A DNA stretch of 64,000 nucleotides, from positions 1 to 64,000 of the forward strand of contig CAMYJG010000023.1 in NCBI GenBank assembly GCA_947258695.1, in the 5' to 3' direction. Origin of the DNA: an uncultured Ectothiorhodospiraceae bacterium (GTDB lineage: Bacteria > Pseudomonadota > Gammaproteobacteria > UBA6429 > Thiohalophilaceae). The position numbers and the translations under genes are program-made. Positions 1 through 64,000 of the stretch are shown piece by piece (position 1 is the stretch's first letter; each line of letters starts with the position of its first letter). The notes under the pieces were generated by a model. It was not told where the DNA came from. It saw only the letters and a list, made by a program, of their open reading frames with translations, and did no database searches.

Positions 1-1
1 G

Positions 2-256
2 GGGTTGAACAAGCGCGAAGCAAAAGAACTGGTTGAGCAATTTTTTGAAGAAATCCGTGGCTCTTTGGAAAAAGGGGCACAGGTAAAGCTATCCGGTTTC
101 GGTAACTTTGATTTACGGGACAAAAAACAACGTCCGGGACGTAATCCGAAGACAGGGGAGAACATTCCTATCACGGCACGACGTGTAGTGACGTTTCGGC
201 CAGGGCAAAAACTAAAGGCACGCGTAGAAGCATATGCTGGAACCCAGCAACAATAA
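2..256 (+). CDS. ihfA: Integration host factor subunit alpha, 5'-truncated by window edge
   Basis: IHF-alpha pairs with IHF-beta to bind and sharply bend DNA in recombination, replication and transcription, including many sigma-54 promoters. The reading frame is open to the left edge, and the first full codon is the Gly of the family's GL-x-KR-x-AKELVE segment, so the N-terminal helix lies outside the window and the leftmost TTG is not a real start. Visible are the core segment [13 protein letters not shown], the arm PGRNPKTGE and the C-terminal [11 protein letters not shown], nearly identical to enterobacterial IHF-alpha rather than to betaproteobacterial forms. The end overlaps the start of the next gene by 23 bases. 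It marks the conserved core edge of the window. Identification is very secure. Confidence 0.97.
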
Positions 257-587
257 CGAACTGCCCCCGATTCCGGGGAAACGTTACTTTACCATTGGCG
301 AGGTCAGCGACCTGTGTCAGGTAAAGCCGCACGTATTGCGTTATTGGGAGCAAGAGTTTCCGCAGCTTAAACCGGTAAAACGACGTGGCAACCGACGCTA
401 TTATCAGCGTCAGGATGTGGTGATGATTCGTCAGATCCGAAGTCTTCTTTATGAACAAGGATATACGATAGGTGGGGCCCGGCTTCAGCTTTCCGATGCG
501 GACAAAGAGGGTGAAAAACTTAGTGCTGATGCCATTCGCGACATGTTAAACGAGTTAGAAGAAATTAAAAGCATCCTCAATTCTTAA
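234..587 (+). CDS. MerR family transcriptional regulator
   Basis: A 117-residue DNA-binding protein with an N-terminal MerR winged helix-turn-helix: [22 protein letters not shown] is split across residues 18-39, followed by the wing [13 protein letters not shown] and a coiled-coil end (about 95-117) used for dimerisation. No cysteine-rich metal-binding loop is present, so the inducer cannot be read. A MerR-type gene overlapping or just after ihfA is a standard arrangement in Gamma- and Betaproteobacteria, and the ATG here lies inside ihfA, implying translational coupling. It is housekeeping context and probably not part of the polysaccharide locus. The family is certain; the target genes are unknown. 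Confidence 0.93.
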
Positions 588-677
588 ACCCAATTTCTAA
601 GTAAGGCAATCAGCCTTTGTGGTAACATCCCACGCGACGTAATCAACAACGTCAACTCATAAATAGCACATCATATT

Positions 678-754
678 CGGGGCATAGCGCAGTCTGGTAG
701 CGCACCACACTGGGGGTGTGGGGGTCGTAGGTTCGAATCCTGCTGTCCCGACCA
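678..754 (+). tRNA. tRNA-Pro (anticodon GGG)
   Basis: A complete cloverleaf with the CCA end encoded. The acceptor arms CGGGGCA and TGTCCCG pair with one G-T wobble. The D arm contains TAGCGCAGTCTGGTAGCGCA. The anticodon stem CCACA/TGTGG is perfect around the loop CTGGGGG, giving anticodon GGG. The T arm is GTAGG-TTCGAAT-CCTGC, and the gene ends in discriminator A plus CCA. The sequence resembles the E. coli tRNA-Pro(GGG). It follows the MerR gene, an order also recalled from other proteobacteria, and is the last core gene before the polysaccharide locus. Confidence 0.97.
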
Positions 755-827
755 TATGAAATTCTTTTATTTATTACAAACGCCTGGGCTCTTTAGAAGA
801 GTATTAGTAAATGGCATTTATTAAATG

Positions 828-860
828 AAAGGCATTTGTCCGTTTAGAACAAATGCCTTT
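828..860. terminator. Hairpin, possible terminator after tRNA-Pro
   Basis: AAAGGCATTTGT at 828-839 and ACAAATGCCTTT at 849-860 form a perfect 12-bp stem around a 9-base loop. The stem begins with A and ends with T residues, so it could act in both directions, for the tRNA transcript from the left and for the epimerase gene from the right. The T tract after the stem is short (TTTAT), so efficiency is uncertain. Confidence 0.6.
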
Positions 861-960
861 ATCTGACACCGGATAACAAGGAATAAGAATCAAAAACAAT
901 CTATATATCAATAAGATAAGAAGTATCGTTAATGTTAAACAAGAATCGACTTTAAGTTAA

Positions 961-1968
961 TCAAACGTTGTAAAAATCCCGGTACCATTCAACAAATCGA
1001 GCAATTCCATCTTCAACGGCTGTGTCGGGTTTATATCCGACATCATCCATTAAGTCGCTGGTGTCTGCGTAGGTGTAGGGTACATCCCCTGCCTGTAAAG
1101 GCAGCATATTCATGTCAGCCTTTTTACCAAGACACTCTTCAAGCACTTCAATATAGCGAAGTAACGTACAAGGATTATTGTTACCGATATTGTAAAGGCG
1201 ATAGGGCGCTTTACTGGTCGCTGAATCGGGGTTGTCACCTGTCCAGTCGGGGTTTGGCGTTGCTACTTTGTCCAGGGTTCTAATGACGCCTTCGACGATA
1301 TCTTCAATAAAGGTAAAATCACGCTTGTGATCACCATAGTTAAAGACATCAATGGGTTTGCCCGCCAGAATGTTCTTGGTGAACATAAAAAGAGCCATAT
1401 CAGGACGACCCCATGGACCATAGACAGTAAAAAATCTTAATCCTGTCGTCGCCACGTTAAATAGATGACTGTAAGTATGGGCCATTAATTCATTTGATTT
1501 TTTTGTGGCGGCGTAAAGGCTGACAGGATGATCGACGTTGTTATGAACTGAAAAGGGATAGTTTGTATTAGCGCCGTATACCGAGCTACTTGAAGCATAC
1601 ACCAGGTGCTCAACACCCGTGTGGCGGCAGCCTTCTAAAATATTTAAAAAGCCAACGACATTGGTATCAATATAAGCTCTGGGATTTTCAAGTGAGTAAC
1701 GAACTCCAGCCTGGGCAGCAAGATTGACAACACGGTGGGGCTGATGTTTACGAAAGACTTCTTCCATAACCTCCTTGTTTTCCATGTCTTCACGTACTTC
1801 AGTGAAGTTATCATAGCTCTTAACGCGCTCTAAACGAGCCTCTTTTAAACTAACATCGTAGTAGTCATTCAGGTTATCGATACCAATAACTTCATCACCA
1901 CGTTCTAAAAGCCGTATGGCTAATGTTGAGCCAATAAAACCGGCCGTACCTGTAATTAAAACCTTCAT
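961..1968 (-). CDS. NAD-dependent epimerase, UDP-glucuronate 4-epimerase type
   Basis: A 335-residue extended short-chain dehydrogenase/reductase. Residues 7-13 are the GTAGFIG dinucleotide-binding loop. [11 protein letters not shown] (82-92) and SSSSVYG (about 126-132) are typical, and the catalytic Tyr152 and Lys156 lie in YAATK. The segment [14 protein letters not shown] is characteristic of LspL/Cap1J-type enzymes, which interconvert UDP-glucuronate and UDP-galacturonate in the cytosol. It lies 17 bases downstream of the UDP-sugar dehydrogenase gene on the same strand, so the two probably form an operon making a nucleotide uronic acid for the polymer. Because the partner is TviB-like, the true substrate may be the N-acetylated hexosaminuronate. 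The start is ATG, and family and fold are secure. Confidence 0.93.
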
Positions 1969-1985
1969 TCATTTCCCCTAATAAC

Positions 1986-3257
1986 TTATAGCCGAGCATC
2001 AACCGCACTCTTCGGAAGAGCGTGTTTTACATCAAATAAAATACATTTACTTTTGCCTAATTCGCGAATTCCCGTTTCACCTAAGTCAGTAAACTGATCG
2101 TGTGATACCGCAAGAATAATCGCATCATAATGACCTTGTTTGGGTTTGCTTATGACATTGATACCATATTCGTGTTTTGCTTCCTCCGGATCAACCCAGG
2201 GGTCATAAACATCAATATTGGCATGATAGGTGTCAAATTCTTTGATTATGTCGACCACTCGCGTATTGCGGAGATCGGGGCAGTTCTCTTTAAAAGTTAA
2301 ACCCATAATCAGGATGTTTGAGTCCACAACATGTACTCTATTTTGTGTCATCAGTTTTACTGTACGGCCGACGACATAGCCCCCCATACTGTCGTTAATT
2401 CTGCGACCCGCTAAAATAACCTGGGGGTTATAGCCAATTTCCTGGGCTTTATGAGTAAGATAGTAGGGATCGACGCCAATACAGTGACCACCGACTAATC
2501 CCGGTCGGAATGGCAGGAAATTCCATTTAGTTCCTGCTGCCTCCAATACTTCTAAGGTATCAATCCCCAACTTATTGAAGATAAGTGCGAGTTCATTCAC
2601 CAAGGCTATATTTAAATCACGTTGAGTATTTTCGATAACCTTTGCGGCTTCGGCCACTTTGATGCTGCTCGCAAGGTGAGTGCCGGCCGTGATCACTTTT
2701 TTGTAGAGTTCATCGACCTTTTGTGCCGTTTCAGGTGTCGAGCCTGAAGTGACCTTTTTGATAGTGGTGACACGATGCTGTTTATCACCAGGATTAATTC
2801 GCTCAGGGCTATAACCCACAAAAAAATCTTTATTGAATGTTAGCCCGGATTCTCTTTCAAGTACGGGTACACAGTCTTCTTCAGTTGCGCCGGGATAAAC
2901 CGTCGATTCGTAAATGACGATATCGCCTTTTGAGAGAACTTTACCCACCGCATGACTGGCCGAGATTAACGGGCTCAGATCGGGCCGTTTATACTCATCA
3001 ATGGGAGTCGGCACAGTGATTACATAAAAGTTACAGTCAGAGATGCTGTCTAATTCCGTTGTATAGGAGAGCCTGGATGCATTTTTTAATTCATCGCCAT
3101 CAACTTCAAGCGTCGAATCGGTACCAGACTTCAGCTCTTCTATTCTAGGCCTATTAATATCAAAGCCTACCGTGTCAAAAAGCTTGCCAAATTCTACTGC
3201 CAGAGGTAGTCCTACGTAGCCAAGTCCTATGACTGCTATTTTTTCATTACTTGCCAT
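1986..3257 (-). CDS. tviB: Nucleotide sugar dehydrogenase, TviB/VipA-like (UDP-GlcNAc 6-dehydrogenase)
   Basis: A 423-residue enzyme of the UDP-glucose/UDP-ManNAc dehydrogenase family that oxidises C6 of a UDP-sugar to the uronic acid with two NAD+. It has the N-terminal Rossmann motif [11 protein letters not shown] (10-20), VPTPID, ESTVYPG, the substrate segment [13 protein letters not shown] (210-222) and the catalytic Cys259 in [11 protein letters not shown]; the C-terminal domain contains [15 protein letters not shown]. The match to Salmonella TviB/VipA extends through almost the whole length, which favours UDP-GlcNAc over UDP-glucose as substrate. It is the first gene of a minus-strand pair with the epimerase, transcribed away from the initiating transferase. 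The exact substrate is inferred from resemblance only. Confidence 0.92.
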
Positions 3258-3346
3258 ATTTTTCTCTCATTTGTGAATCAAGGAGTTATACTCTCAATTG
3301 AATGTTAAACTACAGTTGTTGTTTTATGAGTAACTGCCTATGTACT

Positions 3347-3376
3347 TTGATATAGTTCGTTGGTCCAGTCTATTCT
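3347..3376 (+). promoter_or_regulatory. Candidate sigma-70 promoter for the sugar transferase-prsK-prsR-xrtA operon
   Basis: TTGATA (3347-3352) and TATTCT (3371-3376) are separated by 18 bases and sit about 50 bases before the TTG start of the sugar transferase. The -35 box differs from consensus at one base, the -10 box at two. It lies in the 170-base divergent region between tviB and the transferase. No sigma-54 element was found here. This is a motif call only. Confidence 0.4.
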
Positions 3377-3427
3377 AGATTAATGAAAATGTCTTGAAAA
3401 CCAAATAGTTATATTAGAGTATAAAAA

Positions 3428-4834
3428 TTGAGCACACTTCGCGTTTTTAATCATTATGTTCGGTTCCCTTTTGTCCTTCTTGGCTTAATTGAAGGTTCTA
3501 TTCTCTTCCTGACTCTCTTTCTGGGGATTCTACTACGTCTGCATAGCGGGTTTCATGAAATTCGTGTTGTTTTTGAGTCGCATTGGCTTGAGGGCGTCAT
3601 TTATATCAGTGTCATGATCATTGCTATGATCTCATCTGGCTTGTATCAAGCGAGATTACGTGAAGGGCCGTTTGGGTTTTTACTTCGATTAACAGCTGCA
3701 TTTTTACTTGGAACGGTTGCGCTATCGGTCATTTTTTATCTCGTACCGGATGTTTTTCTTGGACGAGGTGTATTAATTATTTCCATTTCCAGCTCGTTTT
3801 TAGCATTAACCATTATTCGTTATTTGATTCATAAAATAGATCCAAATGTTTTTAAAAAACGAATCTTAGTGCTTGGTTCAGGGAAAAGAGCCTTAACAAT
3901 TACTGAGCTACGGCGACGCTCCGATCAATTTGGATTCACTATCCTCGGTTATGTGCATCTTCGTGGTGAGCCGGCGGTGGTTCCTCAAGAAAAAATTATC
4001 AATATGGATGTCCCGTTAGTCGATTATGTTGAGAAACACGATATTGATGAAATTGTTTTGGCTGTGGATGACCGGCGTAAAGGTATACCGATGCATGAAT
4101 TGCTTAATTGTAAAATGCGTGGCGTTGATATTCTTGATGTGGTGACATTCTTTGAAAGAGAGACGGGTAAAATAAGACTGGATCAAGTTCATCCTAGCTG
4201 GTTTTTGTTTTCTGAAGGCTTTAATCACGGTGCCGGCCGTGAAATTACTAAACGCGCATTTGACATCCTGGCGAGTTTTTTTCTGCTAGCCATTACCTGG
4301 CCTTTTATGTTGGTCACTGCTTTGGCTATCTATCTGGAAAGCGGTTGCAAATGGGGAATACCTATATTATTTAGGCAGGTCAGATTAGGTCAGGAAGGCC
4401 GACCATTTCAGGTCCTGAAATTCAGAAGCATGATTGTCGACGCAGAAAAATCAGGTAAAGCTCAGTGGGCCACAAAAAATGATTCTCGTATTACTCGAGT
4501 AGGTGGTTTTATTCGTAAAACCAGAATTGATGAGCTTCCTCAGATCTACAATGTTTTTCGGGGAGATATGAGCTTTGTCGGACCACGACCAGAACGTCCA
4601 GAATTTGTTGTAATGTTGTCAGAGAAAATACCATATTACTCTGAAAGACATCGTGTTCGACCAGGAATAACAGGTTGGGCGCAACTGCTTTATCCTTATG
4701 GTTCGTCTGAGAAAGATGCGTTAGAAAAACTGCAGTATGATCTGTATTTTGTAAAAAATCACAGTCTGTTTCTGGATATACTGATTCTACTACAGACTGC
4801 TGAAGTTGTATTATTTGGACGTGGCGCGAGATGA
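3428..4834 (+). CDS. XrtA-system initiating sugar-phosphate transferase (polyprenyl glycosylphosphotransferase)
   Basis: This integral membrane enzyme of 468 residues transfers a sugar phosphate to undecaprenyl phosphate, the first step of repeat-unit assembly. The N-terminal third has four to five membrane helices, followed by a CoA-binding-like domain (about 140-250) and a further helix near residue 285. The catalytic bacterial sugar transferase domain contains KFRSM, RIDELPQ and DMSFVGPRPE. The architecture and NHYVRFPFVLLGLIE start match the exosortase-associated transferases I recall as TIGR03013. The only in-frame start after an upstream stop is TTG at 3428, and no clear Shine-Dalgarno is visible. 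It heads the prsK-prsR-xrtA-prsT run, as in classical XrtA loci. The sugar transferred cannot be read. Confidence 0.93.
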   Translation: MSTLRVFNHYVRFPFVLLGLIEGSILFLTLFLGILLRLHSGFHEIRVVFESHWLEGVIYISVMIIAMISSGLYQARLREGPFGFLLRLTAAFLLGTVALSVIFYLVPDVFLGRGVLIISISSSFLALTIIRYLIHKIDPNVFKKRILVLGSGKRALTITELRRRSDQFGFTILGYVHLRGEPAVVPQEKIINMDVPLVDYVEKHDIDEIVLAVDDRRKGIPMHELLNCKMRGVDILDVVTFFERETGKIRLDQVHPSWFLFSEGFNHGAGREITKRAFDILASFFLLAITWPFMLVTALAIYLESGCKWGIPILFRQVRLGQEGRPFQVLKFRSMIVDAEKSGKAQWATKNDSRITRVGGFIRKTRIDELPQIYNVFRGDMSFVGPRPERPEFVVMLSEKIPYYSERHRVRPGITGWAQLLYPYGSSEKDALEKLQYDLYFVKNHSLFLDILILLQTAEVVLFGRGAR

Positions 4835-4846
4835 TACGGTGCAACT

Positions 4847-6886
4847 TTGACTGAAAATATTGGGTTACTAAGTTATTCTGTTAGTGGCTTCAGTTACCTG
4901 ATTTTCGCAGTTCTATTACTGATAAGTTGGCGAGGTAAACTGGAAGGTGGCCTGCTGATTATTGCAATTGTATTTCAATTGATATGGTCAGTCAGTATAG
5001 CGCTTACTTTCTATGGGGTTTTAGGGCCTCACTGGATTTTTCTAGTCGAAATGTTACGTGATATTGCCTGGATATTTTTCTTCTATCTGTTACTACCTAT
5101 TCAACATCGAAAAACCAAACGTTACCTGGATATGTTGATTATTGGGTGCGGTTTATTGGTTATTGGTTTTGCGGGTTATATTGTTATTGATGGTTTACCT
5201 TCAGCAAAAGAAATATTATTGACGTCAATAATATTTATCTCATTGTTGATGTCCGTTGTGGTTCTGGTTTTAGTTGAACAATTATTTCGAAATTTAATTC
5301 CTGATAAGCGTTGGACTGTTAAATATTTGTGTGTTTCTGTCGGTGCGTTGTTTGTTTTTGATCTGTATATGTATGCAGATGCTATTATATTTTCTGGAGT
5401 GGATATGAACCTCTGGAAGACGCGAGGTTTTGTTAATGCCCTGGCGGTTCCATTACTTATTATTTCTGTTCGGCGCCATAAAAAACTTTCGCTAGAAATA
5501 TTTGTATCGCGCCACGTGACCTTCTATTCAACCGGCATACTTTTGGTTGGTGTATATCTTTTCCTGGTGGCATTAGGTGGGTTTTATATTGATGCATATG
5601 GTGGTTCTTGGGCAGCTGTTGCGCAGATAGTATTTCTTGCTGTAACCATTGTTGCTATGGCAATAATTTTGACATCGGAAAAAAGTAGAGCCAGGCTGAA
5701 GGTTTTTATGTCAAAACACTTTTATAAAAACCGTTATGATTATCGTGAAGAATGGCTGCGACTTATTCATAATCTTGCTGAATACAGTTCTTATGAGCGG
5801 TTTAAAGAACAGGTCATACAATCTATTGCGGTGCTGATTTATAGTCGTGGTGGGGTGTTGTATATGGAAGATGAAGATGAATTCAGAGCTACAACATTTC
5901 TTGGAGTATCAGCTAACTTGCCTATGATAGCTTTTAACTCCTCTTTACCTGTATTTTTAAACAAGAGCAACTGGATAGTTGACGTTCATGAATATAATCA
6001 GCAGCCGGAAAAATATGATGGACTTGAGCTTACACAGGAAATAATTAAAATAGATGACATATGGTTAATTGTACCATTAAAGCATCATTATCAACTTATT
6101 GGGTTCGTTATCCTTCTGGAATCGACAATTCTTGATAAACTTACCTGGGAGGATAGGGATTTACTCAAGGCAGTTTCACGGCAAATATCAAGCTATCTGG
6201 CTTTTATTCGAACAACAGAAGAACTTAATCGTGCGCAGCAGTTTAATACCTTTAACAGATTGTCTGCATTTATAGTCCACGATCTAAAAAACCAGATATC
6301 GCAATTAGATTTAATAGTGAAAAACGCGACTAAATTTCGGGATAATCAGGAATTTATTAACGATACGTTTTTAACAGTTGAAAATGTCGTTAGCAGAATG
6401 CAACGTTTATTGGGACAGTTAAAACAAGTAAATCACGAAGTAAGTGATGCGAGAAAGGTCGTTGTTGAACAGATTGCAGCGGATGCGGTTATGTCGTGTT
6501 CAAATAAGATGCCTGCCCCAGTCTTTCAACGTGACGAACAATCTGACAGTGTAATGGTTGATCCAGAACGTTTCAAAAATATATTAGAAAGCTTGATAAT
6601 AAATGCACAAGAGGCGACAGGAACAACCGGAACTGTAGAAGTTATTGTAGAAAGTCTGGTTGACGACATAGCCATAACAATTAAAGATAACGGTTGTGGA
6701 ATGGACTCTTTTTTTATTAAAAACAAATTATTCAAGCCATTTCATACAACAAAAGGGAATGCTGGTATGGGTATTGGTGCATTAGATGCTAAAGAATTTG
6801 TAAGATATTATGGTGGTTCGTTAACCGTTAATAGTGAATTGGGTGAAGGAAGTGAATTCGTGATCCGATTACCAAAAGCAATGTGA
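4847..6886 (+). CDS. prsK: PEP-CTERM system sensor histidine kinase PrsK
   Basis: A 679-residue membrane histidine kinase. Residues 1-280 hold roughly eight hydrophobic segments, followed by a GAF-like region (about 300-450). The phosphoacceptor His478 lies in an IVHDLKNQ box, and a HATPase domain shows the N box INAQEA, DNGCGM and a G box GMGIGAL. This matches the family I recall as TIGR02916 in length and layout. An in-frame stop at 4832 makes TTG at 4847 the first possible start, 12 bases after the transferase stop. Together with the next gene it should sense an unknown cue and phosphorylate PrsR. The unusual VHDLKN H box, rather than HEIRNP-type, is typical of this kinase group. Confidence 0.95.
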   Translation: MTENIGLLSYSVSGFSYLIFAVLLLISWRGKLEGGLLIIAIVFQLIWSVSIALTFYGVLGPHWIFLVEMLRDIAWIFFFYLLLPIQHRKTKRYLDMLIIGCGLLVIGFAGYIVIDGLPSAKEILLTSIIFISLLMSVVVLVLVEQLFRNLIPDKRWTVKYLCVSVGALFVFDLYMYADAIIFSGVDMNLWKTRGFVNALAVPLLIISVRRHKKLSLEIFVSRHVTFYSTGILLVGVYLFLVALGGFYIDAYGGSWAAVAQIVFLAVTIVAMAIILTSEKSRARLKVFMSKHFYKNRYDYREEWLRLIHNLAEYSSYERFKEQVIQSIAVLIYSRGGVLYMEDEDEFRATTFLGVSANLPMIAFNSSLPVFLNKSNWIVDVHEYNQQPEKYDGLELTQEIIKIDDIWLIVPLKHHYQLIGFVILLESTILDKLTWEDRDLLKAVSRQISSYLAFIRTTEELNRAQQFNTFNRLSAFIVHDLKNQISQLDLIVKNATKFRDNQEFINDTFLTVENVVSRMQRLLGQLKQVNHEVSDARKVVVEQIAADAVMSCSNKMPAPVFQRDEQSDSVMVDPERFKNILESLIINAQEATGTTGTVEVIVESLVDDIAITIKDNGCGMDSFFIKNKLFKPFHTTKGNAGMGIGALDAKEFVRYYGGSLTVNSELGEGSEFVIRLPKAM

Positions 6887-6892
6887 GTTGAT

Positions 6893-8242
6893 ATGACTAA
6901 ATCCAATCAGGTGTTAATTGTAGAAGATGATGAAGGCTTGCAGAGACAGCTTAAATGGAGTTTAAGTGAATATGATGTTCTGATTGCTAATAACAAGGAA
7001 GAAGCGATTGCTTTAGTTCGACGTTATAAACCAGAAGTTGTAACCCTTGATCTAGGTTTGCCACCTGACCCTGCTAATGTTAGCGAGGGTTTTGCTACTC
7101 TCGAAGAAATATTATCACTGGTGCCAGAGACAAAGATAATTGTTATTACAGGAAATGACGATCGAGATAATGCTATCAAAGCCGTTACAATGGGTGCGTA
7201 TGATTTTTATCAGAAACCTATAGACCCCGAAATAATAAAAATTATTATCGATCGTGCTTATAAATTGTATTTGTTAGAACATGACTACAGGTTGTTGCAG
7301 AAAAGCACAAATGAATCCCCATTGGAAGGGTTAATTACAGCGGATAAGGGAATGTTGCAAGTTTGCCGTACTATTGAAAAAGTGGCTCCGACTGATACCA
7401 CTGTTTTGTTGATCGGTGAAAGTGGTACCGGAAAAGAAATTCTTGCACGTGCATTACATGAATTAAGCAACAGCATCGAGGAAAAATTTGTAGCAATAAA
7501 TTGTGCTGCCATACCTGAAAATCTATTGGAAAGTGAACTTTTTGGTTATGAAAAAGGTGCGTTTACTGGAGCTGCTAAAAGAACCATTGGTAAAGTAGAA
7601 ATGGCAAATGGGGGCACATTATTTCTTGATGAGATTGGCGACTTATCTATGCCTTTGCAAGCAAAAATACTTCGCTTCTTACAAGAGCGAGTAATTGAAA
7701 GAGTTGGGGGGCGGGAAGAAATCGCTCTTGATGTTAGAGTCATTTCTGCTACACACCATGATATTAAAAATATGGTTGCCAACGAGGAGTTTCGAGAAGA
7801 TTTATTTTATCGTTTGAGTGAAATTACTATTAAAATTCCACCACTTCGGGAGCGTGCCAATGATGCGGTAATATTGGCGAGACATTTTTTAGGAAAATTT
7901 GCAAATCAGAATAAGAGAACGATTAAAGGTATAGCGAATACTGGGTTGCTTGCGATCGAAAATCATGATTGGCCAGGTAATGTTCGTGAGCTTGAGAGCA
8001 CACTTAAAAGAGCTGTAATAATGGCAGAATCGACAATGTTAACTGATAAGGATTTAGGGCTTGAAAATAAAGGAGGGTATAAATTATTGCTAAGTCTGCG
8101 TGATACAAGAGAAAAAGCCGAGAAAGAAGCTGTAACACATGCTTTAAGTCATACTGGTGGTAATGTTTCAAAAGCTGCAGAGTTGCTCGGTGTAAGTCGA
8201 CCAACGTTATATGATATTATGAATAAACATGATCTTAAATAA
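6893..8242 (+). CDS. prsR: PEP-CTERM system sigma-54-dependent response regulator PrsR
   Basis: A 449-residue NtrC-type activator. The receiver domain (about 5-125) has the acidic pair E11/D12 and phosphoacceptor Asp53 in TLDLGLPP. The AAA+ domain has Walker A GESGTGKE (175-182), the sigma-54 contact loop GAFTGA (222-227) and Walker B LFLDEIGD (243-250). A Fis-type helix-turn-helix at the C-terminus contains SKAAELLGVSRPTLY. All residues needed for sigma-54 activation are intact, so it should act at -24/-12 promoters. One near-consensus site lies before the PEP-CTERM gene at about 31.1 kb and a weaker one at 42.6 kb. The start is 6 bases after prsK, and the end overlaps xrtA by 14 bases. Confidence 0.96.
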   Translation: MTKSNQVLIVEDDEGLQRQLKWSLSEYDVLIANNKEEAIALVRRYKPEVVTLDLGLPPDPANVSEGFATLEEILSLVPETKIIVITGNDDRDNAIKAVTMGAYDFYQKPIDPEIIKIIIDRAYKLYLLEHDYRLLQKSTNESPLEGLITADKGMLQVCRTIEKVAPTDTTVLLIGESGTGKEILARALHELSNSIEEKFVAINCAAIPENLLESELFGYEKGAFTGAAKRTIGKVEMANGGTLFLDEIGDLSMPLQAKILRFLQERVIERVGGREEIALDVRVISATHHDIKNMVANEEFREDLFYRLSEITIKIPPLRERANDAVILARHFLGKFANQNKRTIKGIANTGLLAIENHDWPGNVRELESTLKRAVIMAESTMLTDKDLGLENKGGYKLLLSLRDTREKAEKEAVTHALSHTGGNVSKAAELLGVSRPTLYDIMNKHDLK

Positions 8243-9815
8243 TCTGCTGAAAAACCAAAACCTGAAACAGTTTTGGTTAGTTTTATTTATATCAATATTA
8301 GTTGTTGTTTTTTATTTCCAGTCAGTTCGTAGTCTATTCGAGCTTTGGGTGACATCAGGGAATTCAACATATTCTCATGGGTCGATCTTGTTTTTAGTTG
8401 CCCTATATGCATTTTTAAAACGTTTTGACTCAATGTCGCCAACTATTGTAATCAAAAATGATATTTTTGGTTGGGTTGCTCTAATGATGGTCTCATTTAT
8501 ATGGGGTGGCTTCATAGTGGCCGGAATTAAAGTTGGGTACCAGCTTTTAATTGTCATGATATTTCCCATATGTCTATGGTTCCTTTTTGGGATTAAGATG
8601 GCCTGGAAAATATCCATACCGTTATTTCTAATATTATTTGCAATACCGGTATGGGAGACAATAAACCAGGGACAGTTACAAATTATGACTGCCTATCTTG
8701 TTACCAAATTATTAATACTGTCTGGATTTTTGGTTTACAGAGAAGGTATAGACATAATGGTGACGGCTGGCTCATTTCGTGTGGCGGAGAACTGTTCTGG
8801 TATTCGTTTACTTTTAGTAGCCATGCCGTTGTCGCTAATATTCTCATATATAAATCAACTTAGGTTGAAGTATGCGATTATATTTTTTGTTGTATCAATT
8901 CTAGCTGCTGTAATAACTAATTTGATCAGAATTTATATAGTGATAGTTGCCGGGCAACTGACTAAAATGCAGCATTATTTTGTTACGGAAGATCATGTCA
9001 CTCTAGGATGGGTTCTTTTTGCTTTTATTTTTTTAATTTTATTCACAGGGTCAAAAAAGATACTAGGTAAATTTAATGCAGCAGAAATGACATCTGCTAG
9101 CAATAAAGTAACAAATAAGTCACTTAAAACCACAAGTGTTAACATGGTCCGTACTATGACTTTAGTTTTAATTGGGCTTCTGCCAGGCCCTCTTTATATT
9201 CAATATGTTCAGAATACAGATTTATATATCAATGAAGATGTTAAGGTAGAAGTGAGTTCTGGATGGGAGATAGAAGCAAATGATATTGGTTTTACTCCAA
9301 TTCTATTGCCTGCTGACTGGGAATATAGGCAAGGCTATGTAAAGGATGATAAACGGATAAACCTTTATATTAATTATTATTCTGTACAACGAGATAACAG
9401 CAAGGCGTTATCCAAAATTAATAGTTTGTATGATAGAGATAAATGGCATTTAATAACTAGTACTATCGTAAATTTTCAAGAAAACAACTCAAATAATAAT
9501 ATTACAGCTAATATGTATTTGATTGAAAATAACGCAGGACAACAAAAATACATTTGGCAATGGTATTATCTATGGGGTAAGCATACAGGTAAATACAGCT
9601 ATGCTAAATTACTGAGTATTCTTGGTGCTTTTATTAATTATACTGATGCAAGCATGATTATTCTAGAGATGGACGTATTGACGGATAGCCGAGCGACAGG
9701 AAATATATTAGAGGAATTTGCATCTCTATTAATTAAACCTGTGACAAATGTACTTGAAACGAAATTAACAAAACAGCAAAAGAGTGAAGAGCATGATGTG
9801 CAGATTACGAATTAA
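8229..9815 (+). CDS. xrtA: Exosortase A (XrtA) with C-terminal EpsI domain
   Basis: A multipass membrane cysteine transpeptidase-like protease of the exosortase family that cleaves PEP-CTERM sorting tails. About eight membrane helices fill residues 1-280, with the TYSHG segment near residue 45. The catalytic triad is visible: Cys189 in AENCSGIRLL, Arg234 in NLIRIYIV and His256 in TEDHVTLGWVLF. Residues from about 330 to 510 are a periplasmic EpsI-type domain, so this is the fused form (528 residues) common in XrtA systems. The gene overlaps prsR by 14 bases and prsT by up to 32. Its likely substrate in this window is the small PEP-CTERM protein at 30.6-31.0 kb. Identification is strong because all three catalytic residues and the gene order agree. 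Confidence 0.96.
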   Translation: MILNNLLKNQNLKQFWLVLFISILVVVFYFQSVRSLFELWVTSGNSTYSHGSILFLVALYAFLKRFDSMSPTIVIKNDIFGWVALMMVSFIWGGFIVAGIKVGYQLLIVMIFPICLWFLFGIKMAWKISIPLFLILFAIPVWETINQGQLQIMTAYLVTKLLILSGFLVYREGIDIMVTAGSFRVAENCSGIRLLLVAMPLSLIFSYINQLRLKYAIIFFVVSILAAVITNLIRIYIVIVAGQLTKMQHYFVTEDHVTLGWVLFAFIFLILFTGSKKILGKFNAAEMTSASNKVTNKSLKTTSVNMVRTMTLVLIGLLPGPLYIQYVQNTDLYINEDVKVEVSSGWEIEANDIGFTPILLPADWEYRQGYVKDDKRINLYINYYSVQRDNSKALSKINSLYDRDKWHLITSTIVNFQENNSNNNITANMYLIENNAGQQKYIWQWYYLWGKHTGKYSYAKLLSILGAFINYTDASMIILEMDVLTDSRATGNILEEFASLLIKPVTNVLETKLTKQQKSEEHDVQITN

Positions 9816-12597
9816 AACTGGTGTATATAATTGCTTGGTTATGTGCCTGTCTTTTTTTCTATTTTCTTGTTCTGGGCATGATGATGTTAGCATGCTATTG
9901 GCTACAGCATCCGATCAAATTTCAAATAAAAATTATTCCGCTGCAGTCATAACTTTAAAAAACGTAATACAAATTGAAAAAGAGAACGGAAAGGCAAGAG
10001 AACAGCTGGCGAATGTTTATCTCGCATTGGGCAACTATCCGGCGGCTGAGAAAGAATATAGGAGAGCGTTCCAATACGAGGGCATAAATTCTAATATTAT
10101 TTTAGGATTAGGAAGCAGCTTAAATACTCAGGGTAAATATAAACAAACGCTAAGCGAAAAAACCTTTAACATCGCCAACACTAAATCGTCAAAGATAAAT
10201 GTATTACTCGTTAAGGGTGATGCAAATTATGGGTTGGGTCGATTCGCTGCTGCTGAAACGGCATACATGAATGCTCTAAAGCTGGATCCCAATTCAATTA
10301 TTGCATTGACTGGTATGGCAAGGGTGGCCATAAGTGATGGAAGATATATAGAAGCAAATGCATATATTCGTGATGCTGAAAATATCGATAATGAAGATCA
10401 AGGCTTGTGGCTTGCGAAAGGGATATTGAGTTATCAGGAAGGTAACATTATAGCGGCAGAAGAATCTTTTTTGAAAATTATTGGTTTATCTAATCAGGAC
10501 TCAGTTACATATGTAGAGTTTCGAGCATACATTGGTTTGATAACGCTGCATCTAAAGAAGAATCAGACAGAAAAAGCAGATAAAAAAATTCAAGTGCTTT
10601 TAAAAAAAGCTCCAAACAATTTGCTCCCAATATATTATAGTGCAATAGTTGATTATCAGAAAAAAAATTATTCTGAGGCACAAAAAAAACTTCGTGTTGT
10701 TGTAGAGAAGCTACCAGAGTACATGTCGGCAACGTTTTTACTTGGCGCAACTAATTATGCTTTGGGGAATTATGAACAAGCTGACGCATTGCTGACTAAG
10801 TTTGTATATGAGATTCCAAACCATATACCTGCAAGGAAAATATTAACTGTGACTCGCCTGAAGTTAAACAGGCCGAAATATGCTTTAGATGCTGTAAGTC
10901 CGGCTATAGCGAAGGATGACAAAGATATACAGTTATTAATGATGGCTGGAATGGCAGCGACATCTATGGGCGATGCCTCTACTGGTATAAAATATTACAA
11001 GCGAGCAGGAAAATTAAGCTCAGACAACAAATATATTCGAGAAGAATTGGCAAAAATTTATCTTGCCGAGGGTGATATTGATAAGGCTATTGACGAACTT
11101 AAATTAAATATTACTGACTCTGATTCTATTAGAACACTTGTGTTATTGGCTAGGGCGCATTTAAAAAAAGGAGAAAGTAAACAGGCGAGAAATTATATTC
11201 AGCAAGCTATAAATGCAAAAAAGGATTCTCCGAATCTTTATACGTTACTAGGAGTGACTGAGCTCATTGGAGGAAATAAAGATTTAGCAATTGCTGCATT
11301 TCGTAATGCAGTTAATGTTTCTGAAGATTTTATTCCTGCGTATTATTATTTGGCTCAGTTAGAGTTTGAAAATGGAAGTCGAGCTAAAGCTGAGGAATAT
11401 TTTGCTCATATATTAGAGTTGCAACCTGGTAATTTAAATGCCATGTTTGGTATGGCTCATATTTCGGAATCCCGTAATGATATCGATCAAGCAGTTGAGT
11501 GGCTAAAGAAAGCCATTAAATCTAATCCCGGTAAGTCAAAACCATATCTGGTTTTAGGGTATTACTATATAAAAACGAAGCAAACTGATGAAGCTTTGAA
11601 GCTTGTTGAAGATCTAAAGAAACTACCTGCAGCCCCAGATGTTTCTCTATATATTGCAAGGGTTTATTTGCTAGTTGGGCAGTATGAAAAAAGCATCTCA
11701 GTATTGAAGAAAATAAAATTTGATGAAAAGAAAGACTTAGAGGTACGAAGTGAACTTGCTAAATTGTATTTAAAAATGGGAGATTATATTTCGGCAAAAA
11801 AAGAAATAAATAAAGCAATAGACCTTGAGCCCACCAATATAAAACCTTATTTGTTGTTGGCTATGATTGAAACAAATTCTGGCAATATTGATAACGCGCT
11901 TAAGGTAGCAAATAAGATAGAACTGTTATTCCCGAACTTCTCTTTGGTTAATGAAATTTATGGTGATATTTATTTAAGCAATAAATTTTTCAGTAAGGCA
12001 GTCAATCATTATCAAAAATCAATTGCTTCTAACCCCGGAGTAACGCGGTATATAAAGCTAGCGAACTCATACGCAAAAGATAAAAACATCAAACATGCTA
12101 TTGCAACCCTAACTAAGGCTAACGAACTATACCCCAACGAAAAAAGAATTTTATTTGCGCAGGGGAATTTGTATCAATTAAATAACAAGCCTCATAGGGC
12201 AATAGAGTTATATGAGAAAATTATCAATACATCTCCGAATGATACGACAGTTCTAAATAATTTGGCTTACGCTTATATTGATATTAATAATAAAAAATCC
12301 TTAAAATACGCTCATCAGGCATATAAAATTGCGCCAACAAATGTGGCTATAATTGATACGCTAGCCTGGGTTTTAATCAATACAGGTAAAAACAAGGAGG
12401 CAGTCGGTTATCTTGATAAGTTATATAATTCGACAGATATACCATCTATTCATTATCATTACGCAGTTGGCTTGTATAACCTGGAAAAATATGAAGAGGC
12501 AAAAAAAATATTGTCGAAATTAATTCAATCAAAGCAAGTATTCATGGAGCAAGATGCGGCCAGAGCCTTATTAAAGAAAGTCGAGGGCAAGCAATAG
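9784..12597 (+). CDS. prsT: PEP-CTERM system TPR-repeat lipoprotein PrsT
   Basis: A 937-residue envelope protein built almost entirely of tetratricopeptide repeats (about residues 50-930, more than twenty helix pairs of the A-x-x-x-Y/L-x-x-A pattern). The N-terminal hydrophobic segment ends in a lipobox LFSC (Cys29 counted from the first start), so it should be a lipoprotein. Length and position right after xrtA match the family recalled as TIGR02917, thought to scaffold polymer or PEP-CTERM export. The GTG at 9784 is the first start, but ATG at 9793 or 9796 is equally plausible, with GAAGA just upstream of 9796. It begins inside xrtA. It ends the first gene group and is followed by a 569-base gap. 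Confidence 0.93.
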   Translation: MKSMMCRLRIKTGVYNCLVMCLSFFLFSCSGHDDVSMLLATASDQISNKNYSAAVITLKNVIQIEKENGKAREQLANVYLALGNYPAAEKEYRRAFQYEGINSNIILGLGSSLNTQGKYKQTLSEKTFNIANTKSSKINVLLVKGDANYGLGRFAAAETAYMNALKLDPNSIIALTGMARVAISDGRYIEANAYIRDAENIDNEDQGLWLAKGILSYQEGNIIAAEESFLKIIGLSNQDSVTYVEFRAYIGLITLHLKKNQTEKADKKIQVLLKKAPNNLLPIYYSAIVDYQKKNYSEAQKKLRVVVEKLPEYMSATFLLGATNYALGNYEQADALLTKFVYEIPNHIPARKILTVTRLKLNRPKYALDAVSPAIAKDDKDIQLLMMAGMAATSMGDASTGIKYYKRAGKLSSDNKYIREELAKIYLAEGDIDKAIDELKLNITDSDSIRTLVLLARAHLKKGESKQARNYIQQAINAKKDSPNLYTLLGVTELIGGNKDLAIAAFRNAVNVSEDFIPAYYYLAQLEFENGSRAKAEEYFAHILELQPGNLNAMFGMAHISESRNDIDQAVEWLKKAIKSNPGKSKPYLVLGYYYIKTKQTDEALKLVEDLKKLPAAPDVSLYIARVYLLVGQYEKSISVLKKIKFDEKKDLEVRSELAKLYLKMGDYISAKKEINKAIDLEPTNIKPYLLLAMIETNSGNIDNALKVANKIELLFPNFSLVNEIYGDIYLSNKFFSKAVNHYQKSIASNPGVTRYIKLANSYAKDKNIKHAIATLTKANELYPNEKRILFAQGNLYQLNNKPHRAIELYEKIINTSPNDTTVLNNLAYAYIDINNKKSLKYAHQAYKIAPTNVAIIDTLAWVLINTGKNKEAVGYLDKLYNSTDIPSIHYHYAVGLYNLEKYEEAKKILSKLIQSKQVFMEQDAARALLKKVEGKQ

Positions 12598-13166
12598 TTT
12601 TGTTATCATTTTAAATGAGCCGTTTTTGATTGGTGCTTTTCTGTATTTGATATCTAACTTAAGCCTGCATGCTAATTATGTCTAAGCAATTCATATTTCG
12701 TAGATTCTACGTATCAGAGAATTAAGTGATAAAGGCTATCTGATAATGAGGGAACACAGACAAGTCTGTTATTTTCTAATGCGAATGAATTTCAACAAAT
12801 ATTAATTAGCAATCTGGCGCATTATTATGATATTAAATGTAGACATAAATAATAATGATAATAAGTCTTTTGTGCTCTCGTAAAATTCTATATTAATTAA
12901 CTAGTTGAGGGATTTTTTGGAGAAAGACTGATGCCTGATAAATGTAGAATGGTAGTTAAAGCAGGGAAAGCCTTAGGATAATCATGGAAAACTAAAAGGG
13001 GGCAATTTTAATCGATAAAATTTCTATTATTCCTAATGCTCTCTACTGTAAAATGTTCGGTTGTAGGCGTCGACTTAGGAATAAGCGTGTTCAGATATCA
13101 GCATATGGGTATAAAATACCATATCTGATTGAATTTCTTATAGTTATGTGAATGGGGATGAGTTAA
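12598..13166. other. Gene-free leader region before the export operon
   Basis: 569 bases between prsT and the export lipoprotein gene hold no convincing open frame on either strand. The only structure I can support is the inverted repeat at 13091-13128. No GG-N10-GC sigma-54 element with a TTGC box was found on the plus strand; the nearest candidate, TGGCGC at 12824-12829, lacks the -12 GC. The length suggests a promoter and untranslated leader for the 13.2-28.5 kb gene run. Confidence 0.5.
13091..13128 (+). promoter_or_regulatory. Inverted repeat with -10-like box upstream of the export operon
   Basis: TCAGATAT (13091-13098) and ATATCTGA (13121-13128) are perfect inverted copies. Between them ATATGG and CCATAT (13103-13108 and 13119-13124) form a second nested pair, and GGTAT-AAA-ATACC an inner one. 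The centre TATAAAAT resembles a -10 box but has no good -35 partner, as at activator-dependent promoters. It ends 38 bases before the export lipoprotein start. It could be an operator or an RNA hairpin in the leader. Confidence 0.4.
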
Positions 13167-13802
13167 ATGAAATTATGTGAAATACGATATCAATCGCCGT
13201 GGTATCCGCTGGTTATTCTGTTTCAAGCATTATTAATCGGGGGGTGCGCATCTTCAACAGACTATCCTGTTGATTTAGCAGGAAAAAATCAAGACACTCC
13301 TCATTATTTGATAGGGCCAGGAGATATGCTGCAAGTTTTTGTCTGGGGAAACACGGATTTAACTGTAACAACTCCTGTTAGGCCTGATGGGCGTATTACC
13401 ACGCCACTCGTAGAAGATGTCGTTGCAAGCGGTAAATCACCCTCTCAACTTGCACGTGATATAGAAAAACGCTTAAGCCGATATATAAAGAAACCAGTCG
13501 TCACAATCACTGTAACGGAGTTTGTTGGTATTCCTGGCGGGCAGATTCGTGTAGTTGGTCAAGTGGTAACACCACAGACAATACCTTTTCGTAAAAATTT
13601 ATCGTTATTAGATGTAATTATTAAGGTTGGTGGACTTACAGAGTTTGCTGCTGGTAATGATGCAACTATAGTCAGGAATGTTGATGGCTCCTTGGTTCGA
13701 TACCAGGTTCGGTTACAAGATTTAGCTGATGAGGGGGATGTGGGTGTAAACGTTATGATGCAACCAGGGGATGTTTTGTTTGTACCGGAATCTTTGTTTT
13801 AA
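13167..13802 (+). CDS. XrtA-system polysaccharide export lipoprotein (EpsE/Wza-like)
   Basis: A 211-residue periplasmic/outer-membrane lipoprotein of the polysaccharide biosynthesis/export family. The signal segment ends in a lipobox LIGGC (Cys27). It is followed by the export domain, which opens HYLIGPGDMLQVFVWGN and contains VRPDGRITTPLV, and by a SLBB-like C-terminal half (about 120-210) with VVGQVVTPQTIPF and PGDVLFVPES. At this length it lacks the extra C-terminal helix domain of full Wza, as is usual for the XrtA-associated group recalled as TIGR03027. A GGGGATGAG stretch sits just before the ATG. It is the first gene of the export set and is spaced 26 bases from the chain-length gene. 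Confidence 0.94.
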   Translation: MKLCEIRYQSPWYPLVILFQALLIGGCASSTDYPVDLAGKNQDTPHYLIGPGDMLQVFVWGNTDLTVTTPVRPDGRITTPLVEDVVASGKSPSQLARDIEKRLSRYIKKPVVTITVTEFVGIPGGQIRVVGQVVTPQTIPFRKNLSLLDVIIKVGGLTEFAAGNDATIVRNVDGSLVRYQVRLQDLADEGDVGVNVMMQPGDVLFVPESLF

Positions 13803-13828
13803 TCATTTATGGATAACTGAAGCAGAAC

Positions 13829-15379
13829 ATGCAAGACACAATAGAAAAATTATTTAATATATTACATGGGATTTGGCGATTTCGTTGGTATGTTGTAACT
13901 ACTGCCTGGATTATTTCTCCAATTGGTTGGTATGTCGTATCTAAGATACCAAATACTTATGAAGCGAAAGCTCAGGTATATGTTGATGCTGATAGCGTAT
14001 TAAAACCGTTACTTCGTGGTTTGGCTGTTGACTCTATGGATATTGATGAACGCTTGGGAATGATGACCAAGGCTTTGTTGAGTAGACCTAATCTTGAGCA
14101 AGTGATTCGAGAAGTAGATTTAGACGTAAGTGTAGAATCTAAAGTTGAATTTGAAATGTTAGTGGCAAAGATTGCAAAGGATATTCAAATCTCATCTGCT
14201 AGAACCCACCGAACACCTCGCCCAGAGCCTCCTAACTTGTATACGATTTCTGCAAGGTATAATAGTGCTGATACGGCTTATAAAATTGTAAATTCGCTGC
14301 TAAATATTTTCCTTGAGAAGTCGTTAAGTAGTAATCGCCAGGATTCGGATAGGGCTCAACAATTTATCGCAGGACAAATAAAAGAATATGAAGCTCGACT
14401 TATTGCTGCTGAAAAAAGATTACGAGAGTTTAATAGTAAAAATATTGGTCGACTCCCCGAACAGGGTCAAACTTTTTTTCAAAGTTTACATAGTGTACAG
14501 GAAAATTTGGATTCGATAGACCTAGAAATACGTGAGGAAGAAAATCGAAAATCTGAGCTTATGAAGCAATTAAAGAGCGTTAATCCTGAGCAACGTATTG
14601 TGTCAATTGATGGTACTCCGGTGTTATCACCAATAGAAGGGAGAATAAAAACGCTGCAAGAGAGATTAGATGAATTACTGCTTAGATACACTGACCAACA
14701 TCCAGATGTGCTAGAGGCTAAAAGTGCAATAGCAGCACTAGAAAAAGAGAATGAAGCTCTTACAAGTTCAGGTGGTACTGATGGGGACTTGCATACTACA
14801 AAAAATCCAATGTATCAGCAGATTAGATTAGCGCTGAGTGAGATTGAGGCAAATATTGCAGCTTTGAGGGTTAGGCGAAGTGAGTTTAACAAACGATTAA
14901 CGAAACTTGAGCAACAGATTGAAGTTTTGCCTCAGGTTGAAATAGAGCTTAAAGCACTAAATCGTGATTATGAAATTAATAAAACCAATTACGATACATT
15001 AATTCAACGTCGTGATTCTGCGATAATGTCACAACAAGCTGAAAGAATGGGGGAGAATGCAGAGCTAAAAGTAATTGATCCTCCTCGAGTACCTGTTTCA
15101 CCAATAGCACCAAATCGACCATTATTTGTATTTCTTGCATTATTTATTGGAATGATGGCTGGGGTTGGATTAGCCTTTTTAATGTCTCAGATGCGACCTA
15201 CTTTTTACAATGTAAAGATGGTTCGAGAAGAGTTAGGGGCTCCAATATTTGGGAGTGTATCGATGCTTGCTCTACCAGGTACTGTTTATAAGAGGAAGTT
15301 GCAGTTACTTGCATTTCTTAGTGCGAACGTGTTTTTGGTGGTTGTGTTTTCTGGCGTATTATATATTAATATTCGTTAA
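13829..15379 (+). CDS. XrtA-system polysaccharide chain-length determinant (Wzz/GumC-like)
   Basis: An inner-membrane polysaccharide co-polymerase of 516 residues. A first membrane helix is near residues 20-40 (WYVVTTAWIISPIGWYVV). A long periplasmic coiled-coil region (about 170-400) includes the Wzz segment YEAKAQVYVDADS and a G-rich NRDYEINKTNYDTL motif. A second helix near 430-452 is preceded by the family's P-x2-P-x-x-P (PPRVPVSPIAPNRP), and a third hydrophobic stretch closes the C-terminus. It carries no kinase domain; the separate kinase follows 36 bases later. It is expected to set polymer length and to link Wzy and the export channel. The layout matches the family recalled as TIGR03007. 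Confidence 0.94.
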   Translation: MQDTIEKLFNILHGIWRFRWYVVTTAWIISPIGWYVVSKIPNTYEAKAQVYVDADSVLKPLLRGLAVDSMDIDERLGMMTKALLSRPNLEQVIREVDLDVSVESKVEFEMLVAKIAKDIQISSARTHRTPRPEPPNLYTISARYNSADTAYKIVNSLLNIFLEKSLSSNRQDSDRAQQFIAGQIKEYEARLIAAEKRLREFNSKNIGRLPEQGQTFFQSLHSVQENLDSIDLEIREEENRKSELMKQLKSVNPEQRIVSIDGTPVLSPIEGRIKTLQERLDELLLRYTDQHPDVLEAKSAIAALEKENEALTSSGGTDGDLHTTKNPMYQQIRLALSEIEANIAALRVRRSEFNKRLTKLEQQIEVLPQVEIELKALNRDYEINKTNYDTLIQRRDSAIMSQQAERMGENAELKVIDPPRVPVSPIAPNRPLFVFLALFIGMMAGVGLAFLMSQMRPTFYNVKMVREELGAPIFGSVSMLALPGTVYKRKLQLLAFLSANVFLVVVFSGVLYINIR

Positions 15380-15415
15380 ACCTACTGAACTTCAAAATTA
15401 GAGATTTAGATCGAA

Positions 15416-16276
15416 ATGAATAGTATAGAAAAAGCAATCGAGCGTTTAATGAAACAGTCTGCGCGAGGCAATCCAGCAACCGTTGGTAAGCCTGTTGCTC
15501 GAGCAGTAGAGCCTACAGATATTGCTTTAAATTCTAAAAATGATCGGTGTATAAAATTTGACTTCTCAATGCTAGAGAAAATTGGATATATGACACCGCA
15601 TGATACCAATAATTCTCTGGCTGAAGAATTTAGGCTTATTAAAAGACCATTGCTACGTAATATAGCTGGACGTGGTGCTGATGATATAGAACATGCAAAC
15701 TTGATAATGTTGACTAGTAGCTTGCCTAATGAAGGTAAGACATTTATGACATTAAATCTAGCACTTAGTATGGTCGCCGAAAAAGACAACACTGTGTTGT
15801 TAATTGATAGTGATGTAGTTAATCCGTCTTTATCAAGGATGCTTGGATTGGAGTCAAAACCTGGATTAACAGAGATTCTAAACGATCCAAACGTTAATGT
15901 TGAAGATGTTATGTATGATACTGATATTCCTAATTTACGTTTTATCCCTGCAGGGAACCTGGATGCGTATTCGACTGAGTTATTAGCCAGTGAGAAAATG
16001 CGTCTATTAACGAGAGAATTATCTGAACGCTATCAAGATAGGATAATTCTTTTTGATAGTCCACCGTTACTGGTGGCAAGTCAAGCTGCAGTATTGAGTC
16101 ATTTGATTGGGCAGATTATGATTGTAGTGGAGGCGGGTAAAACGCCACAAAACCTAGTAACGGAAGCACTTAATATGCTTGATGAAAATGATGTAATCGG
16201 TATTGTATTGAACAAGAACAGAAGTTCATCTCTAAGTGGTTATTATTATGGTTCTAAATATAATGTGAAACAATAA
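15416..16276 (+). CDS. XrtA-associated tyrosine autokinase (CpsD/CapB type)
   Basis: A 286-residue cytosolic BY-kinase that works with the chain-length protein to control polymer export. The Walker A region is SSLPNEGKTFMTLNLA (near 102-117), the A' motif VLLIDSDVVNPSLS and the Walker B region IILFDSPPLL. The C-terminus ends in a tyrosine cluster, GYYYGSKY, as expected for autophosphorylation. The N-terminal 60 residues are a variable linker. It matches the family recalled as TIGR03018. Being separate from the membrane partner is normal for XrtA loci. The start ATG at 15416 lies 36 bases after the preceding stop, and the next gene begins 3 bases after its end. Confidence 0.94.
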   Translation: MNSIEKAIERLMKQSARGNPATVGKPVARAVEPTDIALNSKNDRCIKFDFSMLEKIGYMTPHDTNNSLAEEFRLIKRPLLRNIAGRGADDIEHANLIMLTSSLPNEGKTFMTLNLALSMVAEKDNTVLLIDSDVVNPSLSRMLGLESKPGLTEILNDPNVNVEDVMYDTDIPNLRFIPAGNLDAYSTELLASEKMRLLTRELSERYQDRIILFDSPPLLVASQAAVLSHLIGQIMIVVEAGKTPQNLVTEALNMLDENDVIGIVLNKNRSSSLSGYYYGSKYNVKQ

Positions 16277-16279
16277 ACT

Positions 16280-17674
16280 ATGGCTTTAAATAATTTTTAC
16301 CTACGAAGCCTAGCAGTATCTTATTTATGTGTAACTAGTGATATAGTATTTGGCGCAAACTGGGACTTTACTCCAAGTATTTTAGTGGGGCAGAGGTATA
16401 CTGATAATATATTTCTTGAGCCAGATGATATTAAAAGTTCTGAATCAATTTCAGAAGTAATACCTGGAATTAGAATAACAGGTGAAAGTCAAGCGCTAAA
16501 TTTACTGTTTGATTACCGCCCCCAGGCTATCTATTATAGAGAACAAGATGAATTCAATGATATTTATCATAATCTGGATTCACTGGCGAATATAGTATTT
16601 GCTGATAATCTTTTTTATTTGGACGCTGTAGCGCAAATAAACCAACAACCTACATCACGTTCAAGCTCGCTGCCTCCTGACGACAATATAACGATATCCA
16701 GTGATCGAACTCAAGTCACAACAACTTCAATCAGCCCATATTTTAAAAGAAATTTTGCTAACGACTATGAGGGTTTGATACGTTATCGCCAGAGTCGAGC
16801 TGTGTATGATGATTCTACTTTAGCGAATAATAAGGATCGTCAATTTATCGTGCAATTTAATACGTTAAGTTCCCGGCAGAGAACACTTGAGTGGAAGGCG
16901 TTATACGATAAACGGAAAAATGAATTTGATGATGGTTTTGAATGGGAACGAGAACATAGTGGAGCAGAAATAGGATTTCGCTTATCAAGTACTTTTACTT
17001 TACTCACTAATGGCGGATATGAAAGTAATGAATATCGTCCTGCTAATGTCAAGGATAGCGGCTCCTATTGGTTGGCCGGGTTTCGCTGGCAACCGGGTAC
17101 TAGAACCAGTCTTACTATGCGTGTTGGCGACCGGTTTTTTGGACGCACAGGTCAATTTGAACTCTCTCATAGCTCAAGAAGATGGTCTATCCTTATGACT
17201 TACGATGATTCTTTCACGAATAGTTCGGAAGGATACTTGAATACACAAGACGGAGAAGATAATGGTCAGGTAACCCCTACAGTAGTGGCTGGAGTATTTC
17301 TTGAGAGAAAGGCAGAAATCAACTTAAATAGAAGTTACTCGAAAACGGTATTTAATATCCGTTTATATGATATAGACCGCGAATTACAATTAAGCACTGA
17401 TACAGAAACCATCACTGGAGCTGAGCTAAAGTGGGACTGGAGTATTACACAAAAATCGCTGTTTAATATTTTGCTGAGGAAGCAAAATGTTCAACCGCTT
17501 GGGATTGTGCGTGAGGATAAAGATAGTACAATAGAACTTGGGTATGGCTATCGTATAGGTCGAAATGGTTCGGTAAATATCAGTTATCTAAATCAAAAAC
17601 GAAGCTCATCAAATGCCCTCAGTAACTATGAACAAAACATGTATATATTAAATTACGTATACGAATTGGATTAA
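16280..17674 (+). CDS. XrtA-system outer-membrane beta-barrel protein
   Basis: A 464-residue protein with a hydrophobic N-terminal leader ending near VFGANWDF. The body is dominated by alternating polar/aromatic strands, with many R-x-x-Y-x-D and NLDSLANIVF-type segments, and the C-terminus ends in aromatic strands (YILNYVYELD). This pattern and the position between the kinase and the ExeA-like ATPase fit the family recalled as TIGR03016, a predicted outer-membrane protein that may be part of the secretion pore. No enzymatic motif is visible. The exact role is unknown; the call as an outer-membrane barrel rests on strand pattern and context. Confidence 0.87.
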   Translation: MALNNFYLRSLAVSYLCVTSDIVFGANWDFTPSILVGQRYTDNIFLEPDDIKSSESISEVIPGIRITGESQALNLLFDYRPQAIYYREQDEFNDIYHNLDSLANIVFADNLFYLDAVAQINQQPTSRSSSLPPDDNITISSDRTQVTTTSISPYFKRNFANDYEGLIRYRQSRAVYDDSTLANNKDRQFIVQFNTLSSRQRTLEWKALYDKRKNEFDDGFEWEREHSGAEIGFRLSSTFTLLTNGGYESNEYRPANVKDSGSYWLAGFRWQPGTRTSLTMRVGDRFFGRTGQFELSHSSRRWSILMTYDDSFTNSSEGYLNTQDGEDNGQVTPTVVAGVFLERKAEINLNRSYSKTVFNIRLYDIDRELQLSTDTETITGAELKWDWSITQKSLFNILLRKQNVQPLGIVREDKDSTIELGYGYRIGRNGSVNISYLNQKRSSSNALSNYEQNMYILNYVYELD

Positions 17675-17699
17675 TACCGGAATAGTCAAAGAAGCTTTT

Positions 17700-18701
17700 A
17701 TGTATAAAGAATTTTACAAGTTATCAAGTATGCCTTTTCAGTTGACACCTGATCCCGCATTCTTTTATGCGAGTCCTGGGCATAAACGAGTATTATCCTA
17801 TCTTCAGTACGGAGTACATCAAGGAGACGGTTTTATAGTTGTAACTGGCGATGTGGGAACTGGGAAGACGACACTTATTCGCACTCTGCTTTCCGAGCTA
17901 GAAAAAGAGAAAAGCATACTCGCCGCACAACTCGTTACCACTCATTTAGATACTGATGATTTATTGAGTATGATTTCTTCTGCATTTAATTTGGAATATG
18001 AAGGTTTAAGTAAACCATCACTTCTACGGAATTTGGAGGTATTTCTAAAAAAACAGGCCTCGAATGGGAAGCGAGTTTTGTTAATAGTTGATGAATCACA
18101 AAATTTGCCTATAAAATCTCTTGAAGAATTACGTATGTTATCGAATTTGCAAGACGGGAATAAAACACTTTTTCAAAGCTTTTTGGTTGGGCAGGAAGAG
18201 TTTCGGCAGGTTTTGAAAAACGATTCGCTTGAACAATTACGACAACGAGTTGTAGCTTCTTATCATTTAGGGCCACTGAATGAAAATGAAACCGAGATAT
18301 ATATAAAGCATAGGTTATCGACAGTTGGATGGAGCGACGACCCATACTTTGATGAAGAATCAATTTCGGCAATTTATGAGTTTACTTCAGGTGTACCACG
18401 TCGAATCAATACTTTATGTGATAGAGTTTTGTTGTTGGCTTCATTACAAGAAGCTCATAAGATTGATAAAAATGTAATTGATATGGTTACACGGGAATTG
18501 ATAGAAGAATCCCATTCTGACGATAGCATTGGGCGTGTGGTTGACGCTAAGAACTACAAAATCATACCGGGTTCAAACTCTGCTGAAAGATTAGTGCAAC
18601 TTGAAGAGCGTGTACTAAGCTTGGAAAAAATGATTATAGCTATTAGGGATGCGGTTACACCATTCGCTAGTCAATCTACGAAAAGAAAGAAACGTAAGTA
18701 A
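17700..18701 (+). CDS. XrtA-associated AAA ATPase (ExeA/GspA-like)
   Basis: A 333-residue ATPase. The opening MYKEFYKLSSMPFQLTPDP is the signature start of ExeA-type proteins. Walker A is GDVGTGKTT (50-58), Walker B is RVLLIVDESQNL (about 120-131), and a sensor/arginine region GVPRRINTLCDRVLL lies near 232-246. The C-terminal 60 residues form a short coiled-coil and end in the basic tail KRKKRK. In type II secretion ExeA helps to insert the secretin; the XrtA paralogue (recalled as TIGR03015) presumably energises assembly of the polymer export machinery. It lacks the periplasmic peptidoglycan-binding domain of ExeA. It is spaced 25 and 8 bases from its neighbours. Confidence 0.94.
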   Translation: MYKEFYKLSSMPFQLTPDPAFFYASPGHKRVLSYLQYGVHQGDGFIVVTGDVGTGKTTLIRTLLSELEKEKSILAAQLVTTHLDTDDLLSMISSAFNLEYEGLSKPSLLRNLEVFLKKQASNGKRVLLIVDESQNLPIKSLEELRMLSNLQDGNKTLFQSFLVGQEEFRQVLKNDSLEQLRQRVVASYHLGPLNENETEIYIKHRLSTVGWSDDPYFDEESISAIYEFTSGVPRRINTLCDRVLLLASLQEAHKIDKNVIDMVTRELIEESHSDDSIGRVVDAKNYKIIPGSNSAERLVQLEERVLSLEKMIIAIRDAVTPFASQSTKRKKRK

Positions 18702-18709
18702 TTTCAATT

Positions 18710-19600
18710 ATGACGGATAAACTCATAAACGCATTAACTGTTGATGTAGAAGATTATTTCCAAGTTTCCGCATTTTCGAAGAATATAAGTCCCTGTGATT
18801 GGGATAGCATTGCACCACGTGTAGAGCAAAACACTCACAACTTATTAGATATGTTTGCAGAGAAAAATATTGTTGCGACTTTCTTTGTTTTAGGTTGGGT
18901 TGCGGAACGGTTTCCTAAGCTAGTAAAAAAAATTAACGAGCTTGGTCATGAAGTTGCAAGCCATGGATACAGTCATCAGCTAATATACAATCAGTCCCGT
19001 GATGTTTTCAGAGAAGAAACATTGCGTTCAAAAGAATTACTTGAAAATATAATACAGAAGCCGGTTCTAGGTTATCGTGGCGCTAGTTATTCAATTACAA
19101 AACAGTCTGAGTGGGCGCTTGATATACTGTTTGAGGCTGGGTTCAAGTACGATTCGAGTATTTTTCCAGTGAGACATGATCGGTATGGTATACCTGATGC
19201 ACCAAGATTTCCTTACTTGGCAGAAACACCTCAAAAAAATAAAATCATTGAATTCCCATTAACGAGTTTTAAGATTATGGGCACTCAGTTGCCAATAGCT
19301 GGTGGTGGTTATTTTAGATTATTCCCTTATTGGTTTACTAGATTCGCATTTAATAAAATACATGAGACTGAAAACAGACCATTCATATTCTACCTGCATC
19401 CATGGGAAATCGATCCCAAACAACCAAGAATCAAAGGAAGTTTACTTTCCCGATTTAGGCACTACAACAATCTTAAAAAATGTAAAATTCGATTAAATCG
19501 ATTATTGAATGATTTCGAATTTTCTAGTGTTGTTGATGTCCTTACAAAATCAGGACTATATGTTGGAACGGACGATGATCTGAGCTTGAAAACAGGGTAA
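18710..19600 (+). CDS. XrtA-system polysaccharide deacetylase with DUF3473
   Basis: A 296-residue carbohydrate esterase family 4 (NodB) enzyme. The metal-binding Asp pair is in LTVDVEDYFQVSAF (9-22), the His motif in SHGYSHQ and the catalytic Arg in GYRGASYS. The C-terminal half carries the DUF3473 region with FYLHPWEIDPKQPR. This combination is the XrtA-associated family recalled as TIGR03006. It probably removes N-acetyl groups from the polymer or its precursor; no signal peptide is visible, so a cytosolic or loosely associated location is likely. The gene begins 8 bases after the ATPase and ends the conserved export set. Confidence 0.94.
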   Translation: MTDKLINALTVDVEDYFQVSAFSKNISPCDWDSIAPRVEQNTHNLLDMFAEKNIVATFFVLGWVAERFPKLVKKINELGHEVASHGYSHQLIYNQSRDVFREETLRSKELLENIIQKPVLGYRGASYSITKQSEWALDILFEAGFKYDSSIFPVRHDRYGIPDAPRFPYLAETPQKNKIIEFPLTSFKIMGTQLPIAGGGYFRLFPYWFTRFAFNKIHETENRPFIFYLHPWEIDPKQPRIKGSLLSRFRHYNNLKKCKIRLNRLLNDFEFSSVVDVLTKSGLYVGTDDDLSLKTG

Positions 19601-19610
19601 GGGTTTAATT

Positions 19611-21572
19611 ATGTGTGGCGTTGCGGGTATATATCATAAGAATAAAGAAAACATAGTCAACCAACAGACGTTAAAAAATATGGTGAGGTTGTTACATCAC
19701 CGTGGTCCAGATGAAGAAGGCTACTGGATTAAAGATAATGTCGGTCTGGGGCACGCACGATTAAGCATAATAGATTTATCGTCTGGGCAACAACCTATTC
19801 ATAATGAAGATAAAACCATCTGGGTTGTATTTAACGGTGAGATTTTTAATTATGTTGAGTTGCGTCATGAATTAATTGCTCAGGGGCATAGCTTTTATAC
19901 TAAATCAGATACTGAAGTTATTGTTCATCTTTACGAACAATATGGCCGTGATTTTGTCCGATATTTAAATGGCCAGTTTGCTATTTGTTTATGGGATGAT
20001 CGGAAAAAAGAACTCATATTAGTTCGCGATAGGGTTGGAATAGTCCCTCTGTATTATACTGAACAAAATAAGGATGTTATTTTTGGTTCAGAAATAAAAG
20101 CAATTATTGCAGCACTTGATACCTCGCCTGTTTTAAACCCAAATAGTCTCGATCAATTAATGACATTCTGGTCACCTATTAGTCCAAATACTTTATTTAA
20201 AGACATCTATGAAGTTAGCCCAGGCAATATGATTATATTTTCGGGCAAAAAAGAAGTTATCCAATATTGGGATTGGAGTTTTAGTAATAAAGATAGTTAT
20301 TTACAGGGAACGGATGAAGAGTTAGCAGGAACATTGCATGATCTTTTGATCGATGCTACTAAAATACGACTACGTTCAGATGTGCCGGTAGGAGCATATT
20401 TGTCTGGGGGGCTGGATTCTTCCGTTTTAGTATCACTAATACATCATTATAGTGAGAATTCATTAAGGACGTTTTCTATTTCTTTTGAGGATAAGGGGCT
20501 GGATGAAAGTGACTATCAAAAAGAAATGATCGAGCATTTATCAACCCAGCACAGCCAGATTTTTTGTAAAAATAGTGATGTTGGGGCTGGTTTCTTGGAT
20601 ACTATTTGGCACACTGAAAGCACGATATTACGTACCGCACCTGTGCCGATGAATATCTTATCTGGCTTAGTCCAAAAACAAAATTACAAAGTTGTACTTA
20701 CAGGCGAAGGTTCGGATGAGGTATTGGGCGGTTATGATATTTTTAAGGAAACTAAAATTCGCCAATTTTGGGCTCGGAATAAGAATTCACAAATCAGACC
20801 GATTTTATTAAAACGATTATATCCTTATTTAGATATATCTAAAAAGCAGGGATTGGTATATCTACAGAATTTTTTTGGAGCAGGTCTGGATGCTCCAGAA
20901 CAGAATATTTTTTCTCACTTGCCGCGCTGGCAAACTACCGCTAAATGCAAAGATTTTTTTTCCAATGATTTAAAATCGCATTTATCAGATAATGCGGTAG
21001 ATTTGATAAATAATACATTTCCAGAGCAATTTTCTGAGTGGGAATCTTTTAATAAGGCTCAATATATTGAATCAAAATCTTTAATGTCTGGTTATTTATT
21101 ATGCTCGCAAGGTGATCGGATGTTAATGAAAAACTCAGTTGAAGGAAGATTTCCATTTCTTGATCATAGAGTGATCGAATTTGCTAATAAATTAGACCCT
21201 CGAGTTAAAATGAAAGTACTTAACGAAAAATATTTGTTAAAAAAAGCGATGCAACAATATTTACCAAAGAATATTGTTAAAAGGTATAAACAACCTTATC
21301 GAGCACCAGATATTGCTGCTTTTTATTCTGGAAACACACCGGAATATGTCGAGGATATGATAAGTAATGCTAAAATAGCGGATTATGGATACTTTGATCC
21401 CAAACGCGTCGAACGTTTAATTGCAAAAATTAAAAAGGGAAGAGCTATAGCCTATAAAGATAATATGGCTTTTGTAGGAATATTATCAACACAATTATGG
21501 CACCTTCATTTTATTGAAAATTTTAATAAAAATTTTTCGTTTAACACCCAATTGTCAGCAAGTATTAATTGA
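19611..21572 (+). CDS. Asparagine-synthase-type amidotransferase (first copy)
   Basis: A 653-residue glutamine-dependent amidotransferase. Cys2 follows the ATG directly (MCGVAGIY), as needed for class II glutaminase activity, with HRGPDEEG and FNGEIFNY in the glutaminase half (1-190). The synthase half has the ATP pyrophosphatase loop SGGLDSS near residue 265 and GEGSDEVLGGYDIF. It adenylates a carboxylate and replaces it with an amide. Next to an acyl carrier protein, an adenylating ligase and a NAD-synthase-like gene, the substrate is unlikely to be free aspartate; a uronic acid carboxyl or carrier-bound acid is more plausible. A second paralogue lies at 54.6 kb. Similar genes occur in many XrtA loci. 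Confidence 0.93.
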   Translation: MCGVAGIYHKNKENIVNQQTLKNMVRLLHHRGPDEEGYWIKDNVGLGHARLSIIDLSSGQQPIHNEDKTIWVVFNGEIFNYVELRHELIAQGHSFYTKSDTEVIVHLYEQYGRDFVRYLNGQFAICLWDDRKKELILVRDRVGIVPLYYTEQNKDVIFGSEIKAIIAALDTSPVLNPNSLDQLMTFWSPISPNTLFKDIYEVSPGNMIIFSGKKEVIQYWDWSFSNKDSYLQGTDEELAGTLHDLLIDATKIRLRSDVPVGAYLSGGLDSSVLVSLIHHYSENSLRTFSISFEDKGLDESDYQKEMIEHLSTQHSQIFCKNSDVGAGFLDTIWHTESTILRTAPVPMNILSGLVQKQNYKVVLTGEGSDEVLGGYDIFKETKIRQFWARNKNSQIRPILLKRLYPYLDISKKQGLVYLQNFFGAGLDAPEQNIFSHLPRWQTTAKCKDFFSNDLKSHLSDNAVDLINNTFPEQFSEWESFNKAQYIESKSLMSGYLLCSQGDRMLMKNSVEGRFPFLDHRVIEFANKLDPRVKMKVLNEKYLLKKAMQQYLPKNIVKRYKQPYRAPDIAAFYSGNTPEYVEDMISNAKIADYGYFDPKRVERLIAKIKKGRAIAYKDNMAFVGILSTQLWHLHFIENFNKNFSFNTQLSASIN

Positions 21573-21583
21573 CGGAGTAAATT

Positions 21584-21832
21584 ATGTCTTTAGAAGAACA
21601 AATACGCGGTTATGTGTTGGAAAACTACCTTTTCACAGATGATCAATCTGCACTGAATAGTGCCGACTCTTTTTTGGAGAAAGGAATACTCGATTCAACA
21701 GGTATTCTGGAGGTAATATATTTTATTGAAGATGAATTTAATGTCAAAGTTGAAGATGATGAGATGATACCTGAAAATCTGGATTCGGTTAATCAGATCG
21801 TTGCTTACATTGGAAAAAAACAAGGTTCCTAA
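21584..21832 (+). CDS. Acyl carrier protein
   Basis: An 82-residue acidic, helical carrier protein. The phosphopantetheine attachment site is Ser38 in GILDSTGILEVI, preceded by the SFLEKG turn of dedicated (non-fatty-acid-synthase) carriers. DEFNVKVEDDEM forms the recognition helix region. It lies 11 bases after the amidotransferase and 6 before the adenylating ligase, so it most likely receives an acyl or aminoacyl group from that ligase. A phosphopantetheinyl transferase is not in the window. Family certain, cargo unknown. Confidence 0.93.
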   Translation: MSLEEQIRGYVLENYLFTDDQSALNSADSFLEKGILDSTGILEVIYFIEDEFNVKVEDDEMIPENLDSVNQIVAYIGKKQGS

Positions 21833-21838
21833 TATACA

Positions 21839-23380
21839 ATGTCCGTTTCACTGCTTAATCTATTAAATTCCGCGGTAGATAATTATCCTGAGAATATAGC
21901 TGTGTCTCATAAGGATGTCAGTGTGACCTATATTGAACTATGGCATAAGGTTTGCGATCTTTCGAATTATCTGAAAAAAAATGGTTTAAATAAAGGCGAT
22001 CGGGTATCACTATTACTAGAGAATTCTATCGAGTATGTGATTACATATTACGGAATCCTTGCGGCAGGTGGAGTCGTTATCGCTCTTAATACAGCAACTA
22101 AATCACGAGACCTTACACGTTGGATTAGACATAGTGACTCAAAATGGTTATTTGTTCAGGCCGATCATCCTGAACTATTAAAAATAAATAATTCGGAATT
22201 AAATATAAACAATATATTGGTCGGTAATACTGATATTGAGATAAATAACGCAACTAGCTGGGATGTAATATTCAAAAGTAATTACCAGATATTACCGGAA
22301 CTGGAAATTCAGAATGATGATTTAGCCGCTATTATTTACACATCAGGAACAACGGGTAATCCAAAAGGAGTTATGTTAAGTCATAAAAACTTGCATCATA
22401 ACATATGCTCAATACTGGAATATCTCGAAATTACTAATGAGGATAGTATATTAAATGTACTCCCATTTTATTATTCTTATGGTAATTCTATATTACATAC
22501 TCATATCGCTGTGGGTGGAAGAATCGTTTTGGAAAATAACACATTATTTCCCAAAAGAATATTGAAGGAAATGGAAGATAAGAAGGTCACTGGATTTTCC
22601 GGAGTTCCTTCAACGTTTGCATTATTAATGAATCGAACTAAGTTTTCTGATTTTAATTTGTCAAAGCTGCGTTATATGACGCAAGCCGGAGGTGCTATGG
22701 CTCCTGCAAATATTGATCGGCTAAAAAATGAATTATCAGATGTAAAATTTTTCGTTATGTATGGGCAAACAGAAGGAACAGCTCGTCTTGCATATTTACC
22801 TCCCGATCAACTAGTAATAAAACGAGGATCTATCGGTAAGGCTATTCCAGATATTAAGCTTGAGGTGCAAGATATAGATGGGAACAAATGTCCACCTCAT
22901 GTTACGGGTGAGATTTGTGCTAAGGGGGATAACATTATGCTTGGTTATTGGAAAGATCCTGAAACTACAAAAAAAGTTATTTGTAATGGTTGGTTGAAAA
23001 CAGGTGACCTTGCTCATTATGATGATGATGAGTTTATATATATAGATGGTCGCTCATCTGAAATGATTAAAAGTGGCGCGCATCGAATAAGTCCGAAAGA
23101 AATTGAAGAAGTAATATTGGAATTAGATTTGGTATCAGAGGTGGCTGTTATAGGGGTGCAGGATGAACTACTAGGACAAACAATTAAAGCGGTCATTGTA
23201 CCTAAGACGGACATTAAAATTAACAAGCTGCAATTGTTATCTCATTGCAAAGAAAATCTAGCAAATTATAAGGTGCCTAAAATAGTGGATTTTGTAGAGT
23301 CATTACCTAAAACGCCGTCAGGAAAGATTAAGCGATTCATGTTAAACAAAACTAAGATTAAGGAATATAACAATGTCTAG
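21839..23380 (+). CDS. AMP-dependent synthetase/ligase (acyl- or amino-acyl-activating)
   Basis: A 513-residue ANL-superfamily enzyme that activates a carboxylic acid with ATP and passes it to a thiol. The P-loop-like motif YTSGTTGNPKG is at 167-177, followed by MYGQTEG, GWLKTGDLAHYDDDEFIYIDGR (split here as TGDLA and IDGRSSEMIKSGAHRISP) and the catalytic Lys in TPSGKIKR near the C-terminus. The small carrier protein directly upstream is the obvious acceptor. Substrate cannot be read from sequence; amino-acid adenylation motifs of NRPS A domains are not present. It overlaps the next gene by 8 bases, indicating translational coupling. Confidence 0.93.
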   Translation: MSVSLLNLLNSAVDNYPENIAVSHKDVSVTYIELWHKVCDLSNYLKKNGLNKGDRVSLLLENSIEYVITYYGILAAGGVVIALNTATKSRDLTRWIRHSDSKWLFVQADHPELLKINNSELNINNILVGNTDIEINNATSWDVIFKSNYQILPELEIQNDDLAAIIYTSGTTGNPKGVMLSHKNLHHNICSILEYLEITNEDSILNVLPFYYSYGNSILHTHIAVGGRIVLENNTLFPKRILKEMEDKKVTGFSGVPSTFALLMNRTKFSDFNLSKLRYMTQAGGAMAPANIDRLKNELSDVKFFVMYGQTEGTARLAYLPPDQLVIKRGSIGKAIPDIKLEVQDIDGNKCPPHVTGEICAKGDNIMLGYWKDPETTKKVICNGWLKTGDLAHYDDDEFIYIDGRSSEMIKSGAHRISPKEIEEVILELDLVSEVAVIGVQDELLGQTIKAVIVPKTDIKINKLQLLSHCKENLANYKVPKIVDFVESLPKTPSGKIKRFMLNKTKIKEYNNV

Positions 23381-24365
23381 CACATTAACAGAAATTTATA
23401 CTAAAGAAGTGATCGATTTTGATAAAGATAAAGAAGTGGAAAAAATAAGTAATCGATTACGTGAAATATTACGGAATAAATTGCATCGTAGAGGTTTGGT
23501 TATTGCGATGTCAGGAGGTATTGATAGTTCTGTTTGTGCAGCATTAAGTGTGGCAGCGTTGGGAAAAAATAAAGTTTTTGGTATGTTATTACCTGAGCAA
23601 GATTCATCATCTGACAGCTCAAAAAGAGGCGATTTGTTAGCAAAGCATTTGGGAATTGAATGTGTTGTGCATGATATTGCTCCAGCACTTTCCGCAATAG
23701 GTTGTTATGAATGGCGAGATGAAGCAATCAAAAAAGTCTTCCCAGAATATGGCGAAGGTTGGAAGAATAAAATAGTAATATCGGGTGGTTTGGAAGGTCA
23801 AGTAAATCATTTTAGACTTGTAGTGCAAACTCCAGACGGGGAAATGAAGGAAGATCGATTACCATTAAAAGAATATTTACAAATTGTTGCAGCAACGAAT
23901 CATAAGCAGAGAATCAGGAAGACGATGGAATATTTTCACGCTGATCGCCTGAATTATGCTGTAGTAGGAACACCGAATCGTCTTGAATACGATCAAGGAT
24001 TTTTTGTTAAAAATGGAGATGGTTCTGCTGATGTAAAACCAATAGCACATTTATATAAGACTCAAGTATATGCATTAGCGAAACATTTGGGATTGCCCGA
24101 TGAAATCTGTTCAGCGATTCCAACTACTGATACTTATAGTCTTTCTCAGGGACAGGACGAGTTTTACTTTTCTCTTCCATATCAACAAATGGACATGGCT
24201 CTATGGGCTCATAATCATAAGATTGCGACTTCAGAGCTTGCTGAAGCACTTAATATTGATGAAGCACATGCGGCTTTTGTATATAACGATATTGAGACAA
24301 AACGTCGTACTACACAATATTTGCACGCAAAGGCAGTATTAATAGAAGATATAGCTGAGTTGTAA
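23373..24365 (+). CDS. NAD(+)-synthase-like amidating enzyme
   Basis: A 330-residue member of the NadE family: N-type ATP pyrophosphatase loop MSGGIDSS near residue 47, and a C-terminal part with KNGDGSADVKPIAHLYKTQV and LGLPDEI, clearly homologous to ammonia-dependent NAD synthetase. The usual GTSNKSE substrate motif is changed to GTPNRLE, and a linker of about 50 residues precedes it. No glutaminase domain is present, so ammonia would have to come from elsewhere, possibly from the adjacent amidotransferase. The gene overlaps the ligase by 8 bases inside a polysaccharide operon, which suggests a repurposed paralogue rather than the housekeeping enzyme. Whether it still makes NAD is open. Confidence 0.88.
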   Translation: MSSTLTEIYTKEVIDFDKDKEVEKISNRLREILRNKLHRRGLVIAMSGGIDSSVCAALSVAALGKNKVFGMLLPEQDSSSDSSKRGDLLAKHLGIECVVHDIAPALSAIGCYEWRDEAIKKVFPEYGEGWKNKIVISGGLEGQVNHFRLVVQTPDGEMKEDRLPLKEYLQIVAATNHKQRIRKTMEYFHADRLNYAVVGTPNRLEYDQGFFVKNGDGSADVKPIAHLYKTQVYALAKHLGLPDEICSAIPTTDTYSLSQGQDEFYFSLPYQQMDMALWAHNHKIATSELAEALNIDEAHAAFVYNDIETKRRTTQYLHAKAVLIEDIAEL

Positions 24366-24450
24366 TTTAATTTTCGTTCACTAGAAGATAAGATTGGTGA
24401 AAATGCAATCATGATATTGTGTATTAGCTTAGCTATAAAAAAGCTATTTA

Positions 24451-25242
24451 ATGTGCAGGATAGTAAATGTGAGTGAAGCTATCATCAACGTAACCTCATT
24501 GGGGCAGGTAGGGTATAAGCTTGAATATTCTGATGTGACAATTTACATTGATCCTTATTTGTCCAATTCGGTTCAGGAAAAAGAGGATATAGACTGCAAG
24601 CGATTACTACCAATACCAATACATCCAGAACAGATTGAAGATGCTGATTTTATTTTAATTACACATGATCATAGAGATCACTGTGATGAAGACACATTAA
24701 TCCCAATATCAAGATCGTCCCCGCAATCGATATTCATTTGTCCCGAAAAAATACGCACGAAATTGACTGGCATGGGCATATCGAGCGAACGTATAAACGT
24801 AATTGGGGAGGAGGTAATTCGTATGCAACAAAATATAAATCTGTATGCGGTTCCCGCAGCTCATCCTAAAGTAGAAAAAAATATAAATGGAGGATGGTCA
24901 TGTATTGGTTATGTGATAGAGTTCGAACATAAGCGATTGTATCACGCTGGTGATACGTCTGTTGCGGCAGAGATAGTAGATGTTTTATCAATACTTGGTA
25001 ACATTGATGTCGCTTTTCTACCTGTCAACGAACGTAACTATTATCGTGACAAGAAGGGTATTCTTGGTAACATGTCAATACGTGAGGCATTTAAGTTCGC
25101 AGAAGAGATACAGGCAGGCACTGTTGTGCCAACCCACTGGGACATGTTCGCGGATAATCAGGTGTACCGGGAAGAAATTGAACTCCTTTACAATAAACTA
25201 AAACCTAATTTCAAACTTCTTATTGAACCGTCAACTATATAA
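24451..25242 (+). CDS. Metallo-beta-lactamase-fold hydrolase (UlaG-like)
   Basis: A 263-residue protein with the metal-binding motif THDHRDHCDE (His72, His74, Asp76, His77), a third histidine in VPAAHPK, YHAGDTS and a last histidine in PTHWDMF. The arrangement resembles the UlaG / N-acyl-phosphatidylethanolamine phospholipase D branch, lactonase or phosphodiesterase-like enzymes. It follows the NadE-like gene after an 85-base gap and opens a second small run of five genes. The ATG at 24451 is used here; GTG at 24469, with AGGA upstream, is an alternative start. Substrate is unknown; a sugar lactone or phosphodiester in the pathway is a reasonable guess. Confidence 0.87.
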   Translation: MCRIVNVSEAIINVTSLGQVGYKLEYSDVTIYIDPYLSNSVQEKEDIDCKRLLPIPIHPEQIEDADFILITHDHRDHCDEDTLIPISRSSPQSIFICPEKIRTKLTGMGISSERINVIGEEVIRMQQNINLYAVPAAHPKVEKNINGGWSCIGYVIEFEHKRLYHAGDTSVAAEIVDVLSILGNIDVAFLPVNERNYYRDKKGILGNMSIREAFKFAEEIQAGTVVPTHWDMFADNQVYREEIELLYNKLKPNFKLLIEPSTI

Positions 25243-25253
25243 ATACACGTATT

Positions 25254-26138
25254 ATGTTAGCTAGCATTATCATAAGAACCTATAATGAAGAGAAATACTT
25301 ACCGGAATTGCTTGGGATGGTAAAAAAGCAAGACAGAGATAAAGTCGATATAGAAATTGTAGTCGTAGATTCTGGTTCCACGGATAGTACGCTAGAAATT
25401 GCAGAATCATTTGATGCTCATGTCGTTCATATAAAAAGTTCTGAGTTTACATTTGGACGTTCATTGAATGTGGGGTGTGATGCTGCTAATGGCGACTTTC
25501 TTGTGTTTATCAGTGGTCATTGTATTCCAGTTTCAAATGATTGGGTGTATACCTTAACAAAACCACTTGCTGATGGTAGAGCTGCGTACTCGTATGGAAA
25601 ACAAGTCGGAGTGGATAAAACCAAATATAGCGAACATCAGGTATTTAAAAAATTCTATCCTGATATGAGTAAAATTCCTCAGGATGATTATTTTTGCAAT
25701 AATGCGAATGCTGCGTTACTTAAATCTACCTGGTGTGACATAAAATTTAATGAGGAACTAACCGGTTTAGAGGACATGTATCTTGCTAAACAACTGACAG
25801 AAAATCATAATGAAAAAATATCATATGTTTCAGAGGCGCCTGTATTTCATATACATGAAGAAACCTGGTATCAAATCAAACTTCGATATGAAAGAGAGGC
25901 TATCGCCCTTCAAAAAATAATGCCAAATGTACATGTTTCTATTTATGATTTCATCCGTTATTTTAGTAAGTCGGTATGGCTGGATTTTCTAGAAGCAAGT
26001 AAAGAGAGAGTACTTCATAAAAATATTGTCGGTATTATTTTATTTCGTTATATGCAATTTTGGGGTACATATAAAGGTAATCACGATCTTCGAAAATTAT
26101 CGACGTCAATGAAAGAAGCCTATTTTTATCCAAAATAA
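25254..26138 (+). CDS. Family 2 glycosyltransferase
   Basis: A 294-residue GT-A fold enzyme. The N-terminal nucleotide-binding strand is ASIIIRTYNEEKYL, with the acidic motif VVVDSGSTDST at about 42-52. A DxD-like site and the HIHEETWYQIKLRYEREA region resemble rhamnosyl/galactofuranosyl-type family 2 enzymes. No membrane helix is present, so it would act at the inner face of the membrane on a lipid-linked acceptor. It sits 11 bases after the MBL-fold gene and 18 before the cytidylyltransferase. It may use the CMP-activated product of the next genes, but GT2 enzymes normally take UDP, dTDP or GDP donors. Donor and linkage unknown. Confidence 0.9.
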   Translation: MLASIIIRTYNEEKYLPELLGMVKKQDRDKVDIEIVVVDSGSTDSTLEIAESFDAHVVHIKSSEFTFGRSLNVGCDAANGDFLVFISGHCIPVSNDWVYTLTKPLADGRAAYSYGKQVGVDKTKYSEHQVFKKFYPDMSKIPQDDYFCNNANAALLKSTWCDIKFNEELTGLEDMYLAKQLTENHNEKISYVSEAPVFHIHEETWYQIKLRYEREAIALQKIMPNVHVSIYDFIRYFSKSVWLDFLEASKERVLHKNIVGIILFRYMQFWGTYKGNHDLRKLSTSMKEAYFYPK

Positions 26139-26156
26139 TTATACGAGCAAGATTTC

Positions 26157-26846
26157 ATGAGCAAAAGAAAAATTACGGCACTGTTACCAATGAAAGCTTT
26201 TAGCGAAAGAGTTAAAAACAAAAACTTTCGGGACTTTTCTGGAAAACCATTATATCGATGGATGTTGGATACTCTGCTTGAGATAGATGAAATTGATAAT
26301 ATAGTAATAAACACTGACGCAAAATTTATTTTGTTTGATGAAATGTTACAGAAAATGAAACGTGTAATCCTGCGTAATAGAAAATCTGAACTTTGTGGAG
26401 ATTATGCAAGTATGAATTTAGTGATCGAGGATGACATTAATGCCGTACCATCAGATTTGTTTTTAATGACACATACTACCAACCCTCTGTTGAGCGCGAA
26501 AACTATTAGAAAGGCGATAAAATTATTTGATTCCACCCATCAGTGTGATTCATTGTTTACAGTGAATAAAGTTCAAACACGATTTTATCATAAAGATACT
26601 AGCCCAGTGAATCATGATCCAAACAATCTAATTCGAACTCAAGACTTGGAGGTTTGGTATGAAGAAAATTCATGCTTGTACGTGTTTACTGCAGAAAGTT
26701 TTAAGAATAGAAATGCAAGAATTGGAGTGCATCCTGTGATGATGGAAACGCCAGCTCTGGAGTCTTTCGATATCGACGAGCCTGATGATTGGATTATCGC
26801 AGAGTCTGTAGCTTTATACAGCAAAACAATGGCAGTAAGCACCTAA
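26157..26846 (+). CDS. Acylneuraminate cytidylyltransferase-like (CMP-sugar synthetase family)
   Basis: A 229-residue enzyme of the NeuA/KdsB-like nucleotidyltransferase family. The N-terminal loop ALLPMKAFSERVKNKNFRDF is a variant of the usual PAR-x-GSK-x-x-x-KN motif. Further on come INTDAKF, the D-L-F-L-M-T-H-T-T-N-P-L core (residues near 98-109) and SFDIDEPDDW near the C-terminus. It should transfer CMP from CTP to a sugar acid. It is followed after one base by a 2-hydroxyacid dehydrogenase and then an SDR, resembling parts of nonulosonate pathways, but no NeuB-type synthase occurs in this window. The activated compound is unknown and may be new. Confidence 0.88.
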   Translation: MSKRKITALLPMKAFSERVKNKNFRDFSGKPLYRWMLDTLLEIDEIDNIVINTDAKFILFDEMLQKMKRVILRNRKSELCGDYASMNLVIEDDINAVPSDLFLMTHTTNPLLSAKTIRKAIKLFDSTHQCDSLFTVNKVQTRFYHKDTSPVNHDPNNLIRTQDLEVWYEENSCLYVFTAESFKNRNARIGVHPVMMETPALESFDIDEPDDWIIAESVALYSKTMAVST

Positions 26847-26847
26847 C

Positions 26848-27780
26848 GTGACCTCTAATCTGAAAGTGTTGATTACTTGCCCACCTATGATAGGTATGAA
26901 AGATCAATTCATATCATTGTTACAAGATAAAGGGATCGACGTGTTTATGCCTAATATAGAGCAAACATTATCAACCTCTGAGCTTATAAAGCTCGTTCCG
27001 CAATATGATGGTTGGATAATTGGTGATGATCAAGCGACTCGAGATGTTTTTAAAGCAGGTAGCGAAGGAAGGTTAAAAGCGGCGGTAAAATGGGGTGTAG
27101 GTGTAGATAATATAGATTTTGCAGCATGTAAAAATTATGGTATAGAAATAACAAATACACCTGGTATGTTTGGTGCTGAAGTTGCGGATATTGCTATTGC
27201 GTACTTAATCGGGCTTGCTCGAAATTTATTTTTTATTGATCGAGAAGTGCGAAATAATATTTGGAAAAAGATACGAGGAGTATCGCTAGCAGGGAAAAAA
27301 GTAGGACTAATAGGTTTTGGTGATGTTGGAAAACATGTGGCAAAACGCATACTTGCATTAGATATGGATGTGACAATATATGCTCGTTCGAGTAGTACTG
27401 CTGACTATGAATTTATCAAGTGGCCTGAACGAGTTAGTGAGTGTGATTTTTTAATTTTTACCTGTTCACTTAATAAGAAAAATTATCATATGCTCGACGA
27501 TACAGTGATATCAGAAACGAAAAAGAATGTCAGAATTATCAACGTTGCCAGAGGCCAATTAATTGATGAAGCTGCTCTTGTGAGAGGGCTGCAGTCTGGC
27601 CAGATTAATTCGGCTGCATTAGATGTTTTCGAAATAGAGCCGTTACCGGTTGATTCGTTGCTACGTACTATGGATAATTGCATTTTCGGTTCGCATAATG
27701 CATCAAATACCAACGAAGCAGTTGCAGCGACAAATATACGGGTTATTGACGAATTATTTAGAATAATGGGAGTTCGATAA
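26848..27780 (+). CDS. D-isomer-specific 2-hydroxyacid dehydrogenase (phosphoglycerate dehydrogenase-like)
   Basis: A 310-residue NAD-dependent dehydrogenase of the SerA family. The cofactor loop is VGLIGFGDVGKH, and the catalytic Arg is in INVARGQLIDEAAL, Glu in LDVFEIEPLP and His in GSHNASNT. Length matches the minimal two-domain form without an ACT domain, so it is not a housekeeping SerA. It begins with GTG one base after the cytidylyltransferase stop. Together with the neighbouring SDR it would supply oxidation/reduction steps on a hydroxy- or keto-acid sugar intermediate. Direction and substrate cannot be read. Confidence 0.9.
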   Translation: MTSNLKVLITCPPMIGMKDQFISLLQDKGIDVFMPNIEQTLSTSELIKLVPQYDGWIIGDDQATRDVFKAGSEGRLKAAVKWGVGVDNIDFAACKNYGIEITNTPGMFGAEVADIAIAYLIGLARNLFFIDREVRNNIWKKIRGVSLAGKKVGLIGFGDVGKHVAKRILALDMDVTIYARSSSTADYEFIKWPERVSECDFLIFTCSLNKKNYHMLDDTVISETKKNVRIINVARGQLIDEAALVRGLQSGQINSAALDVFEIEPLPVDSLLRTMDNCIFGSHNASNTNEAVAATNIRVIDELFRIMGVR

Positions 27781-27785
27781 CACTT

Positions 27786-28520
27786 ATGGAGCAGTGTGTT
27801 TTAATTACTGGTGCAACTGGCGGTATAGGTAAGGCCTTATGCAAATCATTTAAGAAAGCAGGCTACTATATAATTGCAACCGATATACTCCAGGATTTCA
27901 CAGGAGCTGATGCATATTATTCGATGGATCTTGTTGAGTTTGTAGCTAATGAGACACAAAAAAAATCTTTTTTGAAGTTTATAAAAAAATCATCAAAGGG
28001 GAAAAAGCTAACAACCTTGATAAATAACGCAGCTGTACAAATATTAGGAGGGGTGTCGGACATTACTGTCAGTGATTTCAGGAAAACTCTTGAAGTTAAT
28101 GTTATGGCACCGTTTTTACTGATGCAATCATTGTTACCAATGCTAGAAGAATCTAAAGGGTCTGTAATAAATATAGGAAGCATCCATTCGAGAGCAACCA
28201 AACCAAAATTTTTAGCCTATGCAACAAGTAAAACTGCTTTAAAAGGTTTAACTCAGGCTGCATCAGTTGATTTAGGTGGGCATGTGCGGGTTAATAATAT
28301 TCAACCAGCTGCCACAGCTACAGAAATGTTGATGGAAGGTTTTAAAGATGAAGATAAACTAGACGAGCTAAAAAAATATCATCCAATTGGCCGAATTGCA
28401 GAACCACTTGAAATAGCTGACATTGCTGTGTTTTTAGCTTCAGATAAAGCAAGTTTTATAACAGGTGTGTCCTTAAACGCAGATGGTGGGATAGGTGTTC
28501 GCCTATATGATCCTGAATAG
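27786..28520 (+). CDS. Short-chain dehydrogenase/reductase
   Basis: A 244-residue classical SDR. The cofactor loop ITGATGGIGKA is at 7-17, NNAAVQ follows the fourth strand, and the catalytic Ser and Tyr-x3-Lys are in GSIHSRATKPKFLAYATSK (split across about 135-155). The C-terminal ASFITGVSLNADGG is typical. No preference for NAD or NADP can be decided. It ends the five-gene run that began at 24.45 kb, 5 bases after the dehydrogenase. Similar SDRs accompany CMP-sugar synthetases in legionaminate-type clusters, where their exact role is also unclear to me. Confidence 0.9.
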   Translation: MEQCVLITGATGGIGKALCKSFKKAGYYIIATDILQDFTGADAYYSMDLVEFVANETQKKSFLKFIKKSSKGKKLTTLINNAAVQILGGVSDITVSDFRKTLEVNVMAPFLLMQSLLPMLEESKGSVINIGSIHSRATKPKFLAYATSKTALKGLTQAASVDLGGHVRVNNIQPAATATEMLMEGFKDEDKLDELKKYHPIGRIAEPLEIADIAVFLASDKASFITGVSLNADGGIGVRLYDPE

Positions 28521-28521
28521 T

Positions 28522-28548
28522 TTGACAATTATTGAACAAGCATATTAT
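28522..28548 (+). promoter_or_regulatory. Weak candidate sigma-70 promoter
   Basis: A perfect TTGACA (28522-28527) lies just after the SDR stop, with TATTAT (28543-28548) 15 bases on. The spacing is shorter than ideal. The following 290 bases up to the SGNH gene are free of open frames or hairpins I can support, so a promoter for that gene is plausible but this match may be chance. Confidence 0.3.
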
Positions 28549-28835
28549 TAATCTATCACTCAACGGTACACTTTTATCATCTGGTTCGATTGTTCTTGTT
28601 TTAGGCTATTACAATTAAGATGCACGGTTAGCAATTATCTAAAACTGTTACTCTAAATATTGTAATATTAGAATGGTGCTTCAACCGTCAGAAGGATGTT
28701 TTGTCATTTAAATAAAATTTACCATGAGAGACTTAAAGTATATTAGAACGGTATTGCTTCATGAGTTTGCAATCGGTCTCAATACTTAGGGTAAACTTAT
28801 TTAAATTATTTCTATAGAAAATATTGAGAGAAAAA

Positions 28836-30143
28836 ATGAAAAAATTTATATCTATTCTATTGGTTGTTATCGTTATTCTAACAATTTTATTTGTATATGA
28901 GCGGTTATTTGTGCGATCACAATTTGGTCCCACTACAATGTTAGCGGTTATTATGCTTCTTAGCTTTATACTAGCGCTTATCGTAACATTATTTTCCTAT
29001 GGGACAAGGTTTCATGAGGTTGTTACACGTGGTTGGATGATGTTTATATCCATTAGCATTACATTTGTAGCTGTAGATCTAATAGCGGGCTGGTTGCTCA
29101 TCAAACCACTTTCAGCTGAGCATGTACCGGATAAATATTTGCATCATAAATTGGTACCCAATACAAATGCTCGGTTTGAACAAGTTGAATTCTCATATGT
29201 ACAACGAGTTAATAATCTAGGAATACGTGGGAAAGACCGAACACTTGAGAAACCTTCTCAACATTATAGAATACTAATGCTGGGGGATTCTTTCACAATG
29301 GGCAAGGGTGTAGAAGATGACCAGACATTTTCAGCACTTTTGGAAAATTCTCTTAATCTTAAAAAGACATGTACGTCGAAGACTTTTGAGGTTTTGAATG
29401 CAGGTGTTGATAGTTATGCGCCGATATTGTCTTATATACAACTTAAAAAATATCTTGCGCCAATGAGACCAGATGTAATAGTGCTCAACCTTGATCCGAA
29501 CGATCTAATACAAGAAGATGTGTATAGAAAGATTGCTAACTATAATGACAAGGGAGAAGTTATTGGTGTGCCAGGCCCAATTAGCAGAAAAGTCGCTATA
29601 AGCCAACGCATTAGGGGCTGGATTGATCAGCATTTGTATTTCACAAGACTACTTCTTTACTATACTAATACTTTTTTTGAACATGCAGATTTTTCTGTTG
29701 AAGACCTTGTTTCGAGAGCCAGTTATAATGTGATTCCATACACTATTGCTGAGGACAAAATCAACAGAGATGAGCAATGGAAGCAATTATTTGCAACACT
29801 CATAAAGATAAAATCATTTTCTGATGAGAGAGCAATCCCTTTTATTTTGACGCATTACCCCTGGGGTCATTTGGTTAATGATAGGGAGTTCAATCCGGGG
29901 AGATATCAATATATTCCAGAGGGTTCGACACCATCGGATAAATACCTTGCGACACTACTGCAACTTGCTGAGGAATCTGGTATAGAATTAGTTAACCTTT
30001 TCCCAGCGTTTCGTGCGTATAAGGGGGAAAAATTATTATATTATAAACACGATGGGCATTTTACTTCTGAAGGCCATAAAATCATGGCAACTGAATTGGA
30101 GCAATACCTTACTGCAAAATTATCAACCACATGGTGTCAGTGA
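28836..30143 (+). CDS. Membrane-anchored SGNH/GDSL-type esterase or acyltransferase
   Basis: About 435 residues. Three hydrophobic helices fill the first 90 residues, and the rest should be periplasmic. The SGNH motifs are LMLGDSFTMGKG (block I, Ser nucleophile), the Asn-containing LNLDPND, and a C-terminal DGHFTSEGH (Asp-x-x-His). This is the layout of SGNH hydrolases and of AlgJ/AlgX-like O-acetyltransferases, so it may add or remove acetyl groups on the polymer. ATG at 28836 is chosen because GAGAG lies 5 bases upstream; TTG at 28824 is an alternative. It stands alone between two gaps of over 300 bases. Confidence 0.88.
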   Translation: MKKFISILLVVIVILTILFVYERLFVRSQFGPTTMLAVIMLLSFILALIVTLFSYGTRFHEVVTRGWMMFISISITFVAVDLIAGWLLIKPLSAEHVPDKYLHHKLVPNTNARFEQVEFSYVQRVNNLGIRGKDRTLEKPSQHYRILMLGDSFTMGKGVEDDQTFSALLENSLNLKKTCTSKTFEVLNAGVDSYAPILSYIQLKKYLAPMRPDVIVLNLDPNDLIQEDVYRKIANYNDKGEVIGVPGPISRKVAISQRIRGWIDQHLYFTRLLLYYTNTFFEHADFSVEDLVSRASYNVIPYTIAEDKINRDEQWKQLFATLIKIKSFSDERAIPFILTHYPWGHLVNDREFNPGRYQYIPEGSTPSDKYLATLLQLAEESGIELVNLFPAFRAYKGEKLLYYKHDGHFTSEGHKIMATELEQYLTAKLSTTWCQ

Positions 30144-30470
30144 AACAATAAGCAATGCTACGTAAACTGTGGTGAGGTATTTTCTTAATTGTTCACAGTA
30201 TTGGTGCGAATATTTGAGAAAAATTTAGGAATAAAGATTTTAGTGCTTTAACTAGACTCGTAAGTATCACTCAGGCTGCCTCTAAAGCTCGTAGCAGGTT
30301 GACTCTTGCGTTAGGAGGGAAAAAGGTTGGTTAGAGAATATAGGCGCCAAAGAGCGCTTCTCACGAACAATCAATTTGCACAGACTTTAGCGTAGCCTAT
30401 GCTTAAAGAAAAAATGTAAAATGAGGTGAGCACATAAGTTGATACATTCGAAATAAATCTAACCTCAAAA

Positions 30471-30514
30471 GGCCACCACATTTTAACTTGCGTGCAAATC
30501 AAAATGAGGCGGCC
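30471..30514. repeat. Imperfect inverted repeat in gap 30144-30602
   Basis: GGCCACCACATTTT (30471-30484) and AAAATGAGGCGGCC (30501-30514) are inverted copies matching at 12 of 14 positions. The loop itself contains TTGC-GT-GCAA. A third copy of the arm, AAAATGAGGTG, lies at 30418-30428. Three related arms in 100 bases suggest the end of a decayed mobile element or a protein-binding array. I see no transposase remnant in the 459-base gap, and nothing else convincing from 30144 to 30417. Confidence 0.45.
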
Positions 30515-30532
30515 CATTTGAATGTCTAATTT

Positions 30533-30585
30533 ACTCCGTTATCTCCTTTATCTGATATAGATAAAGATGGATGTTGTATCGGAGT
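30533..30585. terminator. Nested hairpin between convergent genes
   Basis: ACTCCG (30533-30538) pairs with CGGAGT (30580-30585), and CTTTATCT (30546-30553) with AGATAAAG (30559-30566) inside it. On the plus strand the outer stem is followed by TAATATTATTTTT. It lies between the SGNH gene and the convergent PEP-CTERM gene, 18 bases beyond the latter's stop, where a two-way terminator would be expected. The T tract is interrupted, so this is tentative. Confidence 0.4.
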
Positions 30586-30602
30586 TAATATTATTTTTCT
30601 AC

Positions 30603-31049
30603 TCAAATACCGTGTCGTCGCCTAACTATTCCATGAACTAGCATCAATAAAAGACCCATCGCAAAGAGGATAAGAACTGATGGTTCAGGGACATGAATAT
30701 AGGATGTCAGGTAGGTATATGAAATTGGACGATCAAGCGCAGTATAACGACTCTCAGCCGTGAGAACATACATGCCATCAATGCCTAATTCTTCAAAGGT
30801 TACATCATTGATGATACCAGTCCACTCGTAGTATACACGCTCAGACCAATAACCGATCTGTAAAGCTCCTCCCCCCACGTCAGTGACTCCATCATGCGCT
30901 GTTTCAGCATAGAATCGCATAGTGTTATTTCCCATGTCATTCCACGCAATTCCAAGGAGATGCGCATTGCTAGACATGCTAAAGCCGGTAAGTGACATGA
31001 AGACGACTATCTGCAGAATTTTAAAGAACTTCCAAGTACTATTTTTCAA
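30603..31049 (-). CDS. PEP-CTERM sorting domain protein (probable exosortase A substrate)
   Basis: A small exported protein of 148 residues. The N-terminal signal peptide (about 1-29, ending SMSSNA) precedes a short domain of about 85 residues with no family I recognise, rich in aromatic and acidic residues. The C-terminus is a textbook PEP-CTERM tail: V-PEP, a hydrophobic helix (LILFAMGLLLMLVHGIV) and a basic RRR-x-G end. XrtA should cut at this tail and release or transfer the protein at the cell surface. Translation begins at TTG, with AGGGGA about 6 bases upstream. A strong sigma-54 element lies about 40 bases upstream. It is the only PEP-CTERM protein seen in the window. Confidence 0.93.
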   Translation of the reverse strand: MKNSTWKFFKILQIVVFMSLTGFSMSSNAHLLGIAWNDMGNNTMRFYAETAHDGVTDVGGGALQIGYWSERVYYEWTGIINDVTFEELGIDGMYVLTAESRYTALDRPISYTYLTSYIHVPEPSVLILFAMGLLLMLVHGIVRRRHGI

Positions 31050-31088
31050 TTCCTTCCCCTATAGTTGGTATTAAGCTATCGGTGATAG

Positions 31089-31105
31089 TGCAATTAACAG
31101 GCCAA
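31089..31105 (-). promoter_or_regulatory. Sigma-54 (-24/-12) promoter of the PEP-CTERM gene
   Basis: Read on the minus strand the site is TTGGCCTGTTAATTGCA, with GG and GC exactly ten bases apart. Against the consensus TTGGCACG-N4-TTGCA it differs at only two positions, both between the boxes. The predicted transcription start is near 31078, giving a leader of about 30 bases with the AGGGGA ribosome-binding site inside it. PrsR, encoded at 6.9 kb, is an intact sigma-54 activator. The rest of 31050-31364 shows no gene; no clear PrsR binding palindrome could be identified. Confidence 0.8.
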
Positions 31106-31364
31106 TATTATAACTACTTGTTTTATATGGAAATAATTCAATTTACCCATCTTAGAAATCGTTAGCGTGTAAGGCTGAGCTAACAGTTAATCTGTATTCG
31201 AAAAATATGTGTAAGGTTTGCTTTACAAAAATAGGTAAATCACATTTACTTATGATTATTTAAGCAATTATTTGTGAGACTACTGAAATTGCAAGGCCAG
31301 ATAGTTACAGCTGTTATTTCTCTACTAAATCCTCAGAAGTTATTCACGTGGTGTTGATGGTTTT

Positions 31365-31979
31365 TTATGCATTTAACCAGTTGATTTGAAGGTGTCCATT
31401 TTTTAAGAGATATCTCAGTGCTTCCAGGATTGAGTAAGCATCATCTTTAGCGTCATGTTCGTGGTGCTTGTCCATTGTTACGCCAAAATGCTGCGCGATT
31501 GTCCCACTTCTATTAGCATCTAATTCCCTTTCCGTTAAACCGGATTTTTGAAAAATGAGGCGTATATCTTTTGCCTGATGAACATGAAATGGACACTGTA
31601 TTCCATTGACAAAGCAGGTCGGTAGAAATGTGCTTACGATATCATCTCGATAAGAATACATTTTCCGCTCTCCTACAAAATCAGCAAATTCAGAAATAGC
31701 TATATCGGGGGGCTTACCATCATCGTCTATTTTTTCCTGCGTAATTCCAGTGAGATTAGTAAAATATTTGTTTAGCTTTATTATCCCGCCATCTCGTCCT
31801 ATAGGAGAAACATAGGATAGCCATTCCCTGTTTACCGGCAAACCCTCTTCCAGTTTCACCCTGTAGGCGCCTATCTGAATTAAAACAGGTAAATGGTCGT
31901 GTAAACCTCCCCACGAGCGTTCCAATACCCCAGAGTCAGTCCAAAACTCTGTATCATAGATGACTATTTCATCGCACAT
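31365..31979 (-). CDS. DEDDh-type 3'-5' exonuclease-like protein
   Basis: A 204-residue protein with the exonuclease fold of the RNase T / DNA polymerase III epsilon group. Exo I is VIYDTEFW (Asp and Glu metal ligands), a middle Asp region follows near FADFVGER-x-YSYRDD, and Exo III is HEHDAKDDAYSILEALRYL, the H-x4-D arrangement. Substrate would be single-stranded DNA or RNA ends. It is unusual inside a polysaccharide locus. It lies 315 bases upstream of the PEP-CTERM gene start on the same strand and 43 bases downstream of a sulfotransferase gene. Fold fairly sure; function here unknown. Confidence 0.82.
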   Translation of the reverse strand: MCDEIVIYDTEFWTDSGVLERSWGGLHDHLPVLIQIGAYRVKLEEGLPVNREWLSYVSPIGRDGGIIKLNKYFTNLTGITQEKIDDDGKPPDIAISEFADFVGERKMYSYRDDIVSTFLPTCFVNGIQCPFHVHQAKDIRLIFQKSGLTERELDANRSGTIAQHFGVTMDKHHEHDAKDDAYSILEALRYLLKNGHLQINWLNA

Positions 31980-32022
31980 TTTGAGTTTATCCTTAGCATC
32001 CTGTATTTAGTCTTTTGATGCA

Positions 32023-32982
32023 TTAATCACAAATTGAACCTACATTCACTAATGCAGACTTATCGGGGATATCGTTTGCGTATACTTTATCAAATCCAAA
32101 CTGACTTAGAATTTTTAAACCTGCATTTATCTCATGAGCAGCTAATTCATTACGCCATTCACTAATCGGCGATGTGCCCGAGAGAATATTACTAGATTTT
32201 CCAACAACTCTACTTGGTTGCAGGATAGTAGAATCTGGTAAATTTTTATTCAAATTTGACAATCCTAAATATTCAAAAACGGATTTAATTTCGTGTTGTG
32301 GATTAGTATATACGTGTTCGTAGAATAATACCTTAAGCTTGTTTGAGCAGTTCTGCCCTTTAAATTGACGAAGTGGCACCAAATTTAATATACACCATAT
32401 TAATATTTGATTTTGTATGAAGTTTTTCTTCTCGCTTACTAAGTGAATTAAGTCAATATATTCTGATAAATAATCTTCGCTTAATTCCGTTTGCTTCAAA
32501 AAATCAATGGGATCATTCATCCAGTACCATTCATGTTTTTTTTGTTTTGATAAAGCGACTGAGAAAGGGTTTCTAATCAGTAAAATGGGTCTGATTTTAG
32601 GGAATTGTTGGCAAGCCCAATGCGCAAGTAAATTGGCAAAAATATCTTTTACTAGGAGACCTTTATAGTGAATTTTACGATTACCCACGTCACATCGAAC
32701 ATCATGTAGCATTCCAGTAAATATTTTTTCTGCTTCTTGCAATAACTCAATGTCTTTCGCATTAGATCTAATATAGTGGTTTACACTTAAGTAAGGCATT
32801 CGAGGATTTAGCCATGGGTGAAATGGTTCAAAAACTTCACGGTATTTTAAATTATGGTTTATTAAATTAGCTATCCAGGTCGTTCCACTTCTACCGTCAC
32901 CTATTAACCACATCACATGTTTATATTGATTCAGGTGGTAATTTAGTTTTAATATATTTGATCGTAAGAATTGTCTAAACAT
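32023..32982 (-). CDS. Sulfotransferase family protein
   Basis: A 319-residue PAPS-dependent sulfotransferase-like enzyme. The 5'-phosphosulfate binding loop is IGDGRSGTTWIANL (27-40), and the 3'-phosphate region is LIRNPFSVALSKQKK near 130-145. The C-terminal part contains LFYEHVYTNPQHEIKSVFEYLGL, typical of carbohydrate sulfotransferases. It would add sulfate to sugar hydroxyls of the repeat unit in the cytosol. No PAPS-synthesis genes are in the window. A second sulfotransferase fragment lies at the right edge. The gene is separated by 208 bases from the glycosyltransferase upstream. Confidence 0.9.
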   Translation of the reverse strand: MFRQFLRSNILKLNYHLNQYKHVMWLIGDGRSGTTWIANLINHNLKYREVFEPFHPWLNPRMPYLSVNHYIRSNAKDIELLQEAEKIFTGMLHDVRCDVGNRKIHYKGLLVKDIFANLLAHWACQQFPKIRPILLIRNPFSVALSKQKKHEWYWMNDPIDFLKQTELSEDYLSEYIDLIHLVSEKKNFIQNQILIWCILNLVPLRQFKGQNCSNKLKVLFYEHVYTNPQHEIKSVFEYLGLSNLNKNLPDSTILQPSRVVGKSSNILSGTSPISEWRNELAAHEINAGLKILSQFGFDKVYANDIPDKSALVNVGSICD

Positions 32983-33190
32983 TATTAATTTTAAGTTAAG
33001 TTGTATTCATTGTTTTTGCACATAAGAAGCGCTGTAATACTGATGTTGAATTCCTTGCGTATATGCAACCTAATTTACTGCAATTATTAGATGTTTTCTA
33101 AGCTGATTCGTGATTTTGAAGATTATTTCCTGAACTAGTTTAAAGGATTGTCAGGAGAGTGTTATTTTTCCGTTGAGCGAATTAATAAAA

Positions 33191-34312
33191 TCAGACTAAA
33201 CTTTCATAAACACGCTGGTACCCCTCAATCATCTTGTTTACAGTGTAATTGTTTGTGAATTTAATATGTGCGTATTCCCCGATCTCTTTGCGCAATTGAT
33301 TTTGTGTAACTAATTCCGTTAGTGCATCGGCCATCTCTATCGTATCGCGGGGTTTAACAACCCGGCCATATTTCTCTTCATCGATTACGTGTCGGCTTTC
33401 ACCGACATTAGTAGTTACTATAGGCAATCCATACGCCATTGCCTCCAATAATACGATTGAATTTGCTTCCCAAAGAGATGGTTGGCAAAAAATGTCTAAT
33501 GAAGGAAGTAAATTATTTGCAGCGTCTGGAACCCAACCTAAAAAGCGAACCATACTTGATAAATTAAGACGAAGACATTTGTCTTCCAATTCCTTGCGCA
33601 TAGGGCCGTCACCAGCAATAAGAAATACGCAGTTTACCCCTTTGCGTTTGAGGAGATCTGCTGTGTCGAGAAGATACGTTATTCCTTTTTGCTCAGTTAA
33701 TGTGGATATGGAACCGATGATAATTGGTGCATCTGGTTTGTTGCGGTAATAAGCAGCCAGGTCCTCTTTTGTTTCGAGCGAGGGTAACTCTACACCGTTA
33801 TAAATTGTGTCGAGCTTGCGCGGTGAAATATGAAGTTTTTTACTTATGCTTTTAGCTTGTTCGTAACCAACTGCGACCAGATGGTTCACCATTCGGCTGA
33901 AGATAATTTCAAGTATTAAATTGCTCATCTTACGATTGGGATAGTTACCATAATGAAAGGTATGAACAAGACGGATTTTAGAACCTAATAGACGACACTG
34001 TGCGGCATCAGCAAGACTTCCGGTATCATGAGAGTGCACGATATCGATGTCTTTATCTTTTAATAGTTTTTTAAGAACTATGAATCGATTATAGGGCGTG
34101 ATTTTTGGGTTTAACTCAGGTAGACCGATCAAATCATACCCCTGTGCAATTAGTGCTTTACCAATTGCGCCTGGTTCGTTTCGCCAACAAACGGTGACAG
34201 AATATCTATCTGTATTAAGGTTGTTGCATAATGTTGCGATGACCCGCTCGGCGCCTCCATGATGAAGACCAGCGATAGAAATTAATAGGTTAATTTTCTT
34301 ATGTTGATGCAT
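33191..34312 (-). CDS. Family 4/1 glycosyltransferase
   Basis: A 373-residue GT-B fold enzyme. The N-terminal acceptor domain contains GLHHGGAERVIATLC (near 15-29). The C-terminal donor-binding domain has IGSISTLTEQKGITYLLD, FLGWVPD and the E-x7-E region SLWEANSIVLLEAMAYGLPIV. No membrane helix is present. Acts at the inner face of the membrane to extend the lipid-linked repeat unit; donor and linkage unknown. It starts with ATG, 71 bases downstream of the ATP-grasp gene on the same strand, likely in one transcript. Confidence 0.92.
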   Translation of the reverse strand: MHQHKKINLLISIAGLHHGGAERVIATLCNNLNTDRYSVTVCWRNEPGAIGKALIAQGYDLIGLPELNPKITPYNRFIVLKKLLKDKDIDIVHSHDTGSLADAAQCRLLGSKIRLVHTFHYGNYPNRKMSNLILEIIFSRMVNHLVAVGYEQAKSISKKLHISPRKLDTIYNGVELPSLETKEDLAAYYRNKPDAPIIIGSISTLTEQKGITYLLDTADLLKRKGVNCVFLIAGDGPMRKELEDKCLRLNLSSMVRFLGWVPDAANNLLPSLDIFCQPSLWEANSIVLLEAMAYGLPIVTTNVGESRHVIDEEKYGRVVKPRDTIEMADALTELVTQNQLRKEIGEYAHIKFTNNYTVNKMIEGYQRVYESLV

Positions 34313-34383
34313 TGATCTAAGTTCTCTGAGCCTTAATTTATCTTTATTCAGTGTAGTGGTAAGTATTTTCAGTCTAACTCATA

Positions 34384-35616
34384 TTAATCGACCTTGTTTC
34401 TGCGAATTAAATTGGAAATTAGCGCCCAAATAAATACCACGATTGTTTCCATAGAGTTCCTCCAGTCACGTAGATCAAAATCAAAAAAGGCTAAAGGGGG
34501 TTTGTAAGATTTGAATAAGTCTTTCCAAGTGAGCAATCCAGCTCGCATATATTCTGGGATTGCCGTAGCTTCAGCGCGCAGTACAATATGTTGAAAACGT
34601 TTTCCTGTTGGTGTCACGGGTTCAACAGTTTGGCCGATCATGTCTTGATAATGTATCCAGCATAGGTCAACCCCTGCATAAGGGGCTGCATCACCACCAC
34701 CAGAAAGTCTTGGGTTTGCTTCAATTAATTTTACCTTCCCGTCTCGATTATCACGTTTAACTTCAATTTCACATATTCCCTTATAACCAATTTTTTTCAA
34801 GAAAGCATCACATACCCTGTCAGCCTCTAAATCAATTACAGGTTCAGTCACGGATGCAGGACCCATACCGAAAGGGACGCACCTCAATTCTTTGAACATT
34901 GCATTTGCGATGCGTCTACCAGTATTGTCATAACAAGATAGGTACACTCGTTTTGATGTATCTGGTCCTTGAATGATATCTTGAACTATAACTTGTGGAG
35001 TTTTTTCCTGGACCAAACGATAGCAGTCGATTAGCTCTTGTTCAGAGTTGGCAACAGCTATCTTTTGGCAATAGAATGGGTGAGTTTTTTGGAAATGTTC
35101 CCATTCTCGAAAATGCCAGGGTTTGATCAAACAAGGGTAGGCAACTTTTTTTGTGACCGTAACCAATTCATCCAATGTGTTAACCCTGGATGTAAATGGC
35201 ATCGGCATTTCATTTTCGGCAGCGAGTTGGTATTGTGTTTGTTTTAACGCAAGAATTCCTTGTAATTCGATTCCAGGATTCAATAAAAAATATTCTTTCA
35301 GCATCTCGGAATGATTTGCTATTGCAGTTACATAACGGTCAGAGCTGGGTATCAAAACTGCTTTCTCTCCTAACTCTCTTGCAAGATCCTTCATGAAATC
35401 AAGCCATTTTTCCGGCTCTACATCAGGATTTGGGCAAAGACGTGCTGGCCCATATGTGGAACGAAATCCTTGCATTCTTGGATTACAGTCAAAGCATAAT
35501 GTTTTTACGCCTCTACGTTGAAGACTTCTGACACCAAGCACACCAGTTTGAAATGCACCTGCAATGACGGCAGGTGGCCAACCAGTTTTAGCCTTAGCAG
35601 TCTTCTTATGCATCAC
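34384..35616 (-). CDS. ATP-grasp domain protein (carboxylate-amine ligase-like)
   Basis: A 410-residue protein. The N-terminal region PAVIAGAFQTGVLGVRSL resembles the pre-ATP-grasp fold. The ATP-grasp core has YPCLIKPWHF (near 173-182), VIVQDIIQGPD and the metal site CEIEVKRD...KLIEANPRLSGG (near 297-321). Such enzymes join a carboxylate to an amine or thiol through an acyl phosphate; in polysaccharide loci they may attach an amino acid to a sugar acid. By spot count this gene is richer in GC than its neighbours. Substrates unknown. Start uncertain between two adjacent ATG codons. Confidence 0.88.
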   Translation of the reverse strand: MMHKKTAKAKTGWPPAVIAGAFQTGVLGVRSLQRRGVKTLCFDCNPRMQGFRSTYGPARLCPNPDVEPEKWLDFMKDLARELGEKAVLIPSSDRYVTAIANHSEMLKEYFLLNPGIELQGILALKQTQYQLAAENEMPMPFTSRVNTLDELVTVTKKVAYPCLIKPWHFREWEHFQKTHPFYCQKIAVANSEQELIDCYRLVQEKTPQVIVQDIIQGPDTSKRVYLSCYDNTGRRIANAMFKELRCVPFGMGPASVTEPVIDLEADRVCDAFLKKIGYKGICEIEVKRDNRDGKVKLIEANPRLSGGGDAAPYAGVDLCWIHYQDMIGQTVEPVTPTGKRFQHIVLRAEATAIPEYMRAGLLTWKDLFKSYKPPLAFFDFDLRDWRNSMETIVVFIWALISNLIRRNKVD

Positions 35617-36073
35617 TTAATTAAGTCCAGATACTCTATTAGGAGCGCAATCATACACTTACTACACAAAAAGGGACAGGAATTCACTCTCACGGATGTC
35701 TTGCCTTGAGTTCTTAAAAGGCTCAAAAGTTATACAATATTAATACGATAATCCTCATATTCTCTATTGGATATTTCTCATTCAAATTTTCTCATATTGA
35801 ATACAATGCGGAGATGTTTGATATTTATGCGATCATTTAAATTCTTACCGATCCCACTTATAAGTGGTATCAGAGCAAAGCATGACTTAACTTTAGCATC
35901 CACAGGGCTTAGCTTTGTCGCTACAAAAGATTAAAATTGGGTAATCCTTACTTTTGATCATTTAACCTATATATGGGGGTGATAGCTATATTTATAACAG
36001 GTTGGGGAATATATTATAGAACCTTAGTGCTCATAATTTAATACCGAATTACTTATCGATAACATATTATAAA
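35617..36073. other. Gene-free gap in minus-strand block
   Basis: 457 bases between the ATP-grasp and deacetylase genes with no open frame I can support. The only notable word is AAAAAGGGACAGG at 35668-35680, which resembles the GGGGACAG borders often seen around decayed Y1-type transposase elements; its inverse, CCTGTCCCC, occurs at 42576. No transposase remnant was found. Confidence 0.35.
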
Positions 36074-37135
36074 TTAAAATATTCCAAGAATATGGCAATA
36101 AAACATCGGTGCATTATTGGTAACATCGTTGTGGATATTTATGCGTTTTAACTTATATGGTTCATCGCAGTGTGAAACTGTACCGCGTTCTGTGGTGAAG
36201 GCTAAATTATATCCGCAATTCTTTACATTATTGGAAACTTCATTATTATAATCACCATTAGGGTATGCAAAGTATTTCGTCTGTTTCTTTGTCTTGGACT
36301 CAACAACACTTTTAGAATTCGATAATTCCTGCTGCACTTTATTTGCATTCAATTTTGGTAATATTTCGTGGTTGACGGTATGAGAACCAAATGCGATATT
36401 AGAGTTTATCATTTCATTAATTTGAGTCCAACTAAGAAAGCTATCGATATTTTGATTTGTGACATCACTATTATCGATTTCATGTAAGTGAGAACTTATT
36501 TCTGCAATCATCTGCTGTGGTATTTCTATCGAACCAGATTTTAATAAATTAACGAATTTTTTAATTTTATTTTTTGCTAATTTTGATGGGCAGTTTAAAA
36601 TGTGTTCAAGATTATATTGGCGAAGTAATTTTCCTGATGATTTTGAATAAAGCAAATATAATAATGACGCAAGTTTTTCCTGCCAAAATATATTGGAAGT
36701 ACCAATGAATGCAGTTGCTACAAATATGATAGCGGGCATACGATGTTTTGAAAGTATTGGGAATGCGACAGAATGATTATCACTCCAGCCATCATCAAAA
36801 GTTATCAGGCATGTTCCGGGCTCAAACTTGGTTTTCGTTTTAATATGCTTGGCAAACTCATCAACCGATAGAACATTAAAATATTTTTTAAGGAAGGATA
36901 TATGCATTTCGAATGTATCCTGGTCGACAATAATCCCTTCATGCGAAAATGATCCGGATTTTTCTTCAGGGGTCAGAACCCGATGGTACATTAATACGAT
37001 CGCATTATTACCAAGCATGAGTTGTCTGTATAAGTGTAATAATCCGCTGTAGTACAGAGTATATGCAACACAAAGTTTAATGCTATATTTCAGGGTGTGT
37101 ATCATACAATTTTGAATCGTGTGTTTCGTATGCAA
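36074..37135 (-). CDS. Polysaccharide deacetylase family protein (second deacetylase)
   Basis: A 353-residue carbohydrate esterase family 4 protein. The NodB-type motif LITFDDGWSDN places the Asp pair at 114-115. The His motif is FGSHTVNHEIL, and YFAYPNGDY corresponds to motif 3. An inserted helical region of about 80 residues separates motifs 1 and 2. A hydrophobic stretch near 20-35 could be an anchor. TTG at 37135 is the first start; ATG at 37105 is an alternative, and neither has a good ribosome site. Unlike the DUF3473 enzyme at 18.7 kb it lacks that extension, so the two probably act on different sugars or stages. Confidence 0.9.
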   Translation of the reverse strand: MHTKHTIQNCMIHTLKYSIKLCVAYTLYYSGLLHLYRQLMLGNNAIVLMYHRVLTPEEKSGSFSHEGIIVDQDTFEMHISFLKKYFNVLSVDEFAKHIKTKTKFEPGTCLITFDDGWSDNHSVAFPILSKHRMPAIIFVATAFIGTSNIFWQEKLASLLYLLYSKSSGKLLRQYNLEHILNCPSKLAKNKIKKFVNLLKSGSIEIPQQMIAEISSHLHEIDNSDVTNQNIDSFLSWTQINEMINSNIAFGSHTVNHEILPKLNANKVQQELSNSKSVVESKTKKQTKYFAYPNGDYNNEVSNNVKNCGYNLAFTTERGTVSHCDEPYKLKRINIHNDVTNNAPMFYCHILGIF

Positions 37136-37621
37136 TTTGTAGTATGACTACATCTTAACAGTAAAGTTAAGTAATTTCACACGTTAGTAGCTTGAAAAGT
37201 GAATTTAAATTGATTATCCGCATGTTTGAGTGTAATGAACAAAAAACTACAGCATCATTGTGATTATAGTATGAGATTCAATAGCGGAGTAATTTTGTTG
37301 TTGATTTTTCTAAATGCGGCCGTTTTTTTTGTAATTGACTTTTCCCCAGGATTTAACGCCATGATAAACTAGTGATGTCCAGTTAGATTAACATAGCAAG
37401 TAGATTTCAAATTATTAGATTAAATAAAATGCATTGTCTATGAAGCGAAAATGACAGAATATAATTTTCTCTACTTGGCTGTTGTGCTAAGACGAGTGGA
37501 AGGTCACCAGCCACCTGGTTTTCTCGATAAATTCGACTTGGAAGCGGAGTTTGATAATATAGCGAAGATGTTCTCATCATCCCGTATAGTATTGTGTGAT
37601 GATGAAGATGTGAGTCAGAAA
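37136..37621. other. Gene-free gap, one doubtful small frame
   Basis: 486 bases between two minus-strand genes. A plus-strand frame of 69 codons at 37451-37660 runs into the opposite-strand gene and has no recognisable domain or good ribosome site, so it is not called. No promoter of sigma-54 type was found. Nothing else is visible. Confidence 0.4.
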
Positions 37622-38695
37622 TCAGTTACGCCCCAGAATTTTTTTAACAATAGAACGTAACGATTTCTGAATTTTTCTGATCCAATAGGTGCTGTGTTTT
37701 TTTATTATTAGAATGTTATGGTTTGCTCGATACTGATTAGTAAATCGCGATTTAAATGGTTCATTCCCAATAGTAAAGTCAATCTCTGTTTTCTTGTTGG
37801 TTAGTGCATGTTGAATTAAATATCTAATCAAGAGAATACCTGGCGAGCGATTAAAGTACTTGATATTAAAGGAAGGTTTGTACCAAAGAATTTTCGAGTC
37901 GTAATCAAAGCCATAATGAAAGGATAGCGGAGTTCCATCTAATTCAATGACGGTAAATATCAGCTTTCCAGTTGGAAGTAATTTGTTGGCAAGATGCCGA
38001 TAAAAATCCTGATTCCGCTTATTCATAAAAAGGCTTTTGGTGTTGGTTGCTTCCCATCTTTCTATGTGTTGTTCAAAAAACACAGGTAAGTATTTAGTTA
38101 GTTCGGTTTTGTCGTCTACATTATGAAAACTTAATACGCCTTGACGTTTGAAGTAATTAAAGGGTCTTTTCGTGCTATATTTATCTATGATTTTTTGTGC
38201 GTTTCGTTCATGATTTTTAATGATTAATGTTGGGCACACTATAGTGTCATTTGTAAGACAGTATAAGTTTGTTTGTTTGCAGTCTGCGTGCAGTAATTTA
38301 TGAGTACTGGATTGCTCAGGAATGTTAAGGAGAGAAACAGTTTTCCAAAGATCAGAATTTTTACTCAAAAAATCACAGATTATATTAAGTGCTGCCCTTT
38401 TTTCTATTGGGAGTACAAAATCAAGGTAATCAGAGTTGGCGTCACCGATAAAGGATAGAGTTTTAGCTCGTTTATTGGTGTTGGTGAGCATGAGTGGAGC
38501 AAAACCAATTATTTGATTGTTTTTATGAACGGTTAGGAAAAATAGTTTGTGTTCTACTCCAAATGTCTTCCACCAGCTATCAAACCATTCGAAAGTTTGA
38601 AAAATCGTATTAGTTTCATTACGCGCAACGAGGTTATTCCATTCAGATGGGGTTATAGGGATGTTATCAGGATCTTTTATTAGTTTTATATGCAA
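37622..38695 (-). CDS. GNAT/FemAB-like acyltransferase (CelD/BcsL-type)
   Basis: A 357-residue protein of the double-GNAT fold group often annotated as GNAT or cellulose-biosynthesis CelD-like. It begins with a WNNLVARNETNTIFQTFEWFDSWW segment (residues near 18-41), then has IIGFAPLML and a second half with a conserved IDFTIGNEPFKSRF segment near the C-terminus. These proteins transfer acyl or aminoacyl groups to amino sugars or lipids. Translation starts at TTG with no upstream Met, and no good Shine-Dalgarno is visible. It sits 30 bases downstream of the DegT aminotransferase, which could create the amino group that it acylates. Substrate unknown. Confidence 0.85.
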   Translation of the reverse strand: MHIKLIKDPDNIPITPSEWNNLVARNETNTIFQTFEWFDSWWKTFGVEHKLFFLTVHKNNQIIGFAPLMLTNTNKRAKTLSFIGDANSDYLDFVLPIEKRAALNIICDFLSKNSDLWKTVSLLNIPEQSSTHKLLHADCKQTNLYCLTNDTIVCPTLIIKNHERNAQKIIDKYSTKRPFNYFKRQGVLSFHNVDDKTELTKYLPVFFEQHIERWEATNTKSLFMNKRNQDFYRHLANKLLPTGKLIFTVIELDGTPLSFHYGFDYDSKILWYKPSFNIKYFNRSPGILLIRYLIQHALTNKKTEIDFTIGNEPFKSRFTNQYRANHNILIIKKHSTYWIRKIQKSLRSIVKKILGRN

Positions 38696-38725
38696 TTAAA
38701 GGACTACTTTGTTAGGTGGTTTACA

Positions 38726-39934
38726 CTATTTTAGTATACGACTAATAGTATCTGAAGTTAGTTCAATGTGTTTTTCTGTCACATAAGGATGCGTGGGAAG
38801 GGTTATAATCTCCTGCGCTACTCGGCGCCCCCCAGGCGTATCACAATCCCTGCTATCCAATCTATCCTTTATATCGGCTATATCCGGTACAGCTAAAGGA
38901 TATGAGGTACTAGCTCCAATTCCATTGTCTAATAAAGAATATAATAGATTTTCTCGCTGGTTCACATTATTAACTAAGATTGGTAGGCGAATATCAACGG
39001 TCTGAACAATATCGGCGTGCTCAATTTGGTCAAGCCCTGATAAGCTACTCAAAGCCTCAGTAAGCATTCTGGCGTTATGACGACGACGGGAAGTCAACTC
39101 GTCAAGGTGGTTAAACATCAGCAGAGCGAATGATCCGAGGTGAGGACTGTATTGTCGCACAGGGTAATCTGTTGTAAATTCAGTTTTGCCCAGGTTTAAG
39201 AAGGGTAGGTATTGGGTAATCCAGTACGACTTGGGAGGCAATAAAGCTGCATAGATGAGCAATTTTAGGCTGTCTGTGATGGTAGTGACAGCCGATGAAT
39301 CTGGTAGTGTATGAATTAGATTGTACAAAATTTGTTGTAATTCATCAGAATTTGTTACCAAAATACCGCCCTGGATAGAGGTGATATTTTTGCCCTTATC
39401 CAGGCTATATAGTCCTACATCACCGAATGTTCCTGAGTATTGATCATCAACTTTTCCCCCCATGCATTGAGCTGCGTCATCTATAAGATATACGTTGTTG
39501 GTTTTTGCGATTTCGCTGATTTTGGGTAGATCATTGGGAATTCCATAGAGATTTGCAGAAACGACAGCAAGTGTATGTGTGAAGTCGAAATTTGCCAGTT
39601 TCTCTATGTTATAACTGAGCGTAGTAGGATCTATATCGCAGACGCGTACTTTTAAACCAGCCTTCATTACTGAAGCAGGAACAGAATAACATGTGTATGA
39701 TGGTACTATCACTTCGTCCTTACTTTCATCGTCACGCAATTCAGATAAGGCCTGGAGCACAAGGCTAAGCGCTGCACGCCCTGAAGACATGAACAAACAG
39801 TGTTTGATATTAAATTTTTGGCAGATAGCATTTCGAAAATCCTCAAGATCATCGTTACCAAACGGCAATCGAGTCAGCCAATTGTAGATATCTGCAAATT
39901 TAATAGGTGTTCCAGCGGGTGCTACAAGATTCAT
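38726..39934 (-). CDS. DegT/DnrJ/EryC1/StrS-type sugar aminotransferase
   Basis: A 402-residue PLP enzyme that installs an amino group on a nucleotide keto-sugar. SSGRAALSL (50-58) binds the cofactor phosphate, IDDAAQ (151-156) supplies the Asp that contacts the pyridine, and the Schiff-base lysine is probably Lys182 in DKGKNIT, where the family has K-N-I-T followed by GEGG; here that stretch reads SIQGG. The start ATG has a strong GAAGGA six bases upstream. It is followed after 30 bases by the GNAT-like gene, forming an amination-acylation pair. The keto-sugar-forming dehydratase is not visible in the window. Confidence 0.9.
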   Translation of the reverse strand: MNLVAPAGTPIKFADIYNWLTRLPFGNDDLEDFRNAICQKFNIKHCLFMSSGRAALSLVLQALSELRDDESKDEVIVPSYTCYSVPASVMKAGLKVRVCDIDPTTLSYNIEKLANFDFTHTLAVVSANLYGIPNDLPKISEIAKTNNVYLIDDAAQCMGGKVDDQYSGTFGDVGLYSLDKGKNITSIQGGILVTNSDELQQILYNLIHTLPDSSAVTTITDSLKLLIYAALLPPKSYWITQYLPFLNLGKTEFTTDYPVRQYSPHLGSFALLMFNHLDELTSRRRHNARMLTEALSSLSGLDQIEHADIVQTVDIRLPILVNNVNQRENLLYSLLDNGIGASTSYPLAVPDIADIKDRLDSRDCDTPGGRRVAQEIITLPTHPYVTEKHIELTSDTISRILK

Positions 39935-40177
39935 AAGTATTCCTTCATCGAAAAATTCACTTATATCGCTTTTAATTTAAAATTATTATGCTTGGTTTAT
40001 CTGGTATCTATTAAGACGGTATATTTTCTTGATTTGGTCTGATTACTCCGAATTTTTAACATTTAATTTAATAACAGCTTTGATAGTATTTAGAGCTCAT
40101 ATCTTCTGAGTATCTAATATTATTATTTTAAAGGAGCGAAAACAAACATGTTTACGGGCCACATTAATACTAATAAG

Positions 40178-41215
40178 TTACGGTATATTCTTTGCCAGTA
40201 TTGGGCCGAGTATAGTGGTAACTTTTACGGGTAGTTTTCTCCAGGTATTTATTGCTAAGTTATATTTTGGGTTGTCTACATTAAGTTGAGGTAGCTCTAA
40301 ACTATTATTAAGATAATATTGCCAATAAAGTTGCAATTGAGTTGCATTCCATTTCTTTTTAAATTGCTCTCCGCCTGATTCGACGGATGAACGCCCCAGA
40401 TGAAATTTTTTGAAGTTACTTTCACATGCATTTTTAATCATTTCCCAGTAGAGCACATAACTGTATTGGAGTTTTCTTGCCTGTGGTAGGGCTCCCGCCC
40501 ACATTCCTTCTACAGTATTTTTGTAATAGCCATTGAATGCAGCTGCTATTGGCATATTGTTATGGTAGCAGACAAATATCCTGATTTTATCACCAAACTG
40601 TTTTAGTATTTCTTCAAAATAGGCTCGTTGATAAATAGGAGTTCCTAGTGTTCGCCAAGATGTGGCAAGAATATTATAAAAAATATCCAGGTATTCCTCC
40701 CCACCTGAGCGTACGGTTAAATTGTTTTTGTAGGCTCGACGGATGTTAGTTCGATGTTTGGAAGCAAAAGCACTCCATAACCTGTCGGGATCCGGGTCAA
40801 GCTCGATCGTCATGCTTATTTTATGTTTTGAAGTTGGTAGTGAATGACTAATAATTTCAGTGGCGCGGATCTCCAGGTAGTCGGCCCCGATTTGTTTAGC
40901 GATTTCGGTTGCTTCATTAAGGAGTTGCTCTTTGGTACCGGAATCGATGGCACATGGTCCTCCAAAGTTCACAAATGGCATGGAGCATAAAATTCGTCCA
41001 AACAGCCGGCTTTTTAGATAGACTAATGGAAAAATGCCAACGAACTGCTCATCTCTTTTAGCCACAAGATAATGGCTTGGGTGATTAAAGATCTTACGGT
41101 TAATATTTCGCCAACCATATAGTTGGTAAAATGAGGCAGTTGGTTGATCGGATAAAAATTGATCCCAGTAAGTGGCGTCTGACTCCCCACAATGAATAAT
41201 CTCGGTACGGCTCAT
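40178..41215 (-). CDS. FemAB family XrtA/PEP-CTERM system-associated protein
   Basis: A 345-residue double-GNAT-fold protein. The opening CGESDATYWDQFLSDQPTASFYQLYGW and the segments PFVNFGGP (near 80-87) and ADYLEIRATE match the exosortase-associated FemAB-like family recalled as TIGR03019. FemAB proteins transfer amino acids from tRNA onto peptidoglycan or related acceptors; in this branch the role is unproved, but the association with XrtA loci is consistent. The gene has its own 408-base upstream gap and a 243-base downstream gap. Family call good, activity unknown. Confidence 0.92.
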   Translation of the reverse strand: MSRTEIIHCGESDATYWDQFLSDQPTASFYQLYGWRNINRKIFNHPSHYLVAKRDEQFVGIFPLVYLKSRLFGRILCSMPFVNFGGPCAIDSGTKEQLLNEATEIAKQIGADYLEIRATEIISHSLPTSKHKISMTIELDPDPDRLWSAFASKHRTNIRRAYKNNLTVRSGGEEYLDIFYNILATSWRTLGTPIYQRAYFEEILKQFGDKIRIFVCYHNNMPIAAAFNGYYKNTVEGMWAGALPQARKLQYSYVLYWEMIKNACESNFKKFHLGRSSVESGGEQFKKKWNATQLQLYWQYYLNNSLELPQLNVDNPKYNLAINTWRKLPVKVTTILGPILAKNIP

Positions 41216-41623
41216 GTGTCTATGTTTTCCATATAAATCGTTTACTCAATTTAGTATCATATTAGTTCTTGCCTTAGATATTTAGAACTTAATACTAAGC
41301 TTATTCAGTCTTTCTTCAGGCTATGTTGATGTGAATATAATTCGCAAAAGAACAACGTTGCTTACTATTATATAATATTGAAATGTATTCAAATACTCTG
41401 GTTACATCATTATCACGACTGAGAATGCACTCTGTAAGCAAAATATGGTTATAATCTCCTATTATTATAATCTCATTGTACTTAGCACGGCGATTTACTT
41501 TTGTTAGCTTGTTTTGTATCTGTTTATTGGGTATCGAATTATATTATATGTAATTGAAATTATTAATAAGTAAATCCAAACTCATTTTCCGATGGATTTT
41601 TTGCGGGAATAGGAGGCTAGGTC
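41216..41623. other. Gene-free gap with short direct repeat
   Basis: 408 bases with no supported gene. TTATAATCTC occurs twice, at 41449-41458 and 41465-41474, sixteen bases apart, which places the copies on nearly the same face of the helix only loosely. No inverted repeat or sigma-54 element was seen. It presumably carries the FemAB-like gene's promoter. Confidence 0.35.
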
Positions 41624-42355
41624 TTATATCCGATTGACCAGCCAGTACCACGCTAAAGCGGCGTATTCTGTCACAGCCAGATCAGAAAAATACAAATGAT
41701 GTGATTTTGGCTCAATGGGTGCATCCATGACGTCTTTTGGCATTCGATGATCTGTTGGTGCGGGAATAGGTTGCATATGTTGTTTTTCAAAAACCCCCAT
41801 GGCTCGCGGCATATGACCCGCGGAAGAGACCAAAAAGAATGGTTTGTTTTTTAATATTTTTTTCATGTTAATGGCACTGTGATAGGTATGAGCGGATACC
41901 GTATCAAGACTTATTGACGAGTGTGGGATATCAAGTTGAATAAATAGCTCCTGTATCACTTCAGCGCTTTCCTGAGGACCTGAAATATAGATGTGACAAT
42001 TCTGGCATTGTTTATAAATTCTGACAGCTTCAACTACTCGATACAGGCTAGCCGAATTTGTTCTGCTACTTAGTGGCATATCATAGTCTTTTGCCGCATA
42101 AGCTGTAAGTACAACAATCGCTTTACTTTGAGGGTATTCTTGCGGGTTTTTAAGATAAGGATAATGATATTCTAATGGGTGTAACAATATGGTGGCGATT
42201 ATGCCGCTAGAGAATACTATGTAGATTACAGTCGAGCCAATCAACATTTTCTTAGCTACCTTTGTATATTTATTAATAAGGAACAAAACCAAACTGATAA
42301 TAATAAGAAGAATTATTATTTTCGATGGTACAAAGAAAATTTTTAAGAAACCCAT
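41624..42355 (-). CDS. YdcF/ElyC/SanA-type DUF218 membrane protein
   Basis: A 243-residue protein with two hydrophobic helices in the first 60 residues and a DUF218 domain beginning SKAIVVLTAYAAKDYDMPLSSRTN (split over about 78-100). Conserved pieces include YISGPQESAE, the Ser/Thr-rich SAHTYHSA and LVSSAGHMPRAMGVF. ElyC and SanA affect envelope integrity in enteric bacteria; biochemical activity is not settled. Members are frequent in exosortase loci. It is the first gene of the minus-strand block that runs down to 30.6 kb, transcribed away from the plus-strand block. Confidence 0.9.
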   Translation of the reverse strand: MGFLKIFFVPSKIIILLIIISLVLFLINKYTKVAKKMLIGSTVIYIVFSSGIIATILLHPLEYHYPYLKNPQEYPQSKAIVVLTAYAAKDYDMPLSSRTNSASLYRVVEAVRIYKQCQNCHIYISGPQESAEVIQELFIQLDIPHSSISLDTVSAHTYHSAINMKKILKNKPFFLVSSAGHMPRAMGVFEKQHMQPIPAPTDHRMPKDVMDAPIEPKSHHLYFSDLAVTEYAALAWYWLVNRI

Positions 42356-42762
42356 ATTAACCCTTGTTCTGCGTTAGTTTTTCCAAAAAGGGTATTATGC
42401 CATATAATGTTGTTTTATACCGGTAGGATTAAAAATTAAAGAGCAATGCAGGTAAATCCATAAGTATTATAACCTTCATTTTTGTATATGATGAGTAGGC
42501 TACATTTCAGTCTTCTCCCAGTGAGAGTTCTCCCAAATTGCTTGATTTTGAGGAATGAAGATATGCCATATTTAACCTGTCCCCAGATAATTGAACGTAA
42601 AAGAGTGTTTTGTTACTTTTGTGCTGATATGATTTGAGTGGGTTTAAAATTGCTCAAGCAAAGATGACTAGCCTATTGATAATTTTTTCGTTTAAACTGG
42701 CTGATTATAATGTGTAATTTTAATTTTTAATGGATATAATAATACAACTATTTTAAAGTTTT
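42356..42762. other. Divergent intergenic region
   Basis: 407 bases between divergent transcription units. It holds the sigma-54-like site at 42639-42654 and, at 42511-42584, an A/T-rich stretch ending CCTGTCCCC that looks like a decayed mobile-element border (inverse of GGGACAGG at 35673). No gene is supported. Confidence 0.4.
42639..42654 (+). promoter_or_regulatory. Possible sigma-54 promoter before glycosyltransferase-methyltransferase gene
   Basis: TGGGTTTAAAATTGCT has GG and GC exactly ten bases apart and an intact TTGCT -12 box, with TGG at -24, but the CAC of the upstream box is missing. Predicted start is near 42665, about 100 bases before the coding start. Weaker than the site at 31.1 kb; it may be a second PrsR-controlled promoter or chance. 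Confidence 0.45.
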
Positions 42763-44448
42763 ATGAAAGTTAGCGTCATCATTCCTACCTATAACCGAGC
42801 AGAGCTTGTTTGCAAGACTGTCGACAGTGTCTTACAGCAAACTTTTACCGACTACGAAATTATTATTGTTGATGATGGTTCAACAGATAACACAGAGCAA
42901 GCATTGTCTCGCTATAAAGATAAAATCACTTATATAAAACAAGAAAACGCAGGGATTAATTCTGCACGAAACACTGCATTAAACTATGCAAGTGGTGAAT
43001 ACATAGCATTGCTTGACAGTGATGATCTGTGGCTGAATTTCAAGCTAGGGCTTGAGGTTAATATTTTGGATGCCTATCCAGAAATTGGTTTTGTTTTCGA
43101 GGATTTTTTTGTTTTCAAATCAAATGAACATAAAATACCACATGGGATAAGGCGTTGGTATAATGCTAGTATACCGTGGCAAGATTATTTCGACCCATCA
43201 ATTGACTTTGTCTCTACAACATTAAGCTCGACTAATACAAGCGGTGGAGCAATCAGACTCTTTAAAGGTAATGTATATCACAAATCATTGTTTGGCCCTG
43301 CAGTTCTACCAAGCGCGTCATTATATCGAAGAAGCGCATCAGGTCCGTTACGTTTTAATGAGGATGATTCTACTTGTGGAGACTGGGAATTTTTTGCAAG
43401 ACTTTCAAAAAAATCAGGCGCTATATTTCTTGATATTGAGTCCACACTAAACAGAAGTCATGAAGATGCTGTACGCCTAACCCGGCTAGACCAGAAAATA
43501 CAAATTCCACGCATGATTGCGCTGGCGGATCGGGTCTGGAGGCAAGACAAGGATTTCTGTTCAGCTTATGCCAACGAAATCGATAATGTACAATATATGC
43601 ATTATATACAATTAATCAAATTACAACTGGTTGATAGTGATTTAATCTCAGCTCGGGAAAATATAAGCAAGGCAGAAAAACTAAATACTATTAAGAATAA
43701 ACTAAGTCTTAAATTCTATAAGCTTCTTGCATATATGCCTGGCAGTTTGTTTTTGCTTAAACTATTTCGTCGAATAAAGCGGTTAATAATAAATCTAAAG
43801 AACACGGGAATTCTTTCTACAATCAAAGCAACCTATAATTATTTCTCATGGCGTTACCACATCTTGAAGGAGAAGCGGTTCGATAAAAAATATCATACTG
43901 AAACTAGTAAAATGGATAAAGCTTATTTGGATTGTGTTTGTTCTGAAAACAAACAGTTTGCAGTCCCTTATGAACCTATCCAAGAAGAAGTCTTTAGTAG
44001 AATGATGCTGGAATTAGATGTGCAGGCTAAAGACTACGTTTTTATAGATCTGGGTTCTGGTAAGGCTCGGTCTTTAATGTACGCGATGGATTACCCGTAT
44101 AAAAAGTTTATAGGTGTGGAGTTTTCTAAGCAGTTACACGAGATTGCTGAAAAAAATATTTCCTCCTATCTGGAAAATAGCAAAACAGTAAAAAATTTCG
44201 AACTTATTTATGGTGATGCAACAAACTACAAATTCCCAAAAGATAATATTGTGTTGTTTTTATATAATCCATTTCATGGGAAAGTGATGCAAAAGGTGGT
44301 CGATAATATCAATAGTTTCATTAATGATGAAACCTTCGAACTTATTGTTTTATATAGAAATCCTGAGTGCAGTGAAATGTTTGATCTATTAGATGGGTTA
44401 AAGCGGTGTGTGAAGACTTCATCGTATAATATTTACATAAGAAAATAA
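42763..44448 (+). CDS. Glycosyltransferase family 2 fused to SAM-dependent methyltransferase
   Basis: One 561-residue open frame. Residues 1-240 are a GT-A family 2 domain: VSVIIPTYNRAELV, the acidic IIVDDGSTDNTE and LLDSDDLW. A helical linker (about 250-390) follows. Residues 400-561 form a class I methyltransferase with YEPIQEEVFSRMM, motif I FIDLGSGKARSLM, IGVEFS and a D-A-T acidic turn, closing with VLFLYNPFH. No stop or frame change is seen between the halves, so it seems a genuine fusion that adds a sugar and methylates it or its neighbour. First gene of the second plus-strand block, with a possible sigma-54 site upstream. Linkage and methyl position unknown. Confidence 0.9.
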   Translation: MKVSVIIPTYNRAELVCKTVDSVLQQTFTDYEIIIVDDGSTDNTEQALSRYKDKITYIKQENAGINSARNTALNYASGEYIALLDSDDLWLNFKLGLEVNILDAYPEIGFVFEDFFVFKSNEHKIPHGIRRWYNASIPWQDYFDPSIDFVSTTLSSTNTSGGAIRLFKGNVYHKSLFGPAVLPSASLYRRSASGPLRFNEDDSTCGDWEFFARLSKKSGAIFLDIESTLNRSHEDAVRLTRLDQKIQIPRMIALADRVWRQDKDFCSAYANEIDNVQYMHYIQLIKLQLVDSDLISARENISKAEKLNTIKNKLSLKFYKLLAYMPGSLFLLKLFRRIKRLIINLKNTGILSTIKATYNYFSWRYHILKEKRFDKKYHTETSKMDKAYLDCVCSENKQFAVPYEPIQEEVFSRMMLELDVQAKDYVFIDLGSGKARSLMYAMDYPYKKFIGVEFSKQLHEIAEKNISSYLENSKTVKNFELIYGDATNYKFPKDNIVLFLYNPFHGKVMQKVVDNINSFINDETFELIVLYRNPECSEMFDLLDGLKRCVKTSSYNIYIRK

Positions 44449-44487
44449 TATTTACTTCACCATTATTAAGGCATATCTTAATTTCTT

Positions 44488-45540
44488 ATGATCGAAATTA
44501 TAAATAACATTAAGTCGCTTGAAAAAATTCGCGAGGAATGGGATCAACTTTCAAGACATTTTGAATCTCCGCTTCTTTGTTATGATTGGTTTTATTCATG
44601 TATTAATACACTGTGTGACGAGGTGGATTTGCACATTATTGTTATGCGGGATAAGAACCAAATCGTAGGTATTGCGCCACTGTGTGTCAATACTAAACAT
44701 GAATTTAAGCGGCTCGAGATTATAGGTTCTTCGGAATTGTATGAACCTGGTAATCTAATTTACAAAGATAAAGAAACTTTAAAGCTACTGCTTAAAGTAA
44801 TATCAAAACAAAAATTACCTACCGTGTTGTTGAGGATGCCAGGGAATGCGGAATTTAATAGTGCACTGGATGGCTTAAGTAGTATTCATAGTTTATGCAT
44901 CAAGAAATCAACCGCTTCAGCTTGCTATATCGATATTGCTACAGACTGGGAAGCTTACTTTGCTGGGTTACCATCTAAAAGGCGCTACAATTTTAAGCGT
45001 AAACAAAAATGTCTTGAAAAATATGGTTACGTAAAATATAAAATTTTCTCCCCAGACTGTTCTGAATTAAATAATGTATTGCATAAGGCTTTTTTAATTG
45101 AAGATAATGGTTGGAAAGGGCGGAATAACTCGTCATTAATTAAGAAAAAAAAGCTACTTGATTTTTTTGTGAAATATCTAACAAGCTGCAATGAGAATGG
45201 TGAGTTAAGAATTTGTTTCTTATTGGTAAATGATATAGAAAAAGCCATGCATATTGCGATTGAGCATGCGAAAACATTCTGGGTGTTAAAGTTGGCTCAT
45301 GAAGATGAGGTGTCTCGTTGCTCTCCTGGTATACTACTTGCGAATGAAACAATTAAATATAGCTTTGATGAAAAACTTAGACGTTATGAATTTCTTGGTT
45401 CTGCTGAAGGATGGCAAAATTCCTGGCCTGTTGAAAAACAAAACTTATGTTCAGTGATAATATTACCTGTTAACCTTCTAGGTATTTATTCTATTTTGAA
45501 ACTTGTTTTAAAAAAAATATTAAACAGAATTAGAGCCTGA
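44488..45540 (+). CDS. GNAT-fold acyltransferase-like protein
   Basis: A 350-residue protein related in layout to the GNAT/CelD-like gene at 37.6 kb: an opening segment LEKIREEWDQLSRHFESPLLCYDWF, then IVGIAPLCV, a basic KRRYNFKRKQKCLEKYG stretch in mid-protein and a C-terminal FLGSAEGWQNSW region. The C-terminal 30 residues are hydrophobic and may touch the membrane. Probably acylates an amino sugar or lipid intermediate. It lies 39 bases after the fusion glycosyltransferase and before a 911-base gap, so the two genes likely form their own unit. Confidence 0.83.
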   Translation: MIEIINNIKSLEKIREEWDQLSRHFESPLLCYDWFYSCINTLCDEVDLHIIVMRDKNQIVGIAPLCVNTKHEFKRLEIIGSSELYEPGNLIYKDKETLKLLLKVISKQKLPTVLLRMPGNAEFNSALDGLSSIHSLCIKKSTASACYIDIATDWEAYFAGLPSKRRYNFKRKQKCLEKYGYVKYKIFSPDCSELNNVLHKAFLIEDNGWKGRNNSSLIKKKKLLDFFVKYLTSCNENGELRICFLLVNDIEKAMHIAIEHAKTFWVLKLAHEDEVSRCSPGILLANETIKYSFDEKLRRYEFLGSAEGWQNSWPVEKQNLCSVIILPVNLLGIYSILKLVLKKILNRIRA

Positions 45541-46451
45541 TATATTTTATAGGTAGTTTTTCTATGTTCTTTAAGATCCATTGATTTGATGATGACTCCA
45601 AGTTTAAAGCAAAATTATCCCCTGAAAAAATTATAGTTATCCGGTTTTAAATCAGGATTATGAAAACCTTTCATATGGTGAAAGGAGATTAATTTTCCTC
45701 TCAAAGTAAGCGTAGTGCTTCCGGTCTTCTCTAGACTGAACGAAGTAATATTTAGCTGGCCACATTGTTATTATCACAAGGTACCGAATAATCATAAACT
45801 TTTTGATGGAAGTTACGATTAAGCTCAACAATTCGATATTTGAAACTGACAAAATAAGAGAAAGGTGATAAGAAAAATCTGCCTAACCCAAAGTATAACT
45901 TATTACGAGCTGGTATAATAGCAACCTATTGTTACTTGAGGGTAATTTTTTGTAATTTAATCTCGCTTATAATCTTACTGACCGTCATATTAAGAACGAA
46001 GATGAAGTTATAAAATCGATCGTCCCAAGTAAATGATCTGCATATAATGTTTTGCTGAAAGCATACTAAGAATCCGGTAAAATGATTTAAGGTTATTATC
46101 AAAAGGCGGTTATTTTTAACGAGCCGTGACTGCGTATCAATAAATGAAAGTAGTGTTTAAACTCGATGTGGTGATGTTGAAATGGCTCCTAATATAGCTA
46201 ATCATCTATTCCTCATAGATTTTATTACTAAGTAAATATTGCCCGGTACTGGCAAAATCCGCTACGCTAGCAATCAGCCAAGAATATGAAAAATACAGCT
46301 TATAAATTAACCGTAAACTATGTTTGACGTGTATGTAAGCATTTAACTATAGAGAAGGGTAAACTTTTTGTCGCAGGTCTTGCAATTACTTGGTGTTGCA
46401 CTTGGATGCAGGTGAAAAGTTAAGAGTGGGCTGCATGAGAAAATATAATAA
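45541..46451. other. Large gene-free region (911 bases)
   Basis: The longest non-coding stretch in the window. No open frame on either strand has recognisable content; the longest, about 64 codons at 45658-45852 on the minus strand, lacks homology signals. A hairpin CCTTTCA-TATGG-TGAAAGG at 45667-45685 may end the preceding transcript. No sigma-54 motif, tRNA or clear repeat was found. It may hold a promoter and long leader for the next operon, or decayed sequence. Confidence 0.45.
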
Positions 46452-47591
46452 ATGTTAACGCAATTGATATTTTGGGTAGCTGTTTTTGGGGTGCTTTTTG
46501 CGTACATCGGGTATCCGCTCACACTTATAATGTGGTCGCGTATACTATCTATTAAACCTCTCGCTGAGACTCATACACTAACACCAACCGTTTCAGTTAT
46601 TATACCTGCCTATAACGAAGAGTCAGTTATAGGCGAAAAACTTAAAAACACACTAGAGCTCGATTATCCAGCAGATAAGCTTGAAATTATAGTGGTGTCA
46701 GATGGTTCTAGTGATAACACCATTGAGATAATTGAGACATTTCAGCAAGATAGCCGCATCAACTTTATAAAAATTAAACAAAGGAAAGGTAAAGCAAATG
46801 CGGTTAATATTGGATTGCAGCATGCAACAGGAGAGGTAATCGTATTTTCAGATTCTTCAATTATCTTGGCTGTTGATGCCTTGAGGGCAATAACTGCTAG
46901 GTTTACTGATAATAAAATAGGTTGTATCTCTGGTGAAGATCATATCTCCGGTGGTGGGGGAGAAGGACTTTATGGTCGTTATGAGCTTTTTCTCCGAAAT
47001 TTGGAATCAGTAAATGGATCGATTGTAGGGGCTAGTGGTTCTTTTTATGCGCAGCGTAAAGAGTTATGTTTTCCTTTCTTAGAAGGTTTAGCCCCAGATT
47101 TTTTGTCAGTACTTAACACAGTTGAACATGGTTATCGTGCTATATCAGAACCCGCCGCACAAGGTATTATGTCTGCTGTTAGCGATACTCAGGATGAGTT
47201 TCGTCGAAAAGTACGGACTCTACTTCGTGGTATGAGTACTCTCTGGTTTAAACGGAACTTAATGAATCCATTTCGGTATGGATCGTTTGCATTCTTTCTT
47301 ATTTCACATAAACTTTTTCGATGGCTAGTACCATTTTTCCTCATAATTTTGTTTCTGGCGAATTCTATTCTTTTACAATTTGATTTTTATATTGGAACCT
47401 TTGTTCTGCAATTACTTTTTTATGGTTTGGCTGTTTTAGCCTGGCTGGGGTTGCTCGGGCTGGATAAAAGATTATACGGAAAGATTCCTCTTTACTTTAG
47501 TGTCGTTAACGTAGCAATAATACGTGCCTGGGTTTTGTTTTTTCGTGGCGTACGTCAGGAAATATGGGATCCATCAAAGCGTGTTTCGTAA
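46452..47591 (+). CDS. Membrane glycosyltransferase family 2 (processive-type layout)
   Basis: A 379-residue enzyme with one N-terminal membrane helix (about 5-27), a GT-A catalytic domain and three to four C-terminal helices (about 285-365). The catalytic part shows TVSVIIPAYNEESVIGEKL, IIVVSDGSSDNT, VIVFSDSSIIL and ISGEDHISGGGGEGLYGRYE (near 157-176). This is the arrangement of NodC/HasA-like and related membrane transferases, though the QxxRW motif of processive enzymes is not evident; R-R-K-V-R-T-L-L-R-G takes its place. Starts after the 911-base gap and heads a dense gene run to 60.3 kb. Confidence 0.9.
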   Translation: MLTQLIFWVAVFGVLFAYIGYPLTLIMWSRILSIKPLAETHTLTPTVSVIIPAYNEESVIGEKLKNTLELDYPADKLEIIVVSDGSSDNTIEIIETFQQDSRINFIKIKQRKGKANAVNIGLQHATGEVIVFSDSSIILAVDALRAITARFTDNKIGCISGEDHISGGGGEGLYGRYELFLRNLESVNGSIVGASGSFYAQRKELCFPFLEGLAPDFLSVLNTVEHGYRAISEPAAQGIMSAVSDTQDEFRRKVRTLLRGMSTLWFKRNLMNPFRYGSFAFFLISHKLFRWLVPFFLIILFLANSILLQFDFYIGTFVLQLLFYGLAVLAWLGLLGLDKRLYGKIPLYFSVVNVAIIRAWVLFFRGVRQEIWDPSKRVS

Positions 47592-47635
47592 TGTGGATGT
47601 ATTTTTTGTATGAGAAAAAATAAATAGAAATAATT

Positions 47636-48454
47636 ATGCAAGAAAAACCATTTTTCTTTCCTGGAGAAAACTACAACCTTTTTGGGATATTACACTGTCC
47701 TGAAGGTATTGATGTGGTTGGAGGCTTTGTGTTTTGTCATCCATTTGCGGAGGAAAAACTTTGGACGCATAGAGTGTTTGTCAGTTTTGCCAGGGAGTTA
47801 GCCAAACTTGGTTTTGCGGTTCTTCGCTTTGACTATATGGGACATGGTGATAGTGAAGGTGATTTTTCGGATTCAACGGTTGAGACTCGAATGTCTGATA
47901 TTGATCATGCTATCGCAACAATAAAAACAGAAATTAATGGCTTAGACCGAGTGAATTTATTGGGATTACGTTTTGGTGCTACGTTAGCGGCATTAAAGGC
48001 AGGGCAGCGAAACGATATTAACAGGATTATATTATGGGATCCTATTATTGATGGTTCTCGGTATATGCAGGAGATATTACGTACTAATTTGACTACCCAA
48101 CTTGCTGTCTATGGCAAAGTGACTCAAAATCGTGAAGCACTTGTTGCTAAAATGAAATCTGGCGCGACGGTCAATATTGATGGGTATGAGTTGTCTTGTG
48201 ATCTTTTTGAACAAGTGTCTGCTATTAATCTTTTTGATAATTGTAAAATTCCAGAATGTAAAGTGCTCATCGTTCAGATTGGCAAGCAAGGTCAACCTGT
48301 GAATAAGAATTTACAAAAACTAGCACCATTATTTAACGATGCTAACCTTATGCAGGCTGTAGAGGAACCATTTTGGCGTGAGATTAAACGATATTATGGT
48401 TGTGCGAAAAATTTATATGCTGTGACACTCAAATGGTTGAGTGGTAATGACTGA
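47636..48454 (+). CDS. Alpha/beta-hydrolase-fold protein, exosortase-associated type, altered nucleophile
   Basis: A 272-residue alpha/beta hydrolase-like protein. HPFAEEKLWTHRVF and LRFDYMGHGDSEGDFSD match the exosortase A-associated hydrolase families recalled as TIGR03100/TIGR03101. The nucleophile elbow reads GLRFG (110-114): the expected Ser is replaced by Arg112, read directly from the codon CGT. It is therefore either non-hydrolytic or uses another residue. Related proteins in XrtA loci show a similar change, as far as I recall. The next gene, also an alpha/beta hydrolase, overlaps it by 8 bases, so the two may act as a pair. Confidence 0.88.
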   Translation: MQEKPFFFPGENYNLFGILHCPEGIDVVGGFVFCHPFAEEKLWTHRVFVSFARELAKLGFAVLRFDYMGHGDSEGDFSDSTVETRMSDIDHAIATIKTEINGLDRVNLLGLRFGATLAALKAGQRNDINRIILWDPIIDGSRYMQEILRTNLTTQLAVYGKVTQNREALVAKMKSGATVNIDGYELSCDLFEQVSAINLFDNCKIPECKVLIVQIGKQGQPVNKNLQKLAPLFNDANLMQAVEEPFWREIKRYYGCAKNLYAVTLKWLSGND

Positions 48455-49400
48455 TATAACGCCTATAGTATTTGAGAACAAGGAAGGCCTAAAGCTATTT
48501 GGGATGTTGCATCATGCTGCAAAAGATAATAAAAAAGATATAGGCATTGTTATATTGTCGCCAGGAGTGAAGACTCGTGTAGCACCATACCGGCTTTACA
48601 ATAAGATGACTGAGCATTTTGTCAATATGGGTTATACGGTGTTTCGATTTGATTTTTATGGCTTAGGTGATGCCGAAGGTGATATAGAAGAAGAGTATCT
48701 CGCGGAATTTTATGGAACAGTGCAGATAGGGAGATATATTAATGATACTGTCTCAGCTCTAGATTGGATGGAAAAAGAATGCAATCTATCAAAAATTATC
48801 TTGGCTGGATTGTGTGGGGGAGCAATAACCGGTTTATTGGCAGGTACTGATGACGATCGTGTTATTGGTTTATTTGGACTGGGTATTCCTGTTATTTTAG
48901 ACAGCACAAATATAGATAACACCAAATATATTACAAAAGGTCAACTGAAGGTTTTGGGTGCTGGCTATGTCAGGAAACTCTTGAACCCTAAAGCAATATT
49001 TAGATTACTGACCTTTAGAAGCGATTTTAAGCTGATTGGCAAAGTGTTGGCTCAATTTATTGCTAAGTTCACACGTTCAGCTAAACCCGATAAAAATTCA
49101 AAATCAAATATAAATGCGAATGAAACGGAAGAAAATAATTATAATAAGTTGTTTGCGCCTGCTTTTTTTAAAATGATAAGCGCTGACAAAAAAATGCTTT
49201 TTATCTTTAGTGGTGCGGATAGGCTCGCATGGGAATTTGAGGAGAAATTTGTAGATCGCCATGCAGATGAGATTAAGCAGTATAATAATAATTTCGAAAC
49301 ACACACCGTGGAAAATGCTAACCACATTTTAACTGATAAGGAATGGCGACAGGAAATGTTTAGGTTTGCAGATGTTTGGCTTGATAAGAATTTCAACTAA
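48447..49400 (+). CDS. Alpha/beta-hydrolase-fold protein with Cys at the nucleophile position
   Basis: About 317 residues. ILSPGVKTRVAPYRLY and FRFDFYGLGDAEGD resemble the exosortase-associated hydrolases. The nucleophile elbow is GLCGG, with Cys in place of Ser, and a C-terminal His lies in ENANHIL. A cysteine nucleophile fits acyl transfer or dienelactone-hydrolase-like chemistry. A lysine/asparagine-rich linker (about 205-225) is an insertion. ATG at 48447 is preferred over GTG at 48441 because GAGTGG lies just upstream and the reading frame begins MTDITP. It overlaps the preceding hydrolase gene by 8 bases. Confidence 0.87.
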   Translation: MTDITPIVFENKEGLKLFGMLHHAAKDNKKDIGIVILSPGVKTRVAPYRLYNKMTEHFVNMGYTVFRFDFYGLGDAEGDIEEEYLAEFYGTVQIGRYINDTVSALDWMEKECNLSKIILAGLCGGAITGLLAGTDDDRVIGLFGLGIPVILDSTNIDNTKYITKGQLKVLGAGYVRKLLNPKAIFRLLTFRSDFKLIGKVLAQFIAKFTRSAKPDKNSKSNINANETEENNYNKLFAPAFFKMISADKKMLFIFSGADRLAWEFEEKFVDRHADEIKQYNNNFETHTVENANHILTDKEWRQEMFRFADVWLDKNFN

Positions 49401-49438
49401 TAATTATTGCCAAATTGATTGCTTAACAGGAATTCAAG

Positions 49439-50587
49439 ATGACTAATGGTACAACCGATTCTGGCAAGCTCACAATACTTGACTTGCGTGATTCTCCCTG
49501 GGTAGATGGACCAGGAAGAACGATCCTAGATTGCGCCACATCTTTAATAGGTACTCCTTATAACATAATAATAGGTACATTTAGTGGTGGGCCTCAGAAG
49601 ACAAACGCATATGCCGAAGAAGCAGAAAAGCGGAAATTGAAGATAGTAACGATCCAAGAAAGTAGTGCATTTGATCGAAAAGTATTTCATCAGATTCTCA
49701 GAATAATAGATGAGATGGACATTGATATTGTTCATACACATGATTTCCGTTCAAATGTTTTAGGTCTTATTTGTGCGAAACTGCGTAATAAACCAGTCGT
49801 CGTCACGGCCCATGGATGGATTGCAAACGACCTCAAAGGGAAAATATATACGATTATTGATAAGGTGCTATTACGATTTTTTGATCACGTAATTACAGTT
49901 TCAATACGAACTAAAAAGTTGGTCAGCAAGGTATTGCTTCCAGACCGTAAAATAACAGTAATACCGAATGCACTTAGGGTGGAAAATTACACTCCGGACT
50001 CTAATAGCAGACAATATCGTAAAGAGCTTGGCGTAGACGAAGATACGATTTTGATTGGTAATATTGGACGTTTGAGTTCGGAGAAGGGACAGTTAGAATT
50101 TCTACAAGCTGGGAAAAAAATTCTACAGGACTGTAATAAAATTAAGTTAATACTTGTCGGTATTGGCCCGGATCAGGAAAAATTAGAATCATATGTTAAA
50201 AAAAACGGTATGACTGAGTCAGTATATTTTGCTGGATTTAGATATGATATGATTAACCTATACAACAGTCTCGATCTCGTTGTGCAGAGTTCGTATACAG
50301 AAGGGATGCCAAATGTGGTATTGGAGTCTTTGCTAATGGAAGTACCTGTTATTGCAACCGATGTGGGAGGTACCAGCGAAATAATAAAAAGCAGTAAATA
50401 TGGTGTATTAATAAAACCAGGGTTACCTTGCGAACTTGCGATACAAATTGAGAAATTCATCGGTAACCCGATTGAATATAAAAGAATGGCTAAAAATGGG
50501 AGAAAACTGATTATTGAAAAATTTAACCATGATAGGCGAGTTGAGAAATTAGCTCATTTATACAAAACAATAGTCGTGACAAAGTAA
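49439..50587 (+). CDS. Family 4 glycosyltransferase
   Basis: A 382-residue GT-B enzyme. The N-terminal half has DGPGRTILDCATSL and VHTHDFRSNVLG. The donor domain shows IGNIGRLSSEKGQLEFL, VGIGPDQEKLE and the E-x7-E region YTEGMPNVVLESLLMEVPVIATDVGG. Cytosolic, acting on a lipid-linked acceptor at the membrane. Lies 38 bases after the second alpha/beta hydrolase and 9 before the O-antigen ligase-like gene. Donor sugar not determinable. Confidence 0.92.
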   Translation: MTNGTTDSGKLTILDLRDSPWVDGPGRTILDCATSLIGTPYNIIIGTFSGGPQKTNAYAEEAEKRKLKIVTIQESSAFDRKVFHQILRIIDEMDIDIVHTHDFRSNVLGLICAKLRNKPVVVTAHGWIANDLKGKIYTIIDKVLLRFFDHVITVSIRTKKLVSKVLLPDRKITVIPNALRVENYTPDSNSRQYRKELGVDEDTILIGNIGRLSSEKGQLEFLQAGKKILQDCNKIKLILVGIGPDQEKLESYVKKNGMTESVYFAGFRYDMINLYNSLDLVVQSSYTEGMPNVVLESLLMEVPVIATDVGGTSEIIKSSKYGVLIKPGLPCELAIQIEKFIGNPIEYKRMAKNGRKLIIEKFNHDRRVEKLAHLYKTIVVTK

Positions 50588-50596
50588 GGCACCGCT

Positions 50597-51823
50597 GTGG
50601 CTTATAAGGCTTTAATCTTGGTGTTCATATTAGAATATACCCGGCCAGGTACTATTTTTCCATTTATTGATGTGATAAAACTCGGCACGGTTCTTCCTAT
50701 ACTGGTTTTTTTAAGTACTTTTTTCATCAAAAGTCGAATCGATCACCAGGATATTTGGGGGAATGGCAATACAAAATTGATAGTTTTCTTCATGTTCCTG
50801 ATAGTGTTTTCTATGTTAGTTATGGGAGGGCCATATGGGGATGATCGATTTAGGCAGGTGCTGGGTTATTTTTTTCTTTTTTATTCGATTGCAAGAATTT
50901 GTGACACTAAAAAAAAGCTGGAAGGTATTTTTATAACGCTTGGGTTTATACATGTAGCCTTAATATATTTAAATCCAGAGTTAGTGTTGGAGCCGGAGAC
51001 GCGGTCAGTTCTCACTGGTGTGACGTTCCTTGGCGATGGTAATGACTTTTCACTTTCGTTATGTATTCTGTTTCCATTGATGACTTATATTTATTTTGAA
51101 ACGAAACAAAAATACCTGCGTTTGCTGTTTTTGCTTATGAACGTATTGTTTATATTTGCGATTATTGGCACGCAGTCACGTGGTGCCAGTCTTGCGATAG
51201 GAAGTATTCTGTTGTTCTTGTGGTTAAAAAGTAAGAAAAAAATACTAGGGTTATTTGCAGTTTCAGTGCTGATTGTAGCCGGTCTTATGTTTGCTTCTCC
51301 GCAGTATTTTACCCGTATGGGGACGCTCTCGAATTATGAAGCAGAAGGGTCAGCACAAGGACGCATCAATGCTTGGGGAGCTGGCCTCGATATGGCGCGG
51401 AGTTATCCTCTTACGGGAGTAGGCCCTGGAAATTATCCGTACCATTTTAAAGGACAGACTGCGCATTCGGTATATTTTCTGGCCCTTGGGGAGCTTGGGA
51501 TTCCAGGGGCAATCTTTATACTTGCATACGTGATTACAAATTTTCGACGCAATAGAAACCAGCTGAAACAAATATCTCCGAAAATGGAGCTTGAACATTC
51601 GTATCAGAAATTGTTTATTTACATGACCGCAAGTTTCCTGGGATTTGTTGTCGCGGGTACTTTTCTGTCGGCGCTTTATTACCCACATCTATACGTTGTA
51701 GGGGGGTTGTTGCTTGTGGCACATCGGCTTTATGCACTAGATAAAGAGTCGGGGGCTTTCGATGACTTAATGGTTGTAAATGATAGTAATGATTCGAAAA
51801 GCAGCAGGAAGAGAAGCACTTGA
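50597..51823 (+). CDS. O-antigen ligase/polymerase family membrane protein (Wzy/WaaL-like)
   Basis: A 408-residue protein with about ten hydrophobic helices. The central Wzy_C region contains GTQSRGASLAIGSILLFLW (near 193-212) and the periplasmic loop GAGLDMARSYPLTGVGPGNYPYHF (split over about 255-280), which is characteristic of the family. It is the only such protein in the window and is thus the best candidate for the repeat-unit polymerase of the pathway, or for a ligase joining polymer to protein or lipid. Starts with GTG 9 bases after the glycosyltransferase. Sequence cannot separate the polymerase and ligase roles. Confidence 0.9.
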   Translation: MAYKALILVFILEYTRPGTIFPFIDVIKLGTVLPILVFLSTFFIKSRIDHQDIWGNGNTKLIVFFMFLIVFSMLVMGGPYGDDRFRQVLGYFFLFYSIARICDTKKKLEGIFITLGFIHVALIYLNPELVLEPETRSVLTGVTFLGDGNDFSLSLCILFPLMTYIYFETKQKYLRLLFLLMNVLFIFAIIGTQSRGASLAIGSILLFLWLKSKKKILGLFAVSVLIVAGLMFASPQYFTRMGTLSNYEAEGSAQGRINAWGAGLDMARSYPLTGVGPGNYPYHFKGQTAHSVYFLALGELGIPGAIFILAYVITNFRRNRNQLKQISPKMELEHSYQKLFIYMTASFLGFVVAGTFLSALYYPHLYVVGGLLLVAHRLYALDKESGAFDDLMVVNDSNDSKSSRKRST

Positions 51824-51863
51824 AACTAAAGATGGCAAATTAGAAATATTTTAGACTATATAA

Positions 51864-53117
51864 ATGAAAATATTATTTTTATCACAAATAGTACCGTATC
51901 CACCTCATGGAGGTGTGCTTCAGCGAGGGTATAACATTGTACGTGAGATTGCCAAATATAATGATGTATACCTGTTGGCATTTGTCCATCCTGATATACT
52001 GAATTCTGAAGAGTTGGTGAATGAAAGTCGTAACGTTTTGACAAAGCACTGTAAGGTTGTTGAATATTTTTCCTTATGGCCGAAACAGTCCCTTTACCAT
52101 AAATACCTTGCGATCATTTCTGGCTTATTTTCATCGCTACCATTCAGTGTAGTTGCTCACAAGTCAGAACATCTGAAAAATAAAATATTAAATATCATGG
52201 CGACTGAAAACATTGATTTGGTTCACTTTGATACGATTGCGTTGGCACAATATCGAGATTGTATAGGTGCAACCATATCAACACTAACTCACCACAATGT
52301 TGAGTCCGAATTAATGCATCGAAGAGCTTTAGTTGAAAAAAATACTTTGGCGCGACATTATTTGAATCGAGAAGTTAAAAAATTACAGAAATATGAAGCT
52401 TCAGAAAGTAAAAAATTTAATATAAATCTTATGATGTCGTCTGTGGATGAATCAAAACTCAAGGAATTGTCACCCGGAGTAAATACTGCAATTATACCGA
52501 ACGGAGTCGATGTCGATTATTACAAACCTATCCGTGGGCAGGAAGGGAATGCAATAATATATACAGGCGGAATGAACATGTTTGCAAATTGCGATGCCGT
52601 CTTGTATCTGGTTAAAGAGGTTTGGCCTATCTTAAAAAAAGCTGTTCCTGATATTGTGTTTTATATTGTTGGCCAGGATCCACCTTTAGAGATAATTAAT
52701 CTGGCGAAATCAGATTCTGGTTTAAAAGTGCTTGGTTTTGTCGATGATGTTAGACCTTTTGTAGCGAAAGCAGGTGTTTATGTTGTGCCGTTGCGAGTAG
52801 GCGGTGGAACTCGTTTAAAAGTTTTGGACGCACTATCACAAGGGAAAGCCATAGTTTCTACATCAATTGGCTGCGAAGGGATTCAAATCAAATCGGGTAA
52901 AAATATCGTAATAGAAGATGAGCCTGACAAATTTGCAAATGAGATAATAGCATTACTTTGCGATAATAATAAGCGCAGCGCCCTTGGAGAAAACGCAAGA
53001 GCACTTGCCAAGAGTAATTATGCGTGGTCTTCAATAGGTGAGAAGCTACAAGACACGTATCTCAATTTATTAGCGACTGTTGGCAAAAAAGATACTAAGC
53101 CAAAGCAGATTGATTAG
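51864..53117 (+). CDS. Family 4 glycosyltransferase, XrtA-associated Stp1-like
   Basis: A 417-residue GT-B protein. The opening LFLSQIVPYPPHGGVLQRGYNIVREIA resembles the exosortase-associated sugar transferase group recalled as TIGR03087. The donor domain shows IIPNGVDVDYYKP, IYTGGMNMFANCDAVLYLV, VLGFVDDVRPF and VPLRVGGGTRLKVLDALSQGKAIV. No membrane helix. Spaced 40 bases from the polymerase-like gene and 16 from the CapK-like gene. Family assignment secure, subgroup less so, donor unknown. Confidence 0.9.
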   Translation: MKILFLSQIVPYPPHGGVLQRGYNIVREIAKYNDVYLLAFVHPDILNSEELVNESRNVLTKHCKVVEYFSLWPKQSLYHKYLAIISGLFSSLPFSVVAHKSEHLKNKILNIMATENIDLVHFDTIALAQYRDCIGATISTLTHHNVESELMHRRALVEKNTLARHYLNREVKKLQKYEASESKKFNINLMMSSVDESKLKELSPGVNTAIIPNGVDVDYYKPIRGQEGNAIIYTGGMNMFANCDAVLYLVKEVWPILKKAVPDIVFYIVGQDPPLEIINLAKSDSGLKVLGFVDDVRPFVAKAGVYVVPLRVGGGTRLKVLDALSQGKAIVSTSIGCEGIQIKSGKNIVIEDEPDKFANEIIALLCDNNKRSALGENARALAKSNYAWSSIGEKLQDTYLNLLATVGKKDTKPKQID

Positions 53118-53133
53118 GGATAGGGCGTAAAAT

Positions 53134-54552
53134 ATGAATGCAAATCTGAAGTCGTTGTATGACAAATTACCAGCCTTCGTTCAAAATTCAGTCCTGACGG
53201 GTTATAGTTTTCTTCTGGACTTGGAAAGATATAGTGGTAAATATACTCAATATAAAAAATTATTAACTGAGTCGCAATGGTATAGCGATGTTGAGCTTGA
53301 GACATATCAGAATGAGCAACTTACTCAACTAGTCCGGCATGCATATAATACTGTCCCATATTACAACAGAATATTTAAAGAGAGAAACCTTAAACCGGAT
53401 GACATTAAAAAAAGCTCTGATCTTTTAAAGCTACCGGTGCTTAGGCGGAAGGATATTCAAGAGAAATTTCACGAGCTACAATCTGATAAAATAGATAAAC
53501 GAAAACTTAAATTAGGTCACACTAGTGGAACGACTGGGACACCTCTGGAAGTCGGGTATGATAGTAACGTAATCTATTTCACATATGCGTTGATGGATCG
53601 ACAATACCAATGGGCGGATGTCAATTTAGCAAAATTTGGCGATCGAGTTGCTGTTCTACGTGGAAATGTGATAGTGCCAATTGAACAGAAAAATCCACCT
53701 TTCTGGCGTTATAATTATTTGCATAATCAGCTTCTTATGTCTGCTTTTCATATGTCGCAGAAAAACTTGCAACACTATCTGGACAAGCTTTGGCTATTTA
53801 GGCCGGCAGTTATTGATGGTTACCCTTCAACTTTGTATGTTTTTGCCAGGTTCTTATTAAACAATAATTTAACATTTCCTATGAAGGCTATAATTAGCTC
53901 GTCAGAAACATTATATGATTTTCAACGTGAGGCTATCGAGAAAGCATTTGTCACTGATGTTTTTGATTATTATGCTGCTGCAGAGCGTGTTATTTTTGCG
54001 ACTGAATGTAATCATCATAAGGGGCATCATATTAGTTCAGAATATGGTATTCTTGAAGTGCTTGACCAAAAAGAACGGCCAGTTTCTGCGGGTCAAGCAG
54101 GCTTAATGGTAGGTACTAGCTTACATAATTATGGTATGCCGTTATTACGATATGAAACCAGTGATATAAGCGCATTTAAAACTGAAAAATGCAGTTGTGG
54201 TAGAGGTTTGCCGCTAATGGATGATGTGGCAACCAAGTCTGAAGATATAATTGCGCTCAAGGATGGGCGAATGATTTCCCCGTCTGTTTTAACTCACCCA
54301 TTCAAACCTATGCATGGAATAGAGGCTTCGCAAATAATTCAAGAGGATTATGAGCATGTACGTATTAAAATTGTAAAAAATAATGGTTATAAAGATTCTG
54401 ATTCAGCCCATTTAATTAAAGAGTTTAAGAATCGATTAGGTGAAGATGTAAGGGTTGATATTGTGATTGTGGATGAGTTGTCAAGAACAAAATCTGGGAA
54501 ATTTAAATGGGTGATATCAAAAGTAGATAAAGGCATCAAAGTCCCATCTTAA
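53134..54552 (+). CDS. Phenylacetate-CoA-ligase-like adenylating enzyme (CapK/PaaK family)
   Basis: A 472-residue ANL-superfamily protein of the PaaK/CapK branch. The P-loop motif is HTSGTTGTPLEVG (129-141). Further motifs are YPSTLYVFARF, the AAERV segment and MPLLRYETSDIS, and the C-terminal lysine lies in SRTKSGKFKW. A zinc-type cluster SCGRG follows the catalytic core, as in other CapK proteins. It may activate an acid for attachment to the polymer, or work with the asparagine-synthase-type gene 63 bases downstream, mirroring the ligase/amidotransferase pairing at 19.6-24.4 kb but without a carrier protein. Substrate unknown. Confidence 0.91.
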   Translation: MNANLKSLYDKLPAFVQNSVLTGYSFLLDLERYSGKYTQYKKLLTESQWYSDVELETYQNEQLTQLVRHAYNTVPYYNRIFKERNLKPDDIKKSSDLLKLPVLRRKDIQEKFHELQSDKIDKRKLKLGHTSGTTGTPLEVGYDSNVIYFTYALMDRQYQWADVNLAKFGDRVAVLRGNVIVPIEQKNPPFWRYNYLHNQLLMSAFHMSQKNLQHYLDKLWLFRPAVIDGYPSTLYVFARFLLNNNLTFPMKAIISSSETLYDFQREAIEKAFVTDVFDYYAAAERVIFATECNHHKGHHISSEYGILEVLDQKERPVSAGQAGLMVGTSLHNYGMPLLRYETSDISAFKTEKCSCGRGLPLMDDVATKSEDIIALKDGRMISPSVLTHPFKPMHGIEASQIIQEDYEHVRIKIVKNNGYKDSDSAHLIKEFKNRLGEDVRVDIVIVDELSRTKSGKFKWVISKVDKGIKVPS

Positions 54553-54615
54553 TTATGGTGACTATTTATATGTTTAGTTGTTTTCGTTAACTTTGCTTGA
54601 ATAAAGAAAAAGAAT

Positions 54616-56460
54616 ATGTGTGGTATAGCTGGAATTTTTGACAAAAAAAACAAGAGAATTGATGCTGATGTTATTTGCAGTATGCGTGACTCTATTGTGC
54701 ACAGAGGCCCAGATGACGAAGGTTATTATGTGGCCGGTAATATAGCGCTTGCACATAGACGGTTGAGTATTATTGATTTAAGCACGGGTCACCAGCCAAT
54801 GTTTACGAATGATAAGCGTCTATGCGTCGTATTTAATGGCGAAATATATAATTATGTTAGCTTGAGGGCCGAACTCTTAAAAAAAGGTTATAGTTTTAAC
54901 ACGCAATCTGATACGGAAGTATTATTGCATTTGTACAATGAGTACGGCGTTGAATGCGTAAAACATCTAAATGGTATATTTTCTTTTGCGATCTGGGATG
55001 ATAAAAATAAGGAGCTATATATAGCGAGGGATCATCTCGGAATAAAACCATTATATTATTTCAATACTGCTGATGCTTTCGTTTTTGCCTCAGAGGCAAA
55101 GGCTATATTTAAAAGCGGATATGTTGTGCCACAATCTAACAAAGATGCCGTGGCAGAGTATTTCATTTTTAGACATGTTGCTGGAGAGCAAAGCCTGTTT
55201 AAAGATATAAAATTACTACGACCTGGACATTACGTAGTGGTAAATGCAAAAGGTGTTTCTATACAACAATACTGGAATCCTGCGGCTACCAGACACGATT
55301 CCGGGTTAAGTTTTTCAGCAACAACAGAAAAACTTAGTGAACTACTGTATGATGCGGTAAAAATGCAAATGGTGAGCGATGTTCCAGTTGGGACTTTCTG
55401 TAGTGGCGGCATTGATTCCAGTCTTATTACGGCTATGGCGGCGTGTGAAGCAAAGCAGGGGATTAACACCTTCTCAGTGGGGTTTGACGAAGAAGGTTAT
55501 GATGAGACTTATTATGCACAAATGGTCTCAAATAAATATAAAACACAGCATCATGAATTAAAATTAAAGAATACGGAGTTCGCAGATTATTTGCCAAATA
55601 TGATTTGGAGTAATGATGAACCATTAAACTATGCTAATTCTGTGCATATATATGCGCTTAGTAAATTAGCAAAAGAATATGTGACAGTAGTATTGACAGG
55701 AGAAGGTGCGGACGAATTGTTTGGGGGGTATAATCGATATCACATCGCAAGGTACGTTTCGAGAGTTTCCTTTATACCTCAACAAGTCAGGCGCATATTA
55801 AGTAGCTTACTTATGTTATCAGGAGAACGCCGTTTAAAGAAATTGGCGACTTATTTAGGTGAGTCTCTGGAAAGCGTTCTTCTCTATAACAGCGCAACTC
55901 TGGATATGGGGATGATAAATCAGGTTGTTGATTATTGTGGTAAGGATACATTTGTATATCGAAATGCACTAATACAGGAAATGTTAGATACGAATGATGC
56001 GCTCAAACAAGTTACATTAATTGATCAGCAGACATATTTATCATCAATTCTAAATCGACAGGATAAAATGAGTATGGCTGCCAGTATTGAGTCTCGAGTT
56101 CCCTTTCTTGATTATCGTGTGGTGGAATTTGCTAATTCTATGTCGTCTGCTTACAAACAAGATGGAACACAGACCAAACTTATACTCAAGAAAGCTGCGG
56201 AACGTTATCTTCCTCATGAAGTGATTTATAGAAGGAAGTCGGGATTTGGTGTACCACTTTGTGAGTGGTTTAGGGAGAATGTGGGACTTGGAGAGTTAAT
56301 GAACGATACACTTACGAATGAGACACTGGAGGAGTTAGGTGGGAGCGTGAACCTACAGGCAAGCTTATCTGAACATAAGACAGGTAAAAAAGATAATTCT
56401 GAGTTTATTTGGACTGCACTTAATTATGTCCTCTGGAAAAAAACATTTGGTATAGTGTGA
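54616..56460 (+). CDS. asnB: Asparagine synthase (glutamine-hydrolysing)-type amidotransferase, second copy
   Basis: A 614-residue class II amidotransferase. Cys2 follows the start (MCGIAGIFD), with HRGPDDEG, FNGEIYNY and ARDHLGIKPLYYF in the glutaminase half. The PP-loop SGGIDSS is at 263-269, then GEGADELFGGYNRY, RQDKMSMAASIESRVPFLD and the C-terminal KSGFGVPL. All catalytic elements of an AsnB-like enzyme are intact. In XrtA loci such genes (recalled as TIGR03108) are thought to amidate the polysaccharide rather than make asparagine. It lies between the CapK-like enzyme and a glycosyltransferase (4-base gap), supporting that view. The first copy at 19.6 kb is clearly different in sequence. 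Confidence 0.93.
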   Translation: MCGIAGIFDKKNKRIDADVICSMRDSIVHRGPDDEGYYVAGNIALAHRRLSIIDLSTGHQPMFTNDKRLCVVFNGEIYNYVSLRAELLKKGYSFNTQSDTEVLLHLYNEYGVECVKHLNGIFSFAIWDDKNKELYIARDHLGIKPLYYFNTADAFVFASEAKAIFKSGYVVPQSNKDAVAEYFIFRHVAGEQSLFKDIKLLRPGHYVVVNAKGVSIQQYWNPAATRHDSGLSFSATTEKLSELLYDAVKMQMVSDVPVGTFCSGGIDSSLITAMAACEAKQGINTFSVGFDEEGYDETYYAQMVSNKYKTQHHELKLKNTEFADYLPNMIWSNDEPLNYANSVHIYALSKLAKEYVTVVLTGEGADELFGGYNRYHIARYVSRVSFIPQQVRRILSSLLMLSGERRLKKLATYLGESLESVLLYNSATLDMGMINQVVDYCGKDTFVYRNALIQEMLDTNDALKQVTLIDQQTYLSSILNRQDKMSMAASIESRVPFLDYRVVEFANSMSSAYKQDGTQTKLILKKAAERYLPHEVIYRRKSGFGVPLCEWFRENVGLGELMNDTLTNETLEELGGSVNLQASLSEHKTGKKDNSEFIWTALNYVLWKKTFGIV

Positions 56461-56464
56461 TATT

Positions 56465-57676
56465 GTGAAAACTGACGCAAAAGTTCAGAATTTGCTTTAC
56501 TGTGAGGGTAATGTCGACGGGACGATTGGAGGTTCATATTATAGCCTGTTTTTTCTGGTGGAAGGACTAGATAAAAAGAAATACAACCCGATCGTAGTTT
56601 TTCATAAAGAACATGATTTGTTACCGATGTTTAAAAGTGCAGGTATCGAAACACATATCTTTGAGCTTCCTAAATCCATCAATTTAGTCGCCAGACTTAA
56701 CTGCACAAGCATATTATTTAAGCCATTAATAATGTTGCAAAAATTCTTAAATGTAATGAGGTTTCTTGTATTTCGAGGAATCAAGTATGCAATTTTTCTT
56801 AAAAGGAAGAATGTTAAATTAATCCACTTAAATAATTCAATTTTAAGAAATCACAGCTGGATGTTGGCATCAGTCTTATCTGGAATAAAATGTATCACAC
56901 ATGAGCGCGGTATTAATGAGAAGTATTCTCGATTATCCCGATTTTTTGCAAGACGACTTTCTGCTATTATTTGTATCTCAAATGCAGTGAAACAAAAAAT
57001 GATCGATAAAAGCTTCGATCCAAAAAATTTAGTATTAATATACAATGGACTTGATCCAGAAAAAATCCAGATTAAACATAATGCAGCTGAAATGCGCACC
57101 CAGTACCAGATTGAGCAGGATTCTCCCATAATAGGTATTGTTGGAAATATTCGAGAATGGAAAGGCCAAGAGGTTGTGATTAAGGCCACGTATGAGATTA
57201 GTAAAAAATACAAGAACGTTAAATGTTTAGTTGTAGGCGACACTACTCCAGAACACCAAAGATATTATGATGGTTTGTTAAAAAGTATAGATGAATTAGG
57301 AATTAGCAATAATGTGATATTTACTGGCTATACTTCGAATGTCGCTGATTATCTAAATATAATGGATATAGTTGTGCATGCATCGATATTACCTGAACCT
57401 TTTGGCCGGGTTTTGATTGAGGCAATGGCTTTAGGGAAGCCTTTGATTGGCTCAGCATCTGGCGCAGTTCCAGAAATAATTGAAAACGGTGTAACAGGAT
57501 TAATTTTCAAGCCGGGTGACAGCATGGAATTATCTCATGCGGTTGTAAAATTATTAAAGGATCGTAAAAAAGCTAGTGAAATGGGTAGAAATGGGGCGAG
57601 ACGACTTTTGGATGAATTTCATGTTTCTAGAAACATAGAAAGAACCGAGCAGTTATATAGTAAATTGCTCGAATGA
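56465..57676 (+). CDS. Family 4 glycosyltransferase
   Basis: A 403-residue GT-B enzyme. The acceptor domain begins with DGTIGGSYYSLFFLVEGL and contains HLNNSILRNHSWMLASVLSG with HERGIN. The donor domain shows IIGIVGNIREWKGQEVVIKA, FTGYTSNVADYL and the E-x7-E region PEPFGRVLIEAMALGKPLIG. Starts with GTG four bases after the asnB-like gene, so the two are probably co-translated. A 266-base gap follows it with no gene, the only notable point being a GG-N10-GC pair at 57793-57806 without a TTGC box. Donor unknown. Confidence 0.92.
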   Translation: MKTDAKVQNLLYCEGNVDGTIGGSYYSLFFLVEGLDKKKYNPIVVFHKEHDLLPMFKSAGIETHIFELPKSINLVARLNCTSILFKPLIMLQKFLNVMRFLVFRGIKYAIFLKRKNVKLIHLNNSILRNHSWMLASVLSGIKCITHERGINEKYSRLSRFFARRLSAIICISNAVKQKMIDKSFDPKNLVLIYNGLDPEKIQIKHNAAEMRTQYQIEQDSPIIGIVGNIREWKGQEVVIKATYEISKKYKNVKCLVVGDTTPEHQRYYDGLLKSIDELGISNNVIFTGYTSNVADYLNIMDIVVHASILPEPFGRVLIEAMALGKPLIGSASGAVPEIIENGVTGLIFKPGDSMELSHAVVKLLKDRKKASEMGRNGARRLLDEFHVSRNIERTEQLYSKLLE

Positions 57677-57942
57677 TTTATGTTTTTGGGAGATTCTATG
57701 ATGATATGTTTAGTAAGGCATTGTTCTCTTATGATTATTTCATAGTGCGGATTCCAGCGATATTAGAACGATTACAAAATGCCGAGAATCCAGGTAATTA
57801 TTACGCATAATCTAGAAGTACTGAATAACACTTTGAATTTGATGTCTTAATCGAAATAAACTTAGAACTAAGCAAAGCTGTAATGCAAAATGTAATTTAT
57901 TGAATACAAAAATATTAACATGCCACGGGGAAATACTATATT

Positions 57943-58764
57943 ATGTGGTTTCGCTTTTCGCCTAATTCTATATTAACAAGAAACAGGAAAAACTCAGTGA
58001 TAAAATTAGCTAAAAAGATAGTCATCGCGATATTACACAAAACTATACGAGCAACTACATCAACCAGTATGGCCGGTTTAAATGCTTCCTTTAACACCCC
58101 GACACAGGACTATTGGCGTCGCATTAAGAATTTTGGCGGAGAAAAAGAACAATTAAATATTTTTATTGATAATTTAAAAAAAGGTGATGTTGTTTGGGAT
58201 GTGGGGGCATTTATCGGACTGTTTACAGTATTTTCGGCTAAATCAGTTGGACCTGAAGGTAAAGTGTATGCATTTGAGCCAGAAAAGAATACAGCATTGA
58301 AGCTCAATATGAATTGTAAGCTAAATAAATTAAATAATGTCAAGATTGTAAATTATGCTTTAAGCAATACAAATGAAGTCGGTAAATTATATCCAGCGAA
58401 CGAAGGTCAAAATGCAATTCATTCATTACAACCTCATACGGCGCTCAAAGATACTGGTGTTGAAATTAACTTAAAGCAAGGCGATACACTTGTGACCGAG
58501 AACATTATTGAGCCACCCAACGTCATTAAATTAGATGTTGAAGGCGCAGAATTACAATCTTTACAGGGTATGTCTGAAATACTAAAGAATCCTGAGTGCC
58601 GGTTTCTTTTTTTGGAATTGCACCACCGAGATTTGTCTCGTTTTGATGCTACTGAAGAGGAAGTAATATCTATTCTTAAGGATAGTGGTTTTAATATTGC
58701 AAAAGAGATGAAAAGGGGTACTGAAAGTCATTTGTTTTGTTTAAAGAATGATTTAAAGATTTAA
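57943..58764 (+). CDS. FkbM family methyltransferase
   Basis: A 273-residue SAM-dependent methyltransferase. Motif I is KGDVVWDVGAFIGLFTVFSA (near 85-104), followed by the acidic VYAFEPEKNTALKLNMN, and the FkbM signature KLDVEGAELQSLQGM lies near 196-210. FkbM enzymes usually methylate hydroxyl groups of sugars or polyketides; here O-methylation of a repeat-unit sugar is likely. Upstream gap of 266 bases and 57 bases before the flippase gene. A short hydrophobic region near residues 20-36 is probably not a true membrane segment. Confidence 0.92.
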   Translation: MWFRFSPNSILTRNRKNSVIKLAKKIVIAILHKTIRATTSTSMAGLNASFNTPTQDYWRRIKNFGGEKEQLNIFIDNLKKGDVVWDVGAFIGLFTVFSAKSVGPEGKVYAFEPEKNTALKLNMNCKLNKLNNVKIVNYALSNTNEVGKLYPANEGQNAIHSLQPHTALKDTGVEINLKQGDTLVTENIIEPPNVIKLDVEGAELQSLQGMSEILKNPECRFLFLELHHRDLSRFDATEEEVISILKDSGFNIAKEMKRGTESHLFCLKNDLKI

Positions 58765-58821
58765 ATATTATAAATCATAAAGCGATACCAAGTGCTTATA
58801 TAATAATATTAAGAAATATCC

Positions 58822-60285
58822 TTGAAAAAATTAAATACATTCTTCAAATTCATCTTGTCAAATGATGGGTCTATAAAGAAGAGGGCAATACGAGCGGCTA
58901 TATGGGTAAGTGTAGCAGGTGTTATCGTCTCTTCCCTGACTTTTTTCCGTTCGATAATTCTTGCTAGATTACTTAGCCCTGATGTGTTTGGGTTGATGGC
59001 TATTTGCATGATTATAATAAAAGGGGTCAATACATTCACAAAATCAGGAATCATAGATGCTCTGATACATCGCCAGAATAGCTTTGAAGAAGACAAGGGA
59101 ACTGCCTTTACTATACTGGTAGTAAGAGGATTCCTCTTATATTTTATTGTCGCATTGGCCGCCCCATTTATAGCTGATTTTTATAATGAAGAAATGCTTG
59201 TTGCAATGCTTCAGGTTATTGCTATTGGATTAATTTTTACCGGATTTATTAATATTAATACGGTGAACAAACAGAAGGAGTTGGACTATAGAAAAATCGC
59301 ATACCAGGAAAAAACGGTTGCTGTTATTGGTACTATTATCATCGTGGTTCTTGCATATTATTTACGTGATGTATGGGCGTTAATTTATGGTTTTGTTCTC
59401 ACGACACTTCTAAGCTTGATTTTCTCTTATGTTTATATCAAGGGAAAAATTTCCTTCTCATTTGATAAAGACATTGCAAAGCAATTATTTACTTTTGGTA
59501 AATTCATAACTGGTACCACGATTGTATTATATATTGCAACTGAACTTGATAACGCTGTTATCGGGAAGGTATTAAATACAGAGCAGTTGGGGTATTACGT
59601 TTTGGCATTTACGCTTACCAATTTAGTTGTAAATGAAATAGCTCGGTACGCGGCAAAAATAATGTTTCCTGCCTATAGTAAGTTACAAGATGATTTACCG
59701 GCGATTAAAAATGCTTACCTCAGAGTTGTAAATATGATTACCCTTCTGGCAGTGCCAGCAGCTGTAGGTATTTTTGTGCTTTCTCAACAAATTGTTTTAG
59801 TGGTTTATGGTGAGAAATGGCTACCTGCAATTGCTCCGTTACAATTACTTACTGTGTTTACTATTTTTCGTGCTATGGCTAGCAGCACAGGGTACGTATT
59901 TTATGGATTAGGTAAGCCAAAAATAGAATTTCGAATTGCCTTGGTTCGTCTTATAGTGATGTCAGCAATAATATACTATTTAGTAATTCATTATGGATTA
60001 TTTGGAGCAGCAATTACCGTTCTCATTGGTATGTTTCTTCACTGGGTTTTAGGTTTATTTTTTTTAAACAGTTTAATTAAGTTAAAATTTAGAGAATACC
60101 TTAAAAGCATTGCTCAGCCAACTTTGACATCGCTAATAATGGGGTTGGCCATTTATTTTCTATCAACGGTAGTGAACGGTAACACAATAGGCGGCTTACT
60201 TTTGCTGATTGGCTCTGGTTGTGCGATATATGGTTTACTAAATATAAATTTACTTAAGAATCTTATACAGAGAAAACTAACGTAG
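58822..60285 (+). CDS. Wzx-type polysaccharide flippase (MOP superfamily)
   Basis: A 487-residue membrane protein with roughly twelve to fourteen hydrophobic helices. The opening AIWVSVAGVIVSSLTFFRSIILARLLSPDVFGLMA (residues about 27-60) is the hallmark of WzxC-like lipopolysaccharide flippases, and SGIIDALIHRQ follows. It would move the finished undecaprenyl-linked repeat unit across the inner membrane for polymerisation. Translation starts at TTG, because no upstream ATG is in frame. It is the last plus-strand gene and converges with a methyltransferase gene, leaving only 16 bases between stops. Confidence 0.92.
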   Translation: MKKLNTFFKFILSNDGSIKKRAIRAAIWVSVAGVIVSSLTFFRSIILARLLSPDVFGLMAICMIIIKGVNTFTKSGIIDALIHRQNSFEEDKGTAFTILVVRGFLLYFIVALAAPFIADFYNEEMLVAMLQVIAIGLIFTGFININTVNKQKELDYRKIAYQEKTVAVIGTIIIVVLAYYLRDVWALIYGFVLTTLLSLIFSYVYIKGKISFSFDKDIAKQLFTFGKFITGTTIVLYIATELDNAVIGKVLNTEQLGYYVLAFTLTNLVVNEIARYAAKIMFPAYSKLQDDLPAIKNAYLRVVNMITLLAVPAAVGIFVLSQQIVLVVYGEKWLPAIAPLQLLTVFTIFRAMASSTGYVFYGLGKPKIEFRIALVRLIVMSAIIYYLVIHYGLFGAAITVLIGMFLHWVLGLFFLNSLIKLKFREYLKSIAQPTLTSLIMGLAIYFLSTVVNGNTIGGLLLLIGSGCAIYGLLNINLLKNLIQRKLT

Positions 60286-60301
60286 TTTTAATTAAACATA
60301 A

Positions 60302-60937
60302 TTACTTCTGCGCAATAACCCACGTCACTATTGGCCATTTTGGATCATTGTGCATTGCTACTTTATGCATAAAATGCCATTTACTGTTGGGAATACCGTC
60401 AGCAGAACTGAACCCAAGCCATTTTAGCACCCATACATATGGATTACCCCATCCCTCAGAGTAAATGATTTTTGAAAAATTTTTGCATAACAGACTTAAG
60501 CCATCTGGGGTAAATCGCCAGAAGTCACTAGGATCAGCATGAATAGGGTTAATAAAACAAGTTGTATGAATAGCAAGTCCGCCAGGTCTTAAAATTCGGT
60601 ATGTTTCGTTTATTGCATCCTGAGGATCACCCTCCAGGTGTTCCAAAACCTGATCACTAAGAACATAGTCAAATGAATTATCAGGAAAGGGTAATGATAA
60701 CAGATTGTAATCGGGGTAATTAGCCTCAGTGATAGTGCATCCTTCTAAACCAAGAAGCTCGCTTAAATTTGCAGAGTGGCTTACTGATAATAAATCTTTC
60801 CCCTCAGTTTCGGGCAATTTTAATTCAGATAAGCGTTTATACATAAAATATCGCGTAATGTGTGGCCCCTTATCAAGTCCAGACATAGATAGACGGATAA
60901 GTTTAGATAATAATCGTTTAAACAACTTAATGAGCAT
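60302..60937 (-). CDS. Class I SAM-dependent methyltransferase (Methyltransf_11-like)
   Basis: A 211-residue protein. The methyltransferase core is recognisable from SLPFPDNSFDYVLSDQVLEHL (split near 92-112) and AINETYRILRPGGLAIHTTCF. Motif I, normally D/E-x-G-x-G-x-G, reads LLSVSHSANLSELLG and lacks the glycines, so SAM binding may be altered. Positioned convergent to the flippase and about 120 bases downstream of the oxidoreductase-epimerase fusion gene on the same strand. Probably a sugar or lipid-head methyltransferase; could be inactive. Confidence 0.86.
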   Translation of the reverse strand: MLIKLFKRLLSKLIRLSMSGLDKGPHITRYFMYKRLSELKLPETEGKDLLSVSHSANLSELLGLEGCTITEANYPDYNLLSLPFPDNSFDYVLSDQVLEHLEGDPQDAINETYRILRPGGLAIHTTCFINPIHADPSDFWRFTPDGLSLLCKNFSKIIYSEGWGNPYVWVLKWLGFSSADGIPNSKWHFMHKVAMHNDPKWPIVTWVIAQK

Positions 60938-61055
60938 ACTTAAAGACCTTTAAGCGAGTGATATTGAATAAGTAAACAATATAGGGCGTACTAATTTAGA
61001 GTTAAAACTTTTCATAAGTGAACCCCCAACTTTTTCGAAGAGATAATCTGCCGTT

Positions 61056-63080
61056 TTATTTTTTCTTGCTGTTACCAATAACTTTAGCCGCCAAAGTGCT
61101 ATCATATTTTTCAGATGCAAATGCCGCATATAGGTCAAGTGGTTTTTTCGAGGGTTTCATAATTTTCAGTACACCTTTTAATGTCCATGAGATCATCTTA
61201 AGAACTGGAGCGGGCATCCACATAATAGAAAGTTCAGGTCTAGATTGGCGTAACATTGTAGCAAGTTGCTTTCTAGTTGGGGCCGGAGCTTCAACCAGAT
61301 TTAGTACGGCTGGTGCCTCATCAAAATTCTCAATATAGGAACGAATAACATTCGATGCTGTGTTTACATCACATACACTTAATGAACTCTTTGAGCTGCC
61401 CATTGCAACATATAAGGTACCCACTTCGCGTCCCAGACGTCCAGGCGGGGTGAAGTGTTCAAAATCGACCAGAGGTCCAAGTCGAATTGTTTTGTGCGCT
61501 ATCCCATGTTCGTTACATGCCTCGTTAACCAGGGTTTCTGCTTCGAGCTTGGCCCACACATATGGTCCTCTGCCAATATTACCTTTATCAACTGGTGAAT
61601 CTTCTTTAATTGCACCGCTCACCATGTTACTCGGTGTATGAACCGCAATACTGCTTATATTGATAAATTGTTTTATTCCATTTCTGATAGCACCTTCAAC
61701 CATGTGTCTTGTGGCTCCAATGGTGTTTCGTTCATGTTCTTCCATTCCACCAACCGTTTCTGCTGCGAGGTGAGCGATAGCTGAAACATCTTTGAAAAAC
61801 TCATCGGATACTTCTTTACCAATGTCGCCGTGGACATATTCAACTCCAGGGACCTTTTTGGTAGCTGATGGGATCTGTCGAGCAATTACCCGAACAGGCC
61901 AACCCAAGCCGCGTAATTCCCCAACCAGTTTGTGTCCAAGAAAACCAGTACCACCAGTAACAAGTATTGTCCCTTTCGAAGAATCTGCAGGACTCATTTT
62001 TTCCTCAATTGTGGCGAGATTTTGTACAGCATGTTCTTCAGTTATTTTTTCGGCTGCATGTAGTTTCTCGCCAATCACTGAGCAGATTTCTACCGTCTGA
62101 CAGATTGATTCATATGTCATGGGTAATGGGGCATTATTCTGAATGCTATTGTAGAATGCACCAACAAGCTCAGCAAGCCCCGCATAGCTCTTCTGACGCT
62201 TGAATACCATCTTGAAGATATTGGAGATAGTACCAAAAACCATCTGTCGAGCCTCGCTAAAAGGCTGTAACACAGCAGCGATCGCAGATGCTCCGGGACC
62301 AGGTAGTTTTTTAACGCCGCTCAGGACAAAATCAGCATTAATTGAGCCATTTGTGGCCACAACGCGTAGATATGACTCTATTGGTCGACCTTGAAGTGTC
62401 ACAATCAATGTGGTGAGAGCATCACCTACCCGGATGATTGCGCGTACTTCTCCCCGAGAATCGACTTCAAATGAACAAAGCTCATATTCAAGGGCTTTGT
62501 CAGGATCATTTATTGAGTCAAAAGCACTCAATAGCAGATAAACAGGGTGAGGTAATATATCCTCCAGTTGTTCAACGGGTGACATAAGACCGCTCCCCGC
62601 CCTGCGAACTGTCTTAAACGAAAAGTAGCTTTCGACATGCACAACCTTACCAATAAGATGCATAAATTTACGATATTTTTGTCCAGAATCTTGGTATAGG
62701 ACCTGATGAGCAGCACAAACTTTTAAACCCTTTGCCTTGGCGAGCTCAATTACGGCTTTTGCATCTTCGACAGCAAGTGCAAACGGCTTTTCTACATAAA
62801 CATGAGCGCCATTTTCTAACGCCAATTTGGCAAGATCTACATGGCTCTCAGGTGGTGTCACAATATGAACAGCGTCTGGTTGGGCTTCTTGTAACATCTT
62901 TAATGCGTCATCATATACGTCAACTTTATGATTTACCGTACTTTCAAGAAGCTCTTTGTCAACAGCTGGATCGGCAACGGCTATCACGGTTGCATTGTCC
63001 TGAATCTCAATTGCTTTTGCGTGGTGCAGTCCCATCCGGCCGCAGCCAATGAGAGCCACTTTTAAATTCTTATCAGTCAT
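61056..63080 (-). CDS. Fusion of Gfo/Idh/MocA oxidoreductase and NAD-dependent epimerase/dehydratase
   Basis: One 674-residue frame with two Rossmann enzymes. The N-terminal half (1 to about 330) is Gfo/Idh/MocA type: VALIGCGRMGLHHAKAIE, then the conserved EKP in HVYVEKPFAL. The C-terminal half (about 368-660) is an extended SDR: ILVTGGTGFLGHKLVGEL, ISSIAVHTPS and the catalytic Tyr-x3-Lys in GPYVWAKLEAETLV. Both active sites look intact, suggesting consecutive oxidation and epimerisation or reduction of one nucleotide sugar. Spot counts put its GC near 50%, well above most neighbours, so it may have a separate history. Starts with ATG; a 426-base gap lies upstream. Confidence 0.9.
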   Translation of the reverse strand: MTDKNLKVALIGCGRMGLHHAKAIEIQDNATVIAVADPAVDKELLESTVNHKVDVYDDALKMLQEAQPDAVHIVTPPESHVDLAKLALENGAHVYVEKPFALAVEDAKAVIELAKAKGLKVCAAHQVLYQDSGQKYRKFMHLIGKVVHVESYFSFKTVRRAGSGLMSPVEQLEDILPHPVYLLLSAFDSINDPDKALEYELCSFEVDSRGEVRAIIRVGDALTTLIVTLQGRPIESYLRVVATNGSINADFVLSGVKKLPGPGASAIAAVLQPFSEARQMVFGTISNIFKMVFKRQKSYAGLAELVGAFYNSIQNNAPLPMTYESICQTVEICSVIGEKLHAAEKITEEHAVQNLATIEEKMSPADSSKGTILVTGGTGFLGHKLVGELRGLGWPVRVIARQIPSATKKVPGVEYVHGDIGKEVSDEFFKDVSAIAHLAAETVGGMEEHERNTIGATRHMVEGAIRNGIKQFINISSIAVHTPSNMVSGAIKEDSPVDKGNIGRGPYVWAKLEAETLVNEACNEHGIAHKTIRLGPLVDFEHFTPPGRLGREVGTLYVAMGSSKSSLSVCDVNTASNVIRSYIENFDEAPAVLNLVEAPAPTRKQLATMLRQSRPELSIMWMPAPVLKMISWTLKGVLKIMKPSKKPLDLYAAFASEKYDSTLAAKVIGNSKKK

Positions 63081-63506
63081 ATTGATTTAACCTGTTAGAT
63101 TGTTACGTGTAGAAGTTATTGTCGTAGTGAGGGGGGCGTTGTTCTCTCGATTTAGTAAATATTTTATAATAATTGGCTATTTTAGCATGCCCATAGTGTG
63201 AAGTCTCGGTTTTAGTAGATAACAATTCTGGAAAGAGTAGGGAGTGACTAAATATAAAATTCGCCTGTGTTTCGGTATAAATCCTCACATTTTCCAGAAT
63301 CTCTTCATGGTGGTTGATTACATCTTTTTGAAGGAAAGCACAATAACTATTATGTAATTCAGTCAGATATTCTGTGATAGATGATGGGTAGCCCGTCTTC
63401 TGATGAAAATCAATTCATAAAAACAGACTGTTTGTTAAATTAGTGGAAATTAATAAACAATACTGTAACAAGATAGAATACAGCTAAGGAAAATATCTAC
63501 ACTTCT
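63081..63506. other. Gene-free gap
   Basis: 426 bases between the fusion gene and the truncated sulfotransferase. A 61-codon minus-strand frame at 63103-63288 has no recognisable content and is not called. No hairpin terminator, sigma-54 element or repeat was seen. It presumably carries the fusion gene's promoter. Confidence 0.4.
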
Positions 63507-64000
63507 TTATAGTTCATTGTTTTGTAATATAGTATCAGAATGTAGTAGGTATTTATCTGTTGGTATGTACCTGTTAAAGGAATATACATCCAGGTCAAAT
63601 AAACCAAGAATGTCAAAACATGCGCGTTCATCATCGGTAGATATTTTATTTTTCCATTTTGTGACGAGCGCTTTTTTGCGTTCGACATTATCGCGCGACT
63701 GCATTATTTTTAAAGTATCAGTATTTGACATTTTGATATTTGTAGAGGGTATATTAATTGCCTCCATCATTTTATTGATATCATCAAACTTGAGATAATC
63801 TGCCATAGATTTACAGCTTTTTTCAGAGTTAAGAAGGATTTCTTCATATGATACAAACAACCAGTCATCATTTTTTGCGTATTTCAAGGGTATTAAATTC
63901 TCATAACACCAGGACACTATTCCCTTTTGTAGATCGTTACCTTTGCTATAAATTTTTTTAATCTCTTTAAGCTGGTCTGATGATATGTAATTGTCTTGAT
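63507..64000 (-). CDS. Sulfotransferase-like protein, N-terminal part outside window
   Basis: The frame stays open past the internal GTG at 63917 to the right edge: reading upstream gives QDNYISSDQLKEIKKIYSKG with no stop, so the true start is beyond 64000 and only the last 160 or so residues are visible. The segment WLFVSYEEILLNSEKSCKSMADYLKF is the typical R/S-Y-E-D/E-L-x-x-x-P-like C-terminal part of sulfotransferases, followed by a charged tail with RDNVERKKALVTKWKNKIS. The PAPS-binding loop is not in view. With the gene at 32.0 kb this makes two sulfotransferases in the locus. Confidence 0.75.
   Translation of the reverse strand, partial: QDNYISSDQLKEIKKIYSKGNDLQKGIVSWCYENLIPLKYAKNDDWLFVSYEEILLNSEKSCKSMADYLKFDDINKMMEAINIPSTNIKMSNTDTLKIMQSRDNVERKKALVTKWKNKISTDDERACFDILGLFDLDVYSFNRYIPTDKYLLHSDTILQNNEL

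Follow-up and report, generated by a model that had tools for sequence, protein, structure and literature searches.

A four-gene operon uniting an NAD-synthetase paralogue with a dedicated acyl carrier protein: a possible route to amide-bearing surface sugars in several phyla

We find that four adjoining genes, encoding an AsnB-type glutamine amidotransferase, a dedicated acyl carrier protein (ACP), an AMP-forming ligase and a NadE-like protein, constitute one real and tight module rather than a chance neighbourhood, because the NadE-like gene and the ACP gene co-occur across genomes. The NadE-like protein is routinely annotated as 'NAD(+) synthase' and is very probably something else, and the operon probably builds an amide-bearing decoration of surface sugars. 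As to how, our judgement is evenly poised over an ACP-dependent acyl-amide module, in which the ligase charges the ACP, a carboxamide is formed and the acyl group passes to the nitrogen of an amino sugar. Somewhat more tentatively, we propose that a repurposed paralogue of NAD synthetase amidates a carboxylate on, or destined for, the dedicated ACP, and that the resulting carboxamide or N-methylcarboxamide acyl group is placed on surface sugars by N-acyltransferases in several phyla. The stretch analysed (hereafter the window) comprises 64,000 nucleotides from an uncultured Ectothiorhodospiraceae bacterium.

In the window the four genes follow one another head to tail along the plus strand, with spacings of 11, 6 and -8 bases. 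AsnB (19611..21572, 653 aa) begins with MCG and carries both a GATase domain, with a Cys2 glutaminase, and an ATP-pyrophosphatase synthase domain (PF13537 and PF00733); its TIGR01536 score of 510.6 bits, against a cut-off of 267.1, together with these domains, places it by sequence in the glutamine-hydrolysing asparagine synthase family. The ACP (21584..21832, 82 aa) has no Pfam match and weak NCBIfam matches of the ACP_for_OlsHI, AmcB and DltC type. Its DSTG motif holds Ser38 (codon 21695..21697), the expected site of phosphopantetheine attachment judging from the sequence, and S38 and G40 are invariant among 30 relatives. The third gene (21839..23380, 513 aa; PF00501 and PF13193) encodes a class I adenylate-forming ligase, which by its families and its Sinorhizobium meliloti homologue SMb20650 is a probable acyl-ACP synthetase, and the fourth (23373..24365, 330 aa) encodes a predicted NadE-like amide synthetase of the PRK00876 subfamily. 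The first-pass annotation had described four genes at most 11 bases apart or overlapping, and the coordinates, the family scans and the co-occurrence across genomes all agree with that description.

The NadE-like protein scores 495.7 bits against PRK00876/NF002048, well above the curated cut-off of 313, and hence belongs to that subfamily. Two features reported earlier are both seen: its GTPNRLE motif, kept as GTPNR[LV]E in 30 relatives where canonical copies mostly read T-G-N-K-S-E, and its lack of a glutaminase domain, none of which was found in a domain scan. The NadE catalytic residues (SGGIDSS, T200, E205, K213, K229 and K310-R311) and the ATP site are kept in the family, and the predicted model aligns best with Francisella NMN synthetase (3fiu) and with Pyrococcus NadE (2e18), each at Z 27.9; the former is a reminder that the NadE fold is able to switch substrate. 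While fold and catalytic residues are thus common to NadE, 3fiu and the NadE-like protein, the latter differs from both in its altered motifs, including the substrate loop (PTTDT...QxQxEFY), in its status as a paralogue beside canonical NadE, in its genetic tie to the ACP, and in a family-specific insert at residues ~107-171 (23691..23885). This insert is conserved, is largely missing in canonical NadE, and is modelled as a helix (111-122) and three strands (131-137, 146-152 and 158-162) with a mean pLDDT of 88. The window genome has a separate full-length canonical NadE of 554 aa on another contig (C15), and of the 29 other hosts, 22 have a canonical copy at E<1e-60 (23 of 30 when the window genome is counted), while several of the rest give partial matches. 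Consequently, a role as sole or main NAD synthase is ruled out, in line with the earlier view that this is no housekeeping enzyme, and NAD supply is an unlikely role because most hosts also have a normal NadE. No phage match was found for the NadE-like protein. A PRK00876-type NadE above cut-off was also seen in the archaeon Methanosarcina acetivorans, a control genome.

A scan with the NadE-like protein returned 29 loci, and all four genes stand together in 20 of them. Gene order is either that of the window or AsnB-ligase-ACP-NadE (Burkholderiales-type and Pseudoxanthomonas loci), with a different order in a planctomycete. Among 398 evenly drawn Pseudomonadota genomes, 15 possess a PRK00876-type NadE, and the best 15 genomes for an ACP profile run over the same sample are the identical 15, at 99.8-131 bits with the next at 66 bits, a gap that is still clear given that the profile was built partly from several of those 15 ACPs and that the 398 genomes are not independent. 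ACP and ligase lie beside NadE in all 14 of the non-window genomes in this set, and AsnB lies in the same stretch in 13, two genes intervening in one of these. Within Planctomycetota the NadE-like gene occurs in 6 of 199 genomes, and the five further loci among these have AsnB and ACP adjoining it. Module neighbourhoods repeat in several phyla. The NadE-like gene stands alone in 4 of the 29 loci; two of these genomes encode AsnB-ACP-ligase at another site, ACP-ligase pairs occur in a third, and neither arrangement was seen in the fourth, a short-contig MAG. Since three of the four have module parts elsewhere, we reject these lone genes as proof that the NadE-like gene is independent of the module.

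Variants of the cassette were also met. AsnB-ACP-ligase cassettes unlinked to NadE occur in Gemmatimonadales (L110:7194-11127, minus strand), beside DNA polymerase IV, HDOD and SLOG-type genes, and in Krumholzibacteriia (L111:4920-8810, plus strand). At one locus the ligase gene is missing, and its place is taken by a 337-aa protein (L009:8887-9897, plus strand) with no Pfam match, which by eye resembles a polysaccharide deacetylase.

The operon of the window lies within an XrtA/PEP-CTERM polysaccharide locus, as indicated by the exosortase XrtA, at 8229..9815 (8295-9047) on the plus strand, and by matches above cut-off to TIGR03013, TIGR02915, TIGR03027, TIGR03006 and TIGR03019. Directly 5' of AsnB is the XrtA-system polysaccharide deacetylase TIGR03006 (18710..19600, plus strand; 408 bits, cut-off 276), which could free an acceptor amine. 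Three candidate acyltransferases lie further off: a FemAB-type XrtA-associated transferase, TIGR03019 (40178..41215, minus strand), and two Acetyltransf_6 GNAT proteins (44488..45540, plus strand; 37622..38695, minus strand), whose homologues in loci L012, L019 and L034 are found, respectively, directly 5' of AsnB and within the same gene run. Two alpha/beta hydrolases related to TIGR03101 and TIGR03100 (47636..49400, plus strand) fall below the curated cut-offs and are possible thioesterases, and their homologues adjoin or lie near the module in L012, L033 and L103. Module-free relatives in the family have FemAB directly after the deacetylase, whereas in module-bearing relatives it is often AsnB that follows. 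A natural 'empty site' was not found among the 7 same-genus genomes searched, all of which lack both the NadE-like gene and the XrtA deacetylase.

The standard set of XrtA/PEP-CTERM systems likewise includes a ligase (TIGR03098), an amidotransferase (TIGR03108) and hydrolases (TIGR03100/03101). The window ligase and AsnB are relatives of the first two, but fall outside these families, at 382.3 bits against a cut-off of 592.35 and 445.4 bits against 816.9, respectively. Moreover, unlike the standard set, the NadE-containing module is also found without any exosortase. A search for the module with and without XrtA, as the first-pass annotation had suggested, recovered it in both settings: 19 of 38 module-bearing genomes lack an exosortase, among them every one of the ten Pseudomonadota from outside the window's class, and dependence of the module on XrtA is thereby rejected. 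The relevant families are not mentioned by Haft 2006.

Three further observations concern the same window. A second AsnB-type amidotransferase (54616-56460), nearer to TIGR03108 (518 bits, cut-off 817), follows a PaaK-like ligase (53134-54552). To the 3' side of the module, a PseF-like cytidylyltransferase (81 bits, cut-off 206), a D-2-hydroxyacid dehydrogenase and an SDR stand in a row (26157-28520), possibly an unusual CMP-sugar route. Finally, a second tRNA-Pro call (agg; 57396-57482) falls inside an ORF (56465-57676) that matches GT4 glycosyltransferases, and is probably false.

A clue to the chemistry comes from additional genes in some versions of the module. In four loci of the window's family, the ligase and NadE-like genes flank a HemK/PrmC paralogue (L152:6003-6896, minus; L154:11543-12457, plus; L158:9436-10329, minus; L159:7452-8345, plus), and such a paralogue adjoins the module in six loci of other Pseudomonadota. 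These paralogues score 165-205 bits against PrmC (cut-off 199), and a canonical PrmC at 250-308 bits is present elsewhere in every genome checked. PrmC methylates the primary amide of glutamine, so the presence of its own paralogue in the module suggests that a carboxamide is formed there and then N-methylated, and this constitutes independent support for the amide chemistry that the first-pass annotation had favoured.

The neighbourhoods also point to acyl transfer onto sugars. HemK/PrmC paralogues are found at 11 of 51 module loci (the 4 with the gene between ligase and NadE, and 7 others with it close by), FemAB or double-GNAT transferases near 21, deacetylases near 19, and any glycan gene of the window's kinds at 24, whereas each of these counts is 0 of 20 for control regions that surround canonical NadE genes of the same genomes; the module counts are lower bounds, as the search covered relatives of a small set of selected proteins, and the 51 loci are related to each other and were partly found through the same query. 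Double-GNAT proteins with no Pfam match lie beside or near the module (L015:5082-6158, plus; L144:25424-26542, minus; L018:8873-10009, plus), and one such family, modelled with a mean pLDDT of 90, resembles N-myristoyltransferases (Z 22.0) and Eis (Z 21.0) in fold. In a planctomycete the NadE-like gene has an AAC(3)-type transferase nearby, and at one locus a methylmalonyl-CoA-epimerase-like VOC protein (L157:2725-3138, minus) lies between the ligase and the NadE-like gene. An invariant arginine of the ligase (R316, in TE..R) was considered as an anchor for a second carboxylate, but says little, since relatives nearer to TIGR03098 have it too.

The module extends to a model symbiont. A search of plasmids recovered the NadE-like gene in 116 records, mostly from Sinorhizobium, and on pSymB of S. 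meliloti an asnB-acp-ligase-nadE operon stands alone near minCDE, with double-GNAT-like and HemK-like genes ~10 kb away. It has the same four genes in the same order and the same DSTG ACP as the window, with identities of 53% (NadE-like), 46% (AsnB), 40% (ACP) and 33% (ligase); it differs in having no adjoining polysaccharide genes and in its ligase subgroup, which is TECKR-type in S. meliloti and TExTAR-type in the window. Ramos-Vega et al. 2009 reportedly described precisely these four genes as an operon, among them those for an asparagine synthetase and an ammonium-dependent NAD synthetase. We identify the pSymB region as the SMb20651/SMb20650 operon on the basis of replicon, gene order and DST motif. 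The genes for the ACP (SMb20651) and the ligase (SMb20650) share a transcript (PMC7232532), and SMb20651 has been listed as a DST-motif protein whose function is called unknown (PMC12391972; also PMC5686131). The first-pass annotation knew of no characterised pathway with this set, which is still true, but the operon is not undescribed: its ACP and ligase have been studied in S. meliloti, so that the gene set is not wholly new. A literature search by family names did not find the four-gene set, the S. meliloti operon being reached only through plasmid matches and gene names.

Under the mechanism we propose, the ligase would adenylate an acid and load it onto the DSTG ACP; a carboxamide would then be formed from a free carboxylate, on either the acyl unit or its precursor, by AsnB using glutamine, by the NadE-like enzyme using ammonia, or by both; and in some lineages the extra HemK/PrmC-type enzyme would N-methylate this amide. 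A neighbouring N-acyltransferase, of FemAB/GNAT6, double-GNAT/NMT-fold or AAC(3) type according to lineage, would then move the acyl group from the ACP to an amino-sugar amine, such as one freed by the deacetylase directly 5' of the operon. The charging step agrees with findings on the S. meliloti homologues, where SMb20650 acylates SMb20651 on co-expression in E. coli and does not act as FadD (PMC7232532). We infer the remaining particulars: which acid is used, in what order the steps run, how amide formation is divided between the two enzymes, what accepts the acyl group and what is finally made. The first-pass annotation had suggested a uronic acid as the site of the amide, which our results do not bear out. 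We instead place the NadE-like step on the ACP pathway, mainly because of the perfect pairing of NadE and ACP, and an acid that is bound to, or destined for, the ACP is the likelier substrate because the NadE-like gene tracks this particular ACP and the operon stands alone on pSymB.

Several observations sit uneasily with the acyl-amide model. HemK-like and acyltransferase genes occur in a minority of loci and none adjoins the operon of the window, HemK-family enzymes are able to methylate other nitrogens too, no glycan gene adjoins the operon of S. meliloti, and the conserved ligase pocket gives no firm prediction of substrate. Furthermore, two amide-forming enzymes are hard to square with one amide; AsnB and the NadE-like enzyme may act on two carboxylates, or AsnB may join an amine other than ammonia. 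AsnB-family enzymes are known outside asparagine synthesis, as with the amidotransferase OxyD in the malonamyl starter, and the hydroxyamidotransferase 7ylz, which shares the two-domain architecture, is the best PDB sequence match of the window's AsnB. Literature searched by family name yielded no ACP and NadE partner set for such amidotransferases.

Alternative hypotheses may explain the same genes. The strongest of these, which we nonetheless consider unlikely, is a fatty N-acyl product, in which a fatty acyl-ACP synthetase and an NMT-like double-GNAT act on an amine and AsnB and NadE serve a separate part of the acceptor. The predicted fold of the double-GNAT neighbour is indeed closest to N-myristoyltransferases, tied with Eis, and C12 and C18 chains were reportedly seen by Ramos-Vega et al. 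Against this, the pocket region of the ligase is unlike that of ordinary acyl-CoA ligases, and the S. meliloti ligase is nearest to TIGR03098, whose substrate is unknown. Co-expression of SMb20650 in E. coli acylates the ACP SMb20651, as a fatty product would lead one to expect, but SMb20650 could not replace FadD when tested for oleate (PMC7232532). A fatty N-acyl product also leaves NadE and AsnB without a function on the ACP, although NadE tracks the ACP perfectly.

Two further explanations strike us as improbable, the second by a shade more than the first. AsnB and the NadE-like enzyme might make a uronamide or other sugar carboxamide, with the ACP and ligase serving to add an unrelated acyl group to the polymer that bears it; the module does lie within polysaccharide loci, and O-antigen loci have AsnB-type amidotransferases, e.g. 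wbpS, with a known or inferred part in uronamide formation. However, across the 398-genome sample neither the NadE-like gene nor the ACP subfamily occurs without the other, S. meliloti has the operon by itself, and no uronate gene was seen travelling with the module. Alternatively, the product could be a small diffusible metabolite of NRPS-like origin, nearby sugar genes being incidental. The bare S. meliloti operon would fit this, as would some versions outside the window's class that have an added A-T-TE NRPS module, a free thioesterase or an AraC regulator, yet several loci outside that class have Poly_export and initiating sugar transferase genes close by, and within it the module is often set among core polysaccharide genes. 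Lastly, a spare or local NAD (or NMN) synthetase would account for the kept catalytic residues and for the model's alignment with the Francisella and Pyrococcus enzymes, but is very improbable given canonical NadE in hosts, the tracking of the ACP, the conserved insert and the altered loop.

The ACP-dependent acyl-amide reading, which we prefer to these alternatives, links an orphan operon known from a model symbiont with the polysaccharide loci of several phyla; its hosts range from environmental bacteria that make polysaccharides to Sinorhizobium, a symbiont of legumes. It offers testable chemistry, namely a carboxamide and an N-methylcarboxamide, and the bare S. meliloti operon is genetically tractable. 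If true, it would represent a new type of ACP-dependent amide pathway, common to several phyla.

Follow-up and report, generated by a model that had tools for sequence, protein, structure and literature searches.

The PEP-CTERM gene at positions 30603-31049 on the minus strand of the window (the whole stretch of DNA analyzed, 64,000 nt) is preceded by TTGGCCTGTTAATTGCA, which is very probably a real sigma-54 promoter, as judged from sequence. Use of RpoN at this site is likely, and PrsR is, by a weaker line of inference, a plausible activator and more likely than not the one in use. The account that we favor, though with considerable reserve, combines the two: a sigma-54 promoter activated by PrsR by way of activator boxes that have diverged from the canonical form. 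TTGGCCTGTTAATTGCA would then be the genuine promoter from which the PEP-CTERM gene is transcribed and an example of the motif 2 arrangement described by Haft et al. In this mechanism, the kinase PrsK would phosphorylate PrsR, the most likely activator, which would bind one or both of the diverged boxes, lying 62 and 104 nt upstream, and the GAFTGA loop of its AAA+ domain would open the RpoN-polymerase complex.

Promoter geometry and statistical support

The gene encodes a protein of 148 amino acids from a TTG start, with a signal peptide (judged by eye), a VPEPS motif, a hydrophobic stretch and an RRR tail, so that the PEP motif, hydrophobic helix and basic tail of PEP-CTERM proteins are all present. 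Its scores lie close to the thresholds of the family models, at 16.7 bits for TIGR02595, narrowly over the cut-off of 16, and 20.1 bits for PF07589, just below the cut-off of 20.7. The intergenic region on its 5' side extends for 315 nt to the end of the nearest upstream gene. Phylogenetic footprinting of this gene failed because no close homologue was found, either among 58 genomes or in a wider collection of genome contigs.

An earlier note on this DNA had proposed a sigma-54 site in front of the PEP-CTERM gene, and its sequence, strand and coordinates proved correct: positions 31105-31089 of the minus strand read TTGGCCTGTTAATTGCA. The GG (31103-31102) and GC (31091-31090) dinucleotides have exactly 10 bases between them, as that note had said, and its estimate of about 40 bases to the start codon compares with 39 nt from the end of TTGGCCTGTTAATTGCA to the TTG at 31049. 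Relative to the consensus YTGGCACG-N4-TTGCW, the sole mismatches concern two letters of TGGCAC, its A and its second C. The spacing of GG and GC places the predicted transcription start at 31078, 12 nt past the C of the -12 GC according to standard -24/-12 geometry. The purine-rich ribosome-binding sequence AGGGGAAGGA (31060-31051, minus strand) falls inside the predicted leader, again as the note had claimed.

Statistical support was sought with weight matrices trained solely on the PEP-CTERM genes of related genomes, with 26 of 27 regions retained in the final matrices. The motif 2 matrix ranked TTGGCCTGTTAATTGCA first among ~128,000 window positions on both strands, at 15.9 bits against 13.6 for the runner-up. 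A loose consensus scan of the window allowing three mismatches gave no useful signal (266 matches vs. 238 expected). The strict pattern TGGCNYGN4TTGCW occurs eight times in the 3.2-Mb genome, and a reversed control occurs four times. Six of the eight, including TTGGCCTGTTAATTGCA, are intergenic and lie 28-44 nt 5' of a gene, as expected for real sigma-54 promoters; the genes behind them encode an NtrB-like kinase, a flagellar rod protein, a SoxY-like protein, two other products and the PEP-CTERM protein. Genes for NtrB-like kinases and flagellar rod proteins are classic sigma-54 targets. The genome carries one copy of rpoN (TIGR02395, 492 bits). Geometry, matrix rank, genome-wide pattern and the presence of rpoN thus support well the proposal that the PEP-CTERM gene is under sigma-54 control.

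One of the strict sites is of separate interest. It lies 34 nt before the SoxY-like gene and just past a gene for an NtrC-type regulator (contig C53:11244, locus L095), and it is possible that sulfur oxidation is under sigma-54 control at that locus.

The match could instead have arisen by chance, in which case the gene would depend on sigma-70 polymerase or be scarcely transcribed, a reading that we regard as improbable. Base composition predicts ~0.09 scores as high as that of TTGGCCTGTTAATTGCA per 64 kb and ~4 per genome, and two of the eight strict sites fall within coding sequence, while a perfect TATAAT is found at 31112-31107. This hexamer was considered as a sigma-70 promoter and found unsupported, as it has no acceptable -35 partner and the sigma-70 scan lists no site there; the region as a whole contains five sigma-70 sites vs. 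4.0 in shuffled sequences. In addition, it is unlikely that the top-scoring sigma-54 match in the window would fall by chance at the usual distance from a member of a gene class known to use such sites.

The prs locus and published PEP-CTERM systems

PrsK, PrsR and PrsT are all encoded in the window on the plus strand, together with an exosortase, and all three exceed the cut-offs of their families. The sensor histidine kinase gene prsK (4847-6886; TIGR02916, 662 bits vs. a cut-off of 300) is followed by prsR (6893-8242; TIGR02915, 718 bits vs. 502.6), which encodes an NtrC-type response regulator, by an XrtA-like exosortase gene with an EpsI domain (8229-9815; TIGR02602, 122 bits, over the cut-off), and by prsT, which encodes a TPR lipoprotein (9784-12597; TIGR02917, 584 bits). 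The assignment of PrsK and PrsR to their families and the intact GAFTGA loop of PrsR, both put forward previously, are borne out by these scores and by the sequence. Only one PrsR over the cut-off was found in the genome.

The exosortase has a fused EpsI-type C-terminal domain and scores 166.7 bits with the XrtA-specific model TIGR03109, below its cut-off of 208, although its companion genes are all of the XrtA type. PrsR over the cut-off is present in this genome and in none of seven others of the same genus. The exosortase locus at 4847-12597 may be a recent gain, or may have been lost frequently.

In Proteobacteria, most PEP-CTERM genes are preceded by a long region in which motif 1, of 17 nt ending in TTTACA, is separated by 62.8 ± 10.6 nt from motif 2, a sigma-54 site (Haft et al., 2006; PMC1569441). 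PrsR, PrsK and PrsT share a phylogenetic profile with this element and were so named for that link (Haft et al., 2006). The window gene resembles the published arrangement in its sigma-54 motif 2, located 39 nt before the start codon (published range 23-221 nt), in its long intergenic region, in the presence of PrsK, PrsR, PrsT and an exosortase in the genome, and in a TTACA half-site at 62 nt. It differs in that no canonical motif 1 is found 32-92 nt before motif 2; the variant present is 18 rather than 17 nt long, ends in CTTACA rather than TTTACA, and scores below background in register.

A second precedent is pepA of Aquincola tertiaricarbonis RN12, for which transcription was mapped to a start with -24/-12 GG and GC elements and found to be RpoN1-dependent, while dependence on PrsR was left unshown (2023 study; PMC9850573). 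Both genes are PEP-CTERM genes behind GG/GC -24/-12 elements, and pepA also has a predicted upstream enhancer. However, pepA adjoins prsT, whereas the window gene is ~18 kb from prsT and 22-24 kb from prsR and prsK. The connection that the earlier note made between PrsK-PrsR, RpoN and PEP-CTERM expression accordingly holds in its general form, which was published in 2006 (PMC1569441), and for RpoN1 through the 2023 work (PMC9850573), which did not extend it to PrsR. The idea is thus an existing model carried over to another genome, where the distorted activator box is the one unusual point. The case supports what was predicted in 2006, namely that sigma-54 serves to turn on PEP-CTERM cargo, and does so in a lineage in which other genomes of the genus lack PrsR.

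A missing or distorted activator box

The canonical PrsR-associated box is a 17-nt sequence, TGTCRG-N5-TTTACA, for which a score of at least 12 bits was taken as qualifying. Such a box was absent from both strands of the 315-nt intergenic region and from the 1.2 kb upstream; the best scores at the window gene were 1.9 bits on the coding strand and ~4.0 bits on the opposite one, compared with 12-20 bits for true boxes. In relatives, a good sigma-54 site was found at 20 PEP-CTERM genes, and 18 of these have a canonical box within 330 nt, a count that is partly circular since the matrix was trained on the same genes. The missing box counts against PrsR control of the window gene, which is plausible all the same. 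The earlier suggestion that PrsR, encoded 24 kb away, controls this gene is thus upheld as to sigma-54 control and weakened at the PrsR step, for which 18-nt variants alone are available.

The first of these variants, TGTTAGCTCAGCCTTACA (31168-31185, minus strand), lies 62 nt before the promoter, the modal distance to motif 2, and has the form TGTTAG-N6-CTTACA, one base over the canonical length. It is possibly a degenerate PrsR box. A second 18-nt dyad, TGTAAAGCAAACCTTACA (31210-31227, minus strand), is located 42 nt further upstream and, like the first, is suggestive only. TGTYR and YTTACA half-sites spaced 16-18 nt at a distance of 45-75 nt occurred in 0.065% of shuffled sequences, in a test framed after the sequence had been seen. 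In a search of 57 other genomes, no PEP-CTERM gene was preceded by the 18-nt spacing; there were four matches, three of them in long open reading frames and the fourth unassigned. The PrsR recognition helix, LLGVSRPTLYD, is a near letter-for-letter match to those of relatives, so a changed protein does not explain the changed box spacing. The repeated CCTTACAC boxes were also considered as a significant direct repeat, which was rejected, as shuffled sequences equal them and a repeat search omits them.

These features bear on a different possibility, in which the sigma-54 promoter is real and another enhancer-binding protein acts through the pair of 18-nt TGT-N12-ACA dyads, which are spaced 42 nt apart, in response to a signal that differs from that of the PrsR genes. 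We consider this a minority reading, yet one to be taken seriously. It would account for the lack of a canonical box, and more than 20 NtrC-type matches in the genome could supply the activator, none of which can be named as a specific candidate. A 19-nt dyad pattern has its only two perfect matches in the genome at this site, although the pattern was built from these very copies; the two dyads are identical at 13 of 19 positions, which is no better than chance, as nearly all shuffles hold an equal or better pair. Moreover, the PEP-CTERM genes of relatives are normally paired with a PrsR box, which speaks against this reading. It is rather unlikely that the window gene has left the PrsR regulon for that of another enhancer-binding protein, or that PrsR reads an 18-nt box not previously described; in either event, substrates of a single exosortase would answer to two separate signals.

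Other PEP-CTERM genes and box-plus-promoter elements

The window gene had been taken to be the only PEP-CTERM gene, which is true of the window; the genome contains a second and stronger one (34 bits) on another contig (C21:32778-33512; L001:844-1578). Boxes of the canonical type, AGTCGGATAGCTTTACA and TGTCGAATAACATTACA, precede this gene at 49 nt and at a greater distance, and its weaker sigma-54 site, TGGCATAAATATTGTA, carries GT in place of the -12 GC. A homologue with 47% identity in genome G022 likewise has a canonical box, at 50 nt compared with 49 nt here. From the sequence, PrsR control is better supported for the C21 gene than for the window gene. The two form a natural pair within one genome for examining what PrsR requires, one having canonical boxes and a weak promoter and the other a strong promoter and distorted boxes.

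A joint box-plus-promoter pattern was found in 11 of 14 genomes with PrsR over the cut-off vs. 8 of 44 without it, so that the published association between PrsR and the element is reproduced in these genomes, with exceptions. In three of those eight (G006, G020 and G031), the site is internal to an open reading frame and no PEP-CTERM gene follows it; in several of the others the element does precede a PEP-CTERM gene, as in most of the matches that were followed. One further match in the present genome (C13:42643), inside a fliI-like coding sequence, was dismissed as chance.

Five canonical box-plus-promoter elements (L058, L071 and further loci) occur in genome G032, which is 97% complete and has no PrsR over the cut-off; a missing contig or another regulator could possibly explain them. 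Elsewhere in the present genome, a secreted protein of 200 amino acids (contig C16:39907, locus L044), whose gene has neither the box nor a sigma-54 site upstream, ends in VPAAAWLFGSALLGFFGYARKK, which resembles a PEP-type sorting tail without the PEP motif.
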